Translations under genes and position numbers: made by a program
NCBI RefSeq assembly: GCF_917563915.1
Contig: NZ_CAKJTI010000002.1
Coordinates: 124,001-188,000, forward strand
Length of the DNA stretch: 64,000 nucleotides
Reading direction: 5' to 3'
Origin: Bacillus rhizoplanae
GTDB lineage: Bacteria; Bacillota; Bacilli; Bacillales; Bacillaceae_G
Part shown: positions 1 through 64,000 of the stretch, piece after piece
How the letters are laid out: the number at the start of each line of letters is the position of its first letter
How positions within the stretch are numbered: the stretch's first letter is position 1
The notes under the pieces: model-generated
Database searches by the model: none
Seen by the model: only the letters and a program-made list of their open reading frames with translations
What the model was told of the DNA's origin: nothing

Positions 1-182
1 TAGTTTGTTAAGAATTTGTTTATAAGCATTTTATACTTGCCACCTATTATCGATAGTACAGAGCGGAAATAGAGAAGAGAACATGTTTTTCTTTAATGAG
101 AGTTTTTGTTCCGTACGAAGTGGACGAAGTTTCATTTCATGTAAACAAACAATAACGAACAATAGTAATGAGGAGGCTTTTT

Positions 183-1259
183 ATGATGAAAAAACTTAAA
201 TTTTTTGTACCGGCTATGATTGGATTAACGGTGATGGTAACAGGTTGTGCGCAGGAAGAAACAAAAGCAAAGCCAAAACAAGAGACGAAGCAAGAAGAGA
301 AGAAACAGGAAGCACAAATTACAAAATTACAAGCATTAAACGCAATGACACTACAAATAACATTTGCGAAACCTTTATCAGAAGAAGAGGTGAAGTTGGA
401 AAATTTAGAAGCAATTAAGAAAAACTTTGTATTTGATAACGGTATGACAATTGTAAACGTACCTCGCTTAAAAACAGGTGCTACAAGTACGTATATCATT
501 CCTGTTACGATTCAGAAACCTGGCACAACATATACATTAAGTTATAAGGGTGGCAAAAAAGAAACATTTGAGGCAAGCAGTGAGAAAATTCATGTACGTC
601 AAGCCAAACAGGTGACAAATGATACATTTGAAATTGAATCATTTTTAGAAGATGGTGTGACGGATTATGCCAATGTAATTGAAGCTTATAAAGCTGGCAG
701 AGGGAATCAAGCATTTCAACTAGATGAAAACAACAAAGACAAAGCTGGGAAGCAATATCAAATTATTTCATCATTACGTGATCGAAAAGTAACAATTACA
801 ACAAGTGCAGGGGGAAAAATTGAGGCAAGTTATGTACCGTTTACACAAGCGACAGATGGAAGACAAGCACCAAAGTTTCGCCTACCAGCGGGTCAAGTAT
901 TACAACCAGGTATGTCATATACAGTAACATCTGATTGGGCAGATATTCAAAATCCGGCTTTTAGTGCTGAAACAATCGCACCACTAACGATTCAAGCTGT
1001 AGAAGCAATTGATAATAAGTCTATCCAAGTTACTTTAGATAAAGATCCAAAAACAGAGTTATTTGCCGGACGCAAAGTAGAGCTACAAGCCGCAGACGGA
1101 AATAAAATAGAAGCGCAGTACCGCTTTACATCTCGAAAAGGTGAAATAGGCATTTTTGACTTGCAAAATGGTGCAACGTTACAACCGAATGTAACATATA
1201 CAGTCGTTCCTATGAATGGATGGGCAACTGCCAATCATATTACGTTTGCAGCAAAATAA
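183..1259 (+). CDS. Putative lipoprotein, secreted beta-domain repeats
   Basis: Not recognised by name. The mature protein would be lipid-anchored outside the membrane: N-terminal KK, a hydrophobic stretch and the lipobox VTGC near residue 22. A Lys/Glu/Gln-rich linker follows (residues ~25-50), then beta-rich segments of the kind found in S-layer-associated Ig-like (SbsA/Big) domains; the pattern ending in 'YTV' before a short loop recurs near residues 245 and 340. ATG 183 (or 186) is chosen because GAGGAGG lies just upstream; the longer reading from 168 would start before this site. A hairpin terminator follows directly. Function unknown; surface adhesion or envelope stabilisation is only a guess. 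Confidence 0.75.
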   Translation: MMKKLKFFVPAMIGLTVMVTGCAQEETKAKPKQETKQEEKKQEAQITKLQALNAMTLQITFAKPLSEEEVKLENLEAIKKNFVFDNGMTIVNVPRLKTGATSTYIIPVTIQKPGTTYTLSYKGGKKETFEASSEKIHVRQAKQVTNDTFEIESFLEDGVTDYANVIEAYKAGRGNQAFQLDENNKDKAGKQYQIISSLRDRKVTITTSAGGKIEASYVPFTQATDGRQAPKFRLPAGQVLQPGMSYTVTSDWADIQNPAFSAETIAPLTIQAVEAIDNKSIQVTLDKDPKTELFAGRKVELQAADGNKIEAQYRFTSRKGEIGIFDLQNGATLQPNVTYTVVPMNGWATANHITFAAK

Positions 1260-1263
1260 TGAG

Positions 1264-1299
1264 AAAAAAGGTGTGCTTTTAAAGAGCACATCCTTTTTG
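1264..1299 (+). terminator. Rho-independent terminator after lipoprotein gene
   Basis: An imperfect stem (AAAAAAGG..TGCT pairing AGAGCA..TCCTTTTT) is followed by a T-run, and it sits between two converging genes. Confidence 0.7.
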
Positions 1300-1305
1300 T
1301 ATTTG

Positions 1306-2091
1306 TTAACGATACGACAAAGCTTGCTTTCCTAACGCATCCCAAGATTGAATAAACGTTTCTTTGTTTACCTTCAGTGCTTTTTTCTCAGTTAAAGGAT
1401 CATTAATATAAACGTATCCATTTTCAAAACCTACGAGTACAACAGCGTGTAAATCTAGAGGAGCTGTAATATTTTCGTTTCCATGTTTCCATGACGCCCA
1501 TTTGTCAGGAAGTTTATAATCCCCTGTTGTCCAAACTACTACAGGTTTCCCCATGTTGACTTGAGCTAACACATCATCAAAAGATTTTCCTGTTAAATTT
1601 ACTGTGCGATTTGGAAGGTAGCGTGCCATCAATTCTTGCAGTGGTTCAACGTAAACAGCATATCCCATAGTTTTCCCCGTTATATCTCCAACGAACCCCT
1701 CTTTAGGGTCTCCCCATTGAAGAATGTCCCCGTCTTTGCTGACAGACGGCGGATCGTTATCTTTTTTGATATTATTTGCTAACTGCATTTTATCGACTTT
1801 CACGCCAGCATGTTGCAGTACCATCGCTAAGCTCGTCACTTCACAGCCGAATTTCAGCTCAGGTTTTTGAGGTATGAGCGGTACATCTAAAATAACCTTT
1901 TCTTGTTTTGGAGGAGTTGGAGGTTGCAGTGGTTCGTTTGGGGGCGATGAATATTTTACATTTTTCGTTAATTCGGCTTCTTCATGTTTGGGATGAGATG
2001 CATGCTTTTCAGTGGGAGCCTGTTTAGTAGAATAGCCTGTCATAAATGCAAATAGGGTATACAAAATTAGAAATCTTTTCATAGCGTTCAC
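1306..2091 (-). CDS. C39-like peptidase-family protein, lipobox Cys lost
   Basis: The C-terminal ~190 residues match the peptidase C39-like (papain-fold) family of Bacillus exported proteins: the putative nucleophile is Cys in FGCEVTSLAM, a central His lies in DLHAVVLVG, and the Asp is in YINDPL. A signal segment is at the N-terminus, but where a lipobox Cys is expected the protein reads FMTGYSTKQ (codon TAT), so lipid attachment would be lost. A Pro-rich linker (residues ~50-65) separates the signal from the domain. ATG 2091 or an internal Met at residue 4 could be the start. A bcr1 repeat lies just upstream. Substrate unknown. Confidence 0.75.
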   Translation of the reverse strand: MNAMKRFLILYTLFAFMTGYSTKQAPTEKHASHPKHEEAELTKNVKYSSPPNEPLQPPTPPKQEKVILDVPLIPQKPELKFGCEVTSLAMVLQHAGVKVDKMQLANNIKKDNDPPSVSKDGDILQWGDPKEGFVGDITGKTMGYAVYVEPLQELMARYLPNRTVNLTGKSFDDVLAQVNMGKPVVVWTTGDYKLPDKWASWKHGNENITAPLDLHAVVLVGFENGYVYINDPLTEKKALKVNKETFIQSWDALGKQALSYR

Positions 2092-2131
2092 CTTCTTTAT
2101 GTAGTGCCATACATGGTGTAATGATAGCGTG

Positions 2132-2288
2132 TTTATCCCGCATTAACGGGCAGTAAGATCCCCACCTCAAGAATCAGAGAGAAGTAAAGAAGATAGGTGG
2201 GGGATAACTGCCCGTAAAAGCCCGATTGGTTCAACTAACCATCAGTTAGGGATGAAGAACCCCCTCACTGATGGAAGTTTCACTTTAT
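2132..2288 (+). repeat. bcr1 repeat (full length)
   Basis: Begins TTTATCCCGCATTAACGG and ends GTTTCACTTTAT, with TTTAT at both ends, internal pairing of the GTGGGGGAT arms, and the CTAACCATCAG segment. This matches the B. cereus-group bcr1 element, known to duplicate TTTAT. Confidence 0.9.
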
Positions 2289-2354
2289 AATTAAGTTCTT
2301 TCATTTCTCATGAAAATATTCAAAAGATAATGGATTTGGTTTAAGAGTAAAAAA

Positions 2355-2416
2355 GAGAAATTTCCATCGGTGAGAGGATGAAGAACCTCTCCACTGATAG
2401 AAGTTTCTCTTTATTA
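2355..2416 (+). repeat. bcr1 fragment forming a hairpin
   Basis: A short bcr1-derived hairpin: AGAGAAATTTCCATCGGTGAG pairs loosely with CTCCACTGATAGAAGTTTCTCT. It lies downstream of the yerD-like gene (minus strand) and may act as its terminator. Confidence 0.6.
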
Positions 2417-2462
2417 ATGAAGATATAATTTTATAATAAAGTTAGTTTTTCAAACATAGCAC

Positions 2463-3878
2463 TTATTCCTGTATTTGTTTGTCTTCCCAAGCTTCAAATG
2501 AAAACGGAATTCCAACCATTTTAGCAGTCAACTCATCGTATGATACTAAATCTTTTTTTGACAATTCTTTTAATGAGCGTTTTCCCATTGCTCTTAATGC
2601 CGTTTTTATTTCTTCTATACTTGCCGTTAAGAACTTTTCAGCAGATTTTACCCCATCTTCGACATTAAATTGATCCTTAAATTTCCCGTTGTACCAAACA
2701 GCTTGTGTCGGTGGCTCAAAAGGAAGTGCATTGAAGGATTGAGTATGAGAGAGAGAAAATAACATTGCAGAGCCAAGATACACAGCATCAGCGCCGAGTG
2801 CGAGCACCTTCAAAAAATGTCCAGGGACCAAAAGTCCTCCGGAGACAATTAAGCTTATTTCTCCTTTCTTATTTCTTTTTTCTAAATGATTCACAGCACG
2901 AACGACTGCATGCAATGTTGGAATACCAAAATCATCGCATAAAATAGGTGGAGCCTCTTTCATCGCTGCCTGTCCTCCATCAATCGCGATAAAATCAACA
3001 CCTTGGTCAATTAAATGATCAATATCTTCTTCAATCTTTCCACCTGCCCCTATTTTCACACCAATGGGGACACCGCCAGATAAACTTCTTAGTTCCTCAA
3101 CTAGTTCTTTTATATCCCTTAATGTTTGATTTTCAAAAAAATGTTCCAAAATCACAGCATCCTCATTTTCCTTAAGCCCCATCACCTCGCGAGCACGACC
3201 TGTTAAATCTTTAGGTTCGATTTTCTTGCCCATCCCGGCTAGTGCCCCTTGACCAAGTTTAATTTCGATCATGTCAGCACGCTTAATCACTTCTTTTTCC
3301 TTTGCCCATGCTGTTTTCGAAAACTGTAAAATATACTTCCCGGCTGTGTCTAACTCTTCAGGTAAGATTCCTCCTTCACCGGAGTTAATCGCTGTCCCTG
3401 CATTTCTAGCTGCTTCTACTAATGAAAGCCTTGCCTGCTCACTAAGCCCTATCCCATAGCCCATCCCACTGATCATTAGAGGGATTTGAATTTCCAGTGG
3501 TTTTTTTGCTTTTGGTCCAATGGTTATTTTTAGATCAACTTCCTCTTCACCATCAATTGGAAATGGTGTCGTTTGTGTAGGGATAAAAGTTATTGGATCT
3601 AAGTGCGGCCATTTTTTGGAAGATCCAGCAAGTGGTCGCTGAAGGACGCTGCCTGTTTCTGCACGCAAGCTATTTTCCAGCATATTTTGAATGCCCATAT
3701 GCCTTAGAGTTGGTATCAACTCTGTAATATTTTCTTGATAATTATCGGTTAAAATAATTTTCCCGTACTTCTTCACCGTTAGTTCTATGATCCAACGCCA
3801 ACCAATAAATAAGAATAATATTAGAACAAATACAATGGACAACATTGCAAACGCTATATAAATAAAAATGTTCGGCAT
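2463..3878 (-). CDS. yerD: FMN-binding glutamate synthase family protein (YerD-like)
   Basis: A 471-residue protein of the GltS/GltB central FMN-binding domain family, resembling B. subtilis YerD. One N-terminal membrane segment (residues ~3-35) precedes a TIM-barrel with typical motifs: SGMGYGIGLS, NSGEGGILPEE, KLGQGALAGMGKK, IGVKIGAGGKIEED, IAIDGGQAAMKEAP and GADAVYLGSAMLFS. It lacks the amidotransferase part of true glutamate synthase, so the physiological reaction is unknown. ATG 3878 is chosen for the GGAGAAG site upstream; the open frame continues ~55 codons further but has no good start. Candidate Fur-like sites lie upstream, and an IscB element begins ~130 bp upstream. Confidence 0.85.
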   Translation of the reverse strand: MPNIFIYIAFAMLSIVFVLILFLFIGWRWIIELTVKKYGKIILTDNYQENITELIPTLRHMGIQNMLENSLRAETGSVLQRPLAGSSKKWPHLDPITFIPTQTTPFPIDGEEEVDLKITIGPKAKKPLEIQIPLMISGMGYGIGLSEQARLSLVEAARNAGTAINSGEGGILPEELDTAGKYILQFSKTAWAKEKEVIKRADMIEIKLGQGALAGMGKKIEPKDLTGRAREVMGLKENEDAVILEHFFENQTLRDIKELVEELRSLSGGVPIGVKIGAGGKIEEDIDHLIDQGVDFIAIDGGQAAMKEAPPILCDDFGIPTLHAVVRAVNHLEKRNKKGEISLIVSGGLLVPGHFLKVLALGADAVYLGSAMLFSLSHTQSFNALPFEPPTQAVWYNGKFKDQFNVEDGVKSAEKFLTASIEEIKTALRAMGKRSLKELSKKDLVSYDELTAKMVGIPFSFEAWEDKQIQE

Positions 3879-3909
3879 ATTCACTTCTCCGCTATAAATT
3901 AAATAGTTG

Positions 3910-3944
3910 TTATTATCATTATTCCTCAAAGAGAGATAATTATC
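3910..3944 (-). promoter_or_regulatory. Candidate Fur-type operator region
   Basis: Two GATAAT-rich blocks lie upstream of the yerD-like gene: the palindrome GATAATTATC (3935-3944) and, on the minus strand, AATAATGATAATAAC (within 3910-3925). Both resemble tandem GATAAT hexamers of Fur boxes, but neither is a full consensus match. Confidence 0.35.
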
Positions 3945-4005
3945 ATTTGATATGAAACACTGCACGGCACTTGAAAATATAACAATAAAGTTGTTTAACG
4001 TATTT

Positions 4006-4091
4006 CCGAAAGAAGTCCCCATCTTCAAGCGCGTGACGGGCAAAAGTCCAGCGGTAAGGTGGGGATGAATTTCGGTTAGGTATAGCCTAAC
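4006..4091. repeat. Right-end hairpins of the IscB element
   Basis: Long hairpin 4006-4075 (outer arms CCGAAA/TTTCGG, inner arms TCCCCAT and GTGGGGATGA) and a second palindrome at 4075-4091 (GTTAGG TATAG CCTAAC). Such subterminal structures are what TnpA binds in IS200/IS605 elements. Confidence 0.6.
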
Positions 4092-5334
4092 TGATTTGTA
4101 AGAACTGCCAATTGTTCGTATGGTGTATACGTTCCATATCTGACATCTTCACTTGCTTATAGGATTTAGAAGGGTTTTGTATATATTGTCCATGGATATC
4201 TTGTACGTATACCATTTTTCCTGTAAATCCTGTCACAAATCCTACTTGTCCAAATACCTTTACTTTATCACCTAGATAGATTCCATCTATATGTGGTGTA
4301 TTTTTCCTGTTCCGTTTTGCACTTGTATTCTTTGTTTTCCTTCCTTTTCTTGCGGTTGCTTCATGCAGGGAGCGTTTTTTCTTTCTAAATTGCTTAATTC
4401 GAAACTCACCGCTTTGATCATATTCTTGTATTGGTGTTGGATGGGCAATCGCAATCGCGTCATTTACATGAGTTTTTGATAAACCTAATTCTTTTCGCTT
4501 CGGTGTGGTGTAACTGCCGTACGTAATGTCACAATCTAAACGATTCATAATTTGTAAACGCAATACATTCATAAAAGCAGTCTCTTTATATTGTTTCGGT
4601 TTTTTGAAACTGTGTTTGATTTTCCCTTGATGAAATTTTTGATGGCATTCATCGTGCACTGTTACAAGATTATCTGCCATATCTGAACCGCCACTGCATC
4701 GTTCAATGATATGATGTGTATGTAAAATACCACCTTTCTTCTTACAAATTTGGCAGGTGTAATTGTCTCTAGCGAATACATAATATCTCGTATTCCAAAA
4801 GCCAAAGGTATCCCCTTGTTGGTATTCTATTCCTTGTATATCGGGATTTTTTAGCTTTTGTGCATCAAATTTTTCTACTTCGACAATCACTTTTGGAGAT
4901 GGTAATAACGAGCGAAATATTTCAATCCAATGAATTTGGTTATCCACTCTGCTTTGAACCGATGGCGGCAACCATCCTTCTTTCTTTTTCCGATTGAGAA
5001 AACGTGCTTTTCGATATCTTGTTTTTCGTTGTCTTCTACCTCTGCGTAATGTAGCTCTCAGTGTAAGATTTTCTTTGACGTCCTGACGTAACTCAATGGT
5101 TCCTTTTGTTAGCACTTTGTCTTCAGTGGTAATCGCAATGCCGATATGCTTTGCTCCGCTGTCAACACCGATTGTGACGGGTTGCACCGCTTCACCTGTA
5201 GCATATTGTAATTGAATTGTAAACGGATTGTATCCAATAATCTTTGCTTTTCCTTGTTTGAGAAGAATCCGTGCCTTGCGATGACTGCAAGGCATGAGCG
5301 GCTCTCCCCTTAAATTTTTGACAAACACACACAT
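4087..5334 (-). CDS. iscB: IscB RNA-guided nuclease (OMEGA system)
   Basis: A complete 415-residue IscB. Domains in order: PLMP domain (GEPLMPCSHRKARILLKQGKA, residues ~10-30); RuvC-I with the catalytic Asp in VTIGVDSGAKHIGIA (~55-68); an arginine-rich bridge helix with the RRXRR signature (RRGRRQRKTRYRKARF, ~97-112); RuvC-II Glu in VIVEVEKFD; an HNH domain with CQIC, the HHII motif and a second Cys/His pair (CHQKFH); RuvC-III Asp in HVNDAIAIAH; and a C-terminal basic RNA/TAM-binding region. All expected catalytic residues are present. ATG 5334 follows AGGAGGGAC by ~9 nt. IscB is the family ancestral to Cas9 and cuts DNA guided by an omega-RNA. It is not TnpB, because it has both PLMP and HNH. 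Confidence 0.93.
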   Translation of the reverse strand: MCVFVKNLRGEPLMPCSHRKARILLKQGKAKIIGYNPFTIQLQYATGEAVQPVTIGVDSGAKHIGIAITTEDKVLTKGTIELRQDVKENLTLRATLRRGRRQRKTRYRKARFLNRKKKEGWLPPSVQSRVDNQIHWIEIFRSLLPSPKVIVEVEKFDAQKLKNPDIQGIEYQQGDTFGFWNTRYYVFARDNYTCQICKKKGGILHTHHIIERCSGGSDMADNLVTVHDECHQKFHQGKIKHSFKKPKQYKETAFMNVLRLQIMNRLDCDITYGSYTTPKRKELGLSKTHVNDAIAIAHPTPIQEYDQSGEFRIKQFRKKKRSLHEATARKGRKTKNTSAKRNRKNTPHIDGIYLGDKVKVFGQVGFVTGFTGKMVYVQDIHGQYIQNPSKSYKQVKMSDMERIHHTNNWQFLQIS

Positions 5335-5337
5335 GTT

Positions 5338-5581
5338 TTGTCCCTCCTAAGAGTTTGTTTCCCTTCGCCAATGTTTGTAGGTGTTGGCAACTTCTCGTGC
5401 AAGAAGGCGTGTGGTTGACCGTTCCTTCCCAATCAGAACTGTTACAGAGCCACCATAGAGCCAAGAACTAGGGAATCATTCTTGGGCATGCAACCTACGA
5501 ACGGAGTCCACGAAAGACCGAGGCTAGACAACCAGGGCTTTTTTCAAGCCCCCACTTCAAAACGTGTTAGTGTTTAAGTGG
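5338..5581 (-). ncRNA. Putative omega-RNA of IscB
   Basis: The ~240 nt directly upstream of iscB contain no convincing ORF but a chain of hairpins, read on the minus strand from the left end: CCACTT/AAGTGG (5576-5581 with 5552-5557), GGGCTT/AAGCCC (5535-5551), a CGTAGGTTG-containing region, CCAAGAA/TTCTTGG (5461-5485), CTTCT/AGAAG (5391-5406) and GCCAA/TTGGC (5367-5388), ending at the iscB ribosome binding site. Known IscB omega-RNAs occupy this place, begin with a guide of roughly 16 nt copied from the sequence outside the left end, and carry similar elements. The guide would then come from the 3' end of the DUF3995 gene. Boundaries are inferred. Confidence 0.72.
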
Positions 5582-6029
5582 TGGGTAGTTGACTAGAAAA
5601 AAAGTAAAACATACCTCCAATCATCCAGTAAGGCTCCCAGAGTACTAGTCGCCAGAAGGTGGCATAGCTATCTAATTCAAGGTTTAAAACACCAATTGCA
5701 CTCAAGGATATTGTTATGAAATTGAACAAACCGTATAAAAAAAGTAAAAGTCCACAAATTTTTATTATGAGATAGAGCGACTTTTGAATCCGAGAATTTT
5801 CCCATTTAATTAACAACATTATGAGCAATACTACTCCGAGTAATTTTATGAATCCAGTTATCCAAACGATTGCTATAAACGATGGTGTTGGATGTAATGC
5901 CATTTCATAAATTGCACCTCCTAGGGATCTAACACCAAACATACCTCCCGCTGCCCAATAGAAACTCAAGACAGAAAATAGAAGTGTCCATATCACTCCT
6001 AAATACAAAAAATACTTATTGGTTTCCAT
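5574..6029 (-). CDS. DUF3995-type small membrane protein
   Basis: A 151-residue integral membrane protein with about four hydrophobic segments and the pattern W..GG.FGVRSLGG..., resembling DUF3995 proteins of Bacillus. ATG 6029 has GAGGAGC upstream; the long open frame before it runs through a bcr1 repeat and is not coding. The last codons (SSQLPTT) lie in the left end of the IscB element, so the native C-terminus may have been replaced on insertion. Function unknown. Confidence 0.65.
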   Translation of the reverse strand: METNKYFLYLGVIWTLLFSVLSFYWAAGGMFGVRSLGGAIYEMALHPTPSFIAIVWITGFIKLLGVVLLIMLLIKWENSRIQKSLYLIIKICGLLLFLYGLFNFITISLSAIGVLNLELDSYATFWRLVLWEPYWMIGGMFYFFSSQLPTT

Positions 6030-6063
6030 AAAAATAGCTCCTCGTATTGAAATAACAATGCTC

Positions 6064-6217
6064 TTTAATCCTGCATTAACGGGCAGTAAGACCCCCACCT
6101 CAAGATTTCGAGATAATCGAAGAAGATAGGTGGTGGATAACTGCCCGTAAAAGCCCGATTGGTTCAACTAACCATCAATGGGGGATGAAAAAAACACTGA
6201 TGGAAGTTTCACTTTAT
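6064..6217 (+). repeat. bcr1 repeat (first bases degenerate)
   Basis: Same architecture as the copy at 2132, but the start reads TTTAATCCTGCATTAACGG; it ends GTTTCACTTTAT. It lies between the DUF3995 gene and the hydrolase gene. Confidence 0.85.
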
Positions 6218-6231
6218 CCCATTTTGAAGCA

Positions 6232-7089
6232 TTATACTTGTCCACTTTCTTCCTTTAAAGAATGATAGAACGCTGTAGTAACAGATGAAAATTTCTCTTG
6301 CTCTTCTAGAAATGGATAATGATTGCTGTGTTCAAAAGAAATAAAAGAAGAGTTTCGTATGCCTTGATGTATTTGTAGGGAAGAGGCAATAGGACATTGA
6401 ACATCGTGTTTTCCACAAAGGATTAACGTTTTTGTTGTTACACTAGAAAGGTGTTCTCTTAAATCAAAGCTACGAAATTCTTTTGAAAAATAGTTCATAC
6501 GGCTTGCGGCCATCGTCTTATGAATCGGTTTTGAAAAGTATGTTTCATATTGCTCTGGATGGTATAAAGATAGCTTCGCACGCTTGACTGATAAGGCATT
6601 TCTTTCTTCTTTTGTAAGATGCGGCAGTTTTAAATCTTCAATCAGTTGCTGCATATATGCAAACTGCGGATGATCTGGATGATAAATGCAGTCCTTTGTT
6701 TTTGTGTAATCGCTGGCAGATGCTCCTACTATTACTAAAGATTGTAAGGATTGTGGATGATGTACAGCATAAAAGATTCCAAGCATGCCGCCGGTAGAGT
6801 GTCCTGCAAAATGCCATGTTGAAATGTGTAGCGCTTCTCGAATTGCTTCTAGGTCTTCAACTGTTTCTTCCATACTTAATTCTTCTTCTTTACAAGCAAT
6901 TACTGAATGACCTGCATCTTTTAGGTTGATTAATATAACTTGATGTGATGATGTAAAGCTATCGGCAAAATAATCGCCAGTTTTGTTAAACTGTGAATAT
7001 AGGTGTGTCACACAGAGAGGTTCTCCATGTCCTTTTGTAAATAATTCAAATGTTCCTCGCTCTGTATGGATAAGTTGTTGCTTCCACAT
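6232..7089 (-). CDS. Alpha/beta-fold hydrolase
   Basis: A 285-residue alpha/beta hydrolase. The nucleophile elbow is GHSTGG (Ser near residue 97), an acidic residue is in LILCGKHDVQCP (~225-236) and the catalytic His is in EHSNHYPFLEE (~255-262). The cap between the core strands is short. No signal peptide, so cytoplasmic. ATG 7089 follows AAAGGTGATC. It is transcribed in the same direction as acuCBA, 50 bp behind acuC. Substrate not predictable; esterase or lactonase activity is possible. Confidence 0.8.
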   Translation of the reverse strand: MWKQQLIHTERGTFELFTKGHGEPLCVTHLYSQFNKTGDYFADSFTSSHQVILINLKDAGHSVIACKEEELSMEETVEDLEAIREALHISTWHFAGHSTGGMLGIFYAVHHPQSLQSLVIVGASASDYTKTKDCIYHPDHPQFAYMQQLIEDLKLPHLTKEERNALSVKRAKLSLYHPEQYETYFSKPIHKTMAASRMNYFSKEFRSFDLREHLSSVTTKTLILCGKHDVQCPIASSLQIHQGIRNSSFISFEHSNHYPFLEEQEKFSSVTTAFYHSLKEESGQV

Positions 7090-7141
7090 AAAAGATCACC
7101 TTTCATAAAAAAGAATAGGAGCAAATCTCCTATTCTGTTAT

Positions 7142-8308
7142 TTAATATAACGCTTTTTTTGTATTATTCCGAATAATTTCAAGGGATTTTGCCACGGTTA
7201 AGGCATTTTTTTCTTCGATTTCTGGTTTTCGAGGGATAGGATTATACATGTTGTTAGGATCTTCCCATGTGAGGGGAAGATCAGCTGTTGCTTGTCCTTT
7301 CCAAGCTTCAGTCCATTCTGGAGGGAGATAACCTGAGATGTTCTGGATGTTATTCATTTCGAGCCAAATGAGTGCCCAAGCTCTTGGAATGACGCGCCAC
7401 ATATCATAGCCGCCGCCACCGACTGCAATCCAGCGACCGTTGCAATATTCATGAGCAATTTCATGAGCAAGTCTCGGGATTTCACGGTAAATTTGTATGG
7501 TTGAACAAAGATGTGTTAGGGGGTCGTAGTAATGAGCATCAGCTCCGTTTTGCGTTAAAATAATATCTGGTTTGAAATAATCGGCGACTTCACGAATAAC
7601 AGTGCGATACGCATGTATAAATGAATCATCTTCTGTAAAAGCATCAAGAGGAACGTTAAAAGAATAGCTGTATCCATTTCCTTGACCACGTTCGTTTACA
7701 GCACCTGTTCCAGGAAATAAGTAACGCCCTGTTTCATGTAAGGAGATCGTGCATACGTTAGGATCATCATAAAAGGACCACTGCACACCATCACCGTGAT
7801 GGGCATCTGTATCAATGTATAAAACACGAAGACCATATTTTTGCTGCATATACTTAATAGCAATTGAGCTGTCATTATAAATACAAAAGCCAGATGCTTT
7901 GCCGCGAAAGCCGTGATGTAAGCCGCCTCCTAAATTTAGAGCATGTTCTGCTTTTCCTTCAAGGATTGCATCGACCGCAGTTAATGTCCCCCCAACAAGA
8001 AGGGCGCTTGCTTCATGCATATTGGCAAACATTGGCGTATCTTCTGTTCCAAGACCGTAGGACATTGCGATTGATTTTTCTAGCGTTCCTTCTCCAGCAC
8101 GTTTTACCGCATTTATGTACTCCTCTGTATGAATTAAAGCAATTTCTTCATCAGTTGCAATTCGTGGTGGAATGACTTGTGAAGGGTGTATGAATCCTCC
8201 TTTTTGGAGTAAATCATATGTCAGCTTTACACGAAGCTGATTAAAAGGATGATCAGGACTAAAGGAATAGCCCTGATAATCTTCTGAGTAAATGAATACA
8301 TTTTTCAT
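7142..8308 (-). CDS. acuC: AcuC, acetoin utilisation / histone-deacetylase-like protein
   Basis: A class I/II histone-deacetylase-fold enzyme of 388 residues. Zinc and active-site motifs: HALNLGGGLHHGF, IDTDAHHGDG, ISLHETGRYLFPGTG and GGGGYD. In Bacillus, AcuC deacetylates acetyl-CoA synthetase, opposing AcuA. Last gene of acuA-acuB-acuC; ATG 8308 overlaps the end of acuB by a few bases, implying translational coupling. The upstream in-frame extension is acuB coding sequence and is rejected. Confidence 0.93.
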   Translation of the reverse strand: MKNVFIYSEDYQGYSFSPDHPFNQLRVKLTYDLLQKGGFIHPSQVIPPRIATDEEIALIHTEEYINAVKRAGEGTLEKSIAMSYGLGTEDTPMFANMHEASALLVGGTLTAVDAILEGKAEHALNLGGGLHHGFRGKASGFCIYNDSSIAIKYMQQKYGLRVLYIDTDAHHGDGVQWSFYDDPNVCTISLHETGRYLFPGTGAVNERGQGNGYSYSFNVPLDAFTEDDSFIHAYRTVIREVADYFKPDIILTQNGADAHYYDPLTHLCSTIQIYREIPRLAHEIAHEYCNGRWIAVGGGGYDMWRVIPRAWALIWLEMNNIQNISGYLPPEWTEAWKGQATADLPLTWEDPNNMYNPIPRKPEIEEKNALTVAKSLEIIRNNTKKALY

Positions 8309-8949
8309 GTTCCCATCCCCGCGATATTCGGCCATAACACACGGTAGCCTTTTTGTTCTAGTTCTTCAATTGCTTTAAGAGGATTCATTGTTTGAATGCG
8401 GAAAACAAGAACTTTGTCGCTCTCTTCTTTTGCTGGATAGACGAGAACGCTCACAATGTTAATTTTCAGTTCGCTAAAAACAGCAACAACTTTTCCAAGA
8501 ATACCAGGTTCATTTTTTATTTGAATTTCAATTTGTGAACTTGGTTGATGAGCACCTGTTAATTTAACGAGCGTATGCAGTACAGTCGATTCTGAAATAA
8601 TACCGACAAGCTTACCGCTTTTTGTAACAGGAAGACAGCCAATTTTATTTTCAAAAAATAACGTGGCGATTTCTTCAACGAAGTCAAGAGGATGACATGT
8701 CATAACGGGATGTTTCATAATACGTTCAACTGGCTCGTTAAGAGCATCCTTTGAAACGTGTTCATCAAGAATAGATGGACTTGCATCTCGAACGTCACGG
8801 TCGGAGATAATCCCAACGACTTCATATTTTTCATTTACAACTGGAATGTGACGGATGCTTTTTGCTGCTAATGTTCGTAAAGCTGTTTCAATCGTGTCGT
8901 TTGGGCGCAGCGCTGTTACATTTTGATTCATAATTTCTTCAACAATCAT
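8305..8949 (-). CDS. acuB: AcuB, CBS-ACT domain protein
   Basis: A 214-residue protein with two CBS domains (residues ~1-60 and ~75-135, containing IRHIPVVNEKYEVVGIISDRD and IGCLPVTKSGKLVGIIS) and a C-terminal ACT-like domain (IKNEPGILGKVVAVFSELKI). This is the AcuB layout, probably an adenosyl-ligand sensor for the acuABC system. ATG 8949 follows GGGAGGATTACATC. Sits between acuA and acuC in an operon. Confidence 0.92.
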   Translation of the reverse strand: MIVEEIMNQNVTALRPNDTIETALRTLAAKSIRHIPVVNEKYEVVGIISDRDVRDASPSILDEHVSKDALNEPVERIMKHPVMTCHPLDFVEEIATLFFENKIGCLPVTKSGKLVGIISESTVLHTLVKLTGAHQPSSQIEIQIKNEPGILGKVVAVFSELKINIVSVLVYPAKEESDKVLVFRIQTMNPLKAIEELEQKGYRVLWPNIAGMGT

Positions 8950-8965
8950 GATGTAATCCTCCCTT

Positions 8966-9598
8966 TTAGTACATGAAACGATTTTGGAAGCGTAAGCGGT
9001 CAAACTTTTGAATGGCTTGTGGATCAACGCGTTTTCCGATGCGAACCATTAAGCAGTTTGCTGGATGCGAACAAATTTCAGGATCATCCGTTGCCATCCA
9101 TTCAAGTCCACCAGCATTCATCATTTTTTCCATTACTTTTCGATATTCCCAAACATTTAAGCCGGTTTGTTTTAAATCCCAGTGCCAATAATACTCAGTT
9201 GTTAAAATAATATAATCTTCCATATGATCATCCATCATGGAAACTTCTAATAAATTCTTTCCGACAGCACATCCGCGAAAATCTGCTGCAACCTCAATGG
9301 CACCAAGTTCGATTAAATCGTCCATTTTCCCTTCAGACCATCTCTCAAGCGGATCGGGATATAAATATGTTACATAGCCAACAATCGTATGTTCATGACG
9401 AGCAATAATGATGCGGGCTTCCGGTAACTTAGAAATTTCGACAATTGCTTTATATTGTTGATCGGCAGGTCGAAAGGCAACTAAATCAGGATGAAACTCA
9501 TACATTTCTAAATTATGTGCTTGGACAGGACCTTCAATAACTAAAGTTCCTTTCGGCGTTTTCAAGTTTCTTACATTGTACACTTTACTATGAATCAA
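8966..9598 (-). CDS. acuA: AcuA, protein N-acetyltransferase for AcsA
   Basis: A GNAT-family acetyltransferase of about 210 residues; the acetyl-CoA loop region is IEVAADFRGCAVGKNLLE. In Bacillus AcuA acetylates the conserved lysine of AcsA and turns it off. The start is probably TTG at 9598: AAGGTGGTGA (one mismatch to the ideal ribosome site) lies 8 nt before it, giving MIHSKVYNV. The two GTG codons at 9610/9613 overlap that site. Diverges from acsA across 185 bp. Confidence 0.9.
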   Translation of the reverse strand: MIHSKVYNVRNLKTPKGTLVIEGPVQAHNLEMYEFHPDLVAFRPADQQYKAIVEISKLPEARIIIARHEHTIVGYVTYLYPDPLERWSEGKMDDLIELGAIEVAADFRGCAVGKNLLEVSMMDDHMEDYIILTTEYYWHWDLKQTGLNVWEYRKVMEKMMNAGGLEWMATDDPEICSHPANCLMVRIGKRVDPQAIQKFDRLRFQNRFMY

Positions 9599-9719
9599 TT
9601 TCAGGCTCACCACCTTCAGAGCTTTGTGAATCTACTATCTATTTTCATACTACTGTACTCAGTATGCGATGTGAATCGAAATTTGTCAGTAAAAATTTGT
9701 GCGAAATTTGTAAAAAATA

Positions 9720-9748
9720 CTGAAAATTATAAAAAATATATTTATAAT
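9720..9748 (+). promoter_or_regulatory. Candidate acsA promoter
   Basis: CTGAAA (9720-9725), 17 bp, TATAAT (9743-9748), 36 bp before the acsA start. The -35 is one base off consensus. No clear CcpA cre box was found in the acuA-acsA gap. Confidence 0.45.
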
Positions 9749-9783
9749 AAATACATAGAGTACATAGAAGGGGGATGTAAAGA

Positions 9784-11502
9784 ATGAAAGTAGAAACGCT
9801 TCCAGTAATTAAAGGTGAAAATAATTTGTTGAATTATGATGAAGCATATCAAAATTTTAATTGGGAAGAAGTAAATCAAAACTTTTCTTGGCATGAAACT
9901 GGGCGAGTAAATATGGCTTACGAAGCAATTGATCGACATGCAAAATCCCACCGAAAAAATAAAGTAGCATTGTATTATCAAGATGGTGAGAGAAAAGAGA
10001 AATATACATTTAAAGAAATGATGGAGTTGTCGAATAAAGCAGGAAATGTCTTGAAGAATTATGGGGATGTCGAAAAAGGCGATCGCGTCTTTATTTTTAT
10101 GCCTCGTTCACCGGAATTGTATTTTGCTTTACTTGGTGCAGTAAAGCTAGGAGCAATCGTTGGGCCACTATTTGAAGCTTTCATGGAAGCGGCTGTTTGC
10201 GACCGTTTAGTAGATAGTGAAGCAAAGGTGCTTGTGACAACGCCAGAATTGTTAGATCGCATACCTCTTAATGATTTACCGGCATTAAAAACGGTATTTG
10301 TCGTTGGTGAAAATGTAGAAGAAGGCGGTAAAATTACAGCGTTCAACCCACTCTTTGAACAAGCTTCCAATAAGTTAAACATTGAATGGCTTGGAAGAGA
10401 AGATGGACTTATTTTACATTATACATCTGGTTCTACAGGGAAACCAAAAGGTGTACTGCACGTTCAAAATGCAATGGTGCAGCATTATCAAACAGCAAAA
10501 TGGGTGTTAGATTTAAAAGAAGACGATGTATACTGGTGCACAGCTGATCCAGGCTGGGTAACAGGAACTGCCTACGGTATATTTGCACCGTGGTTAGTCG
10601 GAGCGTCAAACGTTATTCTAGGAGGACGCTTTAGTCCAGAGGCATGGTATGAAGCGCTGCAAGATTATGGTGTAACGGTTTGGTATAGTGCACCAACAGC
10701 GTTCCGCATGCTTATGGGAGCTGGTCAAGAAACACTTAAAAAGTATGATTTATCACAGCTACGTCATGTGTTAAGTGTTGGTGAGCCGTTAAATCCAGAA
10801 GTAATTCGTTGGGGAATGAACGTATTTGGCCTTCGCATTCATGATACATGGTGGATGACAGAAACAGGAGGACAAGTTATCTGTAACTATCCTTGTATGG
10901 AAATTCGTCCAGGGTCAATGGGAAAACCAATTCCAGGCGTGCAGGCAGCAATTGTTGATAATGAAGGAAATAAAGTGCCGCCATATACAATGGGGAACTT
11001 AGCGATTGCGAAAGGCTGGCCATCTATGATGCGTGCCGTTTGGAATAACCCGCAAAAATATGAGTCTTATTTTATGCCAGGAGACTGGTATGTGTCAGGT
11101 GACTCTGCGTATATGGATGAAGATGGCTACTTCTGGTTCCAAGGGCGTATTGATGATGTTATTATGACGTCAGGTGAGCGCGTTGGTCCATTTGAAGTAG
11201 AAAGTAAATTAATCGAACACGCAGCAGTTGCGGAAGCTGGTGTAATTGGTATTCCGGATCCAGTGCGCGGAGAAATTATTAAAGCATTTATCGCACTGCG
11301 CGCAGGATATGAAGCGTCCGATGAATTAAAAGAAGAGATTCGCCAATTTGTGAAAAAAGGATTAGCTGCTCATGCGGCACCTCGTCAAATTGAGTTCCGT
11401 GATAAATTACCGAAAACGAGAAGCGGTAAAATTATGCGCCGTGTGTTAAAGGCCTGGGAGTTAAACTTGCCAACAGGAGACTTGTCTACGATGGAAGATT
11501 AA
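9784..11502 (+). CDS. acsA: Acetyl-CoA synthetase
   Basis: A 572-residue AMP-forming ligase converting acetate, ATP and CoA to acetyl-CoA. Motifs: P-loop YTSGSTGKPKG (~215-225), adenylate-binding DTWWMTETGG, hinge region GRIDDVIMTSGERVGP and the C-terminal RSGKIMRR whose Lys is the site acetylated by AcuA in the family. ATG 9784 follows AGGGGGATGTAAAG. Divergent from acuABC, which controls it post-translationally. Its last ~50 bp and terminator are duplicated at 12.5 kb. Confidence 0.95.
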   Translation: MKVETLPVIKGENNLLNYDEAYQNFNWEEVNQNFSWHETGRVNMAYEAIDRHAKSHRKNKVALYYQDGERKEKYTFKEMMELSNKAGNVLKNYGDVEKGDRVFIFMPRSPELYFALLGAVKLGAIVGPLFEAFMEAAVCDRLVDSEAKVLVTTPELLDRIPLNDLPALKTVFVVGENVEEGGKITAFNPLFEQASNKLNIEWLGREDGLILHYTSGSTGKPKGVLHVQNAMVQHYQTAKWVLDLKEDDVYWCTADPGWVTGTAYGIFAPWLVGASNVILGGRFSPEAWYEALQDYGVTVWYSAPTAFRMLMGAGQETLKKYDLSQLRHVLSVGEPLNPEVIRWGMNVFGLRIHDTWWMTETGGQVICNYPCMEIRPGSMGKPIPGVQAAIVDNEGNKVPPYTMGNLAIAKGWPSMMRAVWNNPQKYESYFMPGDWYVSGDSAYMDEDGYFWFQGRIDDVIMTSGERVGPFEVESKLIEHAAVAEAGVIGIPDPVRGEIIKAFIALRAGYEASDELKEEIRQFVKKGLAAHAAPRQIEFRDKLPKTRSGKIMRRVLKAWELNLPTGDLSTMED

Positions 11503-11504
11503 AT

Positions 11505-11546
11505 AAGAAAGGTCTGAACTAGACTTGGTTCAGGCCTTTCTTGTTT
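11505..11546 (+). terminator. acsA terminator
   Basis: AAGAAAGGTCTGAAC pairs with GTTCAGGCCTTTCTT, then a T-run. Its homologue at 12555 keeps pairing with different bases. Confidence 0.88.
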
Positions 11547-11645
11547 AGAGTATAGTGAAATTGTGTTCAAATTGTTCAGCGTTACATATAACTTATTGTA
11601 ATATGTAAAATGCAACAGAGGATGCAAGAAGGTTAATACAATGGT

Positions 11646-11743
11646 ATAAAGTGAAACTTCCATCAGTGGGGATTTTTCTTCATCCCCCACTGATGGAAAG
11701 CCCGTCCAATCGGGCTCTTACTGCCCTAAAGTAGCGGGATAAA
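11646..11743 (-). repeat. bcr1 repeat, internally deleted (98 bp)
   Basis: Starts ATAAAGTGAAACTTCCATC and ends GCGGGATAAA; it lacks the central GATAGGTGGGGG arm region of full copies. Confidence 0.85.
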
Positions 11744-11772
11744 GAAAAGATTTAATCAGTGGAGGGATGTTA

Positions 11773-12399
11773 GTGACGCAATATTATCTTTTTGTTGCTA
11801 TGTCAATTTTTCTTATTATTTTGCCAGGACCTGATACGGGATTAGTAACTCAGAATACAATACTGCAGGGAAAACAAGGCGGAATGAAAACTGTTTTTGG
11901 TATTCTATGTGGTTTAAGTATTCATACGTTAGCGGCTGTACTTGGGATTTCTGCAATTCTTGTTAAATCGGCATTTTTATTTTCTATTTTTAAGTATATT
12001 GGTGCTATTTATCTTATTTATTTAGGATGCGTATCATTATGGTCTATACGGAAGAAAGGAAAACAAACAGAGGATATTACAGTTAAAAATAAATATCAGG
12101 GTGCTCCTTGCTTCCGGCAAGGTTTTCTTACTAATTTGTTAAATCCAAAAGTTGCTATTTTCTTTTTAACATTTTTACCACAATTTATACAGCATGATGG
12201 AAATATGTTTTTTCAACTTTTTATTATGGGAATGACATATACAGTTTTAACTTTTCTATGGTTTATACTCTATATTTATTTAATCAATGCAATTCGGACA
12301 TGGATGAAAAAGCCGTCTACAGAGCGGGCTATTCAAGGTATAAGCGGTTTTGTACTTGTGGCATTTGGTATTAAATTAGCGCTGGAAAAAAGACCGTAG
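11773..12399 (+). CDS. LysE/RhtB family amino-acid exporter
   Basis: A 208-residue integral membrane protein with about six segments and the LysE/RhtB hallmark ILPGPDTGLVTQNTI near the N-terminus, plus FLTNLLNPKVAIFFLTFLPQF. Such proteins export amino acids or related metabolites. GTG 11773 is preferred: GGAGGG lies 6 nt before it, whereas ATG 11767 touches the ribosome site. The gene lies between a bcr1 copy and a duplicated acsA tail, so it was probably inserted into the acsA 3' flank. Confidence 0.85.
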   Translation: MTQYYLFVAMSIFLIILPGPDTGLVTQNTILQGKQGGMKTVFGILCGLSIHTLAAVLGISAILVKSAFLFSIFKYIGAIYLIYLGCVSLWSIRKKGKQTEDITVKNKYQGAPCFRQGFLTNLLNPKVAIFFLTFLPQFIQHDGNMFFQLFIMGMTYTVLTFLWFILYIYLINAIRTWMKKPSTERAIQGISGFVLVAFGIKLALEKRP

Positions 12400-12461
12400 T
12401 CATTTTCATAAGTAAAGCTCATTTCTTACTTATGGTTAGCCTAGCTAATCAAGCCCCTGCT

Positions 12462-12494
12462 ACACGTTAGTGTGGGATAAAGTGAAACTGGGGA
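12462..12494 (-). repeat. Fused bcr1 remnants
   Basis: TAGTGTGGGATAAAG resembles the CCCGC-side end of bcr1 and runs directly into ATAAAGTGAAACTGGGG, the other end, as if two copies recombined. Confidence 0.4.
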
Positions 12495-12499
12495 ACTTA

Positions 12500-12554
12500 A
12501 AGGCTTAGGAATTAAACTTGCCGATAGGCGACTGTCTACGATGGAAGATTAAAT
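12500..12554 (+). pseudogene. Duplicated 3' end of acsA
   Basis: GGCTTAGGAATTAAACTTGC...GTCTACGATGGAAGATTAAATAAG is a diverged copy of the last ~50 bp of acsA (11452-11504) including its stop codon, with one base deleted (GGCGACTGTC versus GGAGACTTGTC). The acsA-type terminator follows. No start or upstream acsA sequence remains. Confidence 0.85.
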
Positions 12555-12597
12555 AAGCAAGTTCTGAACTACACTTGGTTCAGAACTTGCTTATTTT
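12555..12597 (+). terminator. Duplicated acsA-type terminator
   Basis: AAGCAAGTTCTGAAC pairs perfectly with GTTCAGAACTTGCTT, then TATTTT. Relative to the acsA terminator, changed bases on one arm are matched on the other. Confidence 0.85.
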
Positions 12598-12655
12598 AAG
12601 TAGGTTATTATAAAAACGAAAGAACTTATATATACGTGTTTAAGGGGATGTTATT

Positions 12656-13213
12656 GTGAGAACGGAAAAAGAAAAGATGATATGTGGTGAAATGTATGTG
12701 GCCGCTGATCCAATACTAGTACAAGAACGAGAGTATGCCCGAACATTAACAAGAAAGTTGAATGAAATACCAGAAACAAAACATGAGGAGCGACGAGTAA
12801 TCATAAAAGAGCTATTTGGTTCAACTGGCGATAACGTTCATATTGAACCTCTCTTTAAATGTGATTATGGCTACAACATTCATGTCGGAGAAAATTTTTA
12901 TGCAAATTTTGATTGTGTGATTTTAGATGTGTGCTCAGTAGTAATAGGGGATAATTGCTTAATGGCTCCAGGTGTCCATATTTACACAGCGACGCATCCT
13001 CTTAATCCAATTGAACGAGCAAGCGGCGTAGAATTTGGTAAACCTGTTACAATTGGCAATAACGTATGGATTGGTGGAAGAGCTGTCATTAATCCGGGTG
13101 TCACAATTGGAGATAATGTAGTGATTGCATCTGGTGCAGTTGTAACGAAGGATATACGGGATAATGTGGTAGTAGGAGGCAACCCTGCAAGAGTAATTAA
13201 AGAAATAAAGTAA
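12656..13213 (+). CDS. maa: Maltose/galactoside O-acetyltransferase family protein
   Basis: A 185-residue left-handed beta-helix (hexapeptide repeat) acetyltransferase of the Maa/LacA/NodL family. Features: N-terminal Mac domain ([12 protein letters not shown]), catalytic His in IYTATHPL, and hexad repeats [25 protein letters not shown]. It transfers acetyl from acetyl-CoA to sugar hydroxyls. GTG 12656 follows AAGGGGATG. The last codons and the stop (ATA AAG TAA) lie in the end of a bcr1 repeat, so the C-terminus was set by that insertion. Confidence 0.88.
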
Positions 13214-13349
13214 AACTTGCCTTAGTGGGGGTTTCTTCATCCACCACTGGCCCAATTGGGCATATGCCAGTAGTTATCCCCCATCTATTCTCTTCGCTTT
13301 CTTTGAATCGTGAGGCTGGGGTCTTACTGCCCAAAAGTAGCGGGATAAA
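13205..13349 (-). repeat. bcr1 repeat, diverged
   Basis: ATAAAGTAAAACTTGCC ... GTAGCGGGATAAA, 145 bp, with TTATCCCCCATCTATTC in the centre. It supplies the stop codon of the acetyltransferase gene. Confidence 0.8.
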
Positions 13350-13428
13350 GAAATAAAATGATTTTTTGAACCAATTGCCTCCAGTATTTGTATAAGTTTA
13401 TGACATGATAGATTAGGAGGCGGTTTAT

Positions 13429-13884
13429 ATGTCGAATAAATGGATGATAATTTTTGCTTCATTAGGAATTATAGTCGTATTTTCTTGTGGCATGTTATTG
13501 CCTATGGCGATTGGATTTAAGGTTTCGATGATCACAGCGGGAATTATGATGGTTGTTATGTTCTCGATTATTATACCTTTTGACAAGAAATATATTGTGA
13601 GAAAAAAGGGGAATAAAATCGATTTTACAAAAACAAAAGTTTACTTTCGCTGGAATGTATTTGATACAATCTCTGTCTGTGTTGCGATATATGCTTGTCT
13701 ATGTGTACAGGCGCTTAATTTTTTAGTTTCAAGCGGATTAACAATTCAAAATCCATATGTGCAGTTTTTTACGAATCAAGCGCAAGTTTGGACATTAGTC
13801 GCAAGTATTTATTTAATTAGCCGAATCTCTTTAACGTTAAAAGGGATAAAGGAGATTAAAAAACATGGCGCAAATTGGGATTGA
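13429..13884 (+). CDS. Four-helix membrane protein of ECF sigma operon
   Basis: Not recognised. A 151-residue protein with four hydrophobic segments (residues ~5-25, 30-50, 80-105, 120-140) and a basic cytoplasmic loop (KKYIVRKKGNKIDF). It precedes and overlaps the sigma factor gene by 20 bp, so the two are translationally coupled. It may take part in sensing or in holding the sigma factor, but no anti-sigma motif is visible. ATG 13429 follows AGGAGGCGG. Confidence 0.7.
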   Translation: MSNKWMIIFASLGIIVVFSCGMLLPMAIGFKVSMITAGIMMVVMFSIIIPFDKKYIVRKKGNKIDFTKTKVYFRWNVFDTISVCVAIYACLCVQALNFLVSSGLTIQNPYVQFFTNQAQVWTLVASIYLISRISLTLKGIKEIKKHGANWD

Positions 13885-14410
13885 GGAAGAACTCATGCTT
13901 GCGTATCAAAATGGGGATAAGCGGGCAGGAGAAAAATTATATATCTTAATCAAACCAGCGTTATATACGTTTTTATATCGCTTTAACCGTGATGAACAGC
14001 TGAGCATAGACCTCGTTCAAGATACGTTTTTGACGTTAGAACGTAAGAAACATATGTATGAGATTGAAAAAGGGAAGATTAAAACGTATTTGTTTCAAAT
14101 TGGTTATCGGCTTATGATTAATAAACTGAATCGAAGAAAGAAATGGCGTTCACTTATACCATTTCTTGTACCGATTCAAGAACAGGAATTTCCGCAGGAA
14201 GACCGTCTTACAGTGAGAGAGGCGGTTTTGAAAGTTCCAGAAGACCAGCGAGCGGTCCTTATTCTTTCTTATTATCATGATATGCCGCAAAAGGAAATCG
14301 CAGAGGTACTTGATATTCCTGTAGGAACGGTGAAATCGAGGCTTCATAATGGCATTAAGAAATTGAAACAATTGCTGGAGGTGGATGAAATTGAACGAAA
14401 ATCCCTTTGA
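13865..14410 (+). CDS. ECF-type RNA polymerase sigma factor
   Basis: A 181-residue group 4 sigma factor. Region 2 is around residues 25-90 (SIDLVQDTFLTLERKK, RLMINKLNRRKKWRS) and region 4 around 120-172 (DQRAVLILSYYHDMPQKEIAEVL, VGTVKSRLHNGIKKLKQLL). It directs transcription from a dedicated promoter class. It overlaps both neighbours, forming a three-gene operon whose other members are membrane proteins, as expected for sigma/anti-sigma sets. The regulon is not visible here. Confidence 0.88.
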   Translation: MAQIGIEEELMLAYQNGDKRAGEKLYILIKPALYTFLYRFNRDEQLSIDLVQDTFLTLERKKHMYEIEKGKIKTYLFQIGYRLMINKLNRRKKWRSLIPFLVPIQEQEFPQEDRLTVREAVLKVPEDQRAVLILSYYHDMPQKEIAEVLDIPVGTVKSRLHNGIKKLKQLLEVDEIERKSL

Positions 14411-14636
14411 TAAAGAATATAGATTGAAACAGCATTTAGATAGCGATCATGTGGAAGTTCCTGATTTTCCGCAAAAAGTTAATATGGGAGATCGGTTTTT
14501 ACGTTTTCTTGCGTCTCCAGCAAAAGATCCTGTGGAAGCAACGATTGGAAATGAGTTATCAATTGTGCTTCATGTATCGTTACTAGCGGGTGTTCCGATT
14601 TTTTCTTTGATTATGATATTCATTGTGAGTTTGTAA
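14385..14636 (+). CDS. Small single-pass protein, candidate anti-sigma
   Basis: An 83-residue protein: charged N-terminal ~55 residues, then one C-terminal membrane helix (LSIVLHVSLLAGVPIFSLIMIF region). It overlaps the sigma gene by 26 bp. That position and topology suggest an anti-sigma role, but no zinc anti-sigma motif is present. ATG 14385 sits very close to GGAGG; TTG 14391 is a better-spaced alternative start. Confidence 0.6.
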   Translation: MKLNENPFDKEYRLKQHLDSDHVEVPDFPQKVNMGDRFLRFLASPAKDPVEATIGNELSIVLHVSLLAGVPIFSLIMIFIVSL

Positions 14637-14699
14637 GATGATTGAACACTGAGAAACTCCCAGCTCTATTTGACATGCCTATATAAATGATGGTATAAA

Positions 14700-16263
<1,564 letters not shown>

Positions 16264-16268
16264 TATGC

Positions 16269-16297
16269 GAAAAAGCGTAAGAATCCTTACGCTTTTT
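16269..16297 (+). terminator. tyrS terminator
   Basis: AAAAAGCGTAAG pairs with CTTACGCTTTTT around a four-base loop. Confidence 0.9.
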
Positions 16298-16324
16298 GCA
16301 TTTTAAAGGAGAGGAGTTAATATT

Positions 16325-16891
16325 TTGGATATTCAGAAATTTTTTGAAGAGTATATTTTAAACCCAGAAAAATTAATGAGCTTTGGGGGAACTATCCTAA
16401 GAATTATTATTATTTTTATTGTTGCAAAAGTGGTTATTCGCGTAACTTGTGTAGGAATTGAACAAATTTTTAAGATGAGCAGCAAAGCGCCTGTGCGTAC
16501 GAATGAAAGACGTGAGGCGACATTAACGAAGCTTTGTCAAAATATTGTTCATTATGTTGTGTATTTCATGGTAGTTGTGACGGTTTTAGACACAGTAGGA
16601 ATCGATATTAAAGCACTTCTTGCTGGGGTGAGTGTTGCCGGTTTGGCAATTGGTTTTGGTGCGCAAAACTTAGTAAAAGACATTGTAACAGGATTCTTTA
16701 TTATTTTTGAAGATCAATTTTCAGTTGGCGATAAAGTGAAAATCAATGATATCGATGGTATCGTCGAAGAAGTAGGGCTTCGTACGACGCAGCTAGTTGC
16801 AGAAGAAGGGGAGATTTACTTCATTCCAAACAGCTCAATTACAAAAGTTGTGAACTACTCTTTAGGAGAAAAGCGTAAAGAAATAGCGTAA
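16325..16891 (+). CDS. Short MscS-type mechanosensitive channel
   Basis: A 188-residue MscS-family protein: helix at ~20-40, a second at ~75-100, the pore-lining helix LLAGVSVAGLAIGFGAQNLVKDI with typical Gly/Ala packing, and the beta domain (DKVKINDIDGIVEEVGLRTTQ, IYFIPNSSITKVVNYS). It ends right after the beta domain, so the usual C-terminal alpha/beta cage is missing. A terminator follows, so this looks like a settled short form. The start is TTG 16325 after GGAGAGGAG. Confidence 0.85.
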   Translation: MDIQKFFEEYILNPEKLMSFGGTILRIIIIFIVAKVVIRVTCVGIEQIFKMSSKAPVRTNERREATLTKLCQNIVHYVVYFMVVVTVLDTVGIDIKALLAGVSVAGLAIGFGAQNLVKDIVTGFFIIFEDQFSVGDKVKINDIDGIVEEVGLRTTQLVAEEGEIYFIPNSSITKVVNYSLGEKRKEIA

Positions 16892-16904
16892 GAGAATTTA
16901 GATG

Positions 16905-16938
16905 AAAAAAGACTTTGGTGATCCCGGAGTCTTTTTTT
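16905..16938 (+). terminator. mscS-like gene terminator
   Basis: AAAAAAGACT pairs with AGTCTTTTTT. Confidence 0.8.
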
Positions 16939-17029
16939 GTTTAAAAATTTTCCGTATGTTCACTTCAAGTTCATAACAAGCATGTATGATGTAAGTATCA
17001 TAAGTGATAGAAAAAAGGAGCTTAACTAT

Positions 17030-17182
17030 ATGTCACTAGAAGCATTAATTATCTTTTCGTTACTGAACGCAGGACAGCTAGCAGAAAATGAAAAAAGCCA
17101 CTTACAAAAAAATCAAAGTGAACAACATGTTTATGTAGAGAAACAAGAACCTAATGAAACCATGAATATAAAGCTTAAATAA
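17030..17182 (+). CDS. Small protein of unknown function (50 aa)
   Basis: ATG 17030 has AAAAAAGGAGC upstream. The first ~17 residues are hydrophobic (SLEALIIFSLLNAGQLA), the rest polar and Gln/Glu rich. Not recognised. The longer reading upstream lacks a ribosome site. A small peripheral membrane or secreted peptide is possible. Confidence 0.55.
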   Translation: MSLEALIIFSLLNAGQLAENEKSHLQKNQSEQHVYVEKQEPNETMNIKLK

Positions 17183-17196
17183 TAATTTTTATAAAA

Positions 17197-17230
17197 CGAA
17201 AAAAGCCAATCCAAAAGGATTGGCTTTTCG
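17197..17230 (-). terminator. rpsD terminator (works in both directions)
   Basis: CGAAAAAAGCCAATCC pairs with GGATTGGCTTTTCG; T-runs are on both strands. Confidence 0.88.
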
Positions 17231-17233
17231 TCA

Positions 17234-17836
17234 TTAACGAGAGTAGAACTCTACGATTAACGCTTCGTTGATTTCAGCAGCTAACTCAGCGCGCTCTGGT
17301 AAGCGAGTGAAAGTAGCTTCTAATTTGTCAGCATCGAAAGTTAAGTACTCAGGTACGAAGTTGTTAACTTCAACTGCTTCTTTAACTACAGCTAGGTTTT
17401 GAGATTTTTCGCGAAGGCTGATTGTTTGGCCTGGTTTAACGCGGTAAGATGGGATATCAACGCGAGCGCCATCTACCATGATGTGACCGTGGTTTACTAA
17501 TTGACGAGCAGCGCGACGAGTGCGAGCTAAGCCCATACGGTAAACTAGGTTGTCAAGGCGAGCTTCAAGAAGGATCATGAAGTTTTCACCGTGTTTACCC
17601 ATCATTTTACCAGCTTGGTCAAACGTGCGACGGAATTGACGCTCAGTCATGCCGTACATGTGACGAAGTTTTTGTTTTTCTTGTAATTGTAAACCGTATT
17701 CTGAAAGTTTCTTACGTTGGTTAGGACCGTGTGGACCTGGTGCGTAAGGGCGTTTTTCTAATTCTTTACCTGTGCCGCTTAGAGAGACTCCAAGACGACG
17801 AGAAAGTTTCCAAGATGGACCTGTATAACGAGCCAT
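17234..17836 (-). CDS. rpsD: 30S ribosomal protein S4
   Basis: A 200-residue S4: N-terminal [16 protein letters not shown], an S4 RNA-binding domain at ~90-150 ([34 protein letters not shown]) and C-terminal Arg. It binds 16S rRNA early in 30S assembly and, in Bacillus, represses its own gene. ATG 17836 follows AAAGGAGGAGTCATTC. Stands alone rather than in the alpha operon, as in other Bacillus. Confidence 0.98.
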
Positions 17837-17844
17837 GAATGACT

Positions 17845-17990
17845 CCTCCTTTAAATGTTTTTATTTTTGTAAAATAAAAACAGACGTAATTGACATTTAT
17901 GCGTATTTCATTTTCATGTACCCTCGCTCCAGCAGCAGGGAGTTACACGATACACCTCTTCGTGAGGAACAAAATACAAACAATAAACTC
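17845..17990 (-). promoter_or_regulatory. Candidate S4 autoregulatory leader of rpsD
   Basis: The minus strand upstream of rpsD has a GC-rich block (CTCCCTGCTGCTGGAGCGAG) able to fold locally, and an AT-rich hairpin next to the ribosome site. Bacillus rpsD has a known pseudoknot leader bound by S4 here, but I cannot confirm the fold. Confidence 0.35.
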
Positions 17991-18144
17991 ATATTACAAG
18001 GCTGCCTTTTTATTTTACACAAAGGCTATTATATCTGTTTATCGGGAGAGAGTCAAGAAGATCAATTTTCATTTTATACATATAAATTTTGGAAAAATGC
18101 AAGAAGGAATTTTAAGAATGCTCATGGAAAGGATAGCAACAGAT

Positions 18145-18158
18145 AGAAAGCGTTTACA
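18145..18158. promoter_or_regulatory. Candidate CcpA cre site upstream of mgl-like gene
   Basis: AGAAAGCGTTTACA matches 13 of 14 positions of TGWAANCGNTNWCA, 28 bp before the gene start. The rest of the 350 bp gap between rpsD and this gene shows only the rpsD leader and no convincing ORF. Confidence 0.45.
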
Positions 18159-18186
18159 TAATATGAAGTATAAGGGGGATGTTTGT

Positions 18187-19362
18187 ATGAAAAAGAAACA
18201 TATCGAAACGACGCTAGTTCATCACGGGTATGATGCTGCGCAGTATAAAGGGAGTTTAACACCGCCGTTATTTCAAACATCTACGTATACATTTGAAACA
18301 GCTCAGCAAGGGGAAGCGAGTTTTGCTGGATATGATTCAGCTTACATTTATTCTAGACTTGGCAATCCAACAGTCGAGTTATTTGAAGAAAGAATGGCAG
18401 CTTTAGAAGAAGGGGCAGCTGCGCTTGCATTTGGCTCTGGAATGGCAGCTATTTCAGGGACGCTTTTAGCCTTTTTAAAAGCGGGAGATCATATTGTTTG
18501 TTCTAACGGATTATACGGTTGTACGTATGGATTTTTAGAAGTGTTAGAGGAGAAATTTGCAATTACGCATACATTATGTGAGATGGAAACAGAAGCAGAG
18601 ATTACAAATAGTATTCAACCGAATACAAAGATCATTTTTGTAGAAACACCAATTAATCCAACGATGAAACTTATTGATTTAGAACTTGTTGTAAAAGTAG
18701 CAAAGCAGCATGGGCTTCTCGTTATTGTTGATAATACGTTTTGTTCGCCATATTTACAAAGACCGCTTACCTTAGGCTGCGATGTTGTTTTGCACAGTGC
18801 GACAAAATATATTGGCGGTCATGGTGATGTTGTCGCGGGTGTTACGATTTGTAAAACAAAAGAGCTTGCAGAAAAAATTCGTCCAATTCGCAAAGATGTT
18901 GGAGGGATTATGTCACCATTTGATGCATGGCTGCTTTTGCGCGGTTTAAAAACATTAGCAGTGCGGATGGATCGCCACTCTGAAAATGCAGAAAAAATTG
19001 CTGCTTTTCTGAGAAATCATGAACTAGTAGAAGATGTTTGGTATCCAGGAGGAATGCTTGCGAATAAACAAATGAAGCGCGGCGGTGGAGTGCTGTCGTT
19101 TACAGTAAAAGGTGGAAAAGAAGAGGCACAGGCTTTGATGGATAGCTTAAAGTTAATTGCAATTGCAGTTAGCCTTGGTGATACAGAAACGTTAATTCAG
19201 CATCCAGCAACGATGACACATGCGGTTATTCCAAAACATATTCGTGAGCAGATGGGTATTTATGATAATTTATTGCGCTTATCTGCAGGACTTGAGGCGT
19301 GGGAAGATGTCGTAGTAGATTTAGCACAAGCGCTGCAAAAAGAAAAAACGGCTCTATCTTAA
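18187..19362 (+). CDS. Methionine gamma-lyase-type PLP enzyme
   Basis: A 391-residue trans-sulfuration family (Cys/Met metabolism) PLP enzyme. The PLP lysine is in HSATKYIGGHGD, with YSRLGNPT and FGSGMAAI also typical. Closest to methionine gamma-lyase (methionine to methanethiol, ammonia and 2-oxobutyrate), though cystathionine lyase or O-acetylhomoserine activity cannot be excluded. ATG 18187 follows AAGGGGGATGTTT. The open frame upstream, starting TTG 17890, is leader sequence. Confidence 0.85.
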   Translation: MKKKHIETTLVHHGYDAAQYKGSLTPPLFQTSTYTFETAQQGEASFAGYDSAYIYSRLGNPTVELFEERMAALEEGAAALAFGSGMAAISGTLLAFLKAGDHIVCSNGLYGCTYGFLEVLEEKFAITHTLCEMETEAEITNSIQPNTKIIFVETPINPTMKLIDLELVVKVAKQHGLLVIVDNTFCSPYLQRPLTLGCDVVLHSATKYIGGHGDVVAGVTICKTKELAEKIRPIRKDVGGIMSPFDAWLLLRGLKTLAVRMDRHSENAEKIAAFLRNHELVEDVWYPGGMLANKQMKRGGGVLSFTVKGGKEEAQALMDSLKLIAIAVSLGDTETLIQHPATMTHAVIPKHIREQMGIYDNLLRLSAGLEAWEDVVVDLAQALQKEKTALS

Positions 19363-19374
19363 GAGCCGTTTTTC
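19343..19374 (+). terminator. Terminator between mgl-like and GAF genes
   Basis: AAAAACGGCTCT pairs with AGAGCCGTTTTT; it includes the stop codon and serves converging genes. Confidence 0.88.
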
Positions 19375-19853
19375 TATATATGTTTTAATAAAGTTTCTAC
19401 AAATTTCTCTAAATATGTTTGATCGATTTCATCAAAACGACCTTTATTTGGGCTATCGATGTCTAATACGCCGATGACTTCATCGTTTTTGATAAGTGGT
19501 ACAACAACTTCTGAATTAGAAGCTGCATCACAGGCGATATGTCCAGGGAACTGATGAACATCAGCGACAAGTTGCGTCGTTTTTGTTTCCGCTGCTGCGC
19601 CGCATACACCACGGCCAAATGGGATACGAACGCAAGCTGGCAATCCTTGAAATGGTCCAAGTACAAGCTGATTCCCTTCCGTTACATAAAAGCCCACCCA
19701 GTTAATATCTTGTAAAAACACATTGAGCAAAGCAGATGCATTTGCTAAGTTAGCTACTACATTTGACTCACCTGTTAATAATGCATCGAGCTGTTTTATT
19801 ACTGTTTCGTATTGCTCCTCGCGTGTACCTGTATATCCTTCTGATGTAAACAT
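19374..19853 (-). CDS. ytsP: Free methionine-(R)-sulfoxide reductase, GAF domain (YtsP)
   Basis: A 159-residue single GAF-domain protein of the fRMsr family. The family cysteines are visible in GPFQGLPACVRIPFGRGVCGAAAE, plus Cys in FPGHIACDAASNSE. It reduces free methionine-R-sulfoxide in the cytoplasm. Next to a methionine-degrading enzyme and rpsD, as in other Bacillus. ATG 19853 follows AAAGGGCGGCG. Confidence 0.88.
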   Translation of the reverse strand: MFTSEGYTGTREEQYETVIKQLDALLTGESNVVANLANASALLNVFLQDINWVGFYVTEGNQLVLGPFQGLPACVRIPFGRGVCGAAAETKTTQLVADVHQFPGHIACDAASNSEVVVPLIKNDEVIGVLDIDSPNKGRFDEIDQTYLEKFVETLLKHI

Positions 19854-19970
19854 AAAAACGCCGCCCTTTCTCTAGTAAAATGTAAAATCATCGCAAAATA
19901 AGCTATAATTCGCATGACTTTGTCGATAGAAAATTAAAGGAATTTGTCTTAAAAGTCAAGAAATTTACAT

Positions 19971-20058
19971 AAAAGTGAAACTTTCATCAGTAGAGGAGGG
20001 CGTCCTCCTTTGATGGCTAGTTGAACCAACGGGCTCTTACTGCTTGCTAAAGAATAAA
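19971..20058 (-). repeat. Degenerate bcr1 repeat
   Basis: AAAAGTGAAACTTTCATCAG ... GGCTAGTTGAACCAACGG ... AGAATAAAAG; the central half is lost and both end motifs are mutated. Confidence 0.65.
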
Positions 20059-20089
20059 AGCTGTTCTACGAAAGGGAGTGAGTAAGTAT

Positions 20090-20728
20090 ATGACACAGGC
20101 AAGACAGAAGATTATTGATGCGGCAATTTCGCTATTTTATGCGAAAGGATATGATGGTACATCGGTGCGTGATATAGCAAAACAAGCAAATGTCAATGCT
20201 GCCAATATTTCGTATTATTTTGCTGGAAAACAAGGATTGCTGGAACAGTTGGTGTCAGACTTTTTAGAGGGGTACTTACGTGTAATTGAAATAACATTTG
20301 AACAGCGGAATTTTTTGTCTTCAAAAGAAGTATTATTTCAGATGGTACGCAATATTTTACAATATCAATTTGAGCGAAGAGAGCTAACTCGTTTCTTTTA
20401 TAGAGAACTTTCATTAGATAGCACATTAATTCGAGAAGTAATGACAATTTACTTTTCGAAAGAGAGATATTATGTGGAACAACTTATTAGACAAGGTCAG
20501 GAAAATAAAGAATTTCAAAAAGTATCCTTCACGATGTTTATGACGCAGCTGAAGGGGATGATCAGTATGCCATATTTATATCCGCAATATATATCGGAAG
20601 TGCTGCATTCATTTCCGTCAGAAGTGTTTTTTATTGAAATGTATATAAAGGAAGTAGAGCAGTGGATAGAGAAAACTCTTTGTATAGAGCATTCGCATTA
20701 TCGTCTGCCGAGAGCGGCTTATGTATAA
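20090..20728 (+). CDS. refZ: RefZ, TetR-family chromosome-capture / division regulator
   Basis: A 212-residue TetR-family protein: N-terminal helix-turn-helix (YDGTSVRDIAKQANVNAANISYYFAGKQGLL) and an all-helical C-terminal domain. Position upstream of ezrA matches RefZ (YttP) of B. subtilis, which binds RBM sites near the origin at sporulation and affects FtsZ. ATG 20090 is chosen; GTG 20078 overlaps the ribosome site GGGAGTG. Confidence 0.85.
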   Translation: MTQARQKIIDAAISLFYAKGYDGTSVRDIAKQANVNAANISYYFAGKQGLLEQLVSDFLEGYLRVIEITFEQRNFLSSKEVLFQMVRNILQYQFERRELTRFFYRELSLDSTLIREVMTIYFSKERYYVEQLIRQGQENKEFQKVSFTMFMTQLKGMISMPYLYPQYISEVLHSFPSEVFFIEMYIKEVEQWIEKTLCIEHSHYRLPRAAYV

Positions 20729-20740
20729 AGAAAATCGAAA

Positions 20741-20794
20741 AACATAAAAACAGCTTGTTACCAGTATGTATGGGAACGAGCTGTTTTTATGTTT
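20741..20794 (+). terminator. refZ terminator
   Basis: AACATAAAAACAGCT pairs with AGCTGTTTTTATGTT around a larger loop. Confidence 0.85.
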
Positions 20795-21118
20795 ACTTCC
20801 TAATGAAATAGTATCTTCTTTTTTGTATTCTTATATAGTAGTATATCAATGAGATGGTAATAGTACTTACTTTATACAGAAGAGAAATACTGTTTTTAGC
20901 AATTATAACTTTTGGTTAGAGGTGTAACCATAATGAATTTGGAGGTAGTAAATTCTTTCGTTAAATTTTTCTAAAAACTAGGCCAAAAACATATGATTAC
21001 ATGGTATGATTAGTACATTGACAGTTGTTAAATATAGGGGATTTTCCTTTTCTTACATAACGCCTTCCATTTCAAAAAACGGAACGGACAAAAAACAAGA
21101 TAAATAGGAGGCTTTTGA
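20795..21118 (+). other. Leader / promoter gap before ezrA
   Basis: About 320 bp, AT-rich, without a convincing ORF or structured RNA. A TTGACA at 21018-21023 lacks a good -10 at the right distance, so the ezrA promoter is not assigned. GGAGG ends the gap just before the gene. Confidence 0.4.
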
Positions 21119-22828
21119 ATGGATTCAATTTTAACGATCGTTATCATCGTAGTAAGCTCTATTTTGCTCTTCCTCATAGTAGAGCTTGTGATGAGAAATC
21201 GTTTATATAAAGATATCGAGGCATTGCAGCAATGGCAGCAAGAAATTAAGGATAAGCCTGTTGCAGATGAACTGAAGAGAGTAAAAGAGTTAAATATGAC
21301 CGGACAAACAGAAGAACTGTTTGAGAAGTGGCGAAATGAATGGGATGAAATTGTTGCTAATATTCTTCCGAAAGCAGAAAAAGAATTAGAAAGCGCTCAA
21401 AAGCTTGCCGCGCAATTTTCCTTCCGAAAAGCAAAACATATAATGAATGAATCCATTAGCGGTTTAGATGAAGCAGACCATCGGATTACTGATATTTTAA
21501 ATGAATTGCAAGAGTTGTTGGAAAGCTATGAGAAAAACAATTCAGAAATTGAACAGTTACGTGATACATATCGGAATATGAAAAAGAGTGTGCTTGCTCA
21601 TCGCCATATGTTTGGCTCAGCAGAACAGAAAATTGAAGAGTTACTTGATGTAGAGTCTAAAAAATTTCAAACGTTTGAAGAAGCAACGCAAAATGGAGAT
21701 TATTTAAAAGCGCGTGAAATTGTTAGGAGTTTAGAAGAAGGACTATCAAATTTAGAACTAATTGTGCATGAAGTGCCCGATCTATTAGTAGAATGTCAAG
21801 CGACATTACCAGTACAATTAGAAGACTTAACACAAGGTCACGACGATATGAAAAAGCAAGGCTATGTATTAAATCATTTGGAAATCCCAAAAGAAGTAAG
21901 AGAGATGAACAAACAACTGCAAACATGTCTTGCGGATTTAGAATATCTACATGTGTTGGAAGCAAAAGAAAAAATCGATGTTTTAAAAACGCAGCTCGAT
22001 ACGTTATACGAACAATTGGAATTAGAAGTGAGAGCGAAATATTATGTTGAGCAACAGACAGCAACTGTATACGAAGATTTAGAAACAATTCGAGAGCAGG
22101 CGCTGGAAACAAAAGCAGAAACACAATTTGTGAAGCAAAGTTATCAGCTGCAAGATAAAGATATTGAATCACAAAAAATAATTGAAAAACAAATGCATAT
22201 TTTGATGAAGCGTTTTGAAGTATTACAACTTCGTATTGCAGAGCAAGATATCGCCTTCTCTGTCATTCGAGAAGAGTTAGAGGAAATTTACGAGCAATGT
22301 GAAACATTGAAAGTACTTCACGCTGAGTACAAGGATATGTTACAAACAATGCGTAAAGATGAATTCGAAGCACGTGAAGCGTTACGAGAAATGCGCCATA
22401 CAATAATGGAATCAAAACGTATGATGCAAAAATCAAATTTACCAGGTTTGCCAGATAGCATCATGGTTGATTTGCAAAACGGCCAACAAGCGATGCAAAG
22501 TGTGTATGAGCAGCTGGAATTAAAACCGCTGAATATGGGCGTGGTAAATGGTACGTTAGAAGAAGCAGTAGCTATTGTAAATGGTGTATATGAAGCAACG
22601 CAAGAATTAATTGAGCAAGCATATTTAGTAGAGAAATTAATTCAGTATGGTAATCGTTATCGTAGTCATGATGATATGCTGGCGCGAAGTTTAGATAACG
22701 CAGAGCGATTATTTCGTGAATATGAATACGATGCAGCTCTCGAACAAGCAGCTTCTGTATTAGAACAAATTGAGCCAGGTGTTGTCCAAAAGATTGCTGG
22801 ATTTGTTGACATAGAACAAACTCCTTAA
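21119..22828 (+). CDS. ezrA: EzrA, septation ring regulator
   Basis: A 569-residue protein with one N-terminal membrane helix ([22 protein letters not shown]) and then continuous spectrin-like coiled coil, the EzrA design. It is a negative regulator of FtsZ ring formation at the membrane and links FtsZ to PBP1. ATG 21119 follows AGGAGGCTTTTGA. The family's C-terminal conserved patch is present ([30 protein letters not shown]). Confidence 0.95.
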
Positions 22829-22855
22829 TATGTATTAAGGGGTTTGTTTTTTTTG
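22815..22855 (+). terminator. ezrA terminator
   Basis: AACAAACTCCTTAATA pairs with TATTAAGGGGTTTGTT then a long T-run; it overlaps the stop codon. Confidence 0.9.
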
Positions 22856-23044
22856 TTCAAATAACTTTTGTATGCGTGATGATGCAATATTGCTATAATG
22901 AATAGCGGAATATGGAGCGTTTTTTAGTTAAAAGTAGAAAAGCATACTTCCGCTTTAATGACGGAAACTATGAGCATGCTTAGCGTAAACGCATGAATTT
23001 GTGATATGATTGTGTGATGTGATATCGCTGAAAGGGGAAGAACG

Positions 23045-24187
23045 ATGATCTATTTTGATAATAGTGCAACGACAAAACCATACCCGGAAGCCTTGCAATC
23101 TTATGTAACAGTTGCAGGAAAATATTTTGGAAATCCTTCTTCTATTCATTCCCTTGGGGGAGAATCAGAGCGTTTATTAACGCAATCACGTGCGATTGCA
23201 GCTCAGCTTCTTCATGCAAAGCCTTCAGAAATTATCTTTACGTCTGGAGGAACAGAAGGGAATAACCTTGCAATTAAGGGGATTGCGATGAGAAATCGCT
23301 CCCGCGGCAAGCATATGATTACAACAAATATTGAACACGCTTCTGTGTCTGAATCATATAAACAGCTAGAAAATCTTGGTTTTGACGTTACATATTTACC
23401 TGTAAATGAAAATGGTGTTGTATCGGTAGAAGATGTAAAACGTGCTCTTCGAGAGGATACAATTCTTGTTTCCATGATTCACGTTAATAACGAAACAGGA
23501 GCGATTCAGCCTGTTGGTGAAATTGGAAAGTTGTTAGTGGACTATCCGAAAGTACGGTTCCATGTGGATCATGTGCAAGGAATTGGAAAAGTACCACTTG
23601 ACTTTTATGAAAATCATATTGACCTTTGCACGATTTCTGGGCATAAGTTCCATAGTGTGAAAGGAACAGGGCTTTTATATGTTCGTGATGGCGTTAGACT
23701 TGATCCAGTTTTATCAGGTGGTGGACAAGAGTTGCGTTACCGTTCTGGTACAGAAAACTTGCCGGGAATTGTTGCAATGATAAAAGCTTTGCGAATGACA
23801 TTAGAAAAGCAGTCAGAGAATATCATGTATCTTCAAACATTAAAAAAAGAACTCATTCATGTTTTTAATGATATGGAGGATGTTACAATTAATACGCCGA
23901 ATGACCATACGGCACCGCATATTTTAAACGTATCATTTGTAGGATTAAAGCCAGAGGTTGTTGTACATGCCTTAGAAGAACGTGATGTGTATGTATCGAC
24001 AAAGTCTGCTTGTTCTTCAAAAGCAAACGAAATCAGCCATGTTTTACTGGCGATGGGCTTACCGCATGCAGTAGCAGCAAGTGCGATTCGCGTGAGTCTA
24101 GCGCCGGAAAATACGATGGAAGAAGTAAAACAATTCGAAGGAATTGTAAAAGAAACATTGCCAAAATTATATGAAGTGATGAGGTAA
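23045..24187 (+). CDS. Cysteine desulfurase (NifS/IscS-like)
   Basis: A 380-residue PLP-dependent cysteine desulfurase. PLP lysine in SGHKFHSVKG, substrate-loop Cys in STKSACSSKANEIS, N-terminus IYFDNSATTKPYPEA. It takes sulfur from cysteine as a persulfide. Lies 6 bp ahead of thiI, so it is the probable dedicated sulfur donor for 4-thiouridine synthesis (NifZ-ThiI pairing in B. subtilis). ATG 23045 follows AAAGGGGAAGAACG. Confidence 0.93.
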   Translation: MIYFDNSATTKPYPEALQSYVTVAGKYFGNPSSIHSLGGESERLLTQSRAIAAQLLHAKPSEIIFTSGGTEGNNLAIKGIAMRNRSRGKHMITTNIEHASVSESYKQLENLGFDVTYLPVNENGVVSVEDVKRALREDTILVSMIHVNNETGAIQPVGEIGKLLVDYPKVRFHVDHVQGIGKVPLDFYENHIDLCTISGHKFHSVKGTGLLYVRDGVRLDPVLSGGGQELRYRSGTENLPGIVAMIKALRMTLEKQSENIMYLQTLKKELIHVFNDMEDVTINTPNDHTAPHILNVSFVGLKPEVVVHALEERDVYVSTKSACSSKANEISHVLLAMGLPHAVAASAIRVSLAPENTMEEVKQFEGIVKETLPKLYEVMR

Positions 24188-25405
<1,218 letters not shown>

Positions 25406-25431
25406 AACCATAAATTACCATTAAAAGATAC

Positions 25432-25461
25432 GTATGAAGCCATATGGTTTATCACACTCTA
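25432..25461 (+). promoter_or_regulatory. Candidate sigma-G promoter of the ssp gene
   Basis: GTATG (25432-25436), 18 bp, CACTCTA (25455-25461), close to GHATR-N18-CATNHTA, the forespore sigma-G pattern, 24 bp upstream of a spore-protein gene. Confidence 0.55.
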
Positions 25462-25484
25462 TACTCACAAGGAGGTGATACCAT

Positions 25485-25679
25485 ATGGCAAACACAAATC
25501 AATTAGCAGTTGCTGGTGCGCAAGCTGCTTTAGATCAAATGAAGTATGAAATCGCTCAAGAGTTTGGTGTACAACTTGGACCAGATGCAACATCTCGTGC
25601 TAACGGATCTGTTGGTGGAGAAATCACAAAACGTTTAGTTGCAATGGCTGAACAACAATTAGGCGGTTTTCAACGATAA
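25485..25679 (+). CDS. Alpha/beta-type small acid-soluble spore protein
   Basis: A 64-residue SASP: Asn/Gln-rich start, [21 protein letters not shown] containing the germination-protease cleavage region (YEIA), and [18 protein letters not shown]. It coats spore DNA and protects it from UV. ATG 25485 follows AAGGAGGTGATACCAT, a very strong ribosome site. Ends with its own terminator. Confidence 0.97.
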
Positions 25680-25698
25680 CAACCATATATAATGGCTT

Positions 25699-25732
25699 AG
25701 AGAGAGCGGGATTCCCCGCTCTTTCTTTTTTT
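25699..25732 (+). terminator. ssp terminator
   Basis: AGAGAGCGGG pairs with CCCGCTCTTT followed by T's. Confidence 0.9.
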
Positions 25733-25819
25733 GTCAAAAAATAAGAGAAAACATCTACTATTGTAGCCAACTAGTCAAAATATAAACCAATTTGTCAAAA
25801 GAAGATAGTTTCGAATTAA

Positions 25820-25882
25820 CAGAAAATTCTTTATCATCGGCAGAAAACCCTTTATTATTGACAGAAAATTCTTTATTATTAA
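25820..25882 (+). repeat. Three 21-bp tandem repeats
   Basis: Three head-to-tail 21-bp units starting CAGAAAA(T/C)(T/C)CTTTAT at 25820, 25841 and 25862, between the ssp terminator and the acyl-CoA ligase gene. Confidence 0.85.
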
Positions 25883-25914
25883 GGGGAAGTCGTATATTGT
25901 AAAGGGGGAAGCGT

Positions 25915-27510
25915 ATGAGACGTGTGAGCCGTGAAGAGTTATTGGCACCGCCGACGTATAACTTAGTAGAAGAGATGGAGCGTTATGCAAAGCAACCAAA
26001 TAAGCTTGCGCTTATTTGGCAAGATGATCAAGGTAATAAAAAGAAAGTGACATATGGGGAATTGTTACAAGGGGCAAATAAAATTGGAAACGCTTTTATA
26101 AAAAGGGGTCTGAAAAAAGGGGACAAGCTTCTAATTATGATGCCTCGTCTTATTGAAACATATATGACGTATATTGCCGCAATTAAAGCGGGATTTGTTG
26201 TCATTCCAAGTTCAGAAATGCTGCGTAAAAAAGATATTGAATACCGCATTGCACATGGAGAAGTAAAAGCGATTGTGAGTTATGAGCCGTACGTTAGACA
26301 ATTCGACGGAATCGAAGCAATGAATTCGCTTTATAAATTTGTATTAAGTGAAAGACCGTTAGACGGTTGGAGCAATATAAGGGAAGCGCTTGAAACAGAG
26401 AGTGATGTACTAGAAATGGCAGAGACAAACTGTGATGATATGGTCTTTTTATCATATACATCTGGAACGACAGGCAATCCAAAAGGTGTTGTACATACAC
26501 ATGCTTGGGCGTATGCTCATCTTCGTACGAGCGCTGCAAATTGGTTAGCAATTGAAGAAAATGATGTTGTATGGGCAACAGCAAGTCCAGGATGGCAAAA
26601 GTGGGTTTGGAGTCCTTTTCTTGCAACACTTGGTTCAGGCGCAACGGGATTTGTGTATCACGGGAAATTTGACCCGGCAACATATTTACAATTATTAAGT
26701 GATAATAAAGTAAATGTATTGTGTTGCACGCCGACTGAATATCGTTTAATGGCAAAAATAGAAAACTTGCAGCAATATGACTTGTCTTCCCTGCATAGTG
26801 CTGTTTCAGCAGGAGAGCCATTGAACAGAGAGGTTATTAATACATTCCGAAATTATTTTCATGTAACGGTTCGCGATGGTTATGGCCAAACAGAAAATAC
26901 ATTACTTGTTGGTGTATTAAAAGGAATGGAAACAAAGCCTGGTTCGATGGGGAAACCAACGCCAGGTAATCAAGTTGATATTGTTGATGAGGATGGTAAA
27001 CCAGTTCTTCCGGGAGAAGTAGGAGATATTGCGGTACACATCAAAACACCAGCATTATTTAAGGAGTACTATAAAGACCCGGAACGTACAACTATGCAGT
27101 TTCGCGGTGATTATTATATTACAGGTGATCAGGCGAAAAAGGATGAAGATGGCTACTTCTGGTTTGAAGGGCGAGGCGATGATATTATTATTAGTTCTGG
27201 TTACACAATTGGACCGTTTGAAGTGGAAGATGCACTTGTGAAGCATCCATATGTAAGAGAATGTGCTGTTGTGGCAAGTCCAGATGAAATAAGAGGGAAT
27301 GTCGTAAAAGCCTTTATTGTTTTACAAGAGGGGATAGAGGAACAAGATGAAATGTTAATTCCGCTTCTGCAAGAGCATGTGAAAGAATTAACAGCACCTT
27401 ACAAATACCCGCGGAAGATTGAATTTGTGAAAGAACTTCCAAAAACAATTTCCGGTAAAATTCGCCGCATTGAACTGCGAAAGCGTGAAATGGAAATAGC
27501 TGCGAAGTAA
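25915..27510 (+). CDS. Acyl-CoA synthetase (YtcI-like AMP-forming ligase)
   Basis: A 531-residue ANL-superfamily enzyme: P-loop LSYTSGTTGNPKGVVHTH (~175-192), DGYGQTENT, GRGDDIIISSGYTIGP and C-terminal ISGKIRRIELR with the catalytic Lys. It activates a carboxylic acid, probably short/medium chain, through an acyl-AMP. Lies after the ssp gene as ytcI does in B. subtilis. ATG 25915 follows AAAGGGGGAAGC. The stop codon touches a bcr1 repeat. Confidence 0.9.
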   Translation: MRRVSREELLAPPTYNLVEEMERYAKQPNKLALIWQDDQGNKKKVTYGELLQGANKIGNAFIKRGLKKGDKLLIMMPRLIETYMTYIAAIKAGFVVIPSSEMLRKKDIEYRIAHGEVKAIVSYEPYVRQFDGIEAMNSLYKFVLSERPLDGWSNIREALETESDVLEMAETNCDDMVFLSYTSGTTGNPKGVVHTHAWAYAHLRTSAANWLAIEENDVVWATASPGWQKWVWSPFLATLGSGATGFVYHGKFDPATYLQLLSDNKVNVLCCTPTEYRLMAKIENLQQYDLSSLHSAVSAGEPLNREVINTFRNYFHVTVRDGYGQTENTLLVGVLKGMETKPGSMGKPTPGNQVDIVDEDGKPVLPGEVGDIAVHIKTPALFKEYYKDPERTTMQFRGDYYITGDQAKKDEDGYFWFEGRGDDIIISSGYTIGPFEVEDALVKHPYVRECAVVASPDEIRGNVVKAFIVLQEGIEEQDEMLIPLLQEHVKELTAPYKYPRKIEFVKELPKTISGKIRRIELRKREMEIAAK

Positions 27511-27657
27511 AGTGAAACTTCCATCAGTGGGGGGCTTTATCCCCCACTGATGGAAAGCCCGCCCAATCGGGCTTTTACGGGCAGTTATCCCTCACCTATC
27601 TTCCTCGTTTTTCTCCGAATCTTAAGGTGAGGTCTTACTGCCCGTTAACGGGATAAA
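27508..27657 (-). repeat. bcr1 repeat (full length)
   Basis: TAAAGTGAAACTTCCATCAG ... CCCGTTAACGGGATAAA, 150 bp. Its first bases are the stop codon of the acyl-CoA ligase gene. Confidence 0.9.
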
Positions 27658-27762
27658 GAAGGATTGTAAGTACGAAAGAATCGTGGGCAGAGAAATCTGC
27701 CTGCTTTTTTTCTTGCTGACAATTTCGTACACTAAAAAGTAAGAAGCAAAGGGGGAGAAAAA

Positions 27763-29325
27763 ATGGGAGAACTTTGGTATGGTGGAAAGATTTATACAAT
27801 GGAAGAAGAAGGAACGACCGTAGAAGCTGTTTACGTAGAAAACGGTAAGATTATTGCTGTTGGAATGAAAGAAGATTTAGAATCTCGTTATCATCCGAAG
27901 CAGTTATTTGATGTAGAAGGAAAAACAATGCTCCCTGGTCTTGTAGACAGTCATATGCATCTTATTGGACACGGGGAACGATTGCTTCGCTTAGATTTAT
28001 CAGCATGTACATCTTATCAAGAAGTGTTAAATCTTGTTGCTGAACGAGTAAAAACAGCCAAGCAAGGAGAATGGATTATTGGAGAGGGCTGGAATGAAAA
28101 TAATTTTACAGATCGGAAAGACATACATAAACGCGATTTAGATGTTCTGTCACTTCATCATCCTATTTTATTGAAACGCGTTTGTCGTCATGTGACTTTA
28201 GTAAATTCTTATATTCTTGAGAAAGCAGAGATTATGCAGGGAAGAGAAGATCCGAAAGGCGGGAAAATTGGACGAGATAAAACTGGTGAATTCACAGGTT
28301 TATTGTACGAACAAGCGCAGGATTTAATTGCTCATATTCAACCAGAAATCGATGCAGCGTATTTAACAAACGCATTGAAAACAGCCATTAAAGATTGTTG
28401 GAAATATGGATTAGTTGGTGGTCATACAGAAGACTTAAACTATTACGGTGGTTTTCAAAAAACATATAAAGCCTTTGCAGAAGTGATTCGAGATATGCCG
28501 TTTAAAGCGCACCTTCTAGTTCATCATGAGGTGGCACATGAAAGGGAGCGCTATGAGAGTACACGTTATATTGAGTTTGGAGCGATGAAAATCTTTTCAG
28601 ATGGTTCCTTTGGCGGACGAACAGCACTGCTTAGTGAGCCATATGAAGATGTAAAGGAAACAAATGGAGTTGCCATCTTTTCACGTGATGAACTTGCGCT
28701 ACTTGTAAAACAAGCGAGAGATTTTCATATGCCTGTTGCAATTCATACAATTGGTGATTTATCACTTGAATATGTGATAGATGCGCTCGAAATGCATCCA
28801 CCAAAAGAAGGGCAGCGTGATCGCATTATTCACTGTCAGCTTGTACGTGAAGAGTTAATTGAGCGAATGAAGAAGCTCCCTGCAATTTTAGATCTTCAAC
28901 CTGTCTTCGTTTCTTCCGACTTTCCATCTGTTATTGAAAAACTAGGGGAGCATCGCCTTCGTTATGCCTATGCCTGGAAAACACTTCTTCATGCTGGCTT
29001 GCACTGTGCGGGCGGTTCGGATGCACCAATCGAGCAGGTGAACCCGCTTTTAGGCATATACAGCGCCGTAACAAGGAAAAGCTTTGTGGATGGAAACTGT
29101 TACATACTAGAAGAAAAGTTAACAGTATTTGAAGCTGCTTCGCTATTCACAACAGGAAGCGCATATGCGATTGGAAAAGAAGAGAGCCGCGGGAAAATTG
29201 CTGCAGGGTATGAAGCGGATTTTACTATATTAGACAGAGATATATTTGACATTCAGGAAGAAGAAATAAAAGAGATAGATGTTGTAATAACGGTTGTGGA
29301 TGGTGAAATTGTATATAAAAAATAG
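27763..29325 (+). CDS. ytcJ: YtcJ-like metal-dependent amidohydrolase
   Basis: A 520-residue amidohydrolase-3 family protein. Metal motif DSHMHLIGHG (~60-70), further His in IHTIGDLSL and IIHCQLVREE, Asp in CAGGSDAPIEQVNPL, and the C-terminal beta-sandwich close (GKIAAGYEADFTILDRDIF). Hydrolyses an unknown amide or cyclic substrate. ATG 27763 follows AAAGGGGGAGAAAAA. Confidence 0.9.
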   Translation: MGELWYGGKIYTMEEEGTTVEAVYVENGKIIAVGMKEDLESRYHPKQLFDVEGKTMLPGLVDSHMHLIGHGERLLRLDLSACTSYQEVLNLVAERVKTAKQGEWIIGEGWNENNFTDRKDIHKRDLDVLSLHHPILLKRVCRHVTLVNSYILEKAEIMQGREDPKGGKIGRDKTGEFTGLLYEQAQDLIAHIQPEIDAAYLTNALKTAIKDCWKYGLVGGHTEDLNYYGGFQKTYKAFAEVIRDMPFKAHLLVHHEVAHERERYESTRYIEFGAMKIFSDGSFGGRTALLSEPYEDVKETNGVAIFSRDELALLVKQARDFHMPVAIHTIGDLSLEYVIDALEMHPPKEGQRDRIIHCQLVREELIERMKKLPAILDLQPVFVSSDFPSVIEKLGEHRLRYAYAWKTLLHAGLHCAGGSDAPIEQVNPLLGIYSAVTRKSFVDGNCYILEEKLTVFEAASLFTTGSAYAIGKEESRGKIAAGYEADFTILDRDIFDIQEEEIKEIDVVITVVDGEIVYKK

Positions 29326-29353
29326 AGGCAGCATATGCCGCCTCTATTTTTTA
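29322..29353 (+). terminator. ytcJ terminator
   Basis: AGAGGCAGCATATGCCGCCTCT hairpin then T's; a bcr1 element starts inside the T-run. Confidence 0.85.
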
Positions 29354-29507
29354 TCCCGCATTAACGGGCAGTAAGATCCTCTACCTCAAGATTCAGAGAG
29401 AAGCAAAGAAGATAGGTGGGGGATAACTGCCCGTAAAAGCCCGATTGGTTCAACTAGCCGTCAGTGGAGGATGAAGAAAACCTCCACTGACGGAAGTTTC
29501 ACTTTAT
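29350..29507 (+). repeat. bcr1 repeat (full length)
   Basis: TTTATCCCGCATTAACGGGC ... GTTTCACTTTAT. One end is in the ytcJ terminator T-run and the other end forms the nadK stop codon. Confidence 0.92.
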
Positions 29508-30307
29508 AAAAACGTTCTTTGTACTTTCTCCCAGAACGAATTATTTTTCAGTTTCACTGTTTTAATTTGTTTATCGCTTAAACGAACAACTGCTTTTTCG
29601 ACTTGTTTAATACTTAATGCTTCGTTATCCATGCCCATGACAGGATAGTCGTTGCCACTTGGAGCTAATTTTAGTGTTAATGTACGATTATTGTTTAAGA
29701 TAAATGGGGAACCAAGTGTACGGTACGTATTGTTATTTAAAGAAGCGAGTTCACTCACCTGGAAACATGGAATTAATGTATCCACAACAGCTCCGCGTAG
29801 TGATTTATTATATGCTGTGCTCCCTGTTGGTGTAGAAACGACTAAGCCATCGCCTCTGAATGTTTCAAAGTATAAGTCATCAACGTACACATCTAGTACA
29901 AATGTTTTAATAACGCTAGAGCGCAGTGAAAATTCATTTAAGCAATAAAAAGATGTATCATGATCAACTGTTACTTGAATTGTTGGATATCTTCTTACTT
30001 CAATTTCATTTTTTGTGATTTCTTGAAGGGCGCTATCGACATGGTCAATGTGGAAGTCACAGTAAAAGGAAATATCATCTGTTGTCGAAACCCCTGCGTA
30101 TAAACAATCTTCACGAAATCCTGTTTTTCTGACAGCTTGCAAGAATGTACCGTCGTCGCCAACACTAACGATGGCATTTGCATGTTTTGGATGGTCTAAT
30201 ATTGTAAATCCATTTTCTTCTAAAATGTCGTATACTGGTTTCATTTTTTCGACAAGTGTTGCTTTATCATCACCGTAAAAGAAAAATAAATTGCGACGAT
30301 CTGCCAT
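29504..30307 (-). CDS. nadK2: NAD kinase 2
   Basis: A 267-residue NAD kinase of the second Bacillus type (YtdI). Phosphate-binding motif VSVGDDGTFLQAV (~47-59), GDGLVVSTPTGSTAYNKS (~155-172) and C-terminal MGMDNEALSIK. It makes NADP from NAD and ATP. ATG 30307 follows GGAGGGATACAAA. Its stop codon is formed by the TTTAT end of a bcr1 repeat, so the final residues may be altered. Confidence 0.95.
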   Translation of the reverse strand: MADRRNLFFFYGDDKATLVEKMKPVYDILEENGFTILDHPKHANAIVSVGDDGTFLQAVRKTGFREDCLYAGVSTTDDISFYCDFHIDHVDSALQEITKNEIEVRRYPTIQVTVDHDTSFYCLNEFSLRSSVIKTFVLDVYVDDLYFETFRGDGLVVSTPTGSTAYNKSLRGAVVDTLIPCFQVSELASLNNNTYRTLGSPFILNNNRTLTLKLAPSGNDYPVMGMDNEALSIKQVEKAVVRLSDKQIKTVKLKNNSFWEKVQRTFL

Positions 30308-30464
30308 TTTGTATCCCTCCATGCAGTAAATAATATGTTCGAATACTATATTTCGATAAAAAGTATTAAAAATCCTTCTATTTTTTAGAAAAATCTATAT
30401 TTTCAATTTCGTTTATTCTTTTCATATTGTGTCGATAATGGATACGAAATGAAAGGATGGTACG

Positions 30465-31094
30465 ATGAAGTGGCTTGCGATTGGAATTGGAATACTTATT
30501 TTGTTCGTCTTGCTTATTTTGTTATCGAAATTATCGCTGAAAATTAGTTTGTTATATACAGAAACAGAAAAACAATGTTTATTTCAAGTGAAAATATGGA
30601 TGATTCATTATACGTTTGATGTACTTGAGCGGATAGAGAAACAACAAAAGAAAACAGATCAAAAAATTGAAAAAGCAGAAGAAGAGGGCGGAACAGAAGA
30701 TAAGTTTGTAGCAATGCTTGACAGTATAGCCGAGGTTATAAAAAGGATGCAAGAAATCCATACTATGATGAAAGGCTTTCTTCAAAAAGTGAAAATCAAA
30801 AATTGGAGATGGCGTTCGCAAGTTGGAACAGGTGATGCAGCGAGCACTGGAGTTATAACAGGCTATGTATGGTCAGTAAAAGGAATGATTGTTGGCATTA
30901 CTGGAAATTATATGGACATTATCGGTGTACCTCAGCTTGAAGTTACTCCAATTTTTCAAGGGGAAACTGTGGCATCACATTGTGAATTAACAGCTTCATT
31001 TCGTATATACCGTGCAGTGAAAGCGGCAATTCGTATATTTGTATTTTTGAAACAACAAGGGGTTATTGCTACAGATAATGCTATGCAACAATGA
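30465..31094 (+). CDS. ytfI: YtfI-like DUF2953 protein
   Basis: A 209-residue protein with an N-terminal membrane helix (residues ~4-25), a charged coiled region (~60-80) and a conserved C-terminal DUF2953 part (WRWRSQVGTGDAASTGVITGYVW). Overlaps ytfJ's longer frame and lies 16 bp ahead of its start, so the pair forms an operon linked to sporulation. Precise role unknown. ATG 30465 follows AAAGGATGGTACG. Confidence 0.88.
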   Translation: MKWLAIGIGILILFVLLILLSKLSLKISLLYTETEKQCLFQVKIWMIHYTFDVLERIEKQQKKTDQKIEKAEEEGGTEDKFVAMLDSIAEVIKRMQEIHTMMKGFLQKVKIKNWRWRSQVGTGDAASTGVITGYVWSVKGMIVGITGNYMDIIGVPQLEVTPIFQGETVASHCELTASFRIYRAVKAAIRIFVFLKQQGVIATDNAMQQ

Positions 31095-31110
31095 ACATAG
31101 GGGGGATTAT

Positions 31111-31506
31111 GTGGAACATCCAATTCAAGGATTGATGACAACAGCGATGCAACATTTAAATCATATGATTGATGTAAGCACAATCGTCGGTGATCCAATT
31201 CAATCGCCAGATGGAAGTGTCATCTTACCGGTTTCTAAAGTAAGTTTTGGCTTTGCGGCAGGCGGGAGTGAATTTGGTAAACTTGAAAACAATAATCGTC
31301 ATCCATTTGGCGGTGGTAGTGGGGGCGGCGTTTCCATTAATCCAATTGCTTTTCTCGTTGTAAATAGTGAAGGTGTGAAAGTGCTTCACTTAGATAAACA
31401 GACACATATACTTGATAAAATAATGGAATTAGCACCGCAAGCAGTCGATAAAGTGAAAGAAATGATGAACACACAAAAAGGTGAACAGCCGGAGTATGAA
31501 ATATAG
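31111..31506 (+). CDS. ytfJ: YtfJ / GerW-family sporulation protein
   Basis: A 131-residue GerW-family protein with the signature PVSKVSFGFAAGGSEFG and a glycine-rich turn (GGGSGGGVSINPIAFLVV). The family is expressed in the forespore and affects germination. GTG 31111 is chosen for the TAGGGGGGATTAT site upstream; the longer frame from 31066 runs through ytfI. Confidence 0.92.
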   Translation: MEHPIQGLMTTAMQHLNHMIDVSTIVGDPIQSPDGSVILPVSKVSFGFAAGGSEFGKLENNNRHPFGGGSGGGVSINPIAFLVVNSEGVKVLHLDKQTHILDKIMELAPQAVDKVKEMMNTQKGEQPEYEI

Positions 31507-31510
31507 AATG

Positions 31511-31543
31511 AAGAAGCTAATCAATTGATTAGCTTCTTTTTTT
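31511..31543 (+). terminator. ytfI-ytfJ terminator
   Basis: AAGAAGCTAATCAA pairs with TTGATTAGCTTCTT, then T's. Confidence 0.9.
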
Positions 31544-31634
31544 ATTAAATAGAGCGATTCATTTGCATTCTGTTTGCTGAACATCTATCATTTACACTGT
31601 ACATATTTTGTTATAGAAAAGGGAGGATTTTCAA

Positions 31635-32135
31635 ATGGCAAACGTAACGTTTAAAGGAAACCCAATCACTTTAGTTGGAACAGAAGTTAAAGTAGGCGAC
31701 CAAGCGCCTAACTTTCAAGTATTAGCAAATGACCTATCTCCAGTAACTTTAGAAACATACAAAGGTGCAGTGAAATTAATTAGTGTTGTACCATCTATCG
31801 ATACAGGTGTATGTGATGCGCAAACTCGTCGTTTTAACGAAGATGCAGCTGGTATTGAAAATGCAAAAGTATTAACAATTAGCGTTGATTTACCATTCGC
31901 TCAAAAACGCTGGTGTGCAGCTAACGGTTTAGAAAATGTTGTAACGCTTTCTGATCACCGTGACCTTTCTTTTGGCAAAGCATACGGTGTTGTAATGAAA
32001 GAACTTCGTTTACTTGCACGTGCAGTATTCGTAGTAGATAGCAACGACAAAGTTGTTTACGTAGAATATGTAAGCGAAGGTACAAGCCATCCAAATTACG
32101 AAGCAGCATTAGAAGCAGCAAAAGCTGCAAAGTAA
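31635..32135 (+). CDS. tpx: Thiol peroxidase Tpx
   Basis: A 166-residue atypical 2-Cys peroxiredoxin. Peroxidatic Cys in [14 protein letters not shown] (~60) and resolving Cys in KRWCAANG (~95). It reduces peroxides using thioredoxin. ATG 31635 follows AGGGAGGATTTTCAA. Single-gene unit between ytfJ and ytxK, as in B. subtilis. Confidence 0.97.
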
Positions 32136-32145
32136 TGTGAAGAGC

Positions 32146-32182
32146 AAAAAGCGACCTCTTATGAAAAGAGGTCGCTTTTTCT
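32146..32182 (+). terminator. tpx terminator
   Basis: AAAAAGCGACCTCTT pairs with AAGAGGTCGCTTTTT. Confidence 0.92.
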
Positions 32183-32249
32183 TTTGGAAAGAATTTAGAG
32201 TGTGGTATGATATAAGTTATGTGTATTTTAGTTTTAAGGAGGAATTTTC

Positions 32250-33236
32250 GTGAGTTCAACAGTAGAAACATTATTTTCTATCTTTGATTCTTCTGCCGTA
32301 ATTTTACGTAAAGAATTAGACATAACCTATTTAGAAGCGCTTGTAGAAACAGGCGATAATTTATTTGAAGGAACAATTTTACAAGAAGGATTAGAACAAC
32401 CAACAATTGAACGACTAGAGCGTGAATATAGCAAGTTTAATGAAGAAAACTATAAAGGCGAAGAAATTCGCAAAGCGTTTCAACTTGCCATCTTAAAAGG
32501 AATGAAAGAAGGCGTACAAGCAAATCATGAAATGACACCAGATGCAGTTGGTATGTTTATGAGTTATTTATTCCAGAAATTTATGAAGGATCAAAAGGAA
32601 ATGACTGTTTTAGATCCTGCAATTGGAACGGGAAATTTATTGATGACAATCTTTAACGGTTGCCCAGAAGGTACAAATATGAGCGGATTTGGGGTAGATG
32701 TGGATGATTTGCTTGTTAAGCTTGCTTTAGTCAATGCAAATTTACAAAAACAAGCAGTTGAGTTTTTCAATCAGGATGGATTAGCTCCTCTTTACATTGA
32801 TCCAGTTGATGCAGTTGTGTGTGATTTACCAGTCGGCTATTATCCAAACGAAATTGGTGCAAGTGAATATACTTTAAAAGCAGATGAAGGCATGTCTTAT
32901 GCGCATCATCTTTTTATTGAACAAAGTGTAAAACATACGAAAGAAGGCGGCTATTTATTTTTCTTAGTGCCAAACTTCATTTTCGAAAGTGATCAAGCGC
33001 CAAAGCTTCATGCATTTATTAAAGAAACATGTTTTGTGCAAGGTCTACTGCAGCTACCTGTTTCCATGTTTAAAAATGAAAAAAATGCAAAAAGTATATT
33101 TGTTCTCCAAAAGAAAGGGCAAGATACAAAAATGCCAAAACAAGCGTTATTAGTAGAATTGCCAAAATTCTCAAATATGAAAGCGATGGAGAATATTATG
33201 AATCAAATTAATGGTTGGTTTGCTGAACAAAAGTAA
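32250..33236 (+). CDS. ytxK: YtxK, N6-adenine-methylase-like protein
   Basis: A 328-residue class I methyltransferase fold related to N6-adenine DNA methylases: SAM motif VLDPAIGTGNLLM (~115-127). Where such enzymes have NPPY this one has DLPVGYYP, as in B. subtilis YtxK, so DNA methylation activity is doubtful. No specificity domain or restriction gene is nearby. GTG 32250 follows AAGGAGGAATTTTC. Located upstream of ackA in Bacillus. Confidence 0.9.
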   Translation: MSSTVETLFSIFDSSAVILRKELDITYLEALVETGDNLFEGTILQEGLEQPTIERLEREYSKFNEENYKGEEIRKAFQLAILKGMKEGVQANHEMTPDAVGMFMSYLFQKFMKDQKEMTVLDPAIGTGNLLMTIFNGCPEGTNMSGFGVDVDDLLVKLALVNANLQKQAVEFFNQDGLAPLYIDPVDAVVCDLPVGYYPNEIGASEYTLKADEGMSYAHHLFIEQSVKHTKEGGYLFFLVPNFIFESDQAPKLHAFIKETCFVQGLLQLPVSMFKNEKNAKSIFVLQKKGQDTKMPKQALLVELPKFSNMKAMENIMNQINGWFAEQK

Positions 33237-33426
33237 ACAGTGTTTATATGTAACAGGTATATACTAATATATAGTACAGTTTTATATTGTTTACAAAATT
33301 CAGTAATATATATAAGAGTCGAAATGAAAAAATGTTAAATCTGTAATATAAAAAAATTCTTTGTGTTACAATTTTTTCACTTGAAATATATGTCGTACGA
33401 TGTTTAAATTAAAATCGTGAGTATAA

Positions 33427-33472
33427 AACTTCTGTCAGTAAAATATTTATATTAGCTGATGGCTAGTTGAAG
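33427..33472 (-). repeat. Possible bcr1 remnant in ackA leader
   Basis: AAAACTTCTGTCAGT ... AGCTGATGGCTAGTTGAAG resembles one end of bcr1 with its CTAGTTGAACC segment; very degenerate. Confidence 0.4.
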
Positions 33473-33489
33473 ACATAAAATTGAGCGGT

Positions 33490-33508
33490 TTGTGGAAAGA
33501 TTCCACAA
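33490..33508. promoter_or_regulatory. Palindrome in ackA leader
   Basis: TTGTGGAA AGA TTCCACAA, perfect 8-bp arms, 32 bp before the ackA start. It could be an operator or an mRNA hairpin. The rest of the 300-bp gap is AT-rich with no ORF. Confidence 0.5.
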
Positions 33509-33540
33509 GGCTAACAAGAGAAAAAGGGGCGAAAGACTAG

Positions 33541-34734
33541 ATGTCAAAAATCATCGCGATTAATGCAGGAAGCTCTTCCTTGAAATTCCAATTATTTGAA
33601 ATGCCAAGTGAAACAGTATTAACAAAAGGTTTAGTAGAACGTATCGGTTTAGAAGATAGTATATTTACAATTACTGTAAACGGCGAGAAACAAACAGAAG
33701 TAACAAATATCGCAGACCATGGAGTTGCGGTTAATATGCTTTTAAACAAATTAACTGAAACTGGCATTATTAAATCTCTTGATGAGATTAGCGGTATTGG
33801 TCACCGTGTTGTACACGGCGGTGAAAAATTCGCAGATTCTGCTCTAATTGACGATCAAGTATTAGCAGAAATCGACGCTTTAAGTGAGTTAGCGCCACTT
33901 CATAACCCAGCACACGTTGTTGGTATTAAAGCGTTCCAAGAAGTTCTTCCGAACGTACCTTCAGTAGCAGTGTTCGATACAGCATTCCATCAAACAATGC
34001 CGGAAGAATCTTTCTTATACAGCTTACCTTACGAATACTATGAGAAATACGGCATCCGTAAATACGGTTTCCACGGTACTTCTCACAAGTACGTAACAGA
34101 GCGCGCAGCTGAATTATTAGGCCGTCCACTTGAAAGCTTACGTTTACTTTCTTGTCACTTAGGTAACGGTGCAAGTATCGCAGCTGTTGAAGGCGGAAAA
34201 TCAATTGATACGTCTATGGGCTTCACTCCACTTGCTGGTGTAACAATGGGTACACGTTCTGGTAACCTTGATCCTGCGTTAATTCCATATATTATGAAGA
34301 AAACAGGACAAACTGTAGATGAAGTTCTTAACGTATTAAACAAGAAAAGTGGTATGTTAGGTCTTTCTGGATTCTCAAGTGACTTACGTGATATTGAACA
34401 AGCTGAAGAAGAAGGAAATCACCGTGCAGAAGTAGCACTAGAGATATTTATAGGCCGCATTCATAAATATATCGGTTCTTATGCAGCTCGTATGAAAGGT
34501 GTAGACGCAATCATCTTTACAGCTGGTATTGGTGAGAACAGTGCATTAATTCGTGAGCGTGTATTAGAAGGCCTTGAGTTCATGGGTGTATACTTTGATG
34601 CGAAACGCAACAATTTCCGCGGTGAAGAAGCATTCATTAGCTTCCCGCACTCTCCAGTAAAAGTAATCGTAATTCCAACAGACGAAGAAGTTATGATTGC
34701 TCGTGATGTAGTACGTCTTGGAAATATTGGTTAA
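33541..34734 (+). CDS. ackA: Acetate kinase
   Basis: A 397-residue ASKHA-fold kinase: [15 protein letters not shown] at the start, catalytic region [22 protein letters not shown] and [14 protein letters not shown]. It interconverts acetyl phosphate and acetate, overflow partner to acsA. ATG 33541 follows AAAAAGGGGCGAAAGACTAG. Followed by a terminator. Confidence 0.98.
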
Positions 34735-34742
34735 TATATGAT

Positions 34743-34773
34743 AAAAAAGACGGGATGATTCCCGTCTTTTTTT
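34743..34773 (+). terminator. ackA terminator
   Basis: AAAAAAGACGGG pairs with CCCGTCTTTTTTT; usable from both sides. Confidence 0.92.
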
Positions 34774-34776
34774 GTA

Positions 34777-35208
34777 TTATTTTTTTGAAAGTAGTTCGGT
34801 TAATCCGTTTGGGTATAATGTTTTTTCTCCTTGCAAAAATGTTTCAATGGGAACACATACACCGTAGGAGATGTTCTGTCCTTCTGTTATTGTGAATCGA
34901 TCCTTTTGATAAAGTTCTTTTTTTGAAAAGCAGACAGAATACAATTGGATTAGTTCATGTCCAATTGTATTTTCTATTTGAAAGATATTTTCTAAACAGC
35001 CCAAATATGCAACGATTTCCACATCGACGCCAAGTTCTTCTTCGAATTCTCGGATAACAGTTTGCGTTGCATACTCTCCAAGTTCCATACTTCCGCCAAG
35101 TGGTCTATAATAATAGCCCTCACCACTTTCATGTTTTCCTTTATATTCTTCAACAAGGATACAATGATTGTGTTCAATAATACCTAAGGCTTTTGCACGT
35201 GGATACAT
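34777..35208 (-). CDS. NUDIX hydrolase
   Basis: A 143-residue NUDIX protein; the box spans GSMELGEYATQTVIREFEEELGV (Gly-x5-Glu-x7-Arg-Glu-x2-Glu-Glu-x-Gly pattern, residues ~40-62). It hydrolyses a nucleoside diphosphate linked to some group X; substrate unknown. ATG 35208 follows GGGAGGAATGCT. A bcr1 copy sits just upstream. Confidence 0.88.
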   Translation of the reverse strand: MYPRAKALGIIEHNHCILVEEYKGKHESGEGYYYRPLGGSMELGEYATQTVIREFEEELGVDVEIVAYLGCLENIFQIENTIGHELIQLYSVCFSKKELYQKDRFTITEGQNISYGVCVPIETFLQGEKTLYPNGLTELLSKK

Positions 35209-35224
35209 AGCATTCCTCCCATTT

Positions 35225-35381
35225 TTTATCCCGCATTAACGGGCAGTAAGACCCCCACCTCAACATTCTGAGAAAAGCGAAGAAGATAGGTGGGGGATAA
35301 CTGCCTGTAAAAGCCCGATTGGTTCAACTAACCATCAGTGGGGAATGAAGAAAGCCCCCACTGATAGAAGTTTCACTTTAT
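35225..35381 (+). repeat. bcr1 repeat (full length)
   Basis: TTTATCCCGCATTAACGGGC ... GTTTCACTTTAT, 157 bp. Confidence 0.92.
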
Positions 35382-35486
35382 TATGACGCATTTAAAGTTA
35401 ACATGTTTTTCAGAAAAAAACAGGCGTTCTTTCTCTTCTAGCAAATATGTTACAATGTAGAAAAAATAATCCAAGGGGTTGTTTGT

Positions 35487-36317
35487 ATGCTGTCAAAGCG
35501 AGAAGAACGAATTTTATATGATATGAAAAGCTGGGAGCAGCAATTAGTGCAACAAGAATCAACGGATTTCCAGAGAATGTTTGATAAGTGGTTGAACGGC
35601 ACATTTTCTAAGTTACCAGAAAAAAAACGAAATGAATTTTTTTCGAAAGCAGATGGATGGCTCTTTCATCTTCATGCATTTATTCAAAGTTCGCAATCAC
35701 AGCTCGATGCACGTGGACGTATTTTAGGCACGGCACGTTTATTTGATGATTCCATTGAACATATTGAAGAAATGAAAACATTATCGATTGATCAATTAAC
35801 ATACATAGCAGAACAGCAAACAGCTCGTCATCGTTTATATTCTTTCGTGCAAGGAGGAGTAACAGGAATTGGTGGCTTTTTATTATTAAGTGCAGACTTA
35901 CCAGTAATGGTTGCCTTAAATGTGAAAGCAGTGCAGCTAATCGCCACATCATTTGGTCATGATGTGAATAAACCGTATGAAATGATGCTAGCGTTAAAAG
36001 TATTCCATGCAGCCATATTGCCAACGCATTTGCAGCAGTATGCTTGGTACAACTTACTGCAAGAGTTAGAACAAGAAGAAGCGGCTCCATTCTTCTATGA
36101 GGGAGAAGAGGAAGTGTTGAACCCAGCATCTGTACAGGTGCTATTAAAACAAATCATGAAAACGTTCGTTATTTATTCACTGCGTCGTAAGTTGTTTCAA
36201 GGTGTACCGGTACTTGGGATTGCGGTAGGATCAACGATGAATTACCGTTTAACACGGAGCATAACAGAATTTGCAAATCGATTTTATCAAATGCGTTATT
36301 TACGCCAAAAAATATAA
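35487..36317 (+). CDS. EcsC family protein
   Basis: A 276-residue EcsC-family protein, with the family's Gly-rich hydrophobic core (QGGVTGIGGFLLLSADLP, ~120-138) followed by VMVALNVKAVQLIATSFGHD. EcsC proteins are linked to membrane processes; the molecular role is unknown. No ABC genes (ecsAB) are adjacent. ATG 35487 follows AAGGGGTTGTTTGT. Ends in a terminator shared with the converging YitT gene. Confidence 0.85.
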   Translation: MLSKREERILYDMKSWEQQLVQQESTDFQRMFDKWLNGTFSKLPEKKRNEFFSKADGWLFHLHAFIQSSQSQLDARGRILGTARLFDDSIEHIEEMKTLSIDQLTYIAEQQTARHRLYSFVQGGVTGIGGFLLLSADLPVMVALNVKAVQLIATSFGHDVNKPYEMMLALKVFHAAILPTHLQQYAWYNLLQELEQEEAAPFFYEGEEEVLNPASVQVLLKQIMKTFVIYSLRRKLFQGVPVLGIAVGSTMNYRLTRSITEFANRFYQMRYLRQKI

Positions 36318-36347
36318 AAAGCGAAAGGCAGCCGCCTTTCGCTTTTT
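36316..36347. terminator. Bidirectional terminator, ecsC-like / yitT-like
   Basis: AAAAAGCGAAAGGC pairs with GCCTTTCGCTTTTT, between converging genes. Confidence 0.92.
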
Positions 36348-36996
36348 AGTTTGTTGCATGTTGTTTTGATAATGGAATTGCCACTGGTTTCTTTTCCTTT
36401 GCTGGATAGTAGATTAAATCTAGTACTTTCGCCTGCACGGCAAGGGAAAGAATCGTAAAGGCAATTTCAGTCCATGTTAAATAATATAATGAAAGTGCAA
36501 TGACAATTGCGTCAAAAACGAAGAAAATTTGCCCAATTGTAAAGCGTGATTTTTTGCTTAATACAATAGTTAAAATGTCGTCTCCGCCTGTTGCACCACC
36601 GAATCGTAAAATAAAACCAAGTCCAATCCCAGCTAATGCACCGCCCACTACTGCAGCTACAAATAAGTGATTCGATAAATCCACCGTGAACGGAGAATAG
36701 TTTTCCATTAAAGAATAAAATACTCCGAATGAAACGGAACCAACAAATGAATAACCGACCATTTTTTTACCTAAAAATGTAGCACATAGTAAAATGACAG
36801 GAATATCCATTAAAACAGTTGAAATTGACGGTGAAATGTCAAAAAAGTTTTGTAAAAACAGTGCGATTCCTACAAAGCCACCTTCTGTTAAGTGATTTTG
36901 AAACTGAATGTGGTATAGGGCGACAGCTAAAATAAATGAACCAAGTAAAACCATAAAAATTTCTTTAATAATTTGTCGACTTTGGATGTTCTCCAT
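36346..36996 (-). CDS. YitT-family membrane protein
   Basis: A 216-residue membrane protein of the YitT/YczE (DUF161) family with five to six helices and the signature RFGGATGGDDILTIVLSKKS. The usual C-terminal cytoplasmic DUF2179 domain is absent. Function unknown, possibly transport. ATG 36996 has AGAGAAGGAATAACG upstream, one base after the last leader hairpin. Its ~450-nt leader contains three tiny ORFs and reiterated hairpins, so expression is probably attenuated. Confidence 0.85.
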   Translation of the reverse strand: MENIQSRQIIKEIFMVLLGSFILAVALYHIQFQNHLTEGGFVGIALFLQNFFDISPSISTVLMDIPVILLCATFLGKKMVGYSFVGSVSFGVFYSLMENYSPFTVDLSNHLFVAAVVGGALAGIGLGFILRFGGATGGDDILTIVLSKKSRFTIGQIFFVFDAIVIALSLYYLTWTEIAFTILSLAVQAKVLDLIYYPAKEKKPVAIPLSKQHATN

Positions 36997-37012
36997 CGTT
37001 ATTCCTTCTCTC

Positions 37013-37088
37013 CGTAGTTAGTAGTTTTTTGTTTTTTCATAAACTAACTACGCCTACATAGCAGCAGTTAGTTTACATACGTCTAACT
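37013..37088 (-). promoter_or_regulatory. Leader hairpins next to yitT-like ribosome site
   Basis: Perfect 10-bp arms CGTAGTTAGT (37013-37022) and ACTAACTACG (37043-37052), and a second pair AGTTAG/CTAACT (37066-37088). The arm sequences recur, so alternative pairings are possible. The first hairpin touches the ribosome site of the YitT gene. Confidence 0.75.
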
Positions 37089-37091
37089 ACG

Positions 37092-37133
37092 CTATATATC
37101 ACTGAAGAAATAACGAATAATCCTCTCGTCCAT
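37092..37133 (-). CDS. Leader uORF3, 13-residue peptide MDERIIRYFFSDI
   Basis: ATG 37133 follows AGTAGGGAGAATTG, a good ribosome site. The stop TAG is followed immediately by CG and a hairpin arm, as in the two other uORFs of this leader. The peptide is acidic/aromatic and differs from uORF1/2. Confidence 0.55.
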   Translation of the reverse strand: MDERIIRYFFSDI

Positions 37134-37150
37134 CAATTCTCCCTACTTTC

Positions 37151-37263
37151 GTTTTAGTTTAGGTCTGAAACAGACTAAACAAAACTTAGAGTAGGATTTT
37201 CATTTAGCAATCCTGCTCTCTTCAATGTTTTGTTTAGCGAGTATGAAACAACCTAAACAAAAC
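37151..37263 (-). promoter_or_regulatory. Leader hairpin cluster with interchangeable arms
   Basis: Three hairpins: 37151-37185 (arms GTTTTAGTTTAG and CTAAACAAAAC), 37188-37219 (AGAGTAGGATT/AATCCTGCTCT) and 37227-37263 (GTTTTGTTTAG/CTAAACAAAAC, 11 bp perfect). The outer two share arm sequences, so the RNA can re-pair into a longer structure. Confidence 0.7.
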
Positions 37264-37264
37264 G

Positions 37265-37315
37265 CTACGTGTAAGAAGAGTCTTTTCGTTGCCAAATTAT
37301 CCTTCGGGCAATCAT
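37265..37315 (-). CDS. Leader uORF2, 16-residue peptide MIARRIIWQRKDSSYT
   Basis: ATG 37315 follows AGTGGGGAAATT. Ten of 16 residues plus similar ones are shared with uORF1, and the stop TAG-CGT abuts the 37227-37263 hairpin. Conservation at protein level between two tandem copies suggests translation matters. Confidence 0.65.
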   Translation of the reverse strand: MIARRIIWQRKDSSYT

Positions 37316-37329
37316 AATTTCCCCACTCT

Positions 37330-37373
37330 CGTATTTTTTTTCGCTAGACAAAGTATCTAAGCAAAAAAATACG
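37330..37373 (-). promoter_or_regulatory. Leader hairpin after uORF1
   Basis: CGTATTTTTTTTCGC pairs with GCAAAAAAATACG (minus-strand transcript: GC then A/T-rich arms). It follows the uORF1 stop codon with no gap. Confidence 0.7.
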
Positions 37374-37424
37374 CTACGTGTAAGATTCGTCTTTTCGATG
37401 CCACATGCTCCTTCGAGCGATCAT
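37374..37424 (-). CDS. Leader uORF1, 16-residue peptide MIARRSMWHRKDESYT
   Basis: ATG 37424 follows AAAGGATTTAGATATC. The peptide is basic with Arg-Arg, Trp and a His/Arg/Lys run, and is closely similar to uORF2. Its TAG stop directly abuts the next hairpin. Confidence 0.65.
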   Translation of the reverse strand: MIARRSMWHRKDESYT

Positions 37425-37459
37425 GATATCTAAATCCTTTCTATAAAAGATTATATTCC

Positions 37460-37468
37460 ATTATATCA
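37460..37468 (-). promoter_or_regulatory. Extended -10 promoter of the yitT-like leader
   Basis: TGATATAAT on the minus strand is a consensus extended -10 (TGnTATAAT); no clear -35. Transcription from here gives a leader of ~450 nt covering all three uORFs. Confidence 0.5.
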
Positions 37469-37701
37469 TACTTTTTTAAAATGTATGTTCTTGGAAGTCG
37501 ACAATGGGCAGCGAAAAACCTACATACTTCGTAAATATGGAAGCTTTAGGTGAAATTCGTGTAAATTTTGCTGAAAAATGGTGCAATAAAAAAACATTTG
37601 CCGTCGAAAGATTTTCCGTATGAAAAATTAAATTTTGTTCATTTTTCTTTAAAACTTACTTTAATTAATTACAAAATGTTTATTTTAAACAAAATATTTT
37701 G

Positions 37702-37717
37702 TATTATTCGAATAATA
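37702..37717. promoter_or_regulatory. Perfect 16-bp palindrome before Spo0E-like gene
   Basis: TATTATTCGAATAATA, 28 bp before the start codon. It could be an operator or a stem close to the ribosome site. Confidence 0.4.
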
Positions 37718-37744
37718 TTATCTATAGTGACTGGAGAGATTTGT

Positions 37745-37963
37745 ATGAAAACGATAGATATACAAGAAAGGATGGAGGAAAAAAGGAAGGAACTAATTGA
37801 ACTTGTAAGAGATTATGGTTTTTATCATGATAGAGTAATTGTATGTAGTCAAGAATTAGATAGTTTAGTATATCTTTTGATGGAAAGTACTATATACACA
37901 GAGAAAGCGTCTCATATGTCCGAAAAGAAAAATACGATTACCACTGCATGTTTAACGGAATAG
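37745..37963 (+). CDS. Spo0E-like aspartyl-phosphate phosphatase
   Basis: A 72-residue Spo0E-family protein with the signature SQELDSLV (family: SQELDxLI) near residue 40 and two predicted helices. Such proteins dephosphorylate Spo0A~P and delay sporulation. ATG 37745 follows CTGGAGAGATTTGT; the longer frame upstream is AT-rich leader. The Ser/Thr-rich tail (TYTEKASHMSEKKN) is variable in the family. Confidence 0.82.
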   Translation: MKTIDIQERMEEKRKELIELVRDYGFYHDRVIVCSQELDSLVYLLMESTIYTEKASHMSEKKNTITTACLTE

Positions 37964-38063
37964 ACAAGGCTATACTTTCTATTATTATAATATAGATATA
38001 TTTTAACTAGTTTCGCGTTGTAACTTACCGTATTTGAACAAGTCGACAACGATATTGTTTATC

Positions 38064-38083
38064 TATAATTGAAAGCGTTTTCA
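38064..38083 (+). promoter_or_regulatory. Orphan promoter with perfect CcpA cre site
   Basis: TATAAT (38064-38069) is immediately followed by TGAAAGCGTTTTCA (38070-38083), which fits TGWAANCGNTNWCA at all 14 positions. A cre over the start point means repression by CcpA. No ORF follows before the terminator at 38282. Confidence 0.7.
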
Positions 38084-38126
38084 GGATACGTACAAAGGGG
38101 AACGGAAAGAAAAAAGATAGAACTGT

Positions 38127-38272
38127 TTTATCCCGCTATTTTTGGGCAGTAAGACCCCCACCTCGAGATTCAGAGAAAATCTAAGAAGATAGTTGAGGGA
38201 TAACTGCTGGCATGCGCCTGATTGGTTCAACTAACCATCAGTGGGGGACCACTGATGGAAGTTGAACTTTAT
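38127..38272 (+). repeat. bcr1 repeat
   Basis: TTTATCCCGCTATTTTTGGGC ... GAAGTTGAACTTTAT, 146 bp, somewhat shortened in the distal hairpin. Confidence 0.88.
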
Positions 38273-38281
38273 AAAATTTTT

Positions 38282-38316
38282 AAGTCGTTGAGGAAATATT
38301 CTCAACGACTTTTTTA
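38282..38316 (+). terminator. Strong terminator
   Basis: AAGTCGTTGAG pairs with CTCAACGACTT, then TTTTTAT. It ends the orphan cre-controlled unit. Confidence 0.9.
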
Positions 38317-38416
38317 TTTCACTATTCATGGGTGGTAAGACCTATACTTCAATATTCAGAGAGAAGCGAGGGAGATAGGTGGGTGATGAAGAAAACCCCC
38401 ACTGATGGAAGTTTTG
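38313..38416 (+). repeat. Second, truncated bcr1 repeat
   Basis: TTTAT in the terminator T-run, then TATTCATGGGTGGTAAGACC ... CCCCCACTGATGGAAGTTTTG; the far TTTAT is mutated. A tandem pair with the copy at 38127. Confidence 0.7.
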
Positions 38417-38418
38417 CC

Positions 38419-38736
38419 TTACTGATGTGCTTTTCCTACAGATACATTTTGAGTTAGACGATACCAAAGCCAAAGATCGTTAATAATGGAAGCGAGATCC
38501 GCGATTTCTGTATTGAGTCTACAAGAAATTGCAAAGTTTTCTTCGTTATTTAACCGGTGTTGTTTCGTGTTAATGATATGTTCAAGTTCTTTAATCCGAT
38601 CTGGTATTTTCCCGCGAATTTGTTCCCACTTTAATAAAATTGCATGTTGCACTGTTTCAGGTATATCCTCCCATTCTTCTTGGAAATCAGGTAGTTTAAT
38701 ACCTAGGTGTTCGTTATATGTGAAATATTGTTCCAT
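38419..38736 (-). CDS. Conserved hypothetical protein, helical (105 aa)
   Basis: Not recognised. An acidic, helix-rich cytoplasmic protein; the middle (ILLKWEQIRGKIPDRIKELEHIINTKQHRLNNEENF) looks coiled-coil, and the end (LASIINDLWLWYRLTQNV) is aromatic. ATG 38736 follows GGGGACAATGT. Diverges from argG. Its 3' end borders a bcr1 copy. Confidence 0.65.
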   Translation of the reverse strand: MEQYFTYNEHLGIKLPDFQEEWEDIPETVQHAILLKWEQIRGKIPDRIKELEHIINTKQHRLNNEENFAISCRLNTEIADLASIINDLWLWYRLTQNVSVGKAHQ

Positions 38737-38904
38737 ACATTGTCCCCTCCATTTTCTGTCTTCATTGTATCGAAAAAGGGAAAGAACTTCGACGAAATTG
38801 TTTTAAAAATAATTATGAATATCCCTTGCAACATTTTGTGAAAGGTGATAAATTATGAATTAATATTAATGATGATGAATAATTATTCTTTAGGGGGATA
38901 TAAA

Positions 38905-40110
38905 ATGGAGAACAAAAAAGTTGTATTAGCATATTCCGGAGGTCTTGATACTTCTGTTGCGATTAAATGGTTGCAAGAAAAAGGATACGATATTATTGCA
39001 CTTTGTTTAGATCTAGGGGAAGGAAAAGATTTAGAGTTTGTAAAAGAAAAAGCATTGTCCGTCGGAGCAATTAAATCTTATATGATTGATGTGCAAGAAG
39101 AGTTTGCGAATGAATACGCATTAAAAGCATTGCAAGCTCACACGTTATATGAAGGGAAATATCCACTTGTATCTGCATTATCTCGTCCGTTAATTGCTAA
39201 GAAATTGGTAGAGATTGCAGAGATGGAAGGTGCAAGTGCAGTTGCACATGGATGTACTGGAAAAGGAAATGACCAAGTACGTTTTGAGGTTTCTATCCAA
39301 GCGTTAAATCCGTATTTAGAAGTGATTGCACCGGTGCGTGAATGGAAATGGTCACGTGAAGAGGAAATTGCGTATGCAAAAGAAAACAATGTACCAATTC
39401 CGATAAACTTAGACAGCCCGTTTTCAATTGATCAAAACTTATGGGGACGCAGCAACGAATGTGGAATCTTAGAAGATCCATGGGCAGCACCGCCAGAAGA
39501 TGCATATGAAATGACGTTAGCATTAGAAGATACACCAAACAAACCCGAATTTGTAGAAATTGGTTTTGAAGCAGGGGTGCCAACGACATTAAACGGCGTA
39601 TCATATTCACTTTCAGAGTTAATTAAAACGTTAAACGCTCTTGCTGGTAAGCACGGGGTTGGCCGCATCGACCATGTAGAAAATCGTCTTGTTGGTATTA
39701 AGTCACGTGAAGTGTATGAATGCCCAGCGGCGATGACATTGATTACTGCACATAAGGAATTAGAAGATTTAACGCTTGTAAAAGAAGTAGCACATTTTAA
39801 ACCGATGATTGAACAAAAATTAACAGAGTTAATTTATAACGGTTTATGGTTCTCGCCTTTAAAAGATGCTCTTGTTGCCTTTTTACAAGAAACGCAAAAA
39901 AATGTAACAGGTACAGTACGTGTGAAACTGTTTAAAGGACATGCGATTGTAGAAGGACGTAAATCAGAGTATTCTCTATACGATGAAAAATTAGCGACGT
40001 ATACAGTAAATGATGAATTTAATCACGATGCAGCGATTGGATTTATTTCATTATTTGGTTTACCAACAAAAGTATACAGCCAAGTGAATCAAAAGAAGGT
40101 GGAGGCATGA
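38905..40110 (+). CDS. argG: Argininosuccinate synthase
   Basis: A 401-residue type-1 ArgG joining citrulline and aspartate with ATP. P-loop [15 protein letters not shown] at the N-terminus; [15 protein letters not shown] binds citrulline. ATG 38905 follows TAGGGGGATATAAA; the frame before it is leader. First gene of argGH; overlaps argH by 4 bp (ATGA). Confidence 0.97.
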
Positions 40111-41495
40111 GCAAACTTTGGGGCGGCCGTTTTACGGAACAGGCCGAACAGTGGGTTGAGGAGTTTGGAGCTTCCATCTCCTTTGACCAGCAATTAGCAG
40201 TAGAAGATATACAAGGAAGTATGGCCCATGTTACGATGCTTGCGAAATGCGGTATCGTAACGGCTGAAGAAGGAGAGAAAATTAAAAACGGCTTACAACA
40301 TTTACTTGAAAAAGCAAAGAAGCACGAGCTTACGTTTTCTGTTGAAGCAGAAGATATTCATTTAAATATTGAAAAGATGTTAATTCAACATATTGGTGAA
40401 GTTGGCGGTAAGCTGCATACAGGAAGAAGTCGTAACGACCAAGTAGCAACGGATATGCATTTGTATTTGCGAAATGAAGTGCAAGGTATTATCGAGGCAG
40501 TGAAACAAGTGCAAATTGTACTTGCAGGACAAGCTGAAGAACATATCGAAACAATTATGCCAGGGTATACGCATTTGCAGCGTGCGCAGCCGATTTCTTT
40601 TGCTCACCATCTCCTTGCATACTTTTGGATGTTAGAGCGTGATGCGAATCGTTTTAAAGATTCGTTAAAACGTATTAACATTTCTCCGCTTGGAGCTGGG
40701 GCACTTGCTGGGACAACATTCCCGATTGATCGCGAGTATAGTGCGCAGTTGCTTGGTTTTGAAGGAATATATGAAAATAGCTTAGATGCAGTAAGCGACC
40801 GTGACTTCATTCTTGAATTTTTAAGTAATGCTTCTATATTAATGATGCATTTATCGCGTTTTTGTGAAGAACTTATTTTATGGAGCAGTCAGGAATTTCA
40901 GTTTATTGAAATGAGCGACAGCTATGCAACGGGTAGCAGTATTATGCCGCAAAAGAAAAATCCAGATATGGCAGAGCTTATTCGCGGAAAAACAGGAAGA
41001 GTATACGGCAACCTGTTTAGTTTATTAACGGTTATGAAAGGATTGCCGCTTGCTTACAATAAAGATTTGCAAGAAGATAAAGAAGGTATGTTCGATACAG
41101 TAAATACAGTAAAGGGCTGTTTACATGTAATGGCAGGCATGCTTGAGACGATGACGGTGAAAAAAGATAAAATGGCACAGGCTGTCACGCAAGATTTTTC
41201 AAATGCGACAGAAATTGCAGATTATTTAGCGAGTAAAGGGTTACCGTTTCGTCAGGCACATGAAATTGTAGGAAAACTTGTCCTTCATTGTATTAACGAA
41301 GGTGTTTATTTGCTAGATTTACCGTTAACAACCTACCAAGAGATGAGCTCGTTATTTGAGGAAGACTTATATGAAGTGCTTTCACCATATGCAGCAGTAA
41401 AACGAAGAAACAGTGCAGGTGGTACAGGATTCGCACAAATTGAACAGGCACTTCAAAAAGCAAAAGAGATAGTAGAAAATCCCGTGAACATGTAA
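40107..41495 (+). CDS. argH: Argininosuccinate lyase
   Basis: A 462-residue fumarase/aspartase-fold lyase giving arginine and fumarate. Signature [12 protein letters not shown] (~285), catalytic His/Ser regions [12 protein letters not shown] and [11 protein letters not shown]. Translationally coupled to argG. Terminator overlaps the end of the gene. Confidence 0.97.
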
Positions 41496-41513
41496 TGTTT
41501 CACGGGATTTTTC
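41477..41513 (+). terminator. argGH terminator
   Basis: AAAATCCCGTGAA pairs with TTCACGGGATTTTT around the argH stop codon. Confidence 0.9.
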
Positions 41514-41520
41514 ATGATTG

Positions 41521-42126
41521 TTACATATATTCAATTAATTTACTTTCTAATGCTTTTGATCTTTGCAGAGATGTTGTTTTTCGTTTACGGCTTGTAGCAG
41601 TTCCAAACATAATATTTTCAGGGTCTAGACTATGCGTTCGATAAGAGTTTGTATCTGGATTTTTTCCTTGTAGTTTTCGGTGGGAGTAGAATAAGATATG
41701 TCCGAGTTCGTGCGCAAGTGTATTTTCTAGCGAAGATTTTGTAAGGATAATATGATTGAAACGGCTTTTCGTCGTGAAGGAAGAGAACGTTCGTCCTGTC
41801 GTATTATTCGAGAGGTGCCTTGCATTTGTATAGAATATTGAAATGCTATTTGGATTTGGAAAGAGATACTTTCTTTCACGAAATAATCGTTGTATATTTT
41901 TGCTTTGTTTTTTACGAAATGAAGTATCATTCGTTTGAACAGAAAAATTTTTCAGCGTTGTGATACTTGTGATAATAAAGTCTATGTTCCATATTTTGGT
42001 TGCTAACGCAACTTGCTGCTTAATTTGTTTTTCAGTTACATTGCAGCCGGGAAGAGTAAATATACATAAGTTCATAATTGGAGTAGCGGATTTGCTTTTT
42101 CTTTTATTCTCATCACTCAAAAACAT
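41521..42126 (-). CDS. Metzincin-like small zinc protease
   Basis: About 200 residues, not recognised by name. The zinc motif is HELGHILFYSH (His-Glu-x2-His-x5-His spacing, as in metzincins but with Phe where Gly is usual), followed ~30 residues later by NIMFGT, a plausible Met-turn. A basic C-terminal tail follows. No signal peptide. Start uncertain: ATG 42126 sits close to AAAGGTG, and TTG 42120 is better spaced. Target unknown. Confidence 0.7.
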   Translation of the reverse strand: MFLSDENKRKSKSATPIMNLCIFTLPGCNVTEKQIKQQVALATKIWNIDFIITSITTLKNFSVQTNDTSFRKKQSKNIQRLFRERKYLFPNPNSISIFYTNARHLSNNTTGRTFSSFTTKSRFNHIILTKSSLENTLAHELGHILFYSHRKLQGKNPDTNSYRTHSLDPENIMFGTATSRKRKTTSLQRSKALESKLIEYM

Positions 42127-42168
42127 CACACCTTTATGCTTGGACATATATATAATGTATGCATAAAG

Positions 42169-42198
42169 AAAAAGGTTGCTTGTACGCTGCAAGCAACC
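42169..42198 (-). terminator. Terminator of the 63-aa protein gene
   Basis: GGTTGCTTG pairs with CAAGCAACC; the T-run is on the minus strand. Confidence 0.85.
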
Positions 42199-42204
42199 AG
42201 TCGC

Positions 42205-42396
42205 CTATATTTTTTCATGTTCGTATTTATGCTTTCCTTCTGTAATGCGAATATATTCTATATCCATTAAATCGCGAAAAAGTGCACCGTGACTTAACTC
42301 CACACCATGTTTTTCTTTGAAGTGGGCACAAATTTTTTCTACCATGTCAATTTCTTGTCCGTTTAAATCCAGTATAATACGTTCCTGACTTTCCAT
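42205..42396 (-). CDS. Small conserved protein (63 aa)
   Basis: Not recognised. A charged, probably alpha-helical protein with a C-terminal His/Lys-rich tail (GKHKYEHEKI). ATG 42396 is preceded by GAGGGAAACGGC. It has its own terminator. The middle (VEKICAHFKEKHG...LSHGALFRDLM) might be a small ribbon-helix-helix or helical DNA-binding fold, but this is a guess. Confidence 0.6.
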   Translation of the reverse strand: MESQERIILDLNGQEIDMVEKICAHFKEKHGVELSHGALFRDLMDIEYIRITEGKHKYEHEKI

Positions 42397-42444
42397 GCCG
42401 TTTCCCTCATTTCCTTTTTTCTTAGCATAACCTTAGAGAATCAT

Positions 42445-42556
42445 TTTATCCCGCTATTGGCGGGCAGTAAGACCCCCCTTCAGAGAGGAGCGAAGGAGAT
42501 TGGTGAGAACTTTCCATCAGTGAGGGATACCCCCACTGATGGAAGTTTTACTTTAT
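42445..42556 (+). repeat. bcr1 repeat, internally deleted (112 bp)
   Basis: TTTATCCCGCTATTGGCGGGC ... GAAGTTTTACTTTAT; the first hairpin's inner part is missing. Confidence 0.85.
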
Positions 42557-42564
42557 TTAAAGCA

Positions 42565-42607
42565 AATAAAAAAAGCACCAAGCTCATGAAATAAAGGCTT
42601 GGTGCTG
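42565..42607 (-). terminator. usp terminator
   Basis: AGCACCAAGC pairs with GCTTGGTGCT; the T-run is on the minus strand. Confidence 0.88.
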
Positions 42608-42621
42608 CTTCATTACAGTTA

Positions 42622-43080
42622 TTAAATTTCCCCTTGCTCTTCGTCACCGCGAACAACAAGGACATCGCATTTCGCATAGCGAATAATATGTTCAGAGACG
42701 CTGCCGATTAAGAAGCGCTCTACTGCGTTTAAACCAGTTGCTCCGCACATAATTAAATCAACTTTGTGTTTCGGTGCGATATCTTTTGAGATTTTTGATT
42801 TTGGATTACCAAATTCTAATACAGTTTCTATTTTTGTTAGACCTGCTTCTAATGCAGTCTTTTTGTAGTCTTCTAATAAATCTTCTGCAAATAAATTTGC
42901 ACGTTCTGCAATAGCGCGGCTATATGCTTCTACTGCAGAATAAGCTTTGACGTCAACGATATGAGCGATTGTTAATGTAGCGTTGTTACGCTTCGCTACT
43001 TGAATGGCTTTTTTGAATGCTTTTTCAGCTTCTTTAGAACCATCGACTGCAATTAAAATATTTGTATATGTAGTATTCAT
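42622..43080 (-). CDS. Universal stress protein (UspA family)
   Basis: A 152-residue Usp with N-terminal NILIAVDGSKEAEKAF and the ATP-binding pattern CGATGLNAVERFLIGSVSEHIIRYA (G-x2-G-x9-G-S type). Cytoplasmic, nucleotide-binding stress protein. ATG 43080 follows GGGAGGAATCGTTC. Single gene with its own terminator. Confidence 0.93.
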   Translation of the reverse strand: MNTTYTNILIAVDGSKEAEKAFKKAIQVAKRNNATLTIAHIVDVKAYSAVEAYSRAIAERANLFAEDLLEDYKKTALEAGLTKIETVLEFGNPKSKISKDIAPKHKVDLIMCGATGLNAVERFLIGSVSEHIIRYAKCDVLVVRGDEEQGEI

Positions 43081-43265
43081 GAACGATTCCTCCCAATTGT
43101 ATAAGTGTTATAACTCTTTACACTTTTATTATAAAGTAAATTATGGAAAAAGGTATGTCAGAAACGTTACAGAATTTTGAAAAATCTGTTCAAACTTTTT
43201 AGTTGTAATTATTCGAAGAAGTTGTTACATATGAATTATAGCAAGAAAAAAGGAGGCTTATTTTT

Positions 43266-44030
43266 GTGAGACATGCGCTCATTACAGCCGGTACAAAAGG
43301 TTTAGGGAAGCAAGTAACAGAGAAATTATTAGATAAAGGATATTCGGTAACAGTAACGTATCGCAGTGATGTACAAGCGATGGAAACGTTACAACAGCAA
43401 TATAAACATCTTGCACATCGTATGCAATTTGTGCAAGCGGATGTAACGAAACAAGAAGATTTACATAAAGTAGTAACAAAAGCGATGGAGCATTTTGGTC
43501 GTATTGATTTTCTGATTAATAATGCAGGTCCTTACGTATTTGAACGTAAAAAATTAGTTGAGTATGAAGATAATGAATGGAATGAAATGATTCATGGTAA
43601 CTTAACAGCAGTTTTTCATTTATTAAAACTCGTTGTACCGATTATGCGACAGCAGAAATTTGGTCGTATTGTGAATTATGGATTTCAAGGAGCAGATAGC
43701 GCGCCGGGATGGATGTATCGTTCCGCATTTGCGGCTGCAAAAGTTGGACTAGCTTCACTCACAAAAACGATTGCCTATGAAGAAGCGGAATATGGTATTA
43801 CATCAAATATGATATGTCCGGGTGACATTATTGGTGATATGAAGGAGGCAACAATTGCTATGGCACGTACGTTACCCGATCATCGTACGCCAATCGGGCG
43901 TTCTGGTACAGGGGAAGACATCGCTCGTACAATTTCCTTTTTATGTGAGGAAGATTCGGACATGATTACGGGAACAATTATAGAAGTAACGGGAGCAGTT
44001 GACGTTATTCATCGATATCGTCAAAACTAG
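43266..44030 (+). CDS. SDR-family oxidoreductase (YtkK-like), atypical active site
   Basis: A 254-residue short-chain dehydrogenase/reductase fold: cofactor motif TAGTKGLGK (~7-15), NNAGPY (~87-92). In the catalytic Tyr-x3-Lys position this protein has Phe (AFAAAKVGL), as if the proton donor were lost or supplied by the nearby WMYRS tyrosine. GTG 43266 follows AAGGAGGCTTATTTTT. Resembles YtkK, annotated as an oxoacyl-ACP reductase homologue; activity is doubtful. Confidence 0.85.
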   Translation: MRHALITAGTKGLGKQVTEKLLDKGYSVTVTYRSDVQAMETLQQQYKHLAHRMQFVQADVTKQEDLHKVVTKAMEHFGRIDFLINNAGPYVFERKKLVEYEDNEWNEMIHGNLTAVFHLLKLVVPIMRQQKFGRIVNYGFQGADSAPGWMYRSAFAAAKVGLASLTKTIAYEEAEYGITSNMICPGDIIGDMKEATIAMARTLPDHRTPIGRSGTGEDIARTISFLCEEDSDMITGTIIEVTGAVDVIHRYRQN

Positions 44031-44060
44031 ACAAATTCTATCGGACAACTTTCATTATTT

Positions 44061-44114
44061 TTGTCAAAAAATGCGATATTATGGTAAAATATAAGAGAAT
44101 AGAAAGCGCTTTAT
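44061..44114 (+). promoter_or_regulatory. ald promoter with cre-like palindrome
   Basis: TTGTCA (44061-44066), 18 bp, TAAAAT (44085-44090). AGAAAGCGCTTTAT (44101-44114) lies just downstream and matches the cre consensus at 11 of 14 positions. Confidence 0.5.
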
Positions 44115-44175
44115 GAAAAGCGTATATGCTATGGCTATTCAGGGGTAATTTTATAATCTCAAGGGGGAATTTCCA

Positions 44176-45309
44176 ATGCGTATCGGTGTACCAACAGAAA
44201 TTAAAAACAATGAAAATCGTGTGGCAATGACGCCAGCTGGTGTTGTTCATTTAATTCACAATGGTCATGAAGTTTTTGTTCAAAAAGGTGCTGGTTTAGG
44301 ATCTGGTTTTACAGATGAAGCATATGTAGAAGCAGGAGCAACAATTGTAGAAACAGCACAAGAAGCTTGGAATCAAGAGATGGTTATGAAAGTAAAAGAG
44401 CCAATCGCAAGCGAATACGGCTATTTCAGCGAAGGCTTAATTTTATTTACGTACTTACACTTAGCTCCAGAACCAGAATTAACAAAAGCATTAATTGAAA
44501 ATAAAGTAGTCGCAATTGCGTATGAAACAGTTCAATTAGACAACCGTTCTTTACCATTACTTGCACCTATGAGTGAAGTAGCTGGTCGTATGTCTGCACA
44601 AATTGGTGCACAATTCCTTGAAAAAACAAAAGGCGGAAAAGGTATTTTACTTGCAGGCGTTCCAGGGGTAAAACGCGGAAAAGTAACAATTATCGGTGGT
44701 GGTCAAGCTGGTACAAACGCAGCGAAAATTGCTGTTGGTTTAGGTGCTGACGTAACAATTATCGACCTAAGTCCAGATCGTCTTCGTCAATTAGACGATA
44801 TCTTCGGTAACCAAGTAGCAACATTAATGTCTAACCCATATAACATTGCAGAAGCTGTAAAAGAGTCTGATCTTGTTATCGGTGCAGTATTAATTCCAGG
44901 TGCAAAAGCGCCAAAACTTGTAACAGAAGAAATGATTAAATCTATGGAACCAGGTTCTGTTGTAGTCGATATCGCAATCGACCAAGGCGGTATTTTTGAA
45001 ACAACTGACCGTATTACAACACATGACAACCCAACTTACGAAAAACATGGCGTTGTTCACTATGCAGTTGCAAATATGCCTGGTGCAGTTCCACGTACGT
45101 CAACTCTTGCGTTAACAAACGTAACAGTACCATACGCAGTACAAATCGCAAACAAAGGCTATAAAAAAGCTTGCTTAGATAACAGTGCCTTATTAAAAGG
45201 TATTAATACATTAGATGGCTACGTAACATTCGAAGCAGTGGCAGAAGCACATGGTTTACAATATGCAGATGCGAAAGAGCTTCTTGAAAAAGCACCTGCT
45301 TTATCATAA
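44176..45309 (+). CDS. ald: Alanine dehydrogenase
   Basis: A 377-residue NAD-dependent L-alanine dehydrogenase: N-terminus [20 protein letters not shown], Rossmann motif [22 protein letters not shown], catalytic Lys/His regions ([14 protein letters not shown]). It interconverts alanine and pyruvate with ammonia and is needed for normal sporulation in Bacillus. ATG 44176 follows AAGGGGGAATTTCC. Confidence 0.97.
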
Positions 45310-45319
45310 GAAAGAATAC

Positions 45320-45352
45320 AAAGCGACTATCCGTTGGGTAGTCGCTTTTATT
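45320..45352. terminator. Terminator between ald and DUF4188 gene
   Basis: AAAGCGACTA pairs with TAGTCGCTTT, between converging genes. Confidence 0.85.
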
Positions 45353-45824
45353 ATGGTTTCATCCGTGCTCGTGCAGTTTCTCGTTGGCTACTTACAGGAA
45401 GAGAAGTACCTGCTTTTGCTAAACCGAAAAGAGGCATATTTGCATATACACTCTCATATTGACCTTTCTCAACAACAAATGTTTCATGAAAAATACCAAC
45501 CGTTTCAGTTTTGGAAGCTTTTTGGTTAAAATTTTTCCATGCTTCTAAATGTAAGGAAGCATGGCGTGCATAGTGTTCAAGAGCTTCAAATGATTTCCAA
45601 TATTGAATTTGTACAATTGTGCGGCCGGTGAAGAAAGATTCTGTGCTGAGAAAACCGAGTTCTTTATTTTCATATAGTTCTTTTAGCATTCCACCCATTG
45701 CTAGCGCTACGGGTAACCATTTCGAAACAGCAAATAGTTTATTAATGCGCATACCAATCACAAACACTACAAATGAATCGTCCATCTGTGCAGTATAACG
45801 TCCAGGTATTACAGGTTTCATCAT
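45351..45824 (-). CDS. DUF4188 monooxygenase-like protein
   Basis: A 157-residue protein resembling DUF4188 (dimeric alpha/beta barrel, fumigatonoid B endoperoxidase/monooxygenase-like): PVIPGRYTAQ start, VFVIGMRINKL, and YWKSFEALEHYARHASLHLEAWKNF. It lies 12 bp behind the TetR gene, forming an operon probably controlled by that repressor. Substrate unknown. Its C-terminal tail is Arg/Ser rich. Confidence 0.8.
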   Translation of the reverse strand: MMKPVIPGRYTAQMDDSFVVFVIGMRINKLFAVSKWLPVALAMGGMLKELYENKELGFLSTESFFTGRTIVQIQYWKSFEALEHYARHASLHLEAWKNFNQKASKTETVGIFHETFVVEKGQYESVYANMPLFGLAKAGTSLPVSSQRETARARMKP

Positions 45825-45835
45825 TCATCCCTCTT

Positions 45836-46471
45836 TTATTGTGGATTTAATATGTTTAAATGAAGGTCATACATTTCCATTACATTTTGAGTTTGAAAGA
45901 CATGGGCTGTTAAATAGGCACCGTAAAAAATAGAGTGTAATAGTTTCACAATCTGTGAAGTGTCCATCTTGAGTGTAATTCCTCCTGCAGCTTTTCCTTC
46001 TTCCACGCAGTTTGCAAATACTTCATTTAAATTTGGAATGAGCTTTCGTACTTGCTCTTCTTTTTCGGGATATAATAGATAAATTTCTGCATCTGTTAAA
46101 TGAGGCATACAAGGATGCATTTTTTCTTCTGAGAGAAATGCAATTAAACTTAGCATCAGTCCAGGTTTTTCTTTTGCATATTCTGAAACTCCTTCAAAAA
46201 TATGACGGAGTGCAGTCATTCCCTTTTTGTTTGTTTCTTTCAGCTCCAACATACGATCCGTTAACCATAACCTCATGAAATAAATAAGAATGTCTTCTTT
46301 TCGGGAGAACATTTTAAAAAATGTTACCTTCGAAATTTCTACTCGTTCGCATAATTCTTCAACGTATACTTCTCGAAATGATTTTTCTCCAATGATGTCT
46401 AATGCAGTGTGAAATAGTTTAATTTTGGTTCGTGCTTTTTTGATTTCTCGTAGTGGTAATTTCTCTTTCAT
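45836..46471 (-). CDS. TetR/AcrR-family repressor
   Basis: A 211-residue TetR-type regulator: helix-turn-helix IGEKSFREVYVEELCERVEISKVTFFKMFSRKEDILIYF near the N-terminus and a variable ligand domain. First gene of the pair with DUF4188. A 10-bp-arm palindrome lies 22 bp upstream of its start and is the likely autoregulatory operator. ATG 46471 follows AAGGAGCATAGTA. Confidence 0.88.
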   Translation of the reverse strand: MKEKLPLREIKKARTKIKLFHTALDIIGEKSFREVYVEELCERVEISKVTFFKMFSRKEDILIYFMRLWLTDRMLELKETNKKGMTALRHIFEGVSEYAKEKPGLMLSLIAFLSEEKMHPCMPHLTDAEIYLLYPEKEEQVRKLIPNLNEVFANCVEEGKAAGGITLKMDTSQIVKLLHSIFYGAYLTAHVFQTQNVMEMYDLHLNILNPQ

Positions 46472-46492
46472 TACTATGCTCCTTGTTAGTAA

Positions 46493-46530
46493 AAATTAAC
46501 TCTTATTAATAAATTAACACGAGTTAATTT
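46493..46530. promoter_or_regulatory. Palindromic operator of the TetR gene
   Basis: Perfect inverted arms AAATTAACTC (46493-46502) and GAGTTAATTT (46521-46530), with an extra AATTAAC half-site between them. Confidence 0.65.
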
Positions 46531-46655
46531 TTGAATCTACACTTTAATTTAAATTTTTTGAATTTTTATCCAATAAATCAGAAAAAGGTTTGATATGATC
46601 AAATTAGAAGAAATTGCAATATAACACTTGGATAATGAGTGATAGGGAGATAAAT

Positions 46656-47018
46656 ATGAAGAATGAACTTACAAAAAAATTAAACTTAGAAAAAATCAAC
46701 TTATTAGAGATGACAAGAAATATTACAGAGCAACACAAAAATTTTGTTGTTTCAAATGTAAATAATCATTGTTTGCGGATTGCTGTATTTACGGGAGAAT
46801 ATGATTGGCATTTCCATTCGAATTCAGATGAATTATTTATGGTATTAGAAGGAGAGTTATTAATTGATTTTCAAGATCGAGAAACGATTGCCTTAAAGCC
46901 AAATGATACGTTATGCATTCCGGCGGGGACAATTCACCGTACAAGAGCATTAGAGCGTACTGTAAACCTTTGTTTTGAAGACGTAGATGCTGATACGGTT
47001 ATCGTGGAGAATGTATGA
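46656..47018 (+). CDS. Cupin-domain protein
   Basis: A 120-residue single-cupin protein: motif 1 WHFHSNSDELFMVLEGEL (metal His/His/Glu) and motif 2 DTLCIPAGTIHRTRA. Metal-binding beta barrel, function unknown; an isomerase or sensor role is possible. ATG 46656 follows AGGGAGATAAAT; the longer frame is leader. Confidence 0.85.
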   Translation: MKNELTKKLNLEKINLLEMTRNITEQHKNFVVSNVNNHCLRIAVFTGEYDWHFHSNSDELFMVLEGELLIDFQDRETIALKPNDTLCIPAGTIHRTRALERTVNLCFEDVDADTVIVENV

Positions 47019-47105
47019 AGAGCCGTTTTTACGGACTTATAAAGACAAGGTAGTTTAAAACGAGTTGTTTTAAAGGGATAGAGGAAAGTAGAGTTCACAA
47101 GATTG

Positions 47106-47135
47106 AAAGCACATCAAGTTTTGATGTGCTTTTTA
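47106..47135 (+). terminator. Cupin gene terminator
   Basis: AAAGCACATCAA pairs with TTGATGTGCTTT, then T's. Confidence 0.85.
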
Positions 47136-47167
47136 TGTATAGAAATTTTTGTGGAATTTGTATACAT

Positions 47168-47323
47168 TTTATCCCGCATTAACGGACAGTAAGACCCCCA
47201 TCTCAAGATGCAAAGAAAAGCGAAGAAGATAGGTGGGGCTAACTGTCCGTAAAAGCCCGATTGGTTCAACTAACCATCAGTGGGGGATGAAGAAAACCCC
47301 CACTGATGGAAGTTTCACTTTAT
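47168..47323 (+). repeat. bcr1 repeat (full length)
   Basis: TTTATCCCGCATTAACGGAC ... GTTTCACTTTAT, 156 bp. Confidence 0.92.
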
Positions 47324-47356
47324 GTTTTCAAACGTTAAGTACATAGAAAGGAGCGA

Positions 47357-47521
47357 ATGCTGAATTATGATATATACGAATTACTGTTATTAGAAAAATC
47401 AAGAGCAGTATATCAATATTTACTAAAACTTGGCATTGAAACAAAAGAAGCTGAAGATATTCCGTTAGATAGTTACGGAACAGGTCAATCTGAATCAATT
47501 TTTAAACTCGTTTGGACTTGA
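47357..47521 (+). CDS. Small protein (54 aa), overlaps lrp-like 3' end
   Basis: ATG 47357 follows AAAGGAGCGA, a strong ribosome site. The product is acidic and helical (YDIYELLLLEKSRAVYQYLLK) and not recognised. It ends 36 bp inside the converging Lrp-family gene. No terminator is seen, and the start lies 33 bp after a bcr1 copy, so this may be a gene remnant. Confidence 0.5.
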   Translation: MLNYDIYELLLLEKSRAVYQYLLKLGIETKEAEDIPLDSYGTGQSESIFKLVWT

Positions 47522-47925
47522 GAAAAGATAAAATGTGTAACAGTGGATGCGTATGGATTTACAATGTCGATAAACTCTTCTGCTTTAGAGAAGTTCTCAA
47601 ATTGCATTTTTAGCATATAACAAGCATTTCCGGCTATACGGTAACAAAAATCCACATTAGGAAGACTCTCAATGTAATTTTTAAAATTTTTATAGCCACC
47701 GTTTTTAACTGTTGCTTCTATTATGCATTGGATAGGAAATCCCAATTTTTCATAATCAATTTCTAAAGTATATTTTTTTATTATTCCAAATGACTCCATT
47801 TGTCTTACTCGTTCAGTTACAGATGGAGAAGATAAATTAATTCTTCTTCCAAGTTCACTCATTGATAAACGACTATTATTAGATAACTCAACTATTATTT
47901 TTTTATCAATATCATCTATTTTCAT
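47485..47925 (-). CDS. Lrp/AsnC-family regulator
   Basis: A 146-residue Lrp/AsnC protein: N-terminal helix-turn-helix (LSNNSRLSMSELGRRINLSSPSVTERVRQME) and a C-terminal RAM/ACT-like domain (EATVKNGGYKNFKNY...VDFCYRIAGNACYMLKMQ). Diverges from the AhpD-like gene, which it may control. ATG 47925 follows GGGGAATTACTTT. Confidence 0.9.
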   Translation of the reverse strand: MKIDDIDKKIIVELSNNSRLSMSELGRRINLSSPSVTERVRQMESFGIIKKYTLEIDYEKLGFPIQCIIEATVKNGGYKNFKNYIESLPNVDFCYRIAGNACYMLKMQFENFSKAEEFIDIVNPYASTVTHFIFSQVQTSLKIDSD

Positions 47926-48046
47926 TTTTAAAGTAATTCCCCTCTTTTTGTTTGTTATTTAAAAGATTGTTTAACAATACGTTTCTAATTTAATGTAATC
48001 TATAGATTTTATTGTGTATGCTTAAGATAACAAGGAGGTGTTGTAA

Positions 48047-48466
48047 ATGGCAAGAATCAATGAATCAAATTTCGGAGAAACACCTTTTCAAAAGCTTTTA
48101 GGACACAATAAAAAAGTTATGGAGGCGTGGTCTTATTTAGGGGAAGTATTAGAGAAAGATGGGCTATTATCATCGAAATTAAAAGAACAGGTTAGAAGAA
48201 CATTAGCGCAAAGCAATGGTTGTGAGTATTGCAAAGCAAAAGGAAAACCTGAGCCTCATATGTTTGATGAAAAAATATCTGTTGCGGTTGGATTTGCAGA
48301 AGTCTTTTTAAAAGAACAAAAAGGAAAAATTTCAAATCATCATTTCCAAATATTAGAAGATTATTTTTCTGAAGCTGAAATAAGTGAGCTTTGTGCATTC
48401 ATTTCTTTTACTACTGCTCAACACTATTTTGGTGGAATGATGAAGTTAGAAGCTGATGGGTTTTAA
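48047..48466 (+). CDS. AhpD-like carboxymuconolactone decarboxylase-family protein
   Basis: A 139-residue CMD/AhpD-fold protein with a redox-type CEYC motif (~61-64) after NG. The usual His a few residues later is not clear. It probably acts in peroxide or alkylhydroperoxide metabolism. ATG 48047 follows AAGGAGGTGTTGTAA, a very strong site. Divergent partner of the Lrp-family regulator. Confidence 0.83.
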   Translation: MARINESNFGETPFQKLLGHNKKVMEAWSYLGEVLEKDGLLSSKLKEQVRRTLAQSNGCEYCKAKGKPEPHMFDEKISVAVGFAEVFLKEQKGKISNHHFQILEDYFSEAEISELCAFISFTTAQHYFGGMMKLEADGF

Positions 48467-48494
48467 CTTTGAAGTTTTACGGATAAATACAAAT

Positions 48495-48532
48495 AAAAAA
48501 CGCTTGGATATTGATAATTTCCAAGCGTTTTT
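48495..48532. terminator. Terminator between AhpD-like and M24 genes
   Basis: AAAAACGCTTGGA pairs with TCCAAGCGTTTTT. Confidence 0.9.
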
Positions 48533-48536
48533 ATGC

Positions 48537-49634
48537 TTATTTTACAAACTGTAATTCTTTCGGGAATTTCGTTAAAATTTCTACGCCATCTTTCGTTATA
48601 TAAACATCATCTTCAATACGAACGCCGCCTACGTTTGGTACGTAAATACCAGGTTCAATTGTGAAGACCATTCCTTCTCGTAATGGAGAGTTGTTGCCAT
48701 CTTTTACGTCTGGATATTCGTGAACGCTAATGCCAAGTCCGTGGCCAAGGCGGTGCGGGAAGAAATCACCGTAGCCAGCGTCTGCGATAATAGAACGAGC
48801 AGCACGGTCAATTTCACTAAATGTCACGCCCGGTTTACATGATTCAACTGCATTTAATTGCCCTTTTAATACAGTGTCATAAATGCGTTTTTGTTCGTCT
48901 GTAATCTCGCCAAAAGCAACTGTACGCGTAATGTCAGAGCAATAACCGTCAATAATAACGCCTAAGTCAAATAGGACGAAATCACCGCGTTGAATTTTAT
49001 TTGCACCTGGTATACCGTGCGGAAGGGCAGAATTTGCACCTGTTAATACCATTGTGTCAAAGGACATTTTATGAATGCCTTTTTTCTTTAATTCATGCTC
49101 AATTATCGCTAATACTTCAAGTTCACTGCGATTCTCTTGAATTGCATTTACCCCAACTTCAACTGCATAATCAGCCATAGCAGCAGCTTGGCGTAAAATC
49201 GCAAGTTCTTTTTCATCTTTAATTAAGCGAAGTTCACGTACTTTTTCTTCAGCAGGTTTGAAAACTGCTTTTGGGAATAATTGTGATAAGTGCTCGTAGC
49301 GTTCTACATTTAAATGTTCTTTTTCGATTGCCACTGCATTTGCATCAATGCCGCGTGCTTTGATTGCTTTCGCAATCATATCCCATGGATTGTCTGTATC
49401 TGTAAATCCGATAATTTCGTGAGTCCAGCCAGCACTTCTTACTTTGTCTTCTTCCATCTTAGGACAAATTAACATCGGTTCTTTTTCTTGGAATACAAAT
49501 AGACCGAGTAATCTTTCGTGCGGTTCGCAGTGGAAGTTCGTCATATAGAAGACGCTCGGTGTAGAAGTTAAGAATGCAGCTTCTGTATTTTGTTCTTGTA
49601 GCCATTGTGTTAATTTTTCTAATCTAGTATTCAT
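48537..49634 (-). CDS. Xaa-Pro peptidase (M24 family)
   Basis: A 365-residue creatinase-fold metallopeptidase. N-terminal creatinase domain (1-125), then the pita-bread domain with metal ligands in DLGVIIDGYCSDITRTV (two Asp), HRLGHGLGISVHE (His), and FTIEPGIY and VRIEDDVYI (two Glu). Cleaves Xaa-Pro dipeptides or N-terminal Xaa-Pro. ATG 49634 follows CGGAGGTGCAGATAT. Confidence 0.93.
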   Translation of the reverse strand: MNTRLEKLTQWLQEQNTEAAFLTSTPSVFYMTNFHCEPHERLLGLFVFQEKEPMLICPKMEEDKVRSAGWTHEIIGFTDTDNPWDMIAKAIKARGIDANAVAIEKEHLNVERYEHLSQLFPKAVFKPAEEKVRELRLIKDEKELAILRQAAAMADYAVEVGVNAIQENRSELEVLAIIEHELKKKGIHKMSFDTMVLTGANSALPHGIPGANKIQRGDFVLFDLGVIIDGYCSDITRTVAFGEITDEQKRIYDTVLKGQLNAVESCKPGVTFSEIDRAARSIIADAGYGDFFPHRLGHGLGISVHEYPDVKDGNNSPLREGMVFTIEPGIYVPNVGGVRIEDDVYITKDGVEILTKFPKELQFVK

Positions 49635-49783
49635 ATATCTGCACCTCCGAAATTTCAATTACATGTATAACTTTACATCGAATGAAAGTATTATGACAAG
49701 AAAATCGATGTTTGAAAAGACAGGAAATTGTGAAATCGTGTAGAATAGAAGGTGTGAATGTGAACAAGGGAGGTAATGAAAAG

Positions 49784-50467
49784 ATGAAAGTATCTTATCA
49801 CGGTCATTCAGTTGTAAAAATTGAAACGAACGGAAAGGTTATTTTAATTGATCCATTTATTACAGGTAATCCGAAAACAGATTTAAAAGTAGAAGAGGTA
49901 ACAGTTGATGCGATTATTCTTTCTCATGGACATGGTGATCATGTTGGGGATACAGTAGAATTAGCAAAAAAACATAATGCAGTTGTTATTGCGCCGTTTG
50001 AGCTCGCGACATTTTTAGGTTGGAAAGGTGTAAATACACATCCGATGCATATTGGCGGTTCTCATGTATTTGATTTTGGAACAGTAAAGTTTACACAAGC
50101 ATTTCATGGTTCTAGCTATGTTGATGAAGAAAATCAAACGATTACATATACAGGTATGCCAGCAGGGATTGTATTTACTGCAGAAGAAAAAACGATTTAT
50201 CACGCCGGAGATACAGCGTTGTTCTCGGATATGAAATTAATTGGCTCTCGTCATACAATTGATGTGGCATTTTTACCAATTGGAGATAACTTTACAATGG
50301 GTCCAGAAGATGCTGTGTTAGCAGCAGAATGGATTGGAGCAAAAATTGTTGTGCCGATGCACTATAATACCTTCCCGGTTATCGAACAAGATCCGCATCA
50401 ATTTGTAGAGAAACTAACAGGTAGTGTAGGGAAAGTATTAAAAGCAGGAGAAACAATTGAATTATAA
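49784..50467 (+). CDS. ytkL: YtkL, UPF0173 metal-dependent hydrolase
   Basis: A 227-residue metallo-beta-lactamase-fold protein: [15 protein letters not shown] (~46-60), further ligands in [11 protein letters not shown] and VPMHYNTFP. Substrate unknown. ATG 49784 follows AGGGAGGTAATGAAAAG. The stop TAA is within the ATAAA end of a short bcr1 derivative. Confidence 0.93.
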
Positions 50468-50518
50468 AGTGAAACCTCCATCAGTGGCGGTCTTACTGCC
50501 CGCGAATAGCGGGATAAA
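50464..50518 (-). repeat. Minimal bcr1 derivative (55 bp)
   Basis: ATAAAGTGAAACCTCCATC ... GCGAATAGCGGGATAAA; only the two ends and the GGTCTTACTGCCC segment remain, yet both ATAAA borders are kept. Confidence 0.85.
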
Positions 50519-50522
50519 AAAG

Positions 50523-50557
50523 AAACCTTCATTTTGCGCGGCAAAATGAAGGTTTTT
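50523..50557. terminator. Terminator between ytkL and small ORF
   Basis: AAACCTTCATTTTG pairs perfectly with CAAAATGAAGGTTT, between converging genes. Confidence 0.9.
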
Positions 50558-50720
50558 ACATGTGGGAAGGACATAATGTAAATGTTGGATTTGTTATATT
50601 ATTTTTAGATTGTAATCTATGTGTTTCTGTTTCAGTTACTTCGTTGATTTCGGTTGCTACTTTCTTTCCATCCACGAACGCTAACAATACCGCACCAATT
50701 ATTTCTAAAATTTTTTTCAT
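50556..50720 (-). CDS. Small protein (54 aa)
   Basis: ATG 50720 follows AAGGAGCGAT. A short hydrophobic N-terminus (KKILEIIGAVLLAFVDGKKV) and a polar tail. Not recognised; a small membrane-associated peptide is plausible. Confidence 0.6.
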   Translation of the reverse strand: MKKILEIIGAVLLAFVDGKKVATEINEVTETETHRLQSKNNITNPTFTLCPSHM

Positions 50721-50952
50721 ATCATATCGCTCCTTGTCTCTCATTTCTTGTCTTCATTGTACGATAAGAAAATGAAACAAACTATCGAATAAGATGACAA
50801 GGAAATTACAGGATTGTAAGAAACTTGTATTCTTTTGTTATAAAAAAATTAGTACAGGTATATAAACATACAGTGTAACAGTTTTGAAAATATAGTATAC
50901 TAAAAAGATAACACGTGAAGAATTCAGGGAAAAGAAAGTATGGTGAAACTAT

Positions 50953-52266
50953 TTGGCTACGAAACACAACCAAATTTTAGAATATATCAACAGTTTGCCA
51001 ATTGGGCATAAAATTTCTGTGCGCCAAATTGCAAAAGAGTTGAGCGTAAGTGAAGGAACGGCATATCGGGCGATTAAAGATGCGGAAAATAAAGGATATG
51101 TAAGTACAATTGAACGGGTCGGGACAATTCGTATTGAACAAAAAAAGAAAGAAAATATCGAAAAGTTAACATTTGCAGAAGTTGTTAACATCGTGGATGG
51201 CCAAGTACTTGGCGGAAGAGAAGGCTTACATAAAACGTTAAACAAGTTTGTAATCGGGGCAATGAAGCTAGAAGCGATGATGCGCTATACGGAAGCTGGG
51301 AATTTACTTATTGTCGGAAACCGTACACAAGCACATCAATTAGCGCTTGAAGAAGGAGCAGCTGTACTGATTACAGGTGGATTTGATACAGAAGAGCATG
51401 TAAAGAAATTGGCAGATGAATTAAAGCTGCCGATTATTTCGAGCAGCTATGATACATTTACAGTAGCAACGCTTATTAACCGGGCTATTTATGATCAGCT
51501 TATTAAAAAAGAAATAGTTCTCGTTGAAGATATTTTAACACCAATTGAAGAGACGGTATATTTACAGCCAAGTGATACAGTGGAAAAATGGCATAAGTAT
51601 AATGAAGAAACGATGCATGGCCGTTATCCGATTGTAGATGAAGCACATAAAGTGCTTGGCATTGTAACGTCCAAAGATATGATCGGTGTAGTAAAAGAGA
51701 CACCAATTGAAAAAGTAATGACAAAACAGCCGATTACTGTAAACGGAAAAATGTCTGTTGCTGCAGCAGCGCGTATGATGGTGTGGGAAGGGATTGAGCT
51801 TCTTCCAGTTGTTGATGATAACAATACATTGCAAGGGATTATTAGTCGTCAAGATGTGCTGCAAGCACTCCAAATGATTCAGCGTCAGCCGCAAGTTGGG
51901 GAAACGATTGATGATATTGTAACGAATCAATTTATGAATCCGAAAGAAGCAAAACAAGATTCTGCTTACCATTTTTCTGTCACACCACAAATGACAAATT
52001 CAATAGGGACTTTGTCATATGGCGTCTTTACAACAATTGTGACAGAAGCGACAAATCGTGTGCTTCGTGCGCAGAAAAAAGGTGACGTCATTGTTGAGAA
52101 TTTAACCATTTACTTTGTAAAGCCGGTTCAAATTGATAACGTTGTGTCCGTCCATCCGAAAGTGCTAGAAATTGGACGTAAATTTGGTAAGGTTGACGTA
52201 GAAGTACGACACGAAGGAAATGTTGTTGGAAAAGCATTGCTTATGGTTCAATTGATTGATCGTTAA
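50953..52266 (+). CDS. ytoI: YtoI, DRTGG/CBS/hotdog protein
   Basis: A 437-residue multi-domain protein: N-terminal winged helix (HKISVRQIAKELSVSEGTAYRAIKDAENKG), a DRTGG domain (~65-180), two CBS domains (~190-310: RYPIVDEAHKVLGIVTSKD, ELLPVVDDNNTLQGIISRQD) and a C-terminal hotdog/MaoC-like domain. Probably a nucleotide-sensing regulator; ligand unknown. The start is TTG 50953, which gives MATKHNQILEYI as in related proteins. Confidence 0.9.
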   Translation: MATKHNQILEYINSLPIGHKISVRQIAKELSVSEGTAYRAIKDAENKGYVSTIERVGTIRIEQKKKENIEKLTFAEVVNIVDGQVLGGREGLHKTLNKFVIGAMKLEAMMRYTEAGNLLIVGNRTQAHQLALEEGAAVLITGGFDTEEHVKKLADELKLPIISSSYDTFTVATLINRAIYDQLIKKEIVLVEDILTPIEETVYLQPSDTVEKWHKYNEETMHGRYPIVDEAHKVLGIVTSKDMIGVVKETPIEKVMTKQPITVNGKMSVAAAARMMVWEGIELLPVVDDNNTLQGIISRQDVLQALQMIQRQPQVGETIDDIVTNQFMNPKEAKQDSAYHFSVTPQMTNSIGTLSYGVFTTIVTEATNRVLRAQKKGDVIVENLTIYFVKPVQIDNVVSVHPKVLEIGRKFGKVDVEVRHEGNVVGKALLMVQLIDR

Positions 52267-52272
52267 GAAGGA

Positions 52273-52300
52273 AAAGCTGCCTGAAAGGGCAGTTTTTTTA
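52273..52300 (+). terminator. ytoI terminator
   Basis: AGCTGCC/GGCAGTTTTTTT hairpin. Confidence 0.75.
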
Positions 52301-52357
52301 TATAAATAAATATTTGAATTTTATTTCGATATGTTATAATGGAAAAAAAAGGTAGTT

Positions 52358-52612
52358 ATGTATATGTTATCTTCTGGTATCTTTTTCGGAAGCATTGCTG
52401 TTCTTTACTTTTTAATCATGATTCCAATTCAATACTCCTATATATCTGGCTTGAAAGAAAGAATGAAAAAAACAGGTCTCACGCAAAGTGAGTTATATGA
52501 AAAGATGTCATTTGAAGAAGAACAAGCGCATTTCAATTTGCAAGGGAACTTGTTTAATTTACCGTCGGCCATTGTTGCGAGTCTTATATTTGAATTGCGC
52601 CATCGTAAATAA
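52358..52612 (+). CDS. Small membrane protein (84 aa), DUF3949-like
   Basis: One strong N-terminal membrane helix (SSGIFFGSIAVLYFLIMIPIQYSY), then a charged region (LKERMKKTGLTQSELYEKMSFEEEQAHFN) and a short hydrophobic end. It may belong to DUF3949; not certain. ATG 52358 follows AAAAGGTAGTT; ATG 52364 is an alternative. Confidence 0.65.
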   Translation: MYMLSSGIFFGSIAVLYFLIMIPIQYSYISGLKERMKKTGLTQSELYEKMSFEEEQAHFNLQGNLFNLPSAIVASLIFELRHRK

Positions 52613-52695
52613 CTGTCTTAATGGACAACTGTCAAAACTGATAAAGTCATAACAAGTCCTAAAACAGTGACTATATTGCAGCAATAATAAAAATA

Positions 52696-52735
52696 CAAAA
52701 AGGCCGGTCTCACTATTGATGAGCCGGCTTTTTTG
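52696..52735 (+). terminator. Terminator downstream of DUF3949-like gene
   Basis: AGGCCGGTCTCA pairs with TGAGCCGGCTT, then T's. The ~135 bp between it and the phosphatase gene holds no supported gene. Confidence 0.85.
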
Positions 52736-52872
52736 TAAAGTATGTGGGCATTTCATTTCGTTAAGTTGGTGGGAATTCCTACACAGATCTCTAAACTAAA
52801 AATGGGATTATCCTTGTTCCTTTTCAATATACATGCAATGGGGAATAGGATTTCATCTAGATGTATCTTGTT

Positions 52873-53670
52873 CTATTCAAGACAAAAGCTTTGTAACGCC
52901 TCACGTTTTTCCTTTGTTAAACCGAACTCATGAGCAAAGTACGTATCAAGGTTTCCATACGTATTCGTAATAGATTGGAAAACACCTTCTAAAAACTCCT
53001 CTTTTACTCCAAGCAGCTGTTTCATAATTTGAAGACCTCTGTCATCCAAATGCGCTGAAATTTGCTTCAATACCTTTTCGTTAAACTCTTTCATCGTTTC
53101 ATTTGTCAATAAATAATCTTCCATAACAGTTTCTTTTGGAATTCCAAGCACAGATAAAATAAGGGCAGCACCAACGCCCGTACGATCCTTTCCAGCGGCA
53201 CAATGATGTAATAACCCCAAATTATTTGGGTCTTGGATAATTTCCATCAATCGTTTGTAAGATGGATTGTTTAGCGGAAGTTTGGAATACAACTCCGACA
53301 TAATATCTAAGTTAAGATTTTTGAAGAAATTACTTCTAGCCATTTCTTCGATAGTGCCGAATTGATTATTTTGCCCTGATGCCGGGATACGTTCGTATGC
53401 CACATTTGAAAGTATAGGATCGGGCTTATTTTGTGCTTCCAACTCATCGCGATAATCAAAAATGTATTTAATGTTTAATGTTTGTAAGAAATTCATATCT
53501 TCATCTGTCAAACCTGTTAGTTCGTCTGAACGGAAAAAAAGTCCAGACTTTACTGTACGGCCATCAGATGTTTTATAGCCGCCCATGTCACGAAAGTTAT
53601 TAGCTCCAATAAAGGGGACTACTCGGTTTGCAGGATATGTCGCATAACGATTTGCTGTTGTGATTTCCAT
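52873..53670 (-). CDS. Tyrosine-phosphatase-family protein
   Basis: A 265-residue protein-tyrosine/serine phosphatase of the DSP-like (Tyr_phosphatase3) family: NNFRDMGGYKTSDGRTVKSG (~25-44), LFFRSDEL, and the P-loop HCAAGKDRTGVGAALIL (HC-x5-R, catalytic Cys ~160). No signal peptide. ATG 53670 follows AGAGGTGTTTATTTTA. Its promoter carries the same operator as the sugar symporter promoter, so it probably belongs to the GntR regulon next door. Substrate may be a phosphorylated sugar or protein. Confidence 0.87.
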   Translation of the reverse strand: MEITTANRYATYPANRVVPFIGANNFRDMGGYKTSDGRTVKSGLFFRSDELTGLTDEDMNFLQTLNIKYIFDYRDELEAQNKPDPILSNVAYERIPASGQNNQFGTIEEMARSNFFKNLNLDIMSELYSKLPLNNPSYKRLMEIIQDPNNLGLLHHCAAGKDRTGVGAALILSVLGIPKETVMEDYLLTNETMKEFNEKVLKQISAHLDDRGLQIMKQLLGVKEEFLEGVFQSITNTYGNLDTYFAHEFGLTKEKREALQSFCLE

Positions 53671-53754
53671 TAAAATAAACACCTCTTCTATTTGTAATTA
53701 AAAACACTTGCTCGTTGGAGAGTTGGATGATAACTTTCTCTTTTTTATAGCAAG

Positions 53755-53788
53755 TTGTATACAAGTAGAATACTACCTAATTGTAAAA
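53755..53788 (-). promoter_or_regulatory. Phosphatase promoter with GntR operator
   Basis: Minus strand: TTTACA, 18 bp, TGTATA inside the palindrome TTGTATACAA (53755-53764), which fits the TnGTnnACnA pattern of FCD-type GntR operators. It is nearly identical to the promoter at 54866. Confidence 0.75.
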
Positions 53789-53884
53789 AAAATATTAAGG
53801 CTTTTTAAAGTTCTTGTAACTTTCGAATTTTAGATGCGTTGAAATAATATTTTTGGGTTTCCTTATAGTTCAAAAACAGGTATT

Positions 53885-53894
53885 TTGTATACGA
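53885..53894. promoter_or_regulatory. Third GntR-like half-conserved site
   Basis: TTGTATACGA, one mismatch to the palindrome TTGTATACAA, 120 bp from the phosphatase promoter. Without a matching -35 it may be an auxiliary binding site. The remaining gap up to 54000 shows no gene. Confidence 0.5.
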
Positions 53895-54000
53895 AAAGGA
53901 TCCACGGGAGTTATACATTCCTACAGCTAATCTAGAACTGGTTATGTGAAAGATAGGAAAAAATTATTTTTTAAAAAAGCGTCCCATATTATCAGAAAAG

Positions 54001-54036
54001 AAAAAGGGACGAAAGATTTATGATCTAACGTCCCTG
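54001..54036 (-). terminator. gntR-like gene terminator
   Basis: AGGGACG (54005-54011) pairs with CGTCCCT (54029-54035); T-rich on the minus strand afterwards. Confidence 0.75.
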
Positions 54037-54076
54037 ATAAATATGAAGTAAGGTATAAACAAATAAAACTCAAAAT

Positions 54077-54724
54077 TTACATTCTTCCTTCCATTACTAA
54101 ACGATTACGATTGTTGAGAAGAGTCTCTTTTACTATTTGCTTTGCACCTTCATAGTCTCTGGATGCCACAGCTTGATAAAGAGACTCATGAACACGGTTA
54201 GTGGAATAATGAGGCTGATGAGGAGTAAGCTTCCAGTTTACGGTAGCAATCATGATGATTTTATCTTGATATGAATCCATAATTTGCAGCATAGCTTGAT
54301 TATTTAAGGCAGACATAATGCAGCGTGAAAACAAATGGGAGTATTTGACGTATTCAGGATAATCATCTTGCTGGCTAGCTTCAATCTGATTTTTGAGACA
54401 TTTTTCTAATTCCGAGATATTTAAAATACAACCGCGTTCAATCATAGAATCTAGCGCATGTATTTTAAAAGAGGTTAGCACTTCCATCATATCCAAAATT
54501 TCTTTAACTGAAATTTCTTTCACTAAAATGCCCCGATTTTTTAATGAAACCACAAACCCCTCCGATTCTAAATGAGAAATGGCAGTTCGAATCGGTGTTC
54601 GGCTCATGTTTAGTTCGTTTGCAAGTTCGTTTTCTGATAATAGTGTTCCAGGCATGAAATCGCCAAGAATAATCTTTTGGCGTATTTTTGTATAGGCAAT
54701 GTCTATTAAAGATTTAGATGACAT
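54077..54724 (-). CDS. GntR-family regulator, FCD type
   Basis: A 215-residue GntR/FadR-subfamily regulator: N-terminal winged helix (GTLLSENELANELNMSRTPIRTAISHLESEGFV) and an all-helical FCD effector domain. It lies between the phosphatase gene and the symporter-glycosidase operon, both of which have TTGTATACAA operators over the -10, so it most likely represses both. ATG 54724 follows AAAGGAATTAAAAGTTC. Effector unknown. Confidence 0.9.
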   Translation of the reverse strand: MSSKSLIDIAYTKIRQKIILGDFMPGTLLSENELANELNMSRTPIRTAISHLESEGFVVSLKNRGILVKEISVKEILDMMEVLTSFKIHALDSMIERGCILNISELEKCLKNQIEASQQDDYPEYVKYSHLFSRCIMSALNNQAMLQIMDSYQDKIIMIATVNWKLTPHQPHYSTNRVHESLYQAVASRDYEGAKQIVKETLLNNRNRLVMEGRM

Positions 54725-54865
54725 GAACTTTTAATTCCTTTCATTTATCATTTACAAAATTATCTTACAGTAAGCAAGTTTCAACCGCAATTAAAAAACG
54801 TAAGTATAGGTTCACGATAAATAAATGAGAAACTTACATGAAATTTAAAAAGCCTTAATATTTCA

Positions 54866-54898
54866 TTTACATTCCACTGGTATTCTTCTTGTATACAA
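54866..54898 (+). promoter_or_regulatory. Symporter operon promoter with GntR operator
   Basis: TTTACA (54866-54871), 18 bp, TGTATA within the palindrome TTGTATACAA (54889-54898). The sequence GTATTCTTCTTGTATACAAC is shared, with one change, with the phosphatase promoter. Confidence 0.8.
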
Positions 54899-55046
54899 CT
54901 AAGAAAGGAAGGTATACCTAAGCCAAAAGATTGTTTCTCGCTGTTTGTAGACCAATGACTTTAAGGGGGAAGATAGAACAAACTAATAAGCGCAGAAAAG
55001 TGTTGTATAGAAACATAAATAACAAACAATTAGGGGGAGACATACA

Positions 55047-56387
55047 ATGAAGGTTTCGTCAAAAACGGTTCTATCTTACGGACTGGGGAGTCTTGGGCAG
55101 AATTTAGTTTATATTTTGACTGTTAGTTATTTAATGTTATTTTATACCGATTACTTTGGGATATCAGCAGCTGCTGTAGGAACATTATTTCTTGTAGCCC
55201 GATTGTGGGATGCCTTATTAGATCCTTTTATAGGCATCATGGTAGATAATACAAAATCCAGATGGGGAAAGTTTAGGCCGTATCTTTTGCTTCCCCCTGT
55301 TATTATGGCCGGTTTTACAGTTCTTTGCTTTTTGCAGCCTAATATTAGTCCTGCCGCTAAGATCATTTACGCTTCTGTAACCTATATCATGTGGGGAATG
55401 AGCTTCGGTCTGGTAGATGTTCCATATTGGTCTATGACATCCGCTATCACAGACGATCCAAAGGAACGAACAAAAGTGGTGATGGTGCCTCGTGTAATGG
55501 CAATTATCGCTGCATTATTTGTAAGTGTCTTTACCTTACCGCTTGTTAAAGCGTTAAACAGTTGGGTCCTTGTCAGCTCGATCTATGCTGTATTATGTAT
55601 CGGCTTCTTCTGGATTACATTTTTCAATGTAAAAGAACAAGTAACAGTAGCACGAAACGAAAAGTTTACGTTCAAAGATGCCTTTCGTGTAATCAAATCG
55701 AATCAGCCGCTTTTGCTACTGTTGTTGACAATGTTAATGGAAGACATCGTAACAAAATTCCGCGGTGCTTTCGGTATTTATTATTTTAAATATTATTTAC
55801 ATGCAGAAAATCTTTTCCCTGTGTTTTCTTTGGTGAGTATAGTGCCAGTATTAATAGGAGGTCTGTTAGCACCTACGATTTCGAAGCGCTTAGGGAAAAA
55901 GAAAACTACTATTATTGGAATTATTGGTTACGGTGTAGAGCATATTGCTTTATTCTTTGTAGGCAAAAATATGATTCCGTTCTTTACACTAAATATTCTA
56001 GGTGGTTTATTTTTTGGTATAGCGACGATTACAATGAGTGCTATGATTGCTGATTGTGTGGAATACGGGGAATGGAAAACTGGAAAACGGGCAGAGGGAA
56101 CGGTATTTTCTACTAACACTTTCCGCGCTAAATTCGCAGGAGCGATTGGCGGAGGAATAGGAGCTTATGCGCTTTCTGGTATTGGTTACATCCCGAATCA
56201 AACTCAAGCAGGTACAACGATGGTTTGGATGCAGTTGTTTTTTACGCTTATTCCAGGAATTTTGCTGCTTATCTCTGTTATACCGCTTATGAAATATCAG
56301 TTAACAGAAGGATTCTATGAAAAAATCCTATCTGAAATAAAAATTAGACGAAAGAGTCGTACGACTGAATTTAAGAATGCACAATAA
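55047..56387 (+). CDS. GPH-family sugar:cation symporter
   Basis: A 446-residue MFS-type transporter with 12 predicted helices and GPH signatures: SYGLGSLGQNLVY, FLVARLWDALLDPFIGIMVDNTKSRWGKFRPYLL (MelB-like cation region with Asp residues) and ADCVEYGEWKTGKRAEG. Imports a glycoside with a cation. ATG 55047 follows TAGGGGGAGACATACA. First gene of the operon with the GH3 glycosidase, 54 bp apart. Confidence 0.92.
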   Translation: MKVSSKTVLSYGLGSLGQNLVYILTVSYLMLFYTDYFGISAAAVGTLFLVARLWDALLDPFIGIMVDNTKSRWGKFRPYLLLPPVIMAGFTVLCFLQPNISPAAKIIYASVTYIMWGMSFGLVDVPYWSMTSAITDDPKERTKVVMVPRVMAIIAALFVSVFTLPLVKALNSWVLVSSIYAVLCIGFFWITFFNVKEQVTVARNEKFTFKDAFRVIKSNQPLLLLLLTMLMEDIVTKFRGAFGIYYFKYYLHAENLFPVFSLVSIVPVLIGGLLAPTISKRLGKKKTTIIGIIGYGVEHIALFFVGKNMIPFFTLNILGGLFFGIATITMSAMIADCVEYGEWKTGKRAEGTVFSTNTFRAKFAGAIGGGIGAYALSGIGYIPNQTQAGTTMVWMQLFFTLIPGILLLISVIPLMKYQLTEGFYEKILSEIKIRRKSRTTEFKNAQ

Positions 56388-56440
56388 GATCTGATAATTT
56401 GGACATGTATGAAAAACCATACAAATCAGGAGGAGTAAAC

Positions 56441-58153
56441 ATGATGAATTTAAGAGAAAATCCTTTCTATCTAACAGATCAAGATATTGCATGGGTGAAT
56501 GAAACCTTATCCTCTATGACGACTGAAGAAAAAGTCGGACAACTTTTCTGCCTGCATGGTATAGATAAAGATGAAAAGAAACTGAAAGAAATAATGGAGA
56601 AATTTAAGCCTGGTGGGTTTATGTTTAGGCCAGACAAAGGAAAGGCAATGCAAGAGGTTCATCGTTTTTTACAAGAGCAATCCGCTATTCCTCTACTTCT
56701 TGCGGCAAACCTAGAAGCCGGAGGAAATGGCATTGCATTGGACGGGACAGCAGTTGCTAATCCCATGCAGACAGCAGCAACAGGAAACACAGAAATAGCA
56801 TATAAGTTAGGGGAGATTGCAGCTAAAGAGGGCAGGGCTGTCGGCTGTAACTGGTCTTTTGCACCTGTAGTAGATATTGATATAAACTTTCGAAATCCTA
56901 TTACCAATATTCGTACCTTTGGATCAGATGTTTCCACAATTATAAAAATGAGCAAAGCGTATGTACAAGCTTTGCAAGAAAACGGACTAGCGGCATCCAT
57001 CAAACATTTTCCAGGAGACGGTGTCGATGAAAGAGATCACCATCTAGTGACTTCTGTTAATTCTCTCTCTGTAGAGGAGTGGGATCGTACTTATGGCATT
57101 ATTTATAAGGAATTAATTGAGGCAGGTACAAAAACGATTATGCCTGGACATATTATGCTCCCTCATTATTCCAGAAAGCTTCGTCCTGATATGAAGGAAG
57201 AAGAAATCATGCCGGCTACTCTATCTAAAGAATTGTTACAGGATTTACTAAGAGAACAACTGCAATTTAATGGTGTCATTGTCTCTGACTCTACAATGAT
57301 GGCTGGGTTCGCAATGGCAAAAAATAGAGAAGAGGCAGTTCCTTTAACAATCGAAGCGGGCTGTGATGTGCTGCTCTTTAACCGAGATGTACAAGAGGAC
57401 TTTGAATTTATGATGAAGGGTCTTGAAAACGGACTGCTGACGATGGAAAGAGTAGAGGAAGCAGTCACGAGAGTGTTAGCCTTAAAAGCATCTCTTGGTC
57501 TTCATAAAAAAGAAGCCGCTACGTTAATTCCGAGAGAAGAGGAGCTCAAGGTACTCGGCTGTCAAGAACATAAGGAGTGGGCATCCATTGCAGCAGATGA
57601 ATCTATTACCTTGGTAAAAGATACAAAACAATTACTGCCTATATCCGCTGATCAATATCGGAGAGTTTTGTTAATTCCTGTAGAAAACATAAATTCTCAG
57701 TTAAAAGCAGAGGGCTTCTACTCAAAATCCTACACTGAAAAATTTGCAGATAAGCTGCAAACAAATGGGTTTGAGGTGGTTCTCTTTGATTCAAATCAAA
57801 ATCCTGGAGCGTCATTTATAGCGCCTACGTACACAATAAAAGAACAATTTGACCTTGTTATTTATTTGGCGAACCTTCCTACCGTTAGCGTAAAGCCTAC
57901 TTTACGGCTGCAGTGGTCGCCAAAGCTTGCGGGCGATTTACCATGGTTCATTCAGGAAGTGCCTACTATTTTTATTTCTTTAGCTAATCCGTATCATTTA
58001 TTCGATATTCCGAGAGTCCCTGTCATGATTAACTGCTATCACGCAAACGAAGACATTATTGATTATCTTTATAAGAAGTTAACGGGGGAATCCGAATTTA
58101 AAGGAAAGAGTCCGGTAGATCCATTTTGTGGATGTTGGGATACACGGTTTTAA
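56441..58153 (+). CDS. GH3 glycosidase, beta-N-acetylhexosaminidase-like
   Basis: A 570-residue GH3 enzyme: TIM-barrel domain (~20-345) with NagZ-type KHFPGDGVDERDHH (loop His/Asp dyad) and nucleophile Asp in VIVSDSTMMAGFAM, then a GH3 C-terminal domain (~385-565). No signal peptide, so it hydrolyses an imported disaccharide or muropeptide-type substrate inside the cell. ATG 56441 follows AGGAGGAGTAAAC. The longer frame from 56399 is rejected. Co-transcribed with the symporter. Confidence 0.9.
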   Translation: MMNLRENPFYLTDQDIAWVNETLSSMTTEEKVGQLFCLHGIDKDEKKLKEIMEKFKPGGFMFRPDKGKAMQEVHRFLQEQSAIPLLLAANLEAGGNGIALDGTAVANPMQTAATGNTEIAYKLGEIAAKEGRAVGCNWSFAPVVDIDINFRNPITNIRTFGSDVSTIIKMSKAYVQALQENGLAASIKHFPGDGVDERDHHLVTSVNSLSVEEWDRTYGIIYKELIEAGTKTIMPGHIMLPHYSRKLRPDMKEEEIMPATLSKELLQDLLREQLQFNGVIVSDSTMMAGFAMAKNREEAVPLTIEAGCDVLLFNRDVQEDFEFMMKGLENGLLTMERVEEAVTRVLALKASLGLHKKEAATLIPREEELKVLGCQEHKEWASIAADESITLVKDTKQLLPISADQYRRVLLIPVENINSQLKAEGFYSKSYTEKFADKLQTNGFEVVLFDSNQNPGASFIAPTYTIKEQFDLVIYLANLPTVSVKPTLRLQWSPKLAGDLPWFIQEVPTIFISLANPYHLFDIPRVPVMINCYHANEDIIDYLYKKLTGESEFKGKSPVDPFCGCWDTRF

Positions 58154-58394
58154 CGAATGATGTGTTATTAGTGAAGAAAGTTAACTGAGTATGTGCCTTT
58201 CTGCGAAATGTAGATAATGCTCAATTGTTATGAAGTTAAGAAATTAGCTGTTCCAAAAAACAAAAAAATAAGTTGAATTTTCATTTTAAGGTACTTCAAA
58301 ATATTAGCCTGATGGCTAGGAAGTATCATCAACAGAAAGCAAATTTCATAAGCTAAGGTCGTAACGGTGAATGTACAAGGGATTTTAATTTAAA
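58154..58394 (+). other. Gap after GH3 gene
   Basis: About 240 bp, AT-rich, with no supported gene; only a small TAGCC-TGAT-GGCTA palindrome stands out. Confidence 0.4.
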
Positions 58395-58441
58395 AACGGT
58401 CATCCTTTCATGGATATTCTATGAAAGGATGACCGCTTTTT
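58395..58441 (+). terminator. Terminator, GH3 operon
   Basis: CGGTCATCCTTTCAT pairs with ATGAAAGGATGACCG, then T's; a bcr1 element starts in the T-run. Confidence 0.88.
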
Positions 58442-58546
58442 TATCCCGCATTAACGGGCAGTAAGACCCCCACTTCAGGATTCAGAGAAAAGCGAAGAAG
58501 ATAGGTGGGGGATGAAACCCCTCCACTGATGGAAGTTTCACTTTAT
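58440..58546 (+). repeat. bcr1 repeat, internally deleted (107 bp)
   Basis: TTTATCCCGCATTAACGGGC ... GTTTCACTTTAT; the AACTGCCCGTAAAAGCCCG middle is missing. Confidence 0.9.
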
Positions 58547-58599
58547 GTCTCCAATGAATCTTACAGAAAAACTACAGTTATTAGATAAAGGAATGACCC

Positions 58600-59358
58600 C
58601 TATTCGATTGCAATGCCAAATTCACTCAAAGCAAGTGCTTGAAAAGCTTGCATATCAATCGTTTGTTTAGATTTATGATTCCCGCTCGTTACGGTATAGG
58701 TTTTGTCTGTCAGCGTAATGTGACCATCGTCTGTTCGTTTTGCAAGAAGCGGCGATTTATTAAATGGTGATTGTTCATGGTGGGTAATGATTTGTTGTGC
58801 GTTTTGTAAAACTGTTTCATCAATTGGCGATGTGAAGAAGTCATAGCCAATTTCTAGAGTGCTATTTTGATATTTTTCAAATGCGTATTCTCCTAAATCT
58901 GTTTTTTTCTTTTGAATGCGATATTCACCAGTTGAAGAAGATACTAGTTCTCCTGTAAAAGGAAGAGGTTGCAGGGCATGATGTGAACCGAAACCAACAT
59001 CAATTAGGTATGACTGATTATTATGATGTAGAATCGTTGCAAAGTGGGTTCCGCTTAGCCGGATTTCTCCATCATTAAATACAGTGCCGCATATCATATG
59101 GACCTGAAAGCCTAGTTCTTTTAAAGCATAGTAAAACAAAGGATTCAGCTCATAGCAAACACCGCCGCGCCGGTTGTCTATAATCTTTCTTTTTAAGTTT
59201 TCAAAGGTAATATCAATGTTTTTATTTTGTATAATACTAATATTTTCAAATGGCACATGTTTAGCAAATTGAGATTGTAACATACGAATATCTTCAAATG
59301 TTACATCTTTTTTTGCATATTGAATACGGTTGAAAAAATCGTTTAGAAAGGTGTTCAT
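58600..59358 (-). CDS. nat: Arylamine N-acetyltransferase
   Basis: A 252-residue NAT with the full triad: Cys in RRGGVCYELN (~68), His in SGTHFATIL (~108) and Asp in YLIDVGFG (~123). It moves acetyl from acetyl-CoA to aromatic amines. ATG 59358 follows TTGAGGTGAGATAAA. Ends 15 bp after the ytpI stop region and is probably co-transcribed with ytpI. Confidence 0.93.
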   Translation of the reverse strand: MNTFLNDFFNRIQYAKKDVTFEDIRMLQSQFAKHVPFENISIIQNKNIDITFENLKRKIIDNRRGGVCYELNPLFYYALKELGFQVHMICGTVFNDGEIRLSGTHFATILHHNNQSYLIDVGFGSHHALQPLPFTGELVSSSTGEYRIQKKKTDLGEYAFEKYQNSTLEIGYDFFTSPIDETVLQNAQQIITHHEQSPFNKSPLLAKRTDDGHITLTDKTYTVTSGNHKSKQTIDMQAFQALALSEFGIAIE

Positions 59359-59374
59359 TTTATCTCACCTCAAA

Positions 59375-59677
59375 TTATTTTTGTAACTGCTCTGCCTCTT
59401 CAATCGCAAGCGGTAAAAAATGCTTATATTGGCGAATACCGTTGTAGATGCTAGCTCCGCCAACAATTACAAATAAAATTCCAACGATTATACGAGCCGC
59501 TGAAAGATCCAAGAAAAATTGGTTCAGGCCAAATAATGCAACAAATATTCCGAGTGCAATCGCTGATTTTCCAGCAAGCCATCCTTTCTCCATGGAACGG
59601 TTTGTGCGAAAATATTTCGTTTTGTAGAAGAGATACAACATAAATGTAACGATAATACAAAAGACTAATACTGGCAT
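59375..59677 (-). CDS. ytpI: YtpI-family membrane protein
   Basis: A 100-residue protein with three membrane helices and the YtpI pattern: PVLVFCIIVTFMLYLFYKTKYFRT, GKSAIALGIFVALFGLNQFFL, IYNGIRQYKHFLPLAIEEAE. Function unknown; adjacent to nrnA as in B. subtilis. ATG 59677 follows GGGGGATTGGGATC. Confidence 0.9.
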   Translation of the reverse strand: MPVLVFCIIVTFMLYLFYKTKYFRTNRSMEKGWLAGKSAIALGIFVALFGLNQFFLDLSAARIIVGILFVIVGGASIYNGIRQYKHFLPLAIEEAEQLQK

Positions 59678-59794
59678 GATCCCAATCCCCCATCTGTTTG
59701 TATATTATTTCTTTATTGTAAATCAATTCTCGACCTGGATGAAGTGTTATGCGTTATAATGGGTATAAATTGGTGGAAAAGGAGACTTTTACAT

Positions 59795-60727
59795 ATGAAT
59801 GAGAAGATTTTAGAGGCAATTAAGCAATTTGATACGATAATTATTCACCGTCATGTACGTCCAGATCCAGATGCATTAGGTTCGCAGTGCGGACTTGGTA
59901 TAATGCTGCAAGAGTCGTTTCCAGAGAAAAAGATTTATATGGTAGGATACAATGAACCATCTTTATCATTTTTACGCGTAATGGATGAAATTGATGATGC
60001 TACGTATGAAGAGGCGCTTGTTATCGTTTGTGATACAGCAAACCAAGAGCGCGTTTGCGATCAGCGTTACACAAAAGGAAAGCAATTAATTAAAATTGAT
60101 CATCATCCAAATGAAGACCCGTACGGAGATATTGTTTGGGTAGATACAACTTCTAGTTCTACAAGTGAACTTATTTATGAATTTTATTTATACGGTAAAG
60201 ACAAAGGATTAACTTTATCAAAAGAAGCAGCGCGTCTTATTTTAGCTGGTATCGTTGGTGATACAGGACGTTTCTTATTCCCGAGCACATCGGCAAAAAC
60301 ACTTCGTTATGCATCTGAACTTGTAGACATGGGAGTTGAATTCCCGGCATTATATGATGAAATGTATAAAACAAATGAGCGCATTGCACGTTTAAATGGT
60401 TACATTTTACAAAACTTCACAATGACAGAAGAAGGATCAGCTTATATTAAGCTAACAAAAGAAGTATTAGAGCAATTTGACGTACTTCCGTCTCAGGCAT
60501 CAGGAGTTGTTGGATCACTTGGAAATATTGAAGGCTTAAAAGCGTGGGTTCTATTTCTAGAGGAAAAAGATGTAATTCGTGTTCGACTTCGTTCAAAAGG
60601 ACCAGTAATTAATAAATTAGCGATGCAATATAACGGCGGAGGGCATCCGATGGCTTCCGGTGCAAAAGTTTTTTCTTGGGAAGAAGCAGACCGTCTTTTT
60701 GCAGACTTACGTGAATTGTGTAAATAA
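59795..60727 (+). CDS. nrnA: NrnA, oligoribonuclease / pAp phosphatase
   Basis: A 310-residue DHH-DHHA1 phosphoesterase. Motifs: HRHVRPDPDALGSQ (~19-32), CDTANQERV, the DHH signature IDHHPNE and the C-terminal GGGHPMASGAKV. It degrades nanoRNAs and 3'-phosphoadenosine-5'-phosphate. ATG 59795 follows AAAGGAGACTTTTACAT. The frame before it is leader. Confidence 0.95.
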   Translation: MNEKILEAIKQFDTIIIHRHVRPDPDALGSQCGLGIMLQESFPEKKIYMVGYNEPSLSFLRVMDEIDDATYEEALVIVCDTANQERVCDQRYTKGKQLIKIDHHPNEDPYGDIVWVDTTSSSTSELIYEFYLYGKDKGLTLSKEAARLILAGIVGDTGRFLFPSTSAKTLRYASELVDMGVEFPALYDEMYKTNERIARLNGYILQNFTMTEEGSAYIKLTKEVLEQFDVLPSQASGVVGSLGNIEGLKAWVLFLEEKDVIRVRLRSKGPVINKLAMQYNGGGHPMASGAKVFSWEEADRLFADLRELCK

Positions 60728-60728
60728 G

Positions 60729-60762
60729 AAGAAAGGTAGAGAGAGCTCTACCTTTCTTGTTT
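60729..60762. terminator. Bidirectional terminator, nrnA / ytrI
   Basis: AAGAAAGGTAGAG pairs with CTCTACCTTTCTT, with T-runs on both strands. Confidence 0.9.
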
Positions 60763-61248
60763 TATCTTTACGCTAATTTCAAGTGTAGTGTCAAAAGAAA
60801 CCGTTTCGATTTCAAATCGATAGACACGGTCGTAATATTTATATACTTTATTTTCAATGACCTTTTTCAGTAGTTCTTTATTATTTGCGACGCTCTGAAT
60901 ATTTTGGGTAAGCAAGTGGCGGAGATCATCGCGAATCGAGGTTTTTAATGTTTCAACAGTTAGAGAGTCTACATTGTATTTATCATGATTGACAATCTCA
61001 ACTTCAATCTCTTGAATCGTTAATATTTTTTTATTTTTTTCATTTTCTTTATTTTGATCTTCAATAATTACATGTAAGTCATCTGTTAATTTCTTTATTT
61101 TTGCTTCTTGTTGTTCCAGTGTTTTTGTTTGCACTTCTTGAAATACGCCATATATGTACAAAAAAATAATCCAGCTTAAAATACCGCCAACAGCAGCACC
61201 GCCTAAAAAAAGCTTCCATCTATTGGAGAGTGAGCTTGGAACTCTCAT
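60748..61248 (-). CDS. ytrI: YtrI, sporulation membrane protein
   Basis: A 166-residue protein with one N-terminal membrane helix (KLFLGGAAVGGILSWIIFLYIYG), a coiled-coil (QEVQTKTLEQQEAKIKKLTDDL) and a beta-rich end. It matches sporulation protein YtrI, made in the mother cell and needed for normal spores in B. subtilis. ATG 61248 overlaps the ytrH stop by ATGA. Confidence 0.92.
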   Translation of the reverse strand: MRVPSSLSNRWKLFLGGAAVGGILSWIIFLYIYGVFQEVQTKTLEQQEAKIKKLTDDLHVIIEDQNKENEKNKKILTIQEIEVEIVNHDKYNVDSLTVETLKTSIRDDLRHLLTQNIQSVANNKELLKKVIENKVYKYYDRVYRFEIETVSFDTTLEISVKIKQER

Positions 61249-61586
61249 ACATGCTCCTGTGTAATCCAATTAATAATAATGAATCCTGTTTGCATACCGC
61301 CTGTGGCAAAGAAAATGAGAAGAATTTGTTTCACAATATCTTTTGTATCTCCTCCAAAGAAGCTGCGTTCAAAGCTGTAAAATGTATCAAAAGTCCCGCC
61401 AATAGCAGCGACAAGTGCCCAAATTCGTAAATTTTCTGCAAACTGCGTAATCATTGTGAGGGGTGGTTTCCCGACTAAAAAAGCACCGACTCCGCCGATT
61501 AACGATCCACCAATCATAACACCAAGGGCGATAAAATAACTTGTAACGAGAAGAGAGAAAAAGCTTTGATTCACTTCCATCATCAT
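61245..61586 (-). CDS. ytrH: YtrH, sporulation membrane protein
   Basis: A 113-residue membrane protein with three helices; GVMIGGSLIGGVGAFLVGKPPL and GTFDTFYSFERSFFGGDTKDIVKQILLIF are typical of YtrH. Forms the ytrHI pair. Start at one of three tandem ATGs (61586, 61583, 61580) after AAAGGGGAATG. Diverges from dnaE. Confidence 0.92.
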   Translation of the reverse strand: MMMEVNQSFFSLLVTSYFIALGVMIGGSLIGGVGAFLVGKPPLTMITQFAENLRIWALVAAIGGTFDTFYSFERSFFGGDTKDIVKQILLIFFATGGMQTGFIIINWITQEHV

Positions 61587-61685
61587 TCCCCTTTCTTTTT
61601 CATGTATATGGACAAAGAAGGAGAAGTATGTTTTGATTTCACGTATAATAAGAGGTAGTCAAATAGATAAAGAGAGGGCATAAAA

Positions 61686-64000
61686 GTGAAGTTTGTGCAT
61701 TTACAATGTCAAACCGTTTATAGTTTATTGAAAAGTGCTTGTAAAATAGACGAGCTTGTTCATCAAGCGAAAGAACTTGGTTTTACAGCATTAGCTATTA
61801 CAGATGAAAATGTGATGTATGGTGTTGTTCCGTTTTATAAAGCGTGTAAAAAAGCGGGTATTAAGCCGATTATCGGGTTAACAGCATCGATATGGAATGA
61901 AGAAGAAGAACGGTCTTATCCACTTGTTTTACTGGCTGAAAACGAAACAGGGTATAGAAATTTACTTAAAATTTCTAGCAGCATTATGACAAAGTCAAAA
62001 GACGGTATTCCAAAGAAATGGCTTGCACGCTATGCAGGCGGATTAATTGCGATTTCTCCAGGGAAAGATGGCGAAATTGAACAACTTGTCTTGCAGGGCA
62101 AACATGAGGTTGCTGAAGAAGTAGCGAATATGTACAAAAGTATATTTGCAAGCTTTTACATAAGCTTGCAGCACCATGCTATTCAAGAAGAATTATTGCT
62201 GCAGGAAGAGCTTCTGCCATTTGTAAAGCAGCTTGGAATTCCGCTTGTGGCGACGAATGATATTCGTTATGTCAAACAAGGCGATGCGATTGTACAGGAA
62301 TGTTTATTATCCGTTCATAGCGGGACAAAAATGACAGATTCTGAAAGGCCGCGTTTACAAACTGATCAATATTATATGAAATCGCCTTCTGAAATGGAAG
62401 CGTTATTCTCTGCTATGCCAGAAGCGATTCAAAATACTGTATGTATTGCAGAGCGCTGTCATGTAGAGATTCCGTTTCATACAAATCAACTTCCGAAGTT
62501 TCCAGTACAAACAAATGAGTCATCGGATCGCTTTTTACGCCGCATTTGTGAAGAAGGGCTGAAGAAGCGTTATGAAATAGTGACAGATGTGCATAAGGCA
62601 CGTCTAGCGCACGAATTAGGCGTTATTTCTCGAATGGGATTTAGTGATTATTTTCTTATTGTATGGGATTTTATGACATACGCTCACGAGCACCGCATTT
62701 TAACAGGACCAGGCCGTGGTTCGGCAGCTGGATCACTCGTTTCTTACGTACTAGAAATTACCGATATCGATCCAATTCAGTATGATTTACTGTTTGAACG
62801 ATTTTTAAATCCAGAGCGTGTTACACTTCCTGATATTGATATTGATTTTCCAGATATTCGCCGCGATGAAATGATTCGTTATGTGAAAGATAAATACGGA
62901 GAACTACGTGTTGCTCAAATCGTAACATTTGGAACACTTGCAGCAAAAGCAGCGATTCGCGACATTGCAAGAGTAATGGGGCTGCCGCCAAATGAAATTG
63001 ATATTTTTTCAAAGCATATTCCATCCAGGGTTGGCATTACATTAGAGGAAGCTTATGCAGAATCACAAGCACTGCAAAATTATATACAAAGTAACCTCAT
63101 ATTTCAAAGGATATTTGATATCGCAAAACGGGTAGAAGGCTTGCCCCGTCATACGTCTATTCATGCAGCCGGGGTGATTATGAGTGAAGAACCGCTTACA
63201 AATAGCGTTGCCATTCAAGATGGGCATGATGGTGTATATGTTACGCAATATCCCGCAGAGGTATTAGAAGAACTTGGATTGTTAAAGATGGACTTTCTTG
63301 GTCTTCGGAATTTAACGTTGCTTGAAAATATTCGTACCTTTGTTGCACAAACAACTGGGACAAATATAGATATAAAGAAATTGCCGCTTCAAGATGCGAA
63401 AACATTTGCACTGCTTGGACGAGGAGATACGACTGGAATTTTCCAGCTCGAATCAAGCGGAATGCGGAATGTTTTGCGTTCGTTAAAACCGAATGAGTTT
63501 GAAGATATTGTTGCAGTCAACGCGCTATATCGACCAGGACCAATGGAACAAATTCCGGTGTTTATTGAATCAAAACACGGGAAACGTGCGATTCATTATC
63601 TTCATCCTGATTTGAAACCAATTTTAGAAAATACGTACGGAGTTATCGTTTATCAAGAACAAATTATGCAAATTGCCTCTCGTTTAGCAGGATTTTCTCT
63701 TGGTGAGGCGGACTTATTACGCCGTGCAGTAAGTAAAAAAAATCGTGATATTTTAGACGAAGAGCGTACTCACTTTGTGAAAGGTTGTTTGCAAAATGGA
63801 TATGATGAAGAAACTGCCCAGAAAATTTATGATTTAATCGTTCAATTTGCGAATTATGGGTTTAACAGAAGTCATGCAGTTGCTTATAGTATGATTGGAT
63901 ATCAGCTTGCCTATTTAAAAGCAAATTATCCGCTGCAGTTTATGACAGCACTATTATCAAGTGCAATTGGAAATGAAGAGAAGATTGTACAATATGTTCG
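61686..64000 (+). CDS. dnaE: DNA polymerase III alpha subunit DnaE (5' part)
   Basis: An open frame from GTG 61686 to the window end (771 codons), so the gene is partial at the right edge. PHP domain at the N-terminus (FVHLQCQTVYSLLKSA), finger/palm motifs including GPGRGSAAGSLVSY and the catalytic PDIDIDFPD, LPRHTSIHAAGVIMS and FNRSHAVAYSMIGYQLAYLKA. In low-G+C Gram-positives DnaE extends RNA primers at replication. The PHP metal motif is degenerate. GTG follows AAAGAGAGGGCATAAAA. Confidence 0.95.
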   Translation, partial: MKFVHLQCQTVYSLLKSACKIDELVHQAKELGFTALAITDENVMYGVVPFYKACKKAGIKPIIGLTASIWNEEEERSYPLVLLAENETGYRNLLKISSSIMTKSKDGIPKKWLARYAGGLIAISPGKDGEIEQLVLQGKHEVAEEVANMYKSIFASFYISLQHHAIQEELLLQEELLPFVKQLGIPLVATNDIRYVKQGDAIVQECLLSVHSGTKMTDSERPRLQTDQYYMKSPSEMEALFSAMPEAIQNTVCIAERCHVEIPFHTNQLPKFPVQTNESSDRFLRRICEEGLKKRYEIVTDVHKARLAHELGVISRMGFSDYFLIVWDFMTYAHEHRILTGPGRGSAAGSLVSYVLEITDIDPIQYDLLFERFLNPERVTLPDIDIDFPDIRRDEMIRYVKDKYGELRVAQIVTFGTLAAKAAIRDIARVMGLPPNEIDIFSKHIPSRVGITLEEAYAESQALQNYIQSNLIFQRIFDIAKRVEGLPRHTSIHAAGVIMSEEPLTNSVAIQDGHDGVYVTQYPAEVLEELGLLKMDFLGLRNLTLLENIRTFVAQTTGTNIDIKKLPLQDAKTFALLGRGDTTGIFQLESSGMRNVLRSLKPNEFEDIVAVNALYRPGPMEQIPVFIESKHGKRAIHYLHPDLKPILENTYGVIVYQEQIMQIASRLAGFSLGEADLLRRAVSKKNRDILDEERTHFVKGCLQNGYDEETAQKIYDLIVQFANYGFNRSHAVAYSMIGYQLAYLKANYPLQFMTALLSSAIGNEEKIVQYV

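Follow-up and report, generated by a model that had tools for sequence, protein, structure and literature searches.

The window analyzed here, a 64,000-nucleotide stretch of Bacillus rhizoplanae DNA, carries an iscB gene preceded by an omega-RNA, a guide segment and a membrane-protein gene on the same strand (Table 1). The iscB frame starts with ATG, is preceded by AGGAGGG and contains no internal stop codon. Profile searches place the encoded protein inside the IscB family, with 360 bits against NCBIfam NF040563 (guided_IscB; cut-off 175), and together with the unbroken 415-aa frame this bears out the original prediction of a complete IscB. Two Pfam domains also score above their cut-offs, RRXRR at residues 3-174 (212 bits) and HNH at residues 194-236 (33.8 bits), and the best relatives of the protein in the PDB are IscB chains (E 1.5e-38). 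The Cas9d profile reached 30 bits, below its cut-off of 375, and a crude scan of the window, which looked for exact 20-mers at the spacing of CRISPR repeats, turned up no CRISPR array.

Table 1. Positions of the IscB element, its insertion site and a dispersed repeat within the window.
Feature	Position	Strand	Description
TTAAA, predicted TAM / insertion target	3994..3998	(-)	adjoins right end
Element right end (iscB sense)	3999..4086	(-)	subterminal palindrome ...CTTCTTTCGGAAATAC(G)
iscB	4087..5334	(-)	415 aa; intact RuvC-I/II/III, bridge helix, HNH
omega-RNA scaffold (HEARO, RF02033)	5353..5593	(-)	GTCAACTACCC; Rfam; 5′ end is the transposon end
Guide segment (putative)	5594..5609	(-)	16 nt, adjoins scaffold position 1; last codons of DUF3995 gene
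DUF3995 membrane-protein gene	5595..6029	(-)	Pfam PF13160, 52 bits; element in last codons, same direction
~155-bp repeat, copies	2132-2288, 6064-6217, 27508-27657 (-), 29349-29507, 35224-35381, 38123-38272, 47167-47323, 58435-58546		
~155-bp repeat, pieces	near 11640, 13272, 19972, 42444, 50464		

The catalytic residues are likewise all present, as had been claimed, at D58, E152, H207/H208, H289 and D292. In the alignments with PDB relatives, these positions lie opposite the OgeuIscB motifs that hold its catalytic residues, given as D61, E193, H247, H340 and D343 in PMC9640706. A 30-row alignment shows no variation at H207, H208 and D292 and almost none at D58, E152 and H289, and the catalytic residues are common to the window protein and the OMEGA IscB systems OgeuIscB and KraIscB-1. 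The protein had also been described as compact. This holds for its size, which is below the 496 aa of OgeuIscB in the PDB, but not as a distinction, as KraIscB-1 measures 432 aa (PMC11061315).

Departures from this catalytic set occur among the relatives. An open frame in Metabacillus fastidiosus (L015, 607-1866) has a changed RuvC site, with D58 to H, E152 to Q and H289 to Y. Its HNH histidines are kept, as is a HEARO RNA (93 bits); the frame could represent a natural nickase, a binding-only form or decay. An open IscB frame in Ectobacillus funiculus (L011, 1843-3162) carries alanine in place of the first RuvC aspartate.

The upstream RNA that the original prediction had supposed was found as a full-length match to the Rfam HEARO model (positions 1-211 of 211; 93.6 bits, gathering score 83). 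It lies directly upstream of iscB, separated from the start codon by 18 bases. In a 14-sequence omega-RNA alignment, 53 consensus pairs are predicted, 26 of which show a pair-keeping two-sided change in at least one sequence. The fold of the single window sequence, by contrast, is no better than those of shuffles (z -0.15), which counts against our main reading. Of 80 related loci fetched, 33 were scanned for HEARO and 29 of these contain it. The directly upstream omega-RNA, the 5′ guide and the TAM 3′ of the target are features in common with OgeuIscB and KraIscB-1. Profile, RNA-family and comparative evidence all support the earlier suggestion that the window IscB is likely RNA-guided, and the element belongs to the known IscB/OMEGA kind.

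Both iscB and the omega-RNA lie inside an element of ~1.6 kb, at about 3999-5593, which holds no transposase gene. When the 29 HEARO loci are lined up at model position 1, 25 start with GTCAA, and the sequence before GTCAA differs from locus to locus, as expected for a guide taken from the flank. Judging by its position and by a match at an empty site (below), the putative guide of the window element is flank outside the transposon end; its length of 16 nt was set by analogy with OgeuIscB. The right end folds as a hairpin and has 4000 or 3999 as its last base.

To the right of the element, a short motif recurs across the family. We tabulated right ends from the window and 21 of the 29 related loci, with rows anchored by eye and leaving aside L003, L004, L015, L028, L030, L031, L032 and L040, in which we saw no clear right end. 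TT(A/G)A(A/C) follows 21 of these 22 right ends, 10 of which come from two Agrilactobacillus-type genomes and two of which (L021 and L027) have a flank in common. By column, the motif reads T (21/22), T (22/22), A or G (22/22), A (22/22) and A (19/22) or C (3/22), and positions past it carry at most 0.48 bits each. On this basis, TTRAA is the predicted TAM, which differs from the NNRR stated for OgeuIscB in PMC9640706, and the predicted target of the window IscB is TTTTACTTTTTTTCTA followed by TTAAA. A miniature element at another locus (L225, 267-643) has both ends and ~180 bases of omega-RNA-like sequence, with no room for iscB.

The insertion interrupts the DUF3995 gene near its end, such that the frame reads SQLPTT after FYFFS; closer homologues go on as FYFFS-(V/I)-(K/N/R). 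Because of this shared ending, (A/G)TTAA is found at the insertion spot in 6 of 16 homologous DUF3995 places, in a comparison of 17 rows of which two are of one gene, the weak match L125 having been dropped as not reaching the gene end. In one relative (G010), the DUF3995 gene is uninterrupted and matches the guide at 16 of 16 positions, followed by TTAAC; this empty site was compared on its left side and over a few bases beyond, the right flank of G010 being different from that of the window. The right-flank gene of the window occurs in one of 19 genomes of the family, that of Ectobacillus funiculus (79%), and at two places in a Niallia genome; no single genome supplied the two flanks of the window site together.

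Sites of related elements gave a further set of comparisons. The site occupied by L022 in a Lactobacillus MAG (G408) is empty in a sister genome, that of A. composti (L250 in G409), where 15 of 16 guide positions match and TTGAG follows. Counting against the homing interpretation, this empty site is 6 bases longer than the filled one, and a second place similar to the L022 site (L251) matches at 14 of 16 positions and continues with TCGAA. The Sporosarcina element L008 could be aligned through its junction with L227 and L228, each matching the guide at 13 of 16 positions; here too, several points count against: the guide match is followed by GTAAA and TAATA rather than TTRAA, and four of the six Sporosarcina regions fetched gave no alignment through the L008 junction. 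A search for an empty site of L009 in the other three of the four genomes of its genus returned no match. We therefore hold the two parts of the prediction apart: a homing guide is well supported by these comparisons, the exact motif less so.

These sites also bear on whether the element has been domesticated by its host, for example for regulation or defence, its guide then being aimed elsewhere than at the empty site. Such a role would fit the presence of a single copy of each element end in the window and a position at a gene end that alters only the last residues of the DUF3995 protein. However, the guide is made of flank and matches the empty orthologous site, and the intact nuclease residues argue that the protein is not a dead regulator. 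Moreover, the sole other place in the window that matches the guide with a single mismatch, 5734-5749, is followed by CGGTT and not by TTRAA. We consider domestication very improbable. The most likely role of the window IscB is homing or retention, in which it would cut empty sites and spare the occupied one.

The ends of the element may point to a source of mobility. When L008 and L046 were used as queries together with their flanks, elements of ~1.8 kb that have these ends as well came to light in genomes from two genera, those of Sporosarcina sp. ACRSM and Niallia endozanthoxylica. Four of these (L218, L219, L221 and L222) each contain a TnpA-sized and a TnpB-sized gene; among the proteins tested with Pfam, Y1_Tnp was found for L218 and L221 (153 and 147 bits) and OrfB_IS605 for L218. 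The right end of the window element is 79-82% alike to those of the four elements over 97-101 nt, with subterminal palindromes common to both, and GTTAAA comes next to the right end in all four as it does in the window. At the left end they differ, with GTGAAC in the four elements and GTCAAC in ours. Also unlike them, the window element has no transposase: no relative of the L218 TnpA or TnpB was detected in the window at E 1e-3, and none like the L218 TnpA in loci L001-L047 at E 1e-8, a search in which a distant TnpA would be missed. With palindromes in common with Y1-transposase elements and no TnpA of its own, we call the element IS200/IS605-type without its own transposase.

The shared insertion motif takes on a second meaning when read on the other strand, as the TTTAA found on the TnpB strand of L218-type elements is the complement of the TTAAA predicted for the window. 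For SisTnpB, PMC11043419 describes a TAM of TTTAA and a guide after UUCAC; the same arrangement, TTTAA with a guide that follows TTCAC, would result from the ends of L218, L219, L221, L222 and L226. The insertion sites of IscB and TnpB elements thereby appear to be of one kind, which the two different nucleases may read from opposite strands. The common ends also suggest how an element without a transposase can persist.

Taken together, we read the locus as a complete IscB-bearing IS200/IS605-type transposon without its own transposase, subject to guide-directed homing or retention and mobilized by TnpA in trans, and assign this reading a probability of roughly 0.8. In the proposed sequence of events, read-through from the DUF3995 gene would produce one RNA containing the guide, the scaffold and the iscB message. 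IscB would bind this RNA and cut DNA where a guide match is followed by TTRAA, namely the empty insertion site, whether left after excision or carried by a sister copy or an incoming one. The element would then be restored or copied through repair from an element-bearing copy. The occupied site would be spared because GTCAA, the transposon end, follows the guide match there in place of TTRAA. The element itself would be moved in trans by a TnpA of its TnpA/TnpB relatives. In general terms this principle is already established for OMEGA systems, and a 2023 study reportedly treated TnpA, TnpB and IscB in Geobacillus. The window system is directly testable, as its compact IscB is intact and comes with a defined omega-RNA, a guide, a predicted TAM and a natural target.

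No promoter-like site was seen on the minus strand from the element up to 6250, which counts against our main reading. A possible orientation bias was considered separately: the nearest upstream ORF runs in the iscB direction in 21 of 28 loci (30 rows, two dropped for short flank). IS605 transposition has a replication-strand preference. We gave the bias no weight, since at least 10 of the copies come from two Agrilactobacillus-type genomes and this strand preference would give the same pattern.

Relatives of the window protein are thinly distributed. A sample of 397 genomes of the order contained them in 11 (E 1e-20), and they were also found in three of 19 genomes of the Ectobacillus funiculus family (E 0.001), and in 76 of 72,556 plasmid and 16 of 50,697 phage records, with all plasmid and phage matches below 60% identity. 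This sparseness would suit a relic, that is, an element whose frame is still open while it no longer moves or cuts and drifts towards loss. Broken copies point the same way, with matches in L043, L045 and L046 whose lengths are not divisible by three and which are split in tblastn, as does an Ectobacillus genome (G001) that holds one open 456-codon copy alongside several partial matches, some at contig ends. The absence of a TnpA relative from the window is also in keeping with such a state. Set against this are the open frame, the catalytic residues, the full omega-RNA, the AGGAGGG before the ATG and the presence of both ends, and we regard a relic as unlikely.

The relationships of the protein and of its RNA do not coincide. 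The nearest full-length proteins, at 64% identity, come from three MAG loci (L001-L003), with which the window protein groups (100/100); the bins holding them are labelled Deltaproteobacteria and Woesearchaeota, which may be binning errors. Copies from Bacillota (L005-L009) are 58-59% identical to the window protein, and the broken Bacillota copy L046 reaches 66% in its best segment; these Bacillota copies have the same left end as the window element. The omega-RNAs of the window and of Bacillus methanolicus L007 share 88% identity, although the two IscB proteins are only 58% identical. In trees of 16 rows, the omega-RNA accordingly joins the window with L007 (94/99) and the protein joins it with L003 (100/99). 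For the same 16 rows, the AU test gave p 0.0003 against window+L007 on the protein and p 0.026 against window+L003 on the omega-RNA, with the groups named after the trees had been seen.

One explanation for this conflict is that the transposon ends and omega-RNA form a cassette exchanged between nucleases, an idea that we regard as doubtful. L003 is a long branch. In L007 (1941-5269), where HEARO lies 1.8 kb from iscB, the two are separated by a transposase-like gene, which we take to be IS110-like, so L007 may be the composite itself. If the pair in the window were the swapped one, IscBs could adopt foreign omega-RNAs; and if the cassette idea were true, TnpA/TnpB elements with the same ends would represent the same exchange taken further.

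The surroundings of the element do not support the B. cereus-group host that had been proposed. Among 19 genomes of the Ectobacillus funiculus family, six match argG-argH at 72-75% identity and the other 13 at 66-70%, hence none exceeds 75% and none is close. A chromosomal location, which had also been proposed, would fit the housekeeping genes around iscB. The window is in addition dense in a ~155-bp repeat that contains two hairpins and in most cases starts with TTTATCCCGC and ends with CACTTTAT. Dozens of matching pieces occur in the Niallia genome and three places match on a Pseudalkalibacillus plasmid, and the repeat looks like an abundant miniature mobile element. We at first took it for bcr1 of the B. 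cereus group, which it resembles. A TTTAT motif fits a passage of PMC6542083. We dropped this identification, as the plasmid search yielded two records, neither from the B. cereus group. Elsewhere in the window, an ordinary T-box leader lies at 14715-14941 (Rfam, 145 bits), and the gene after it presumably encodes a tyrosyl-tRNA synthetase.
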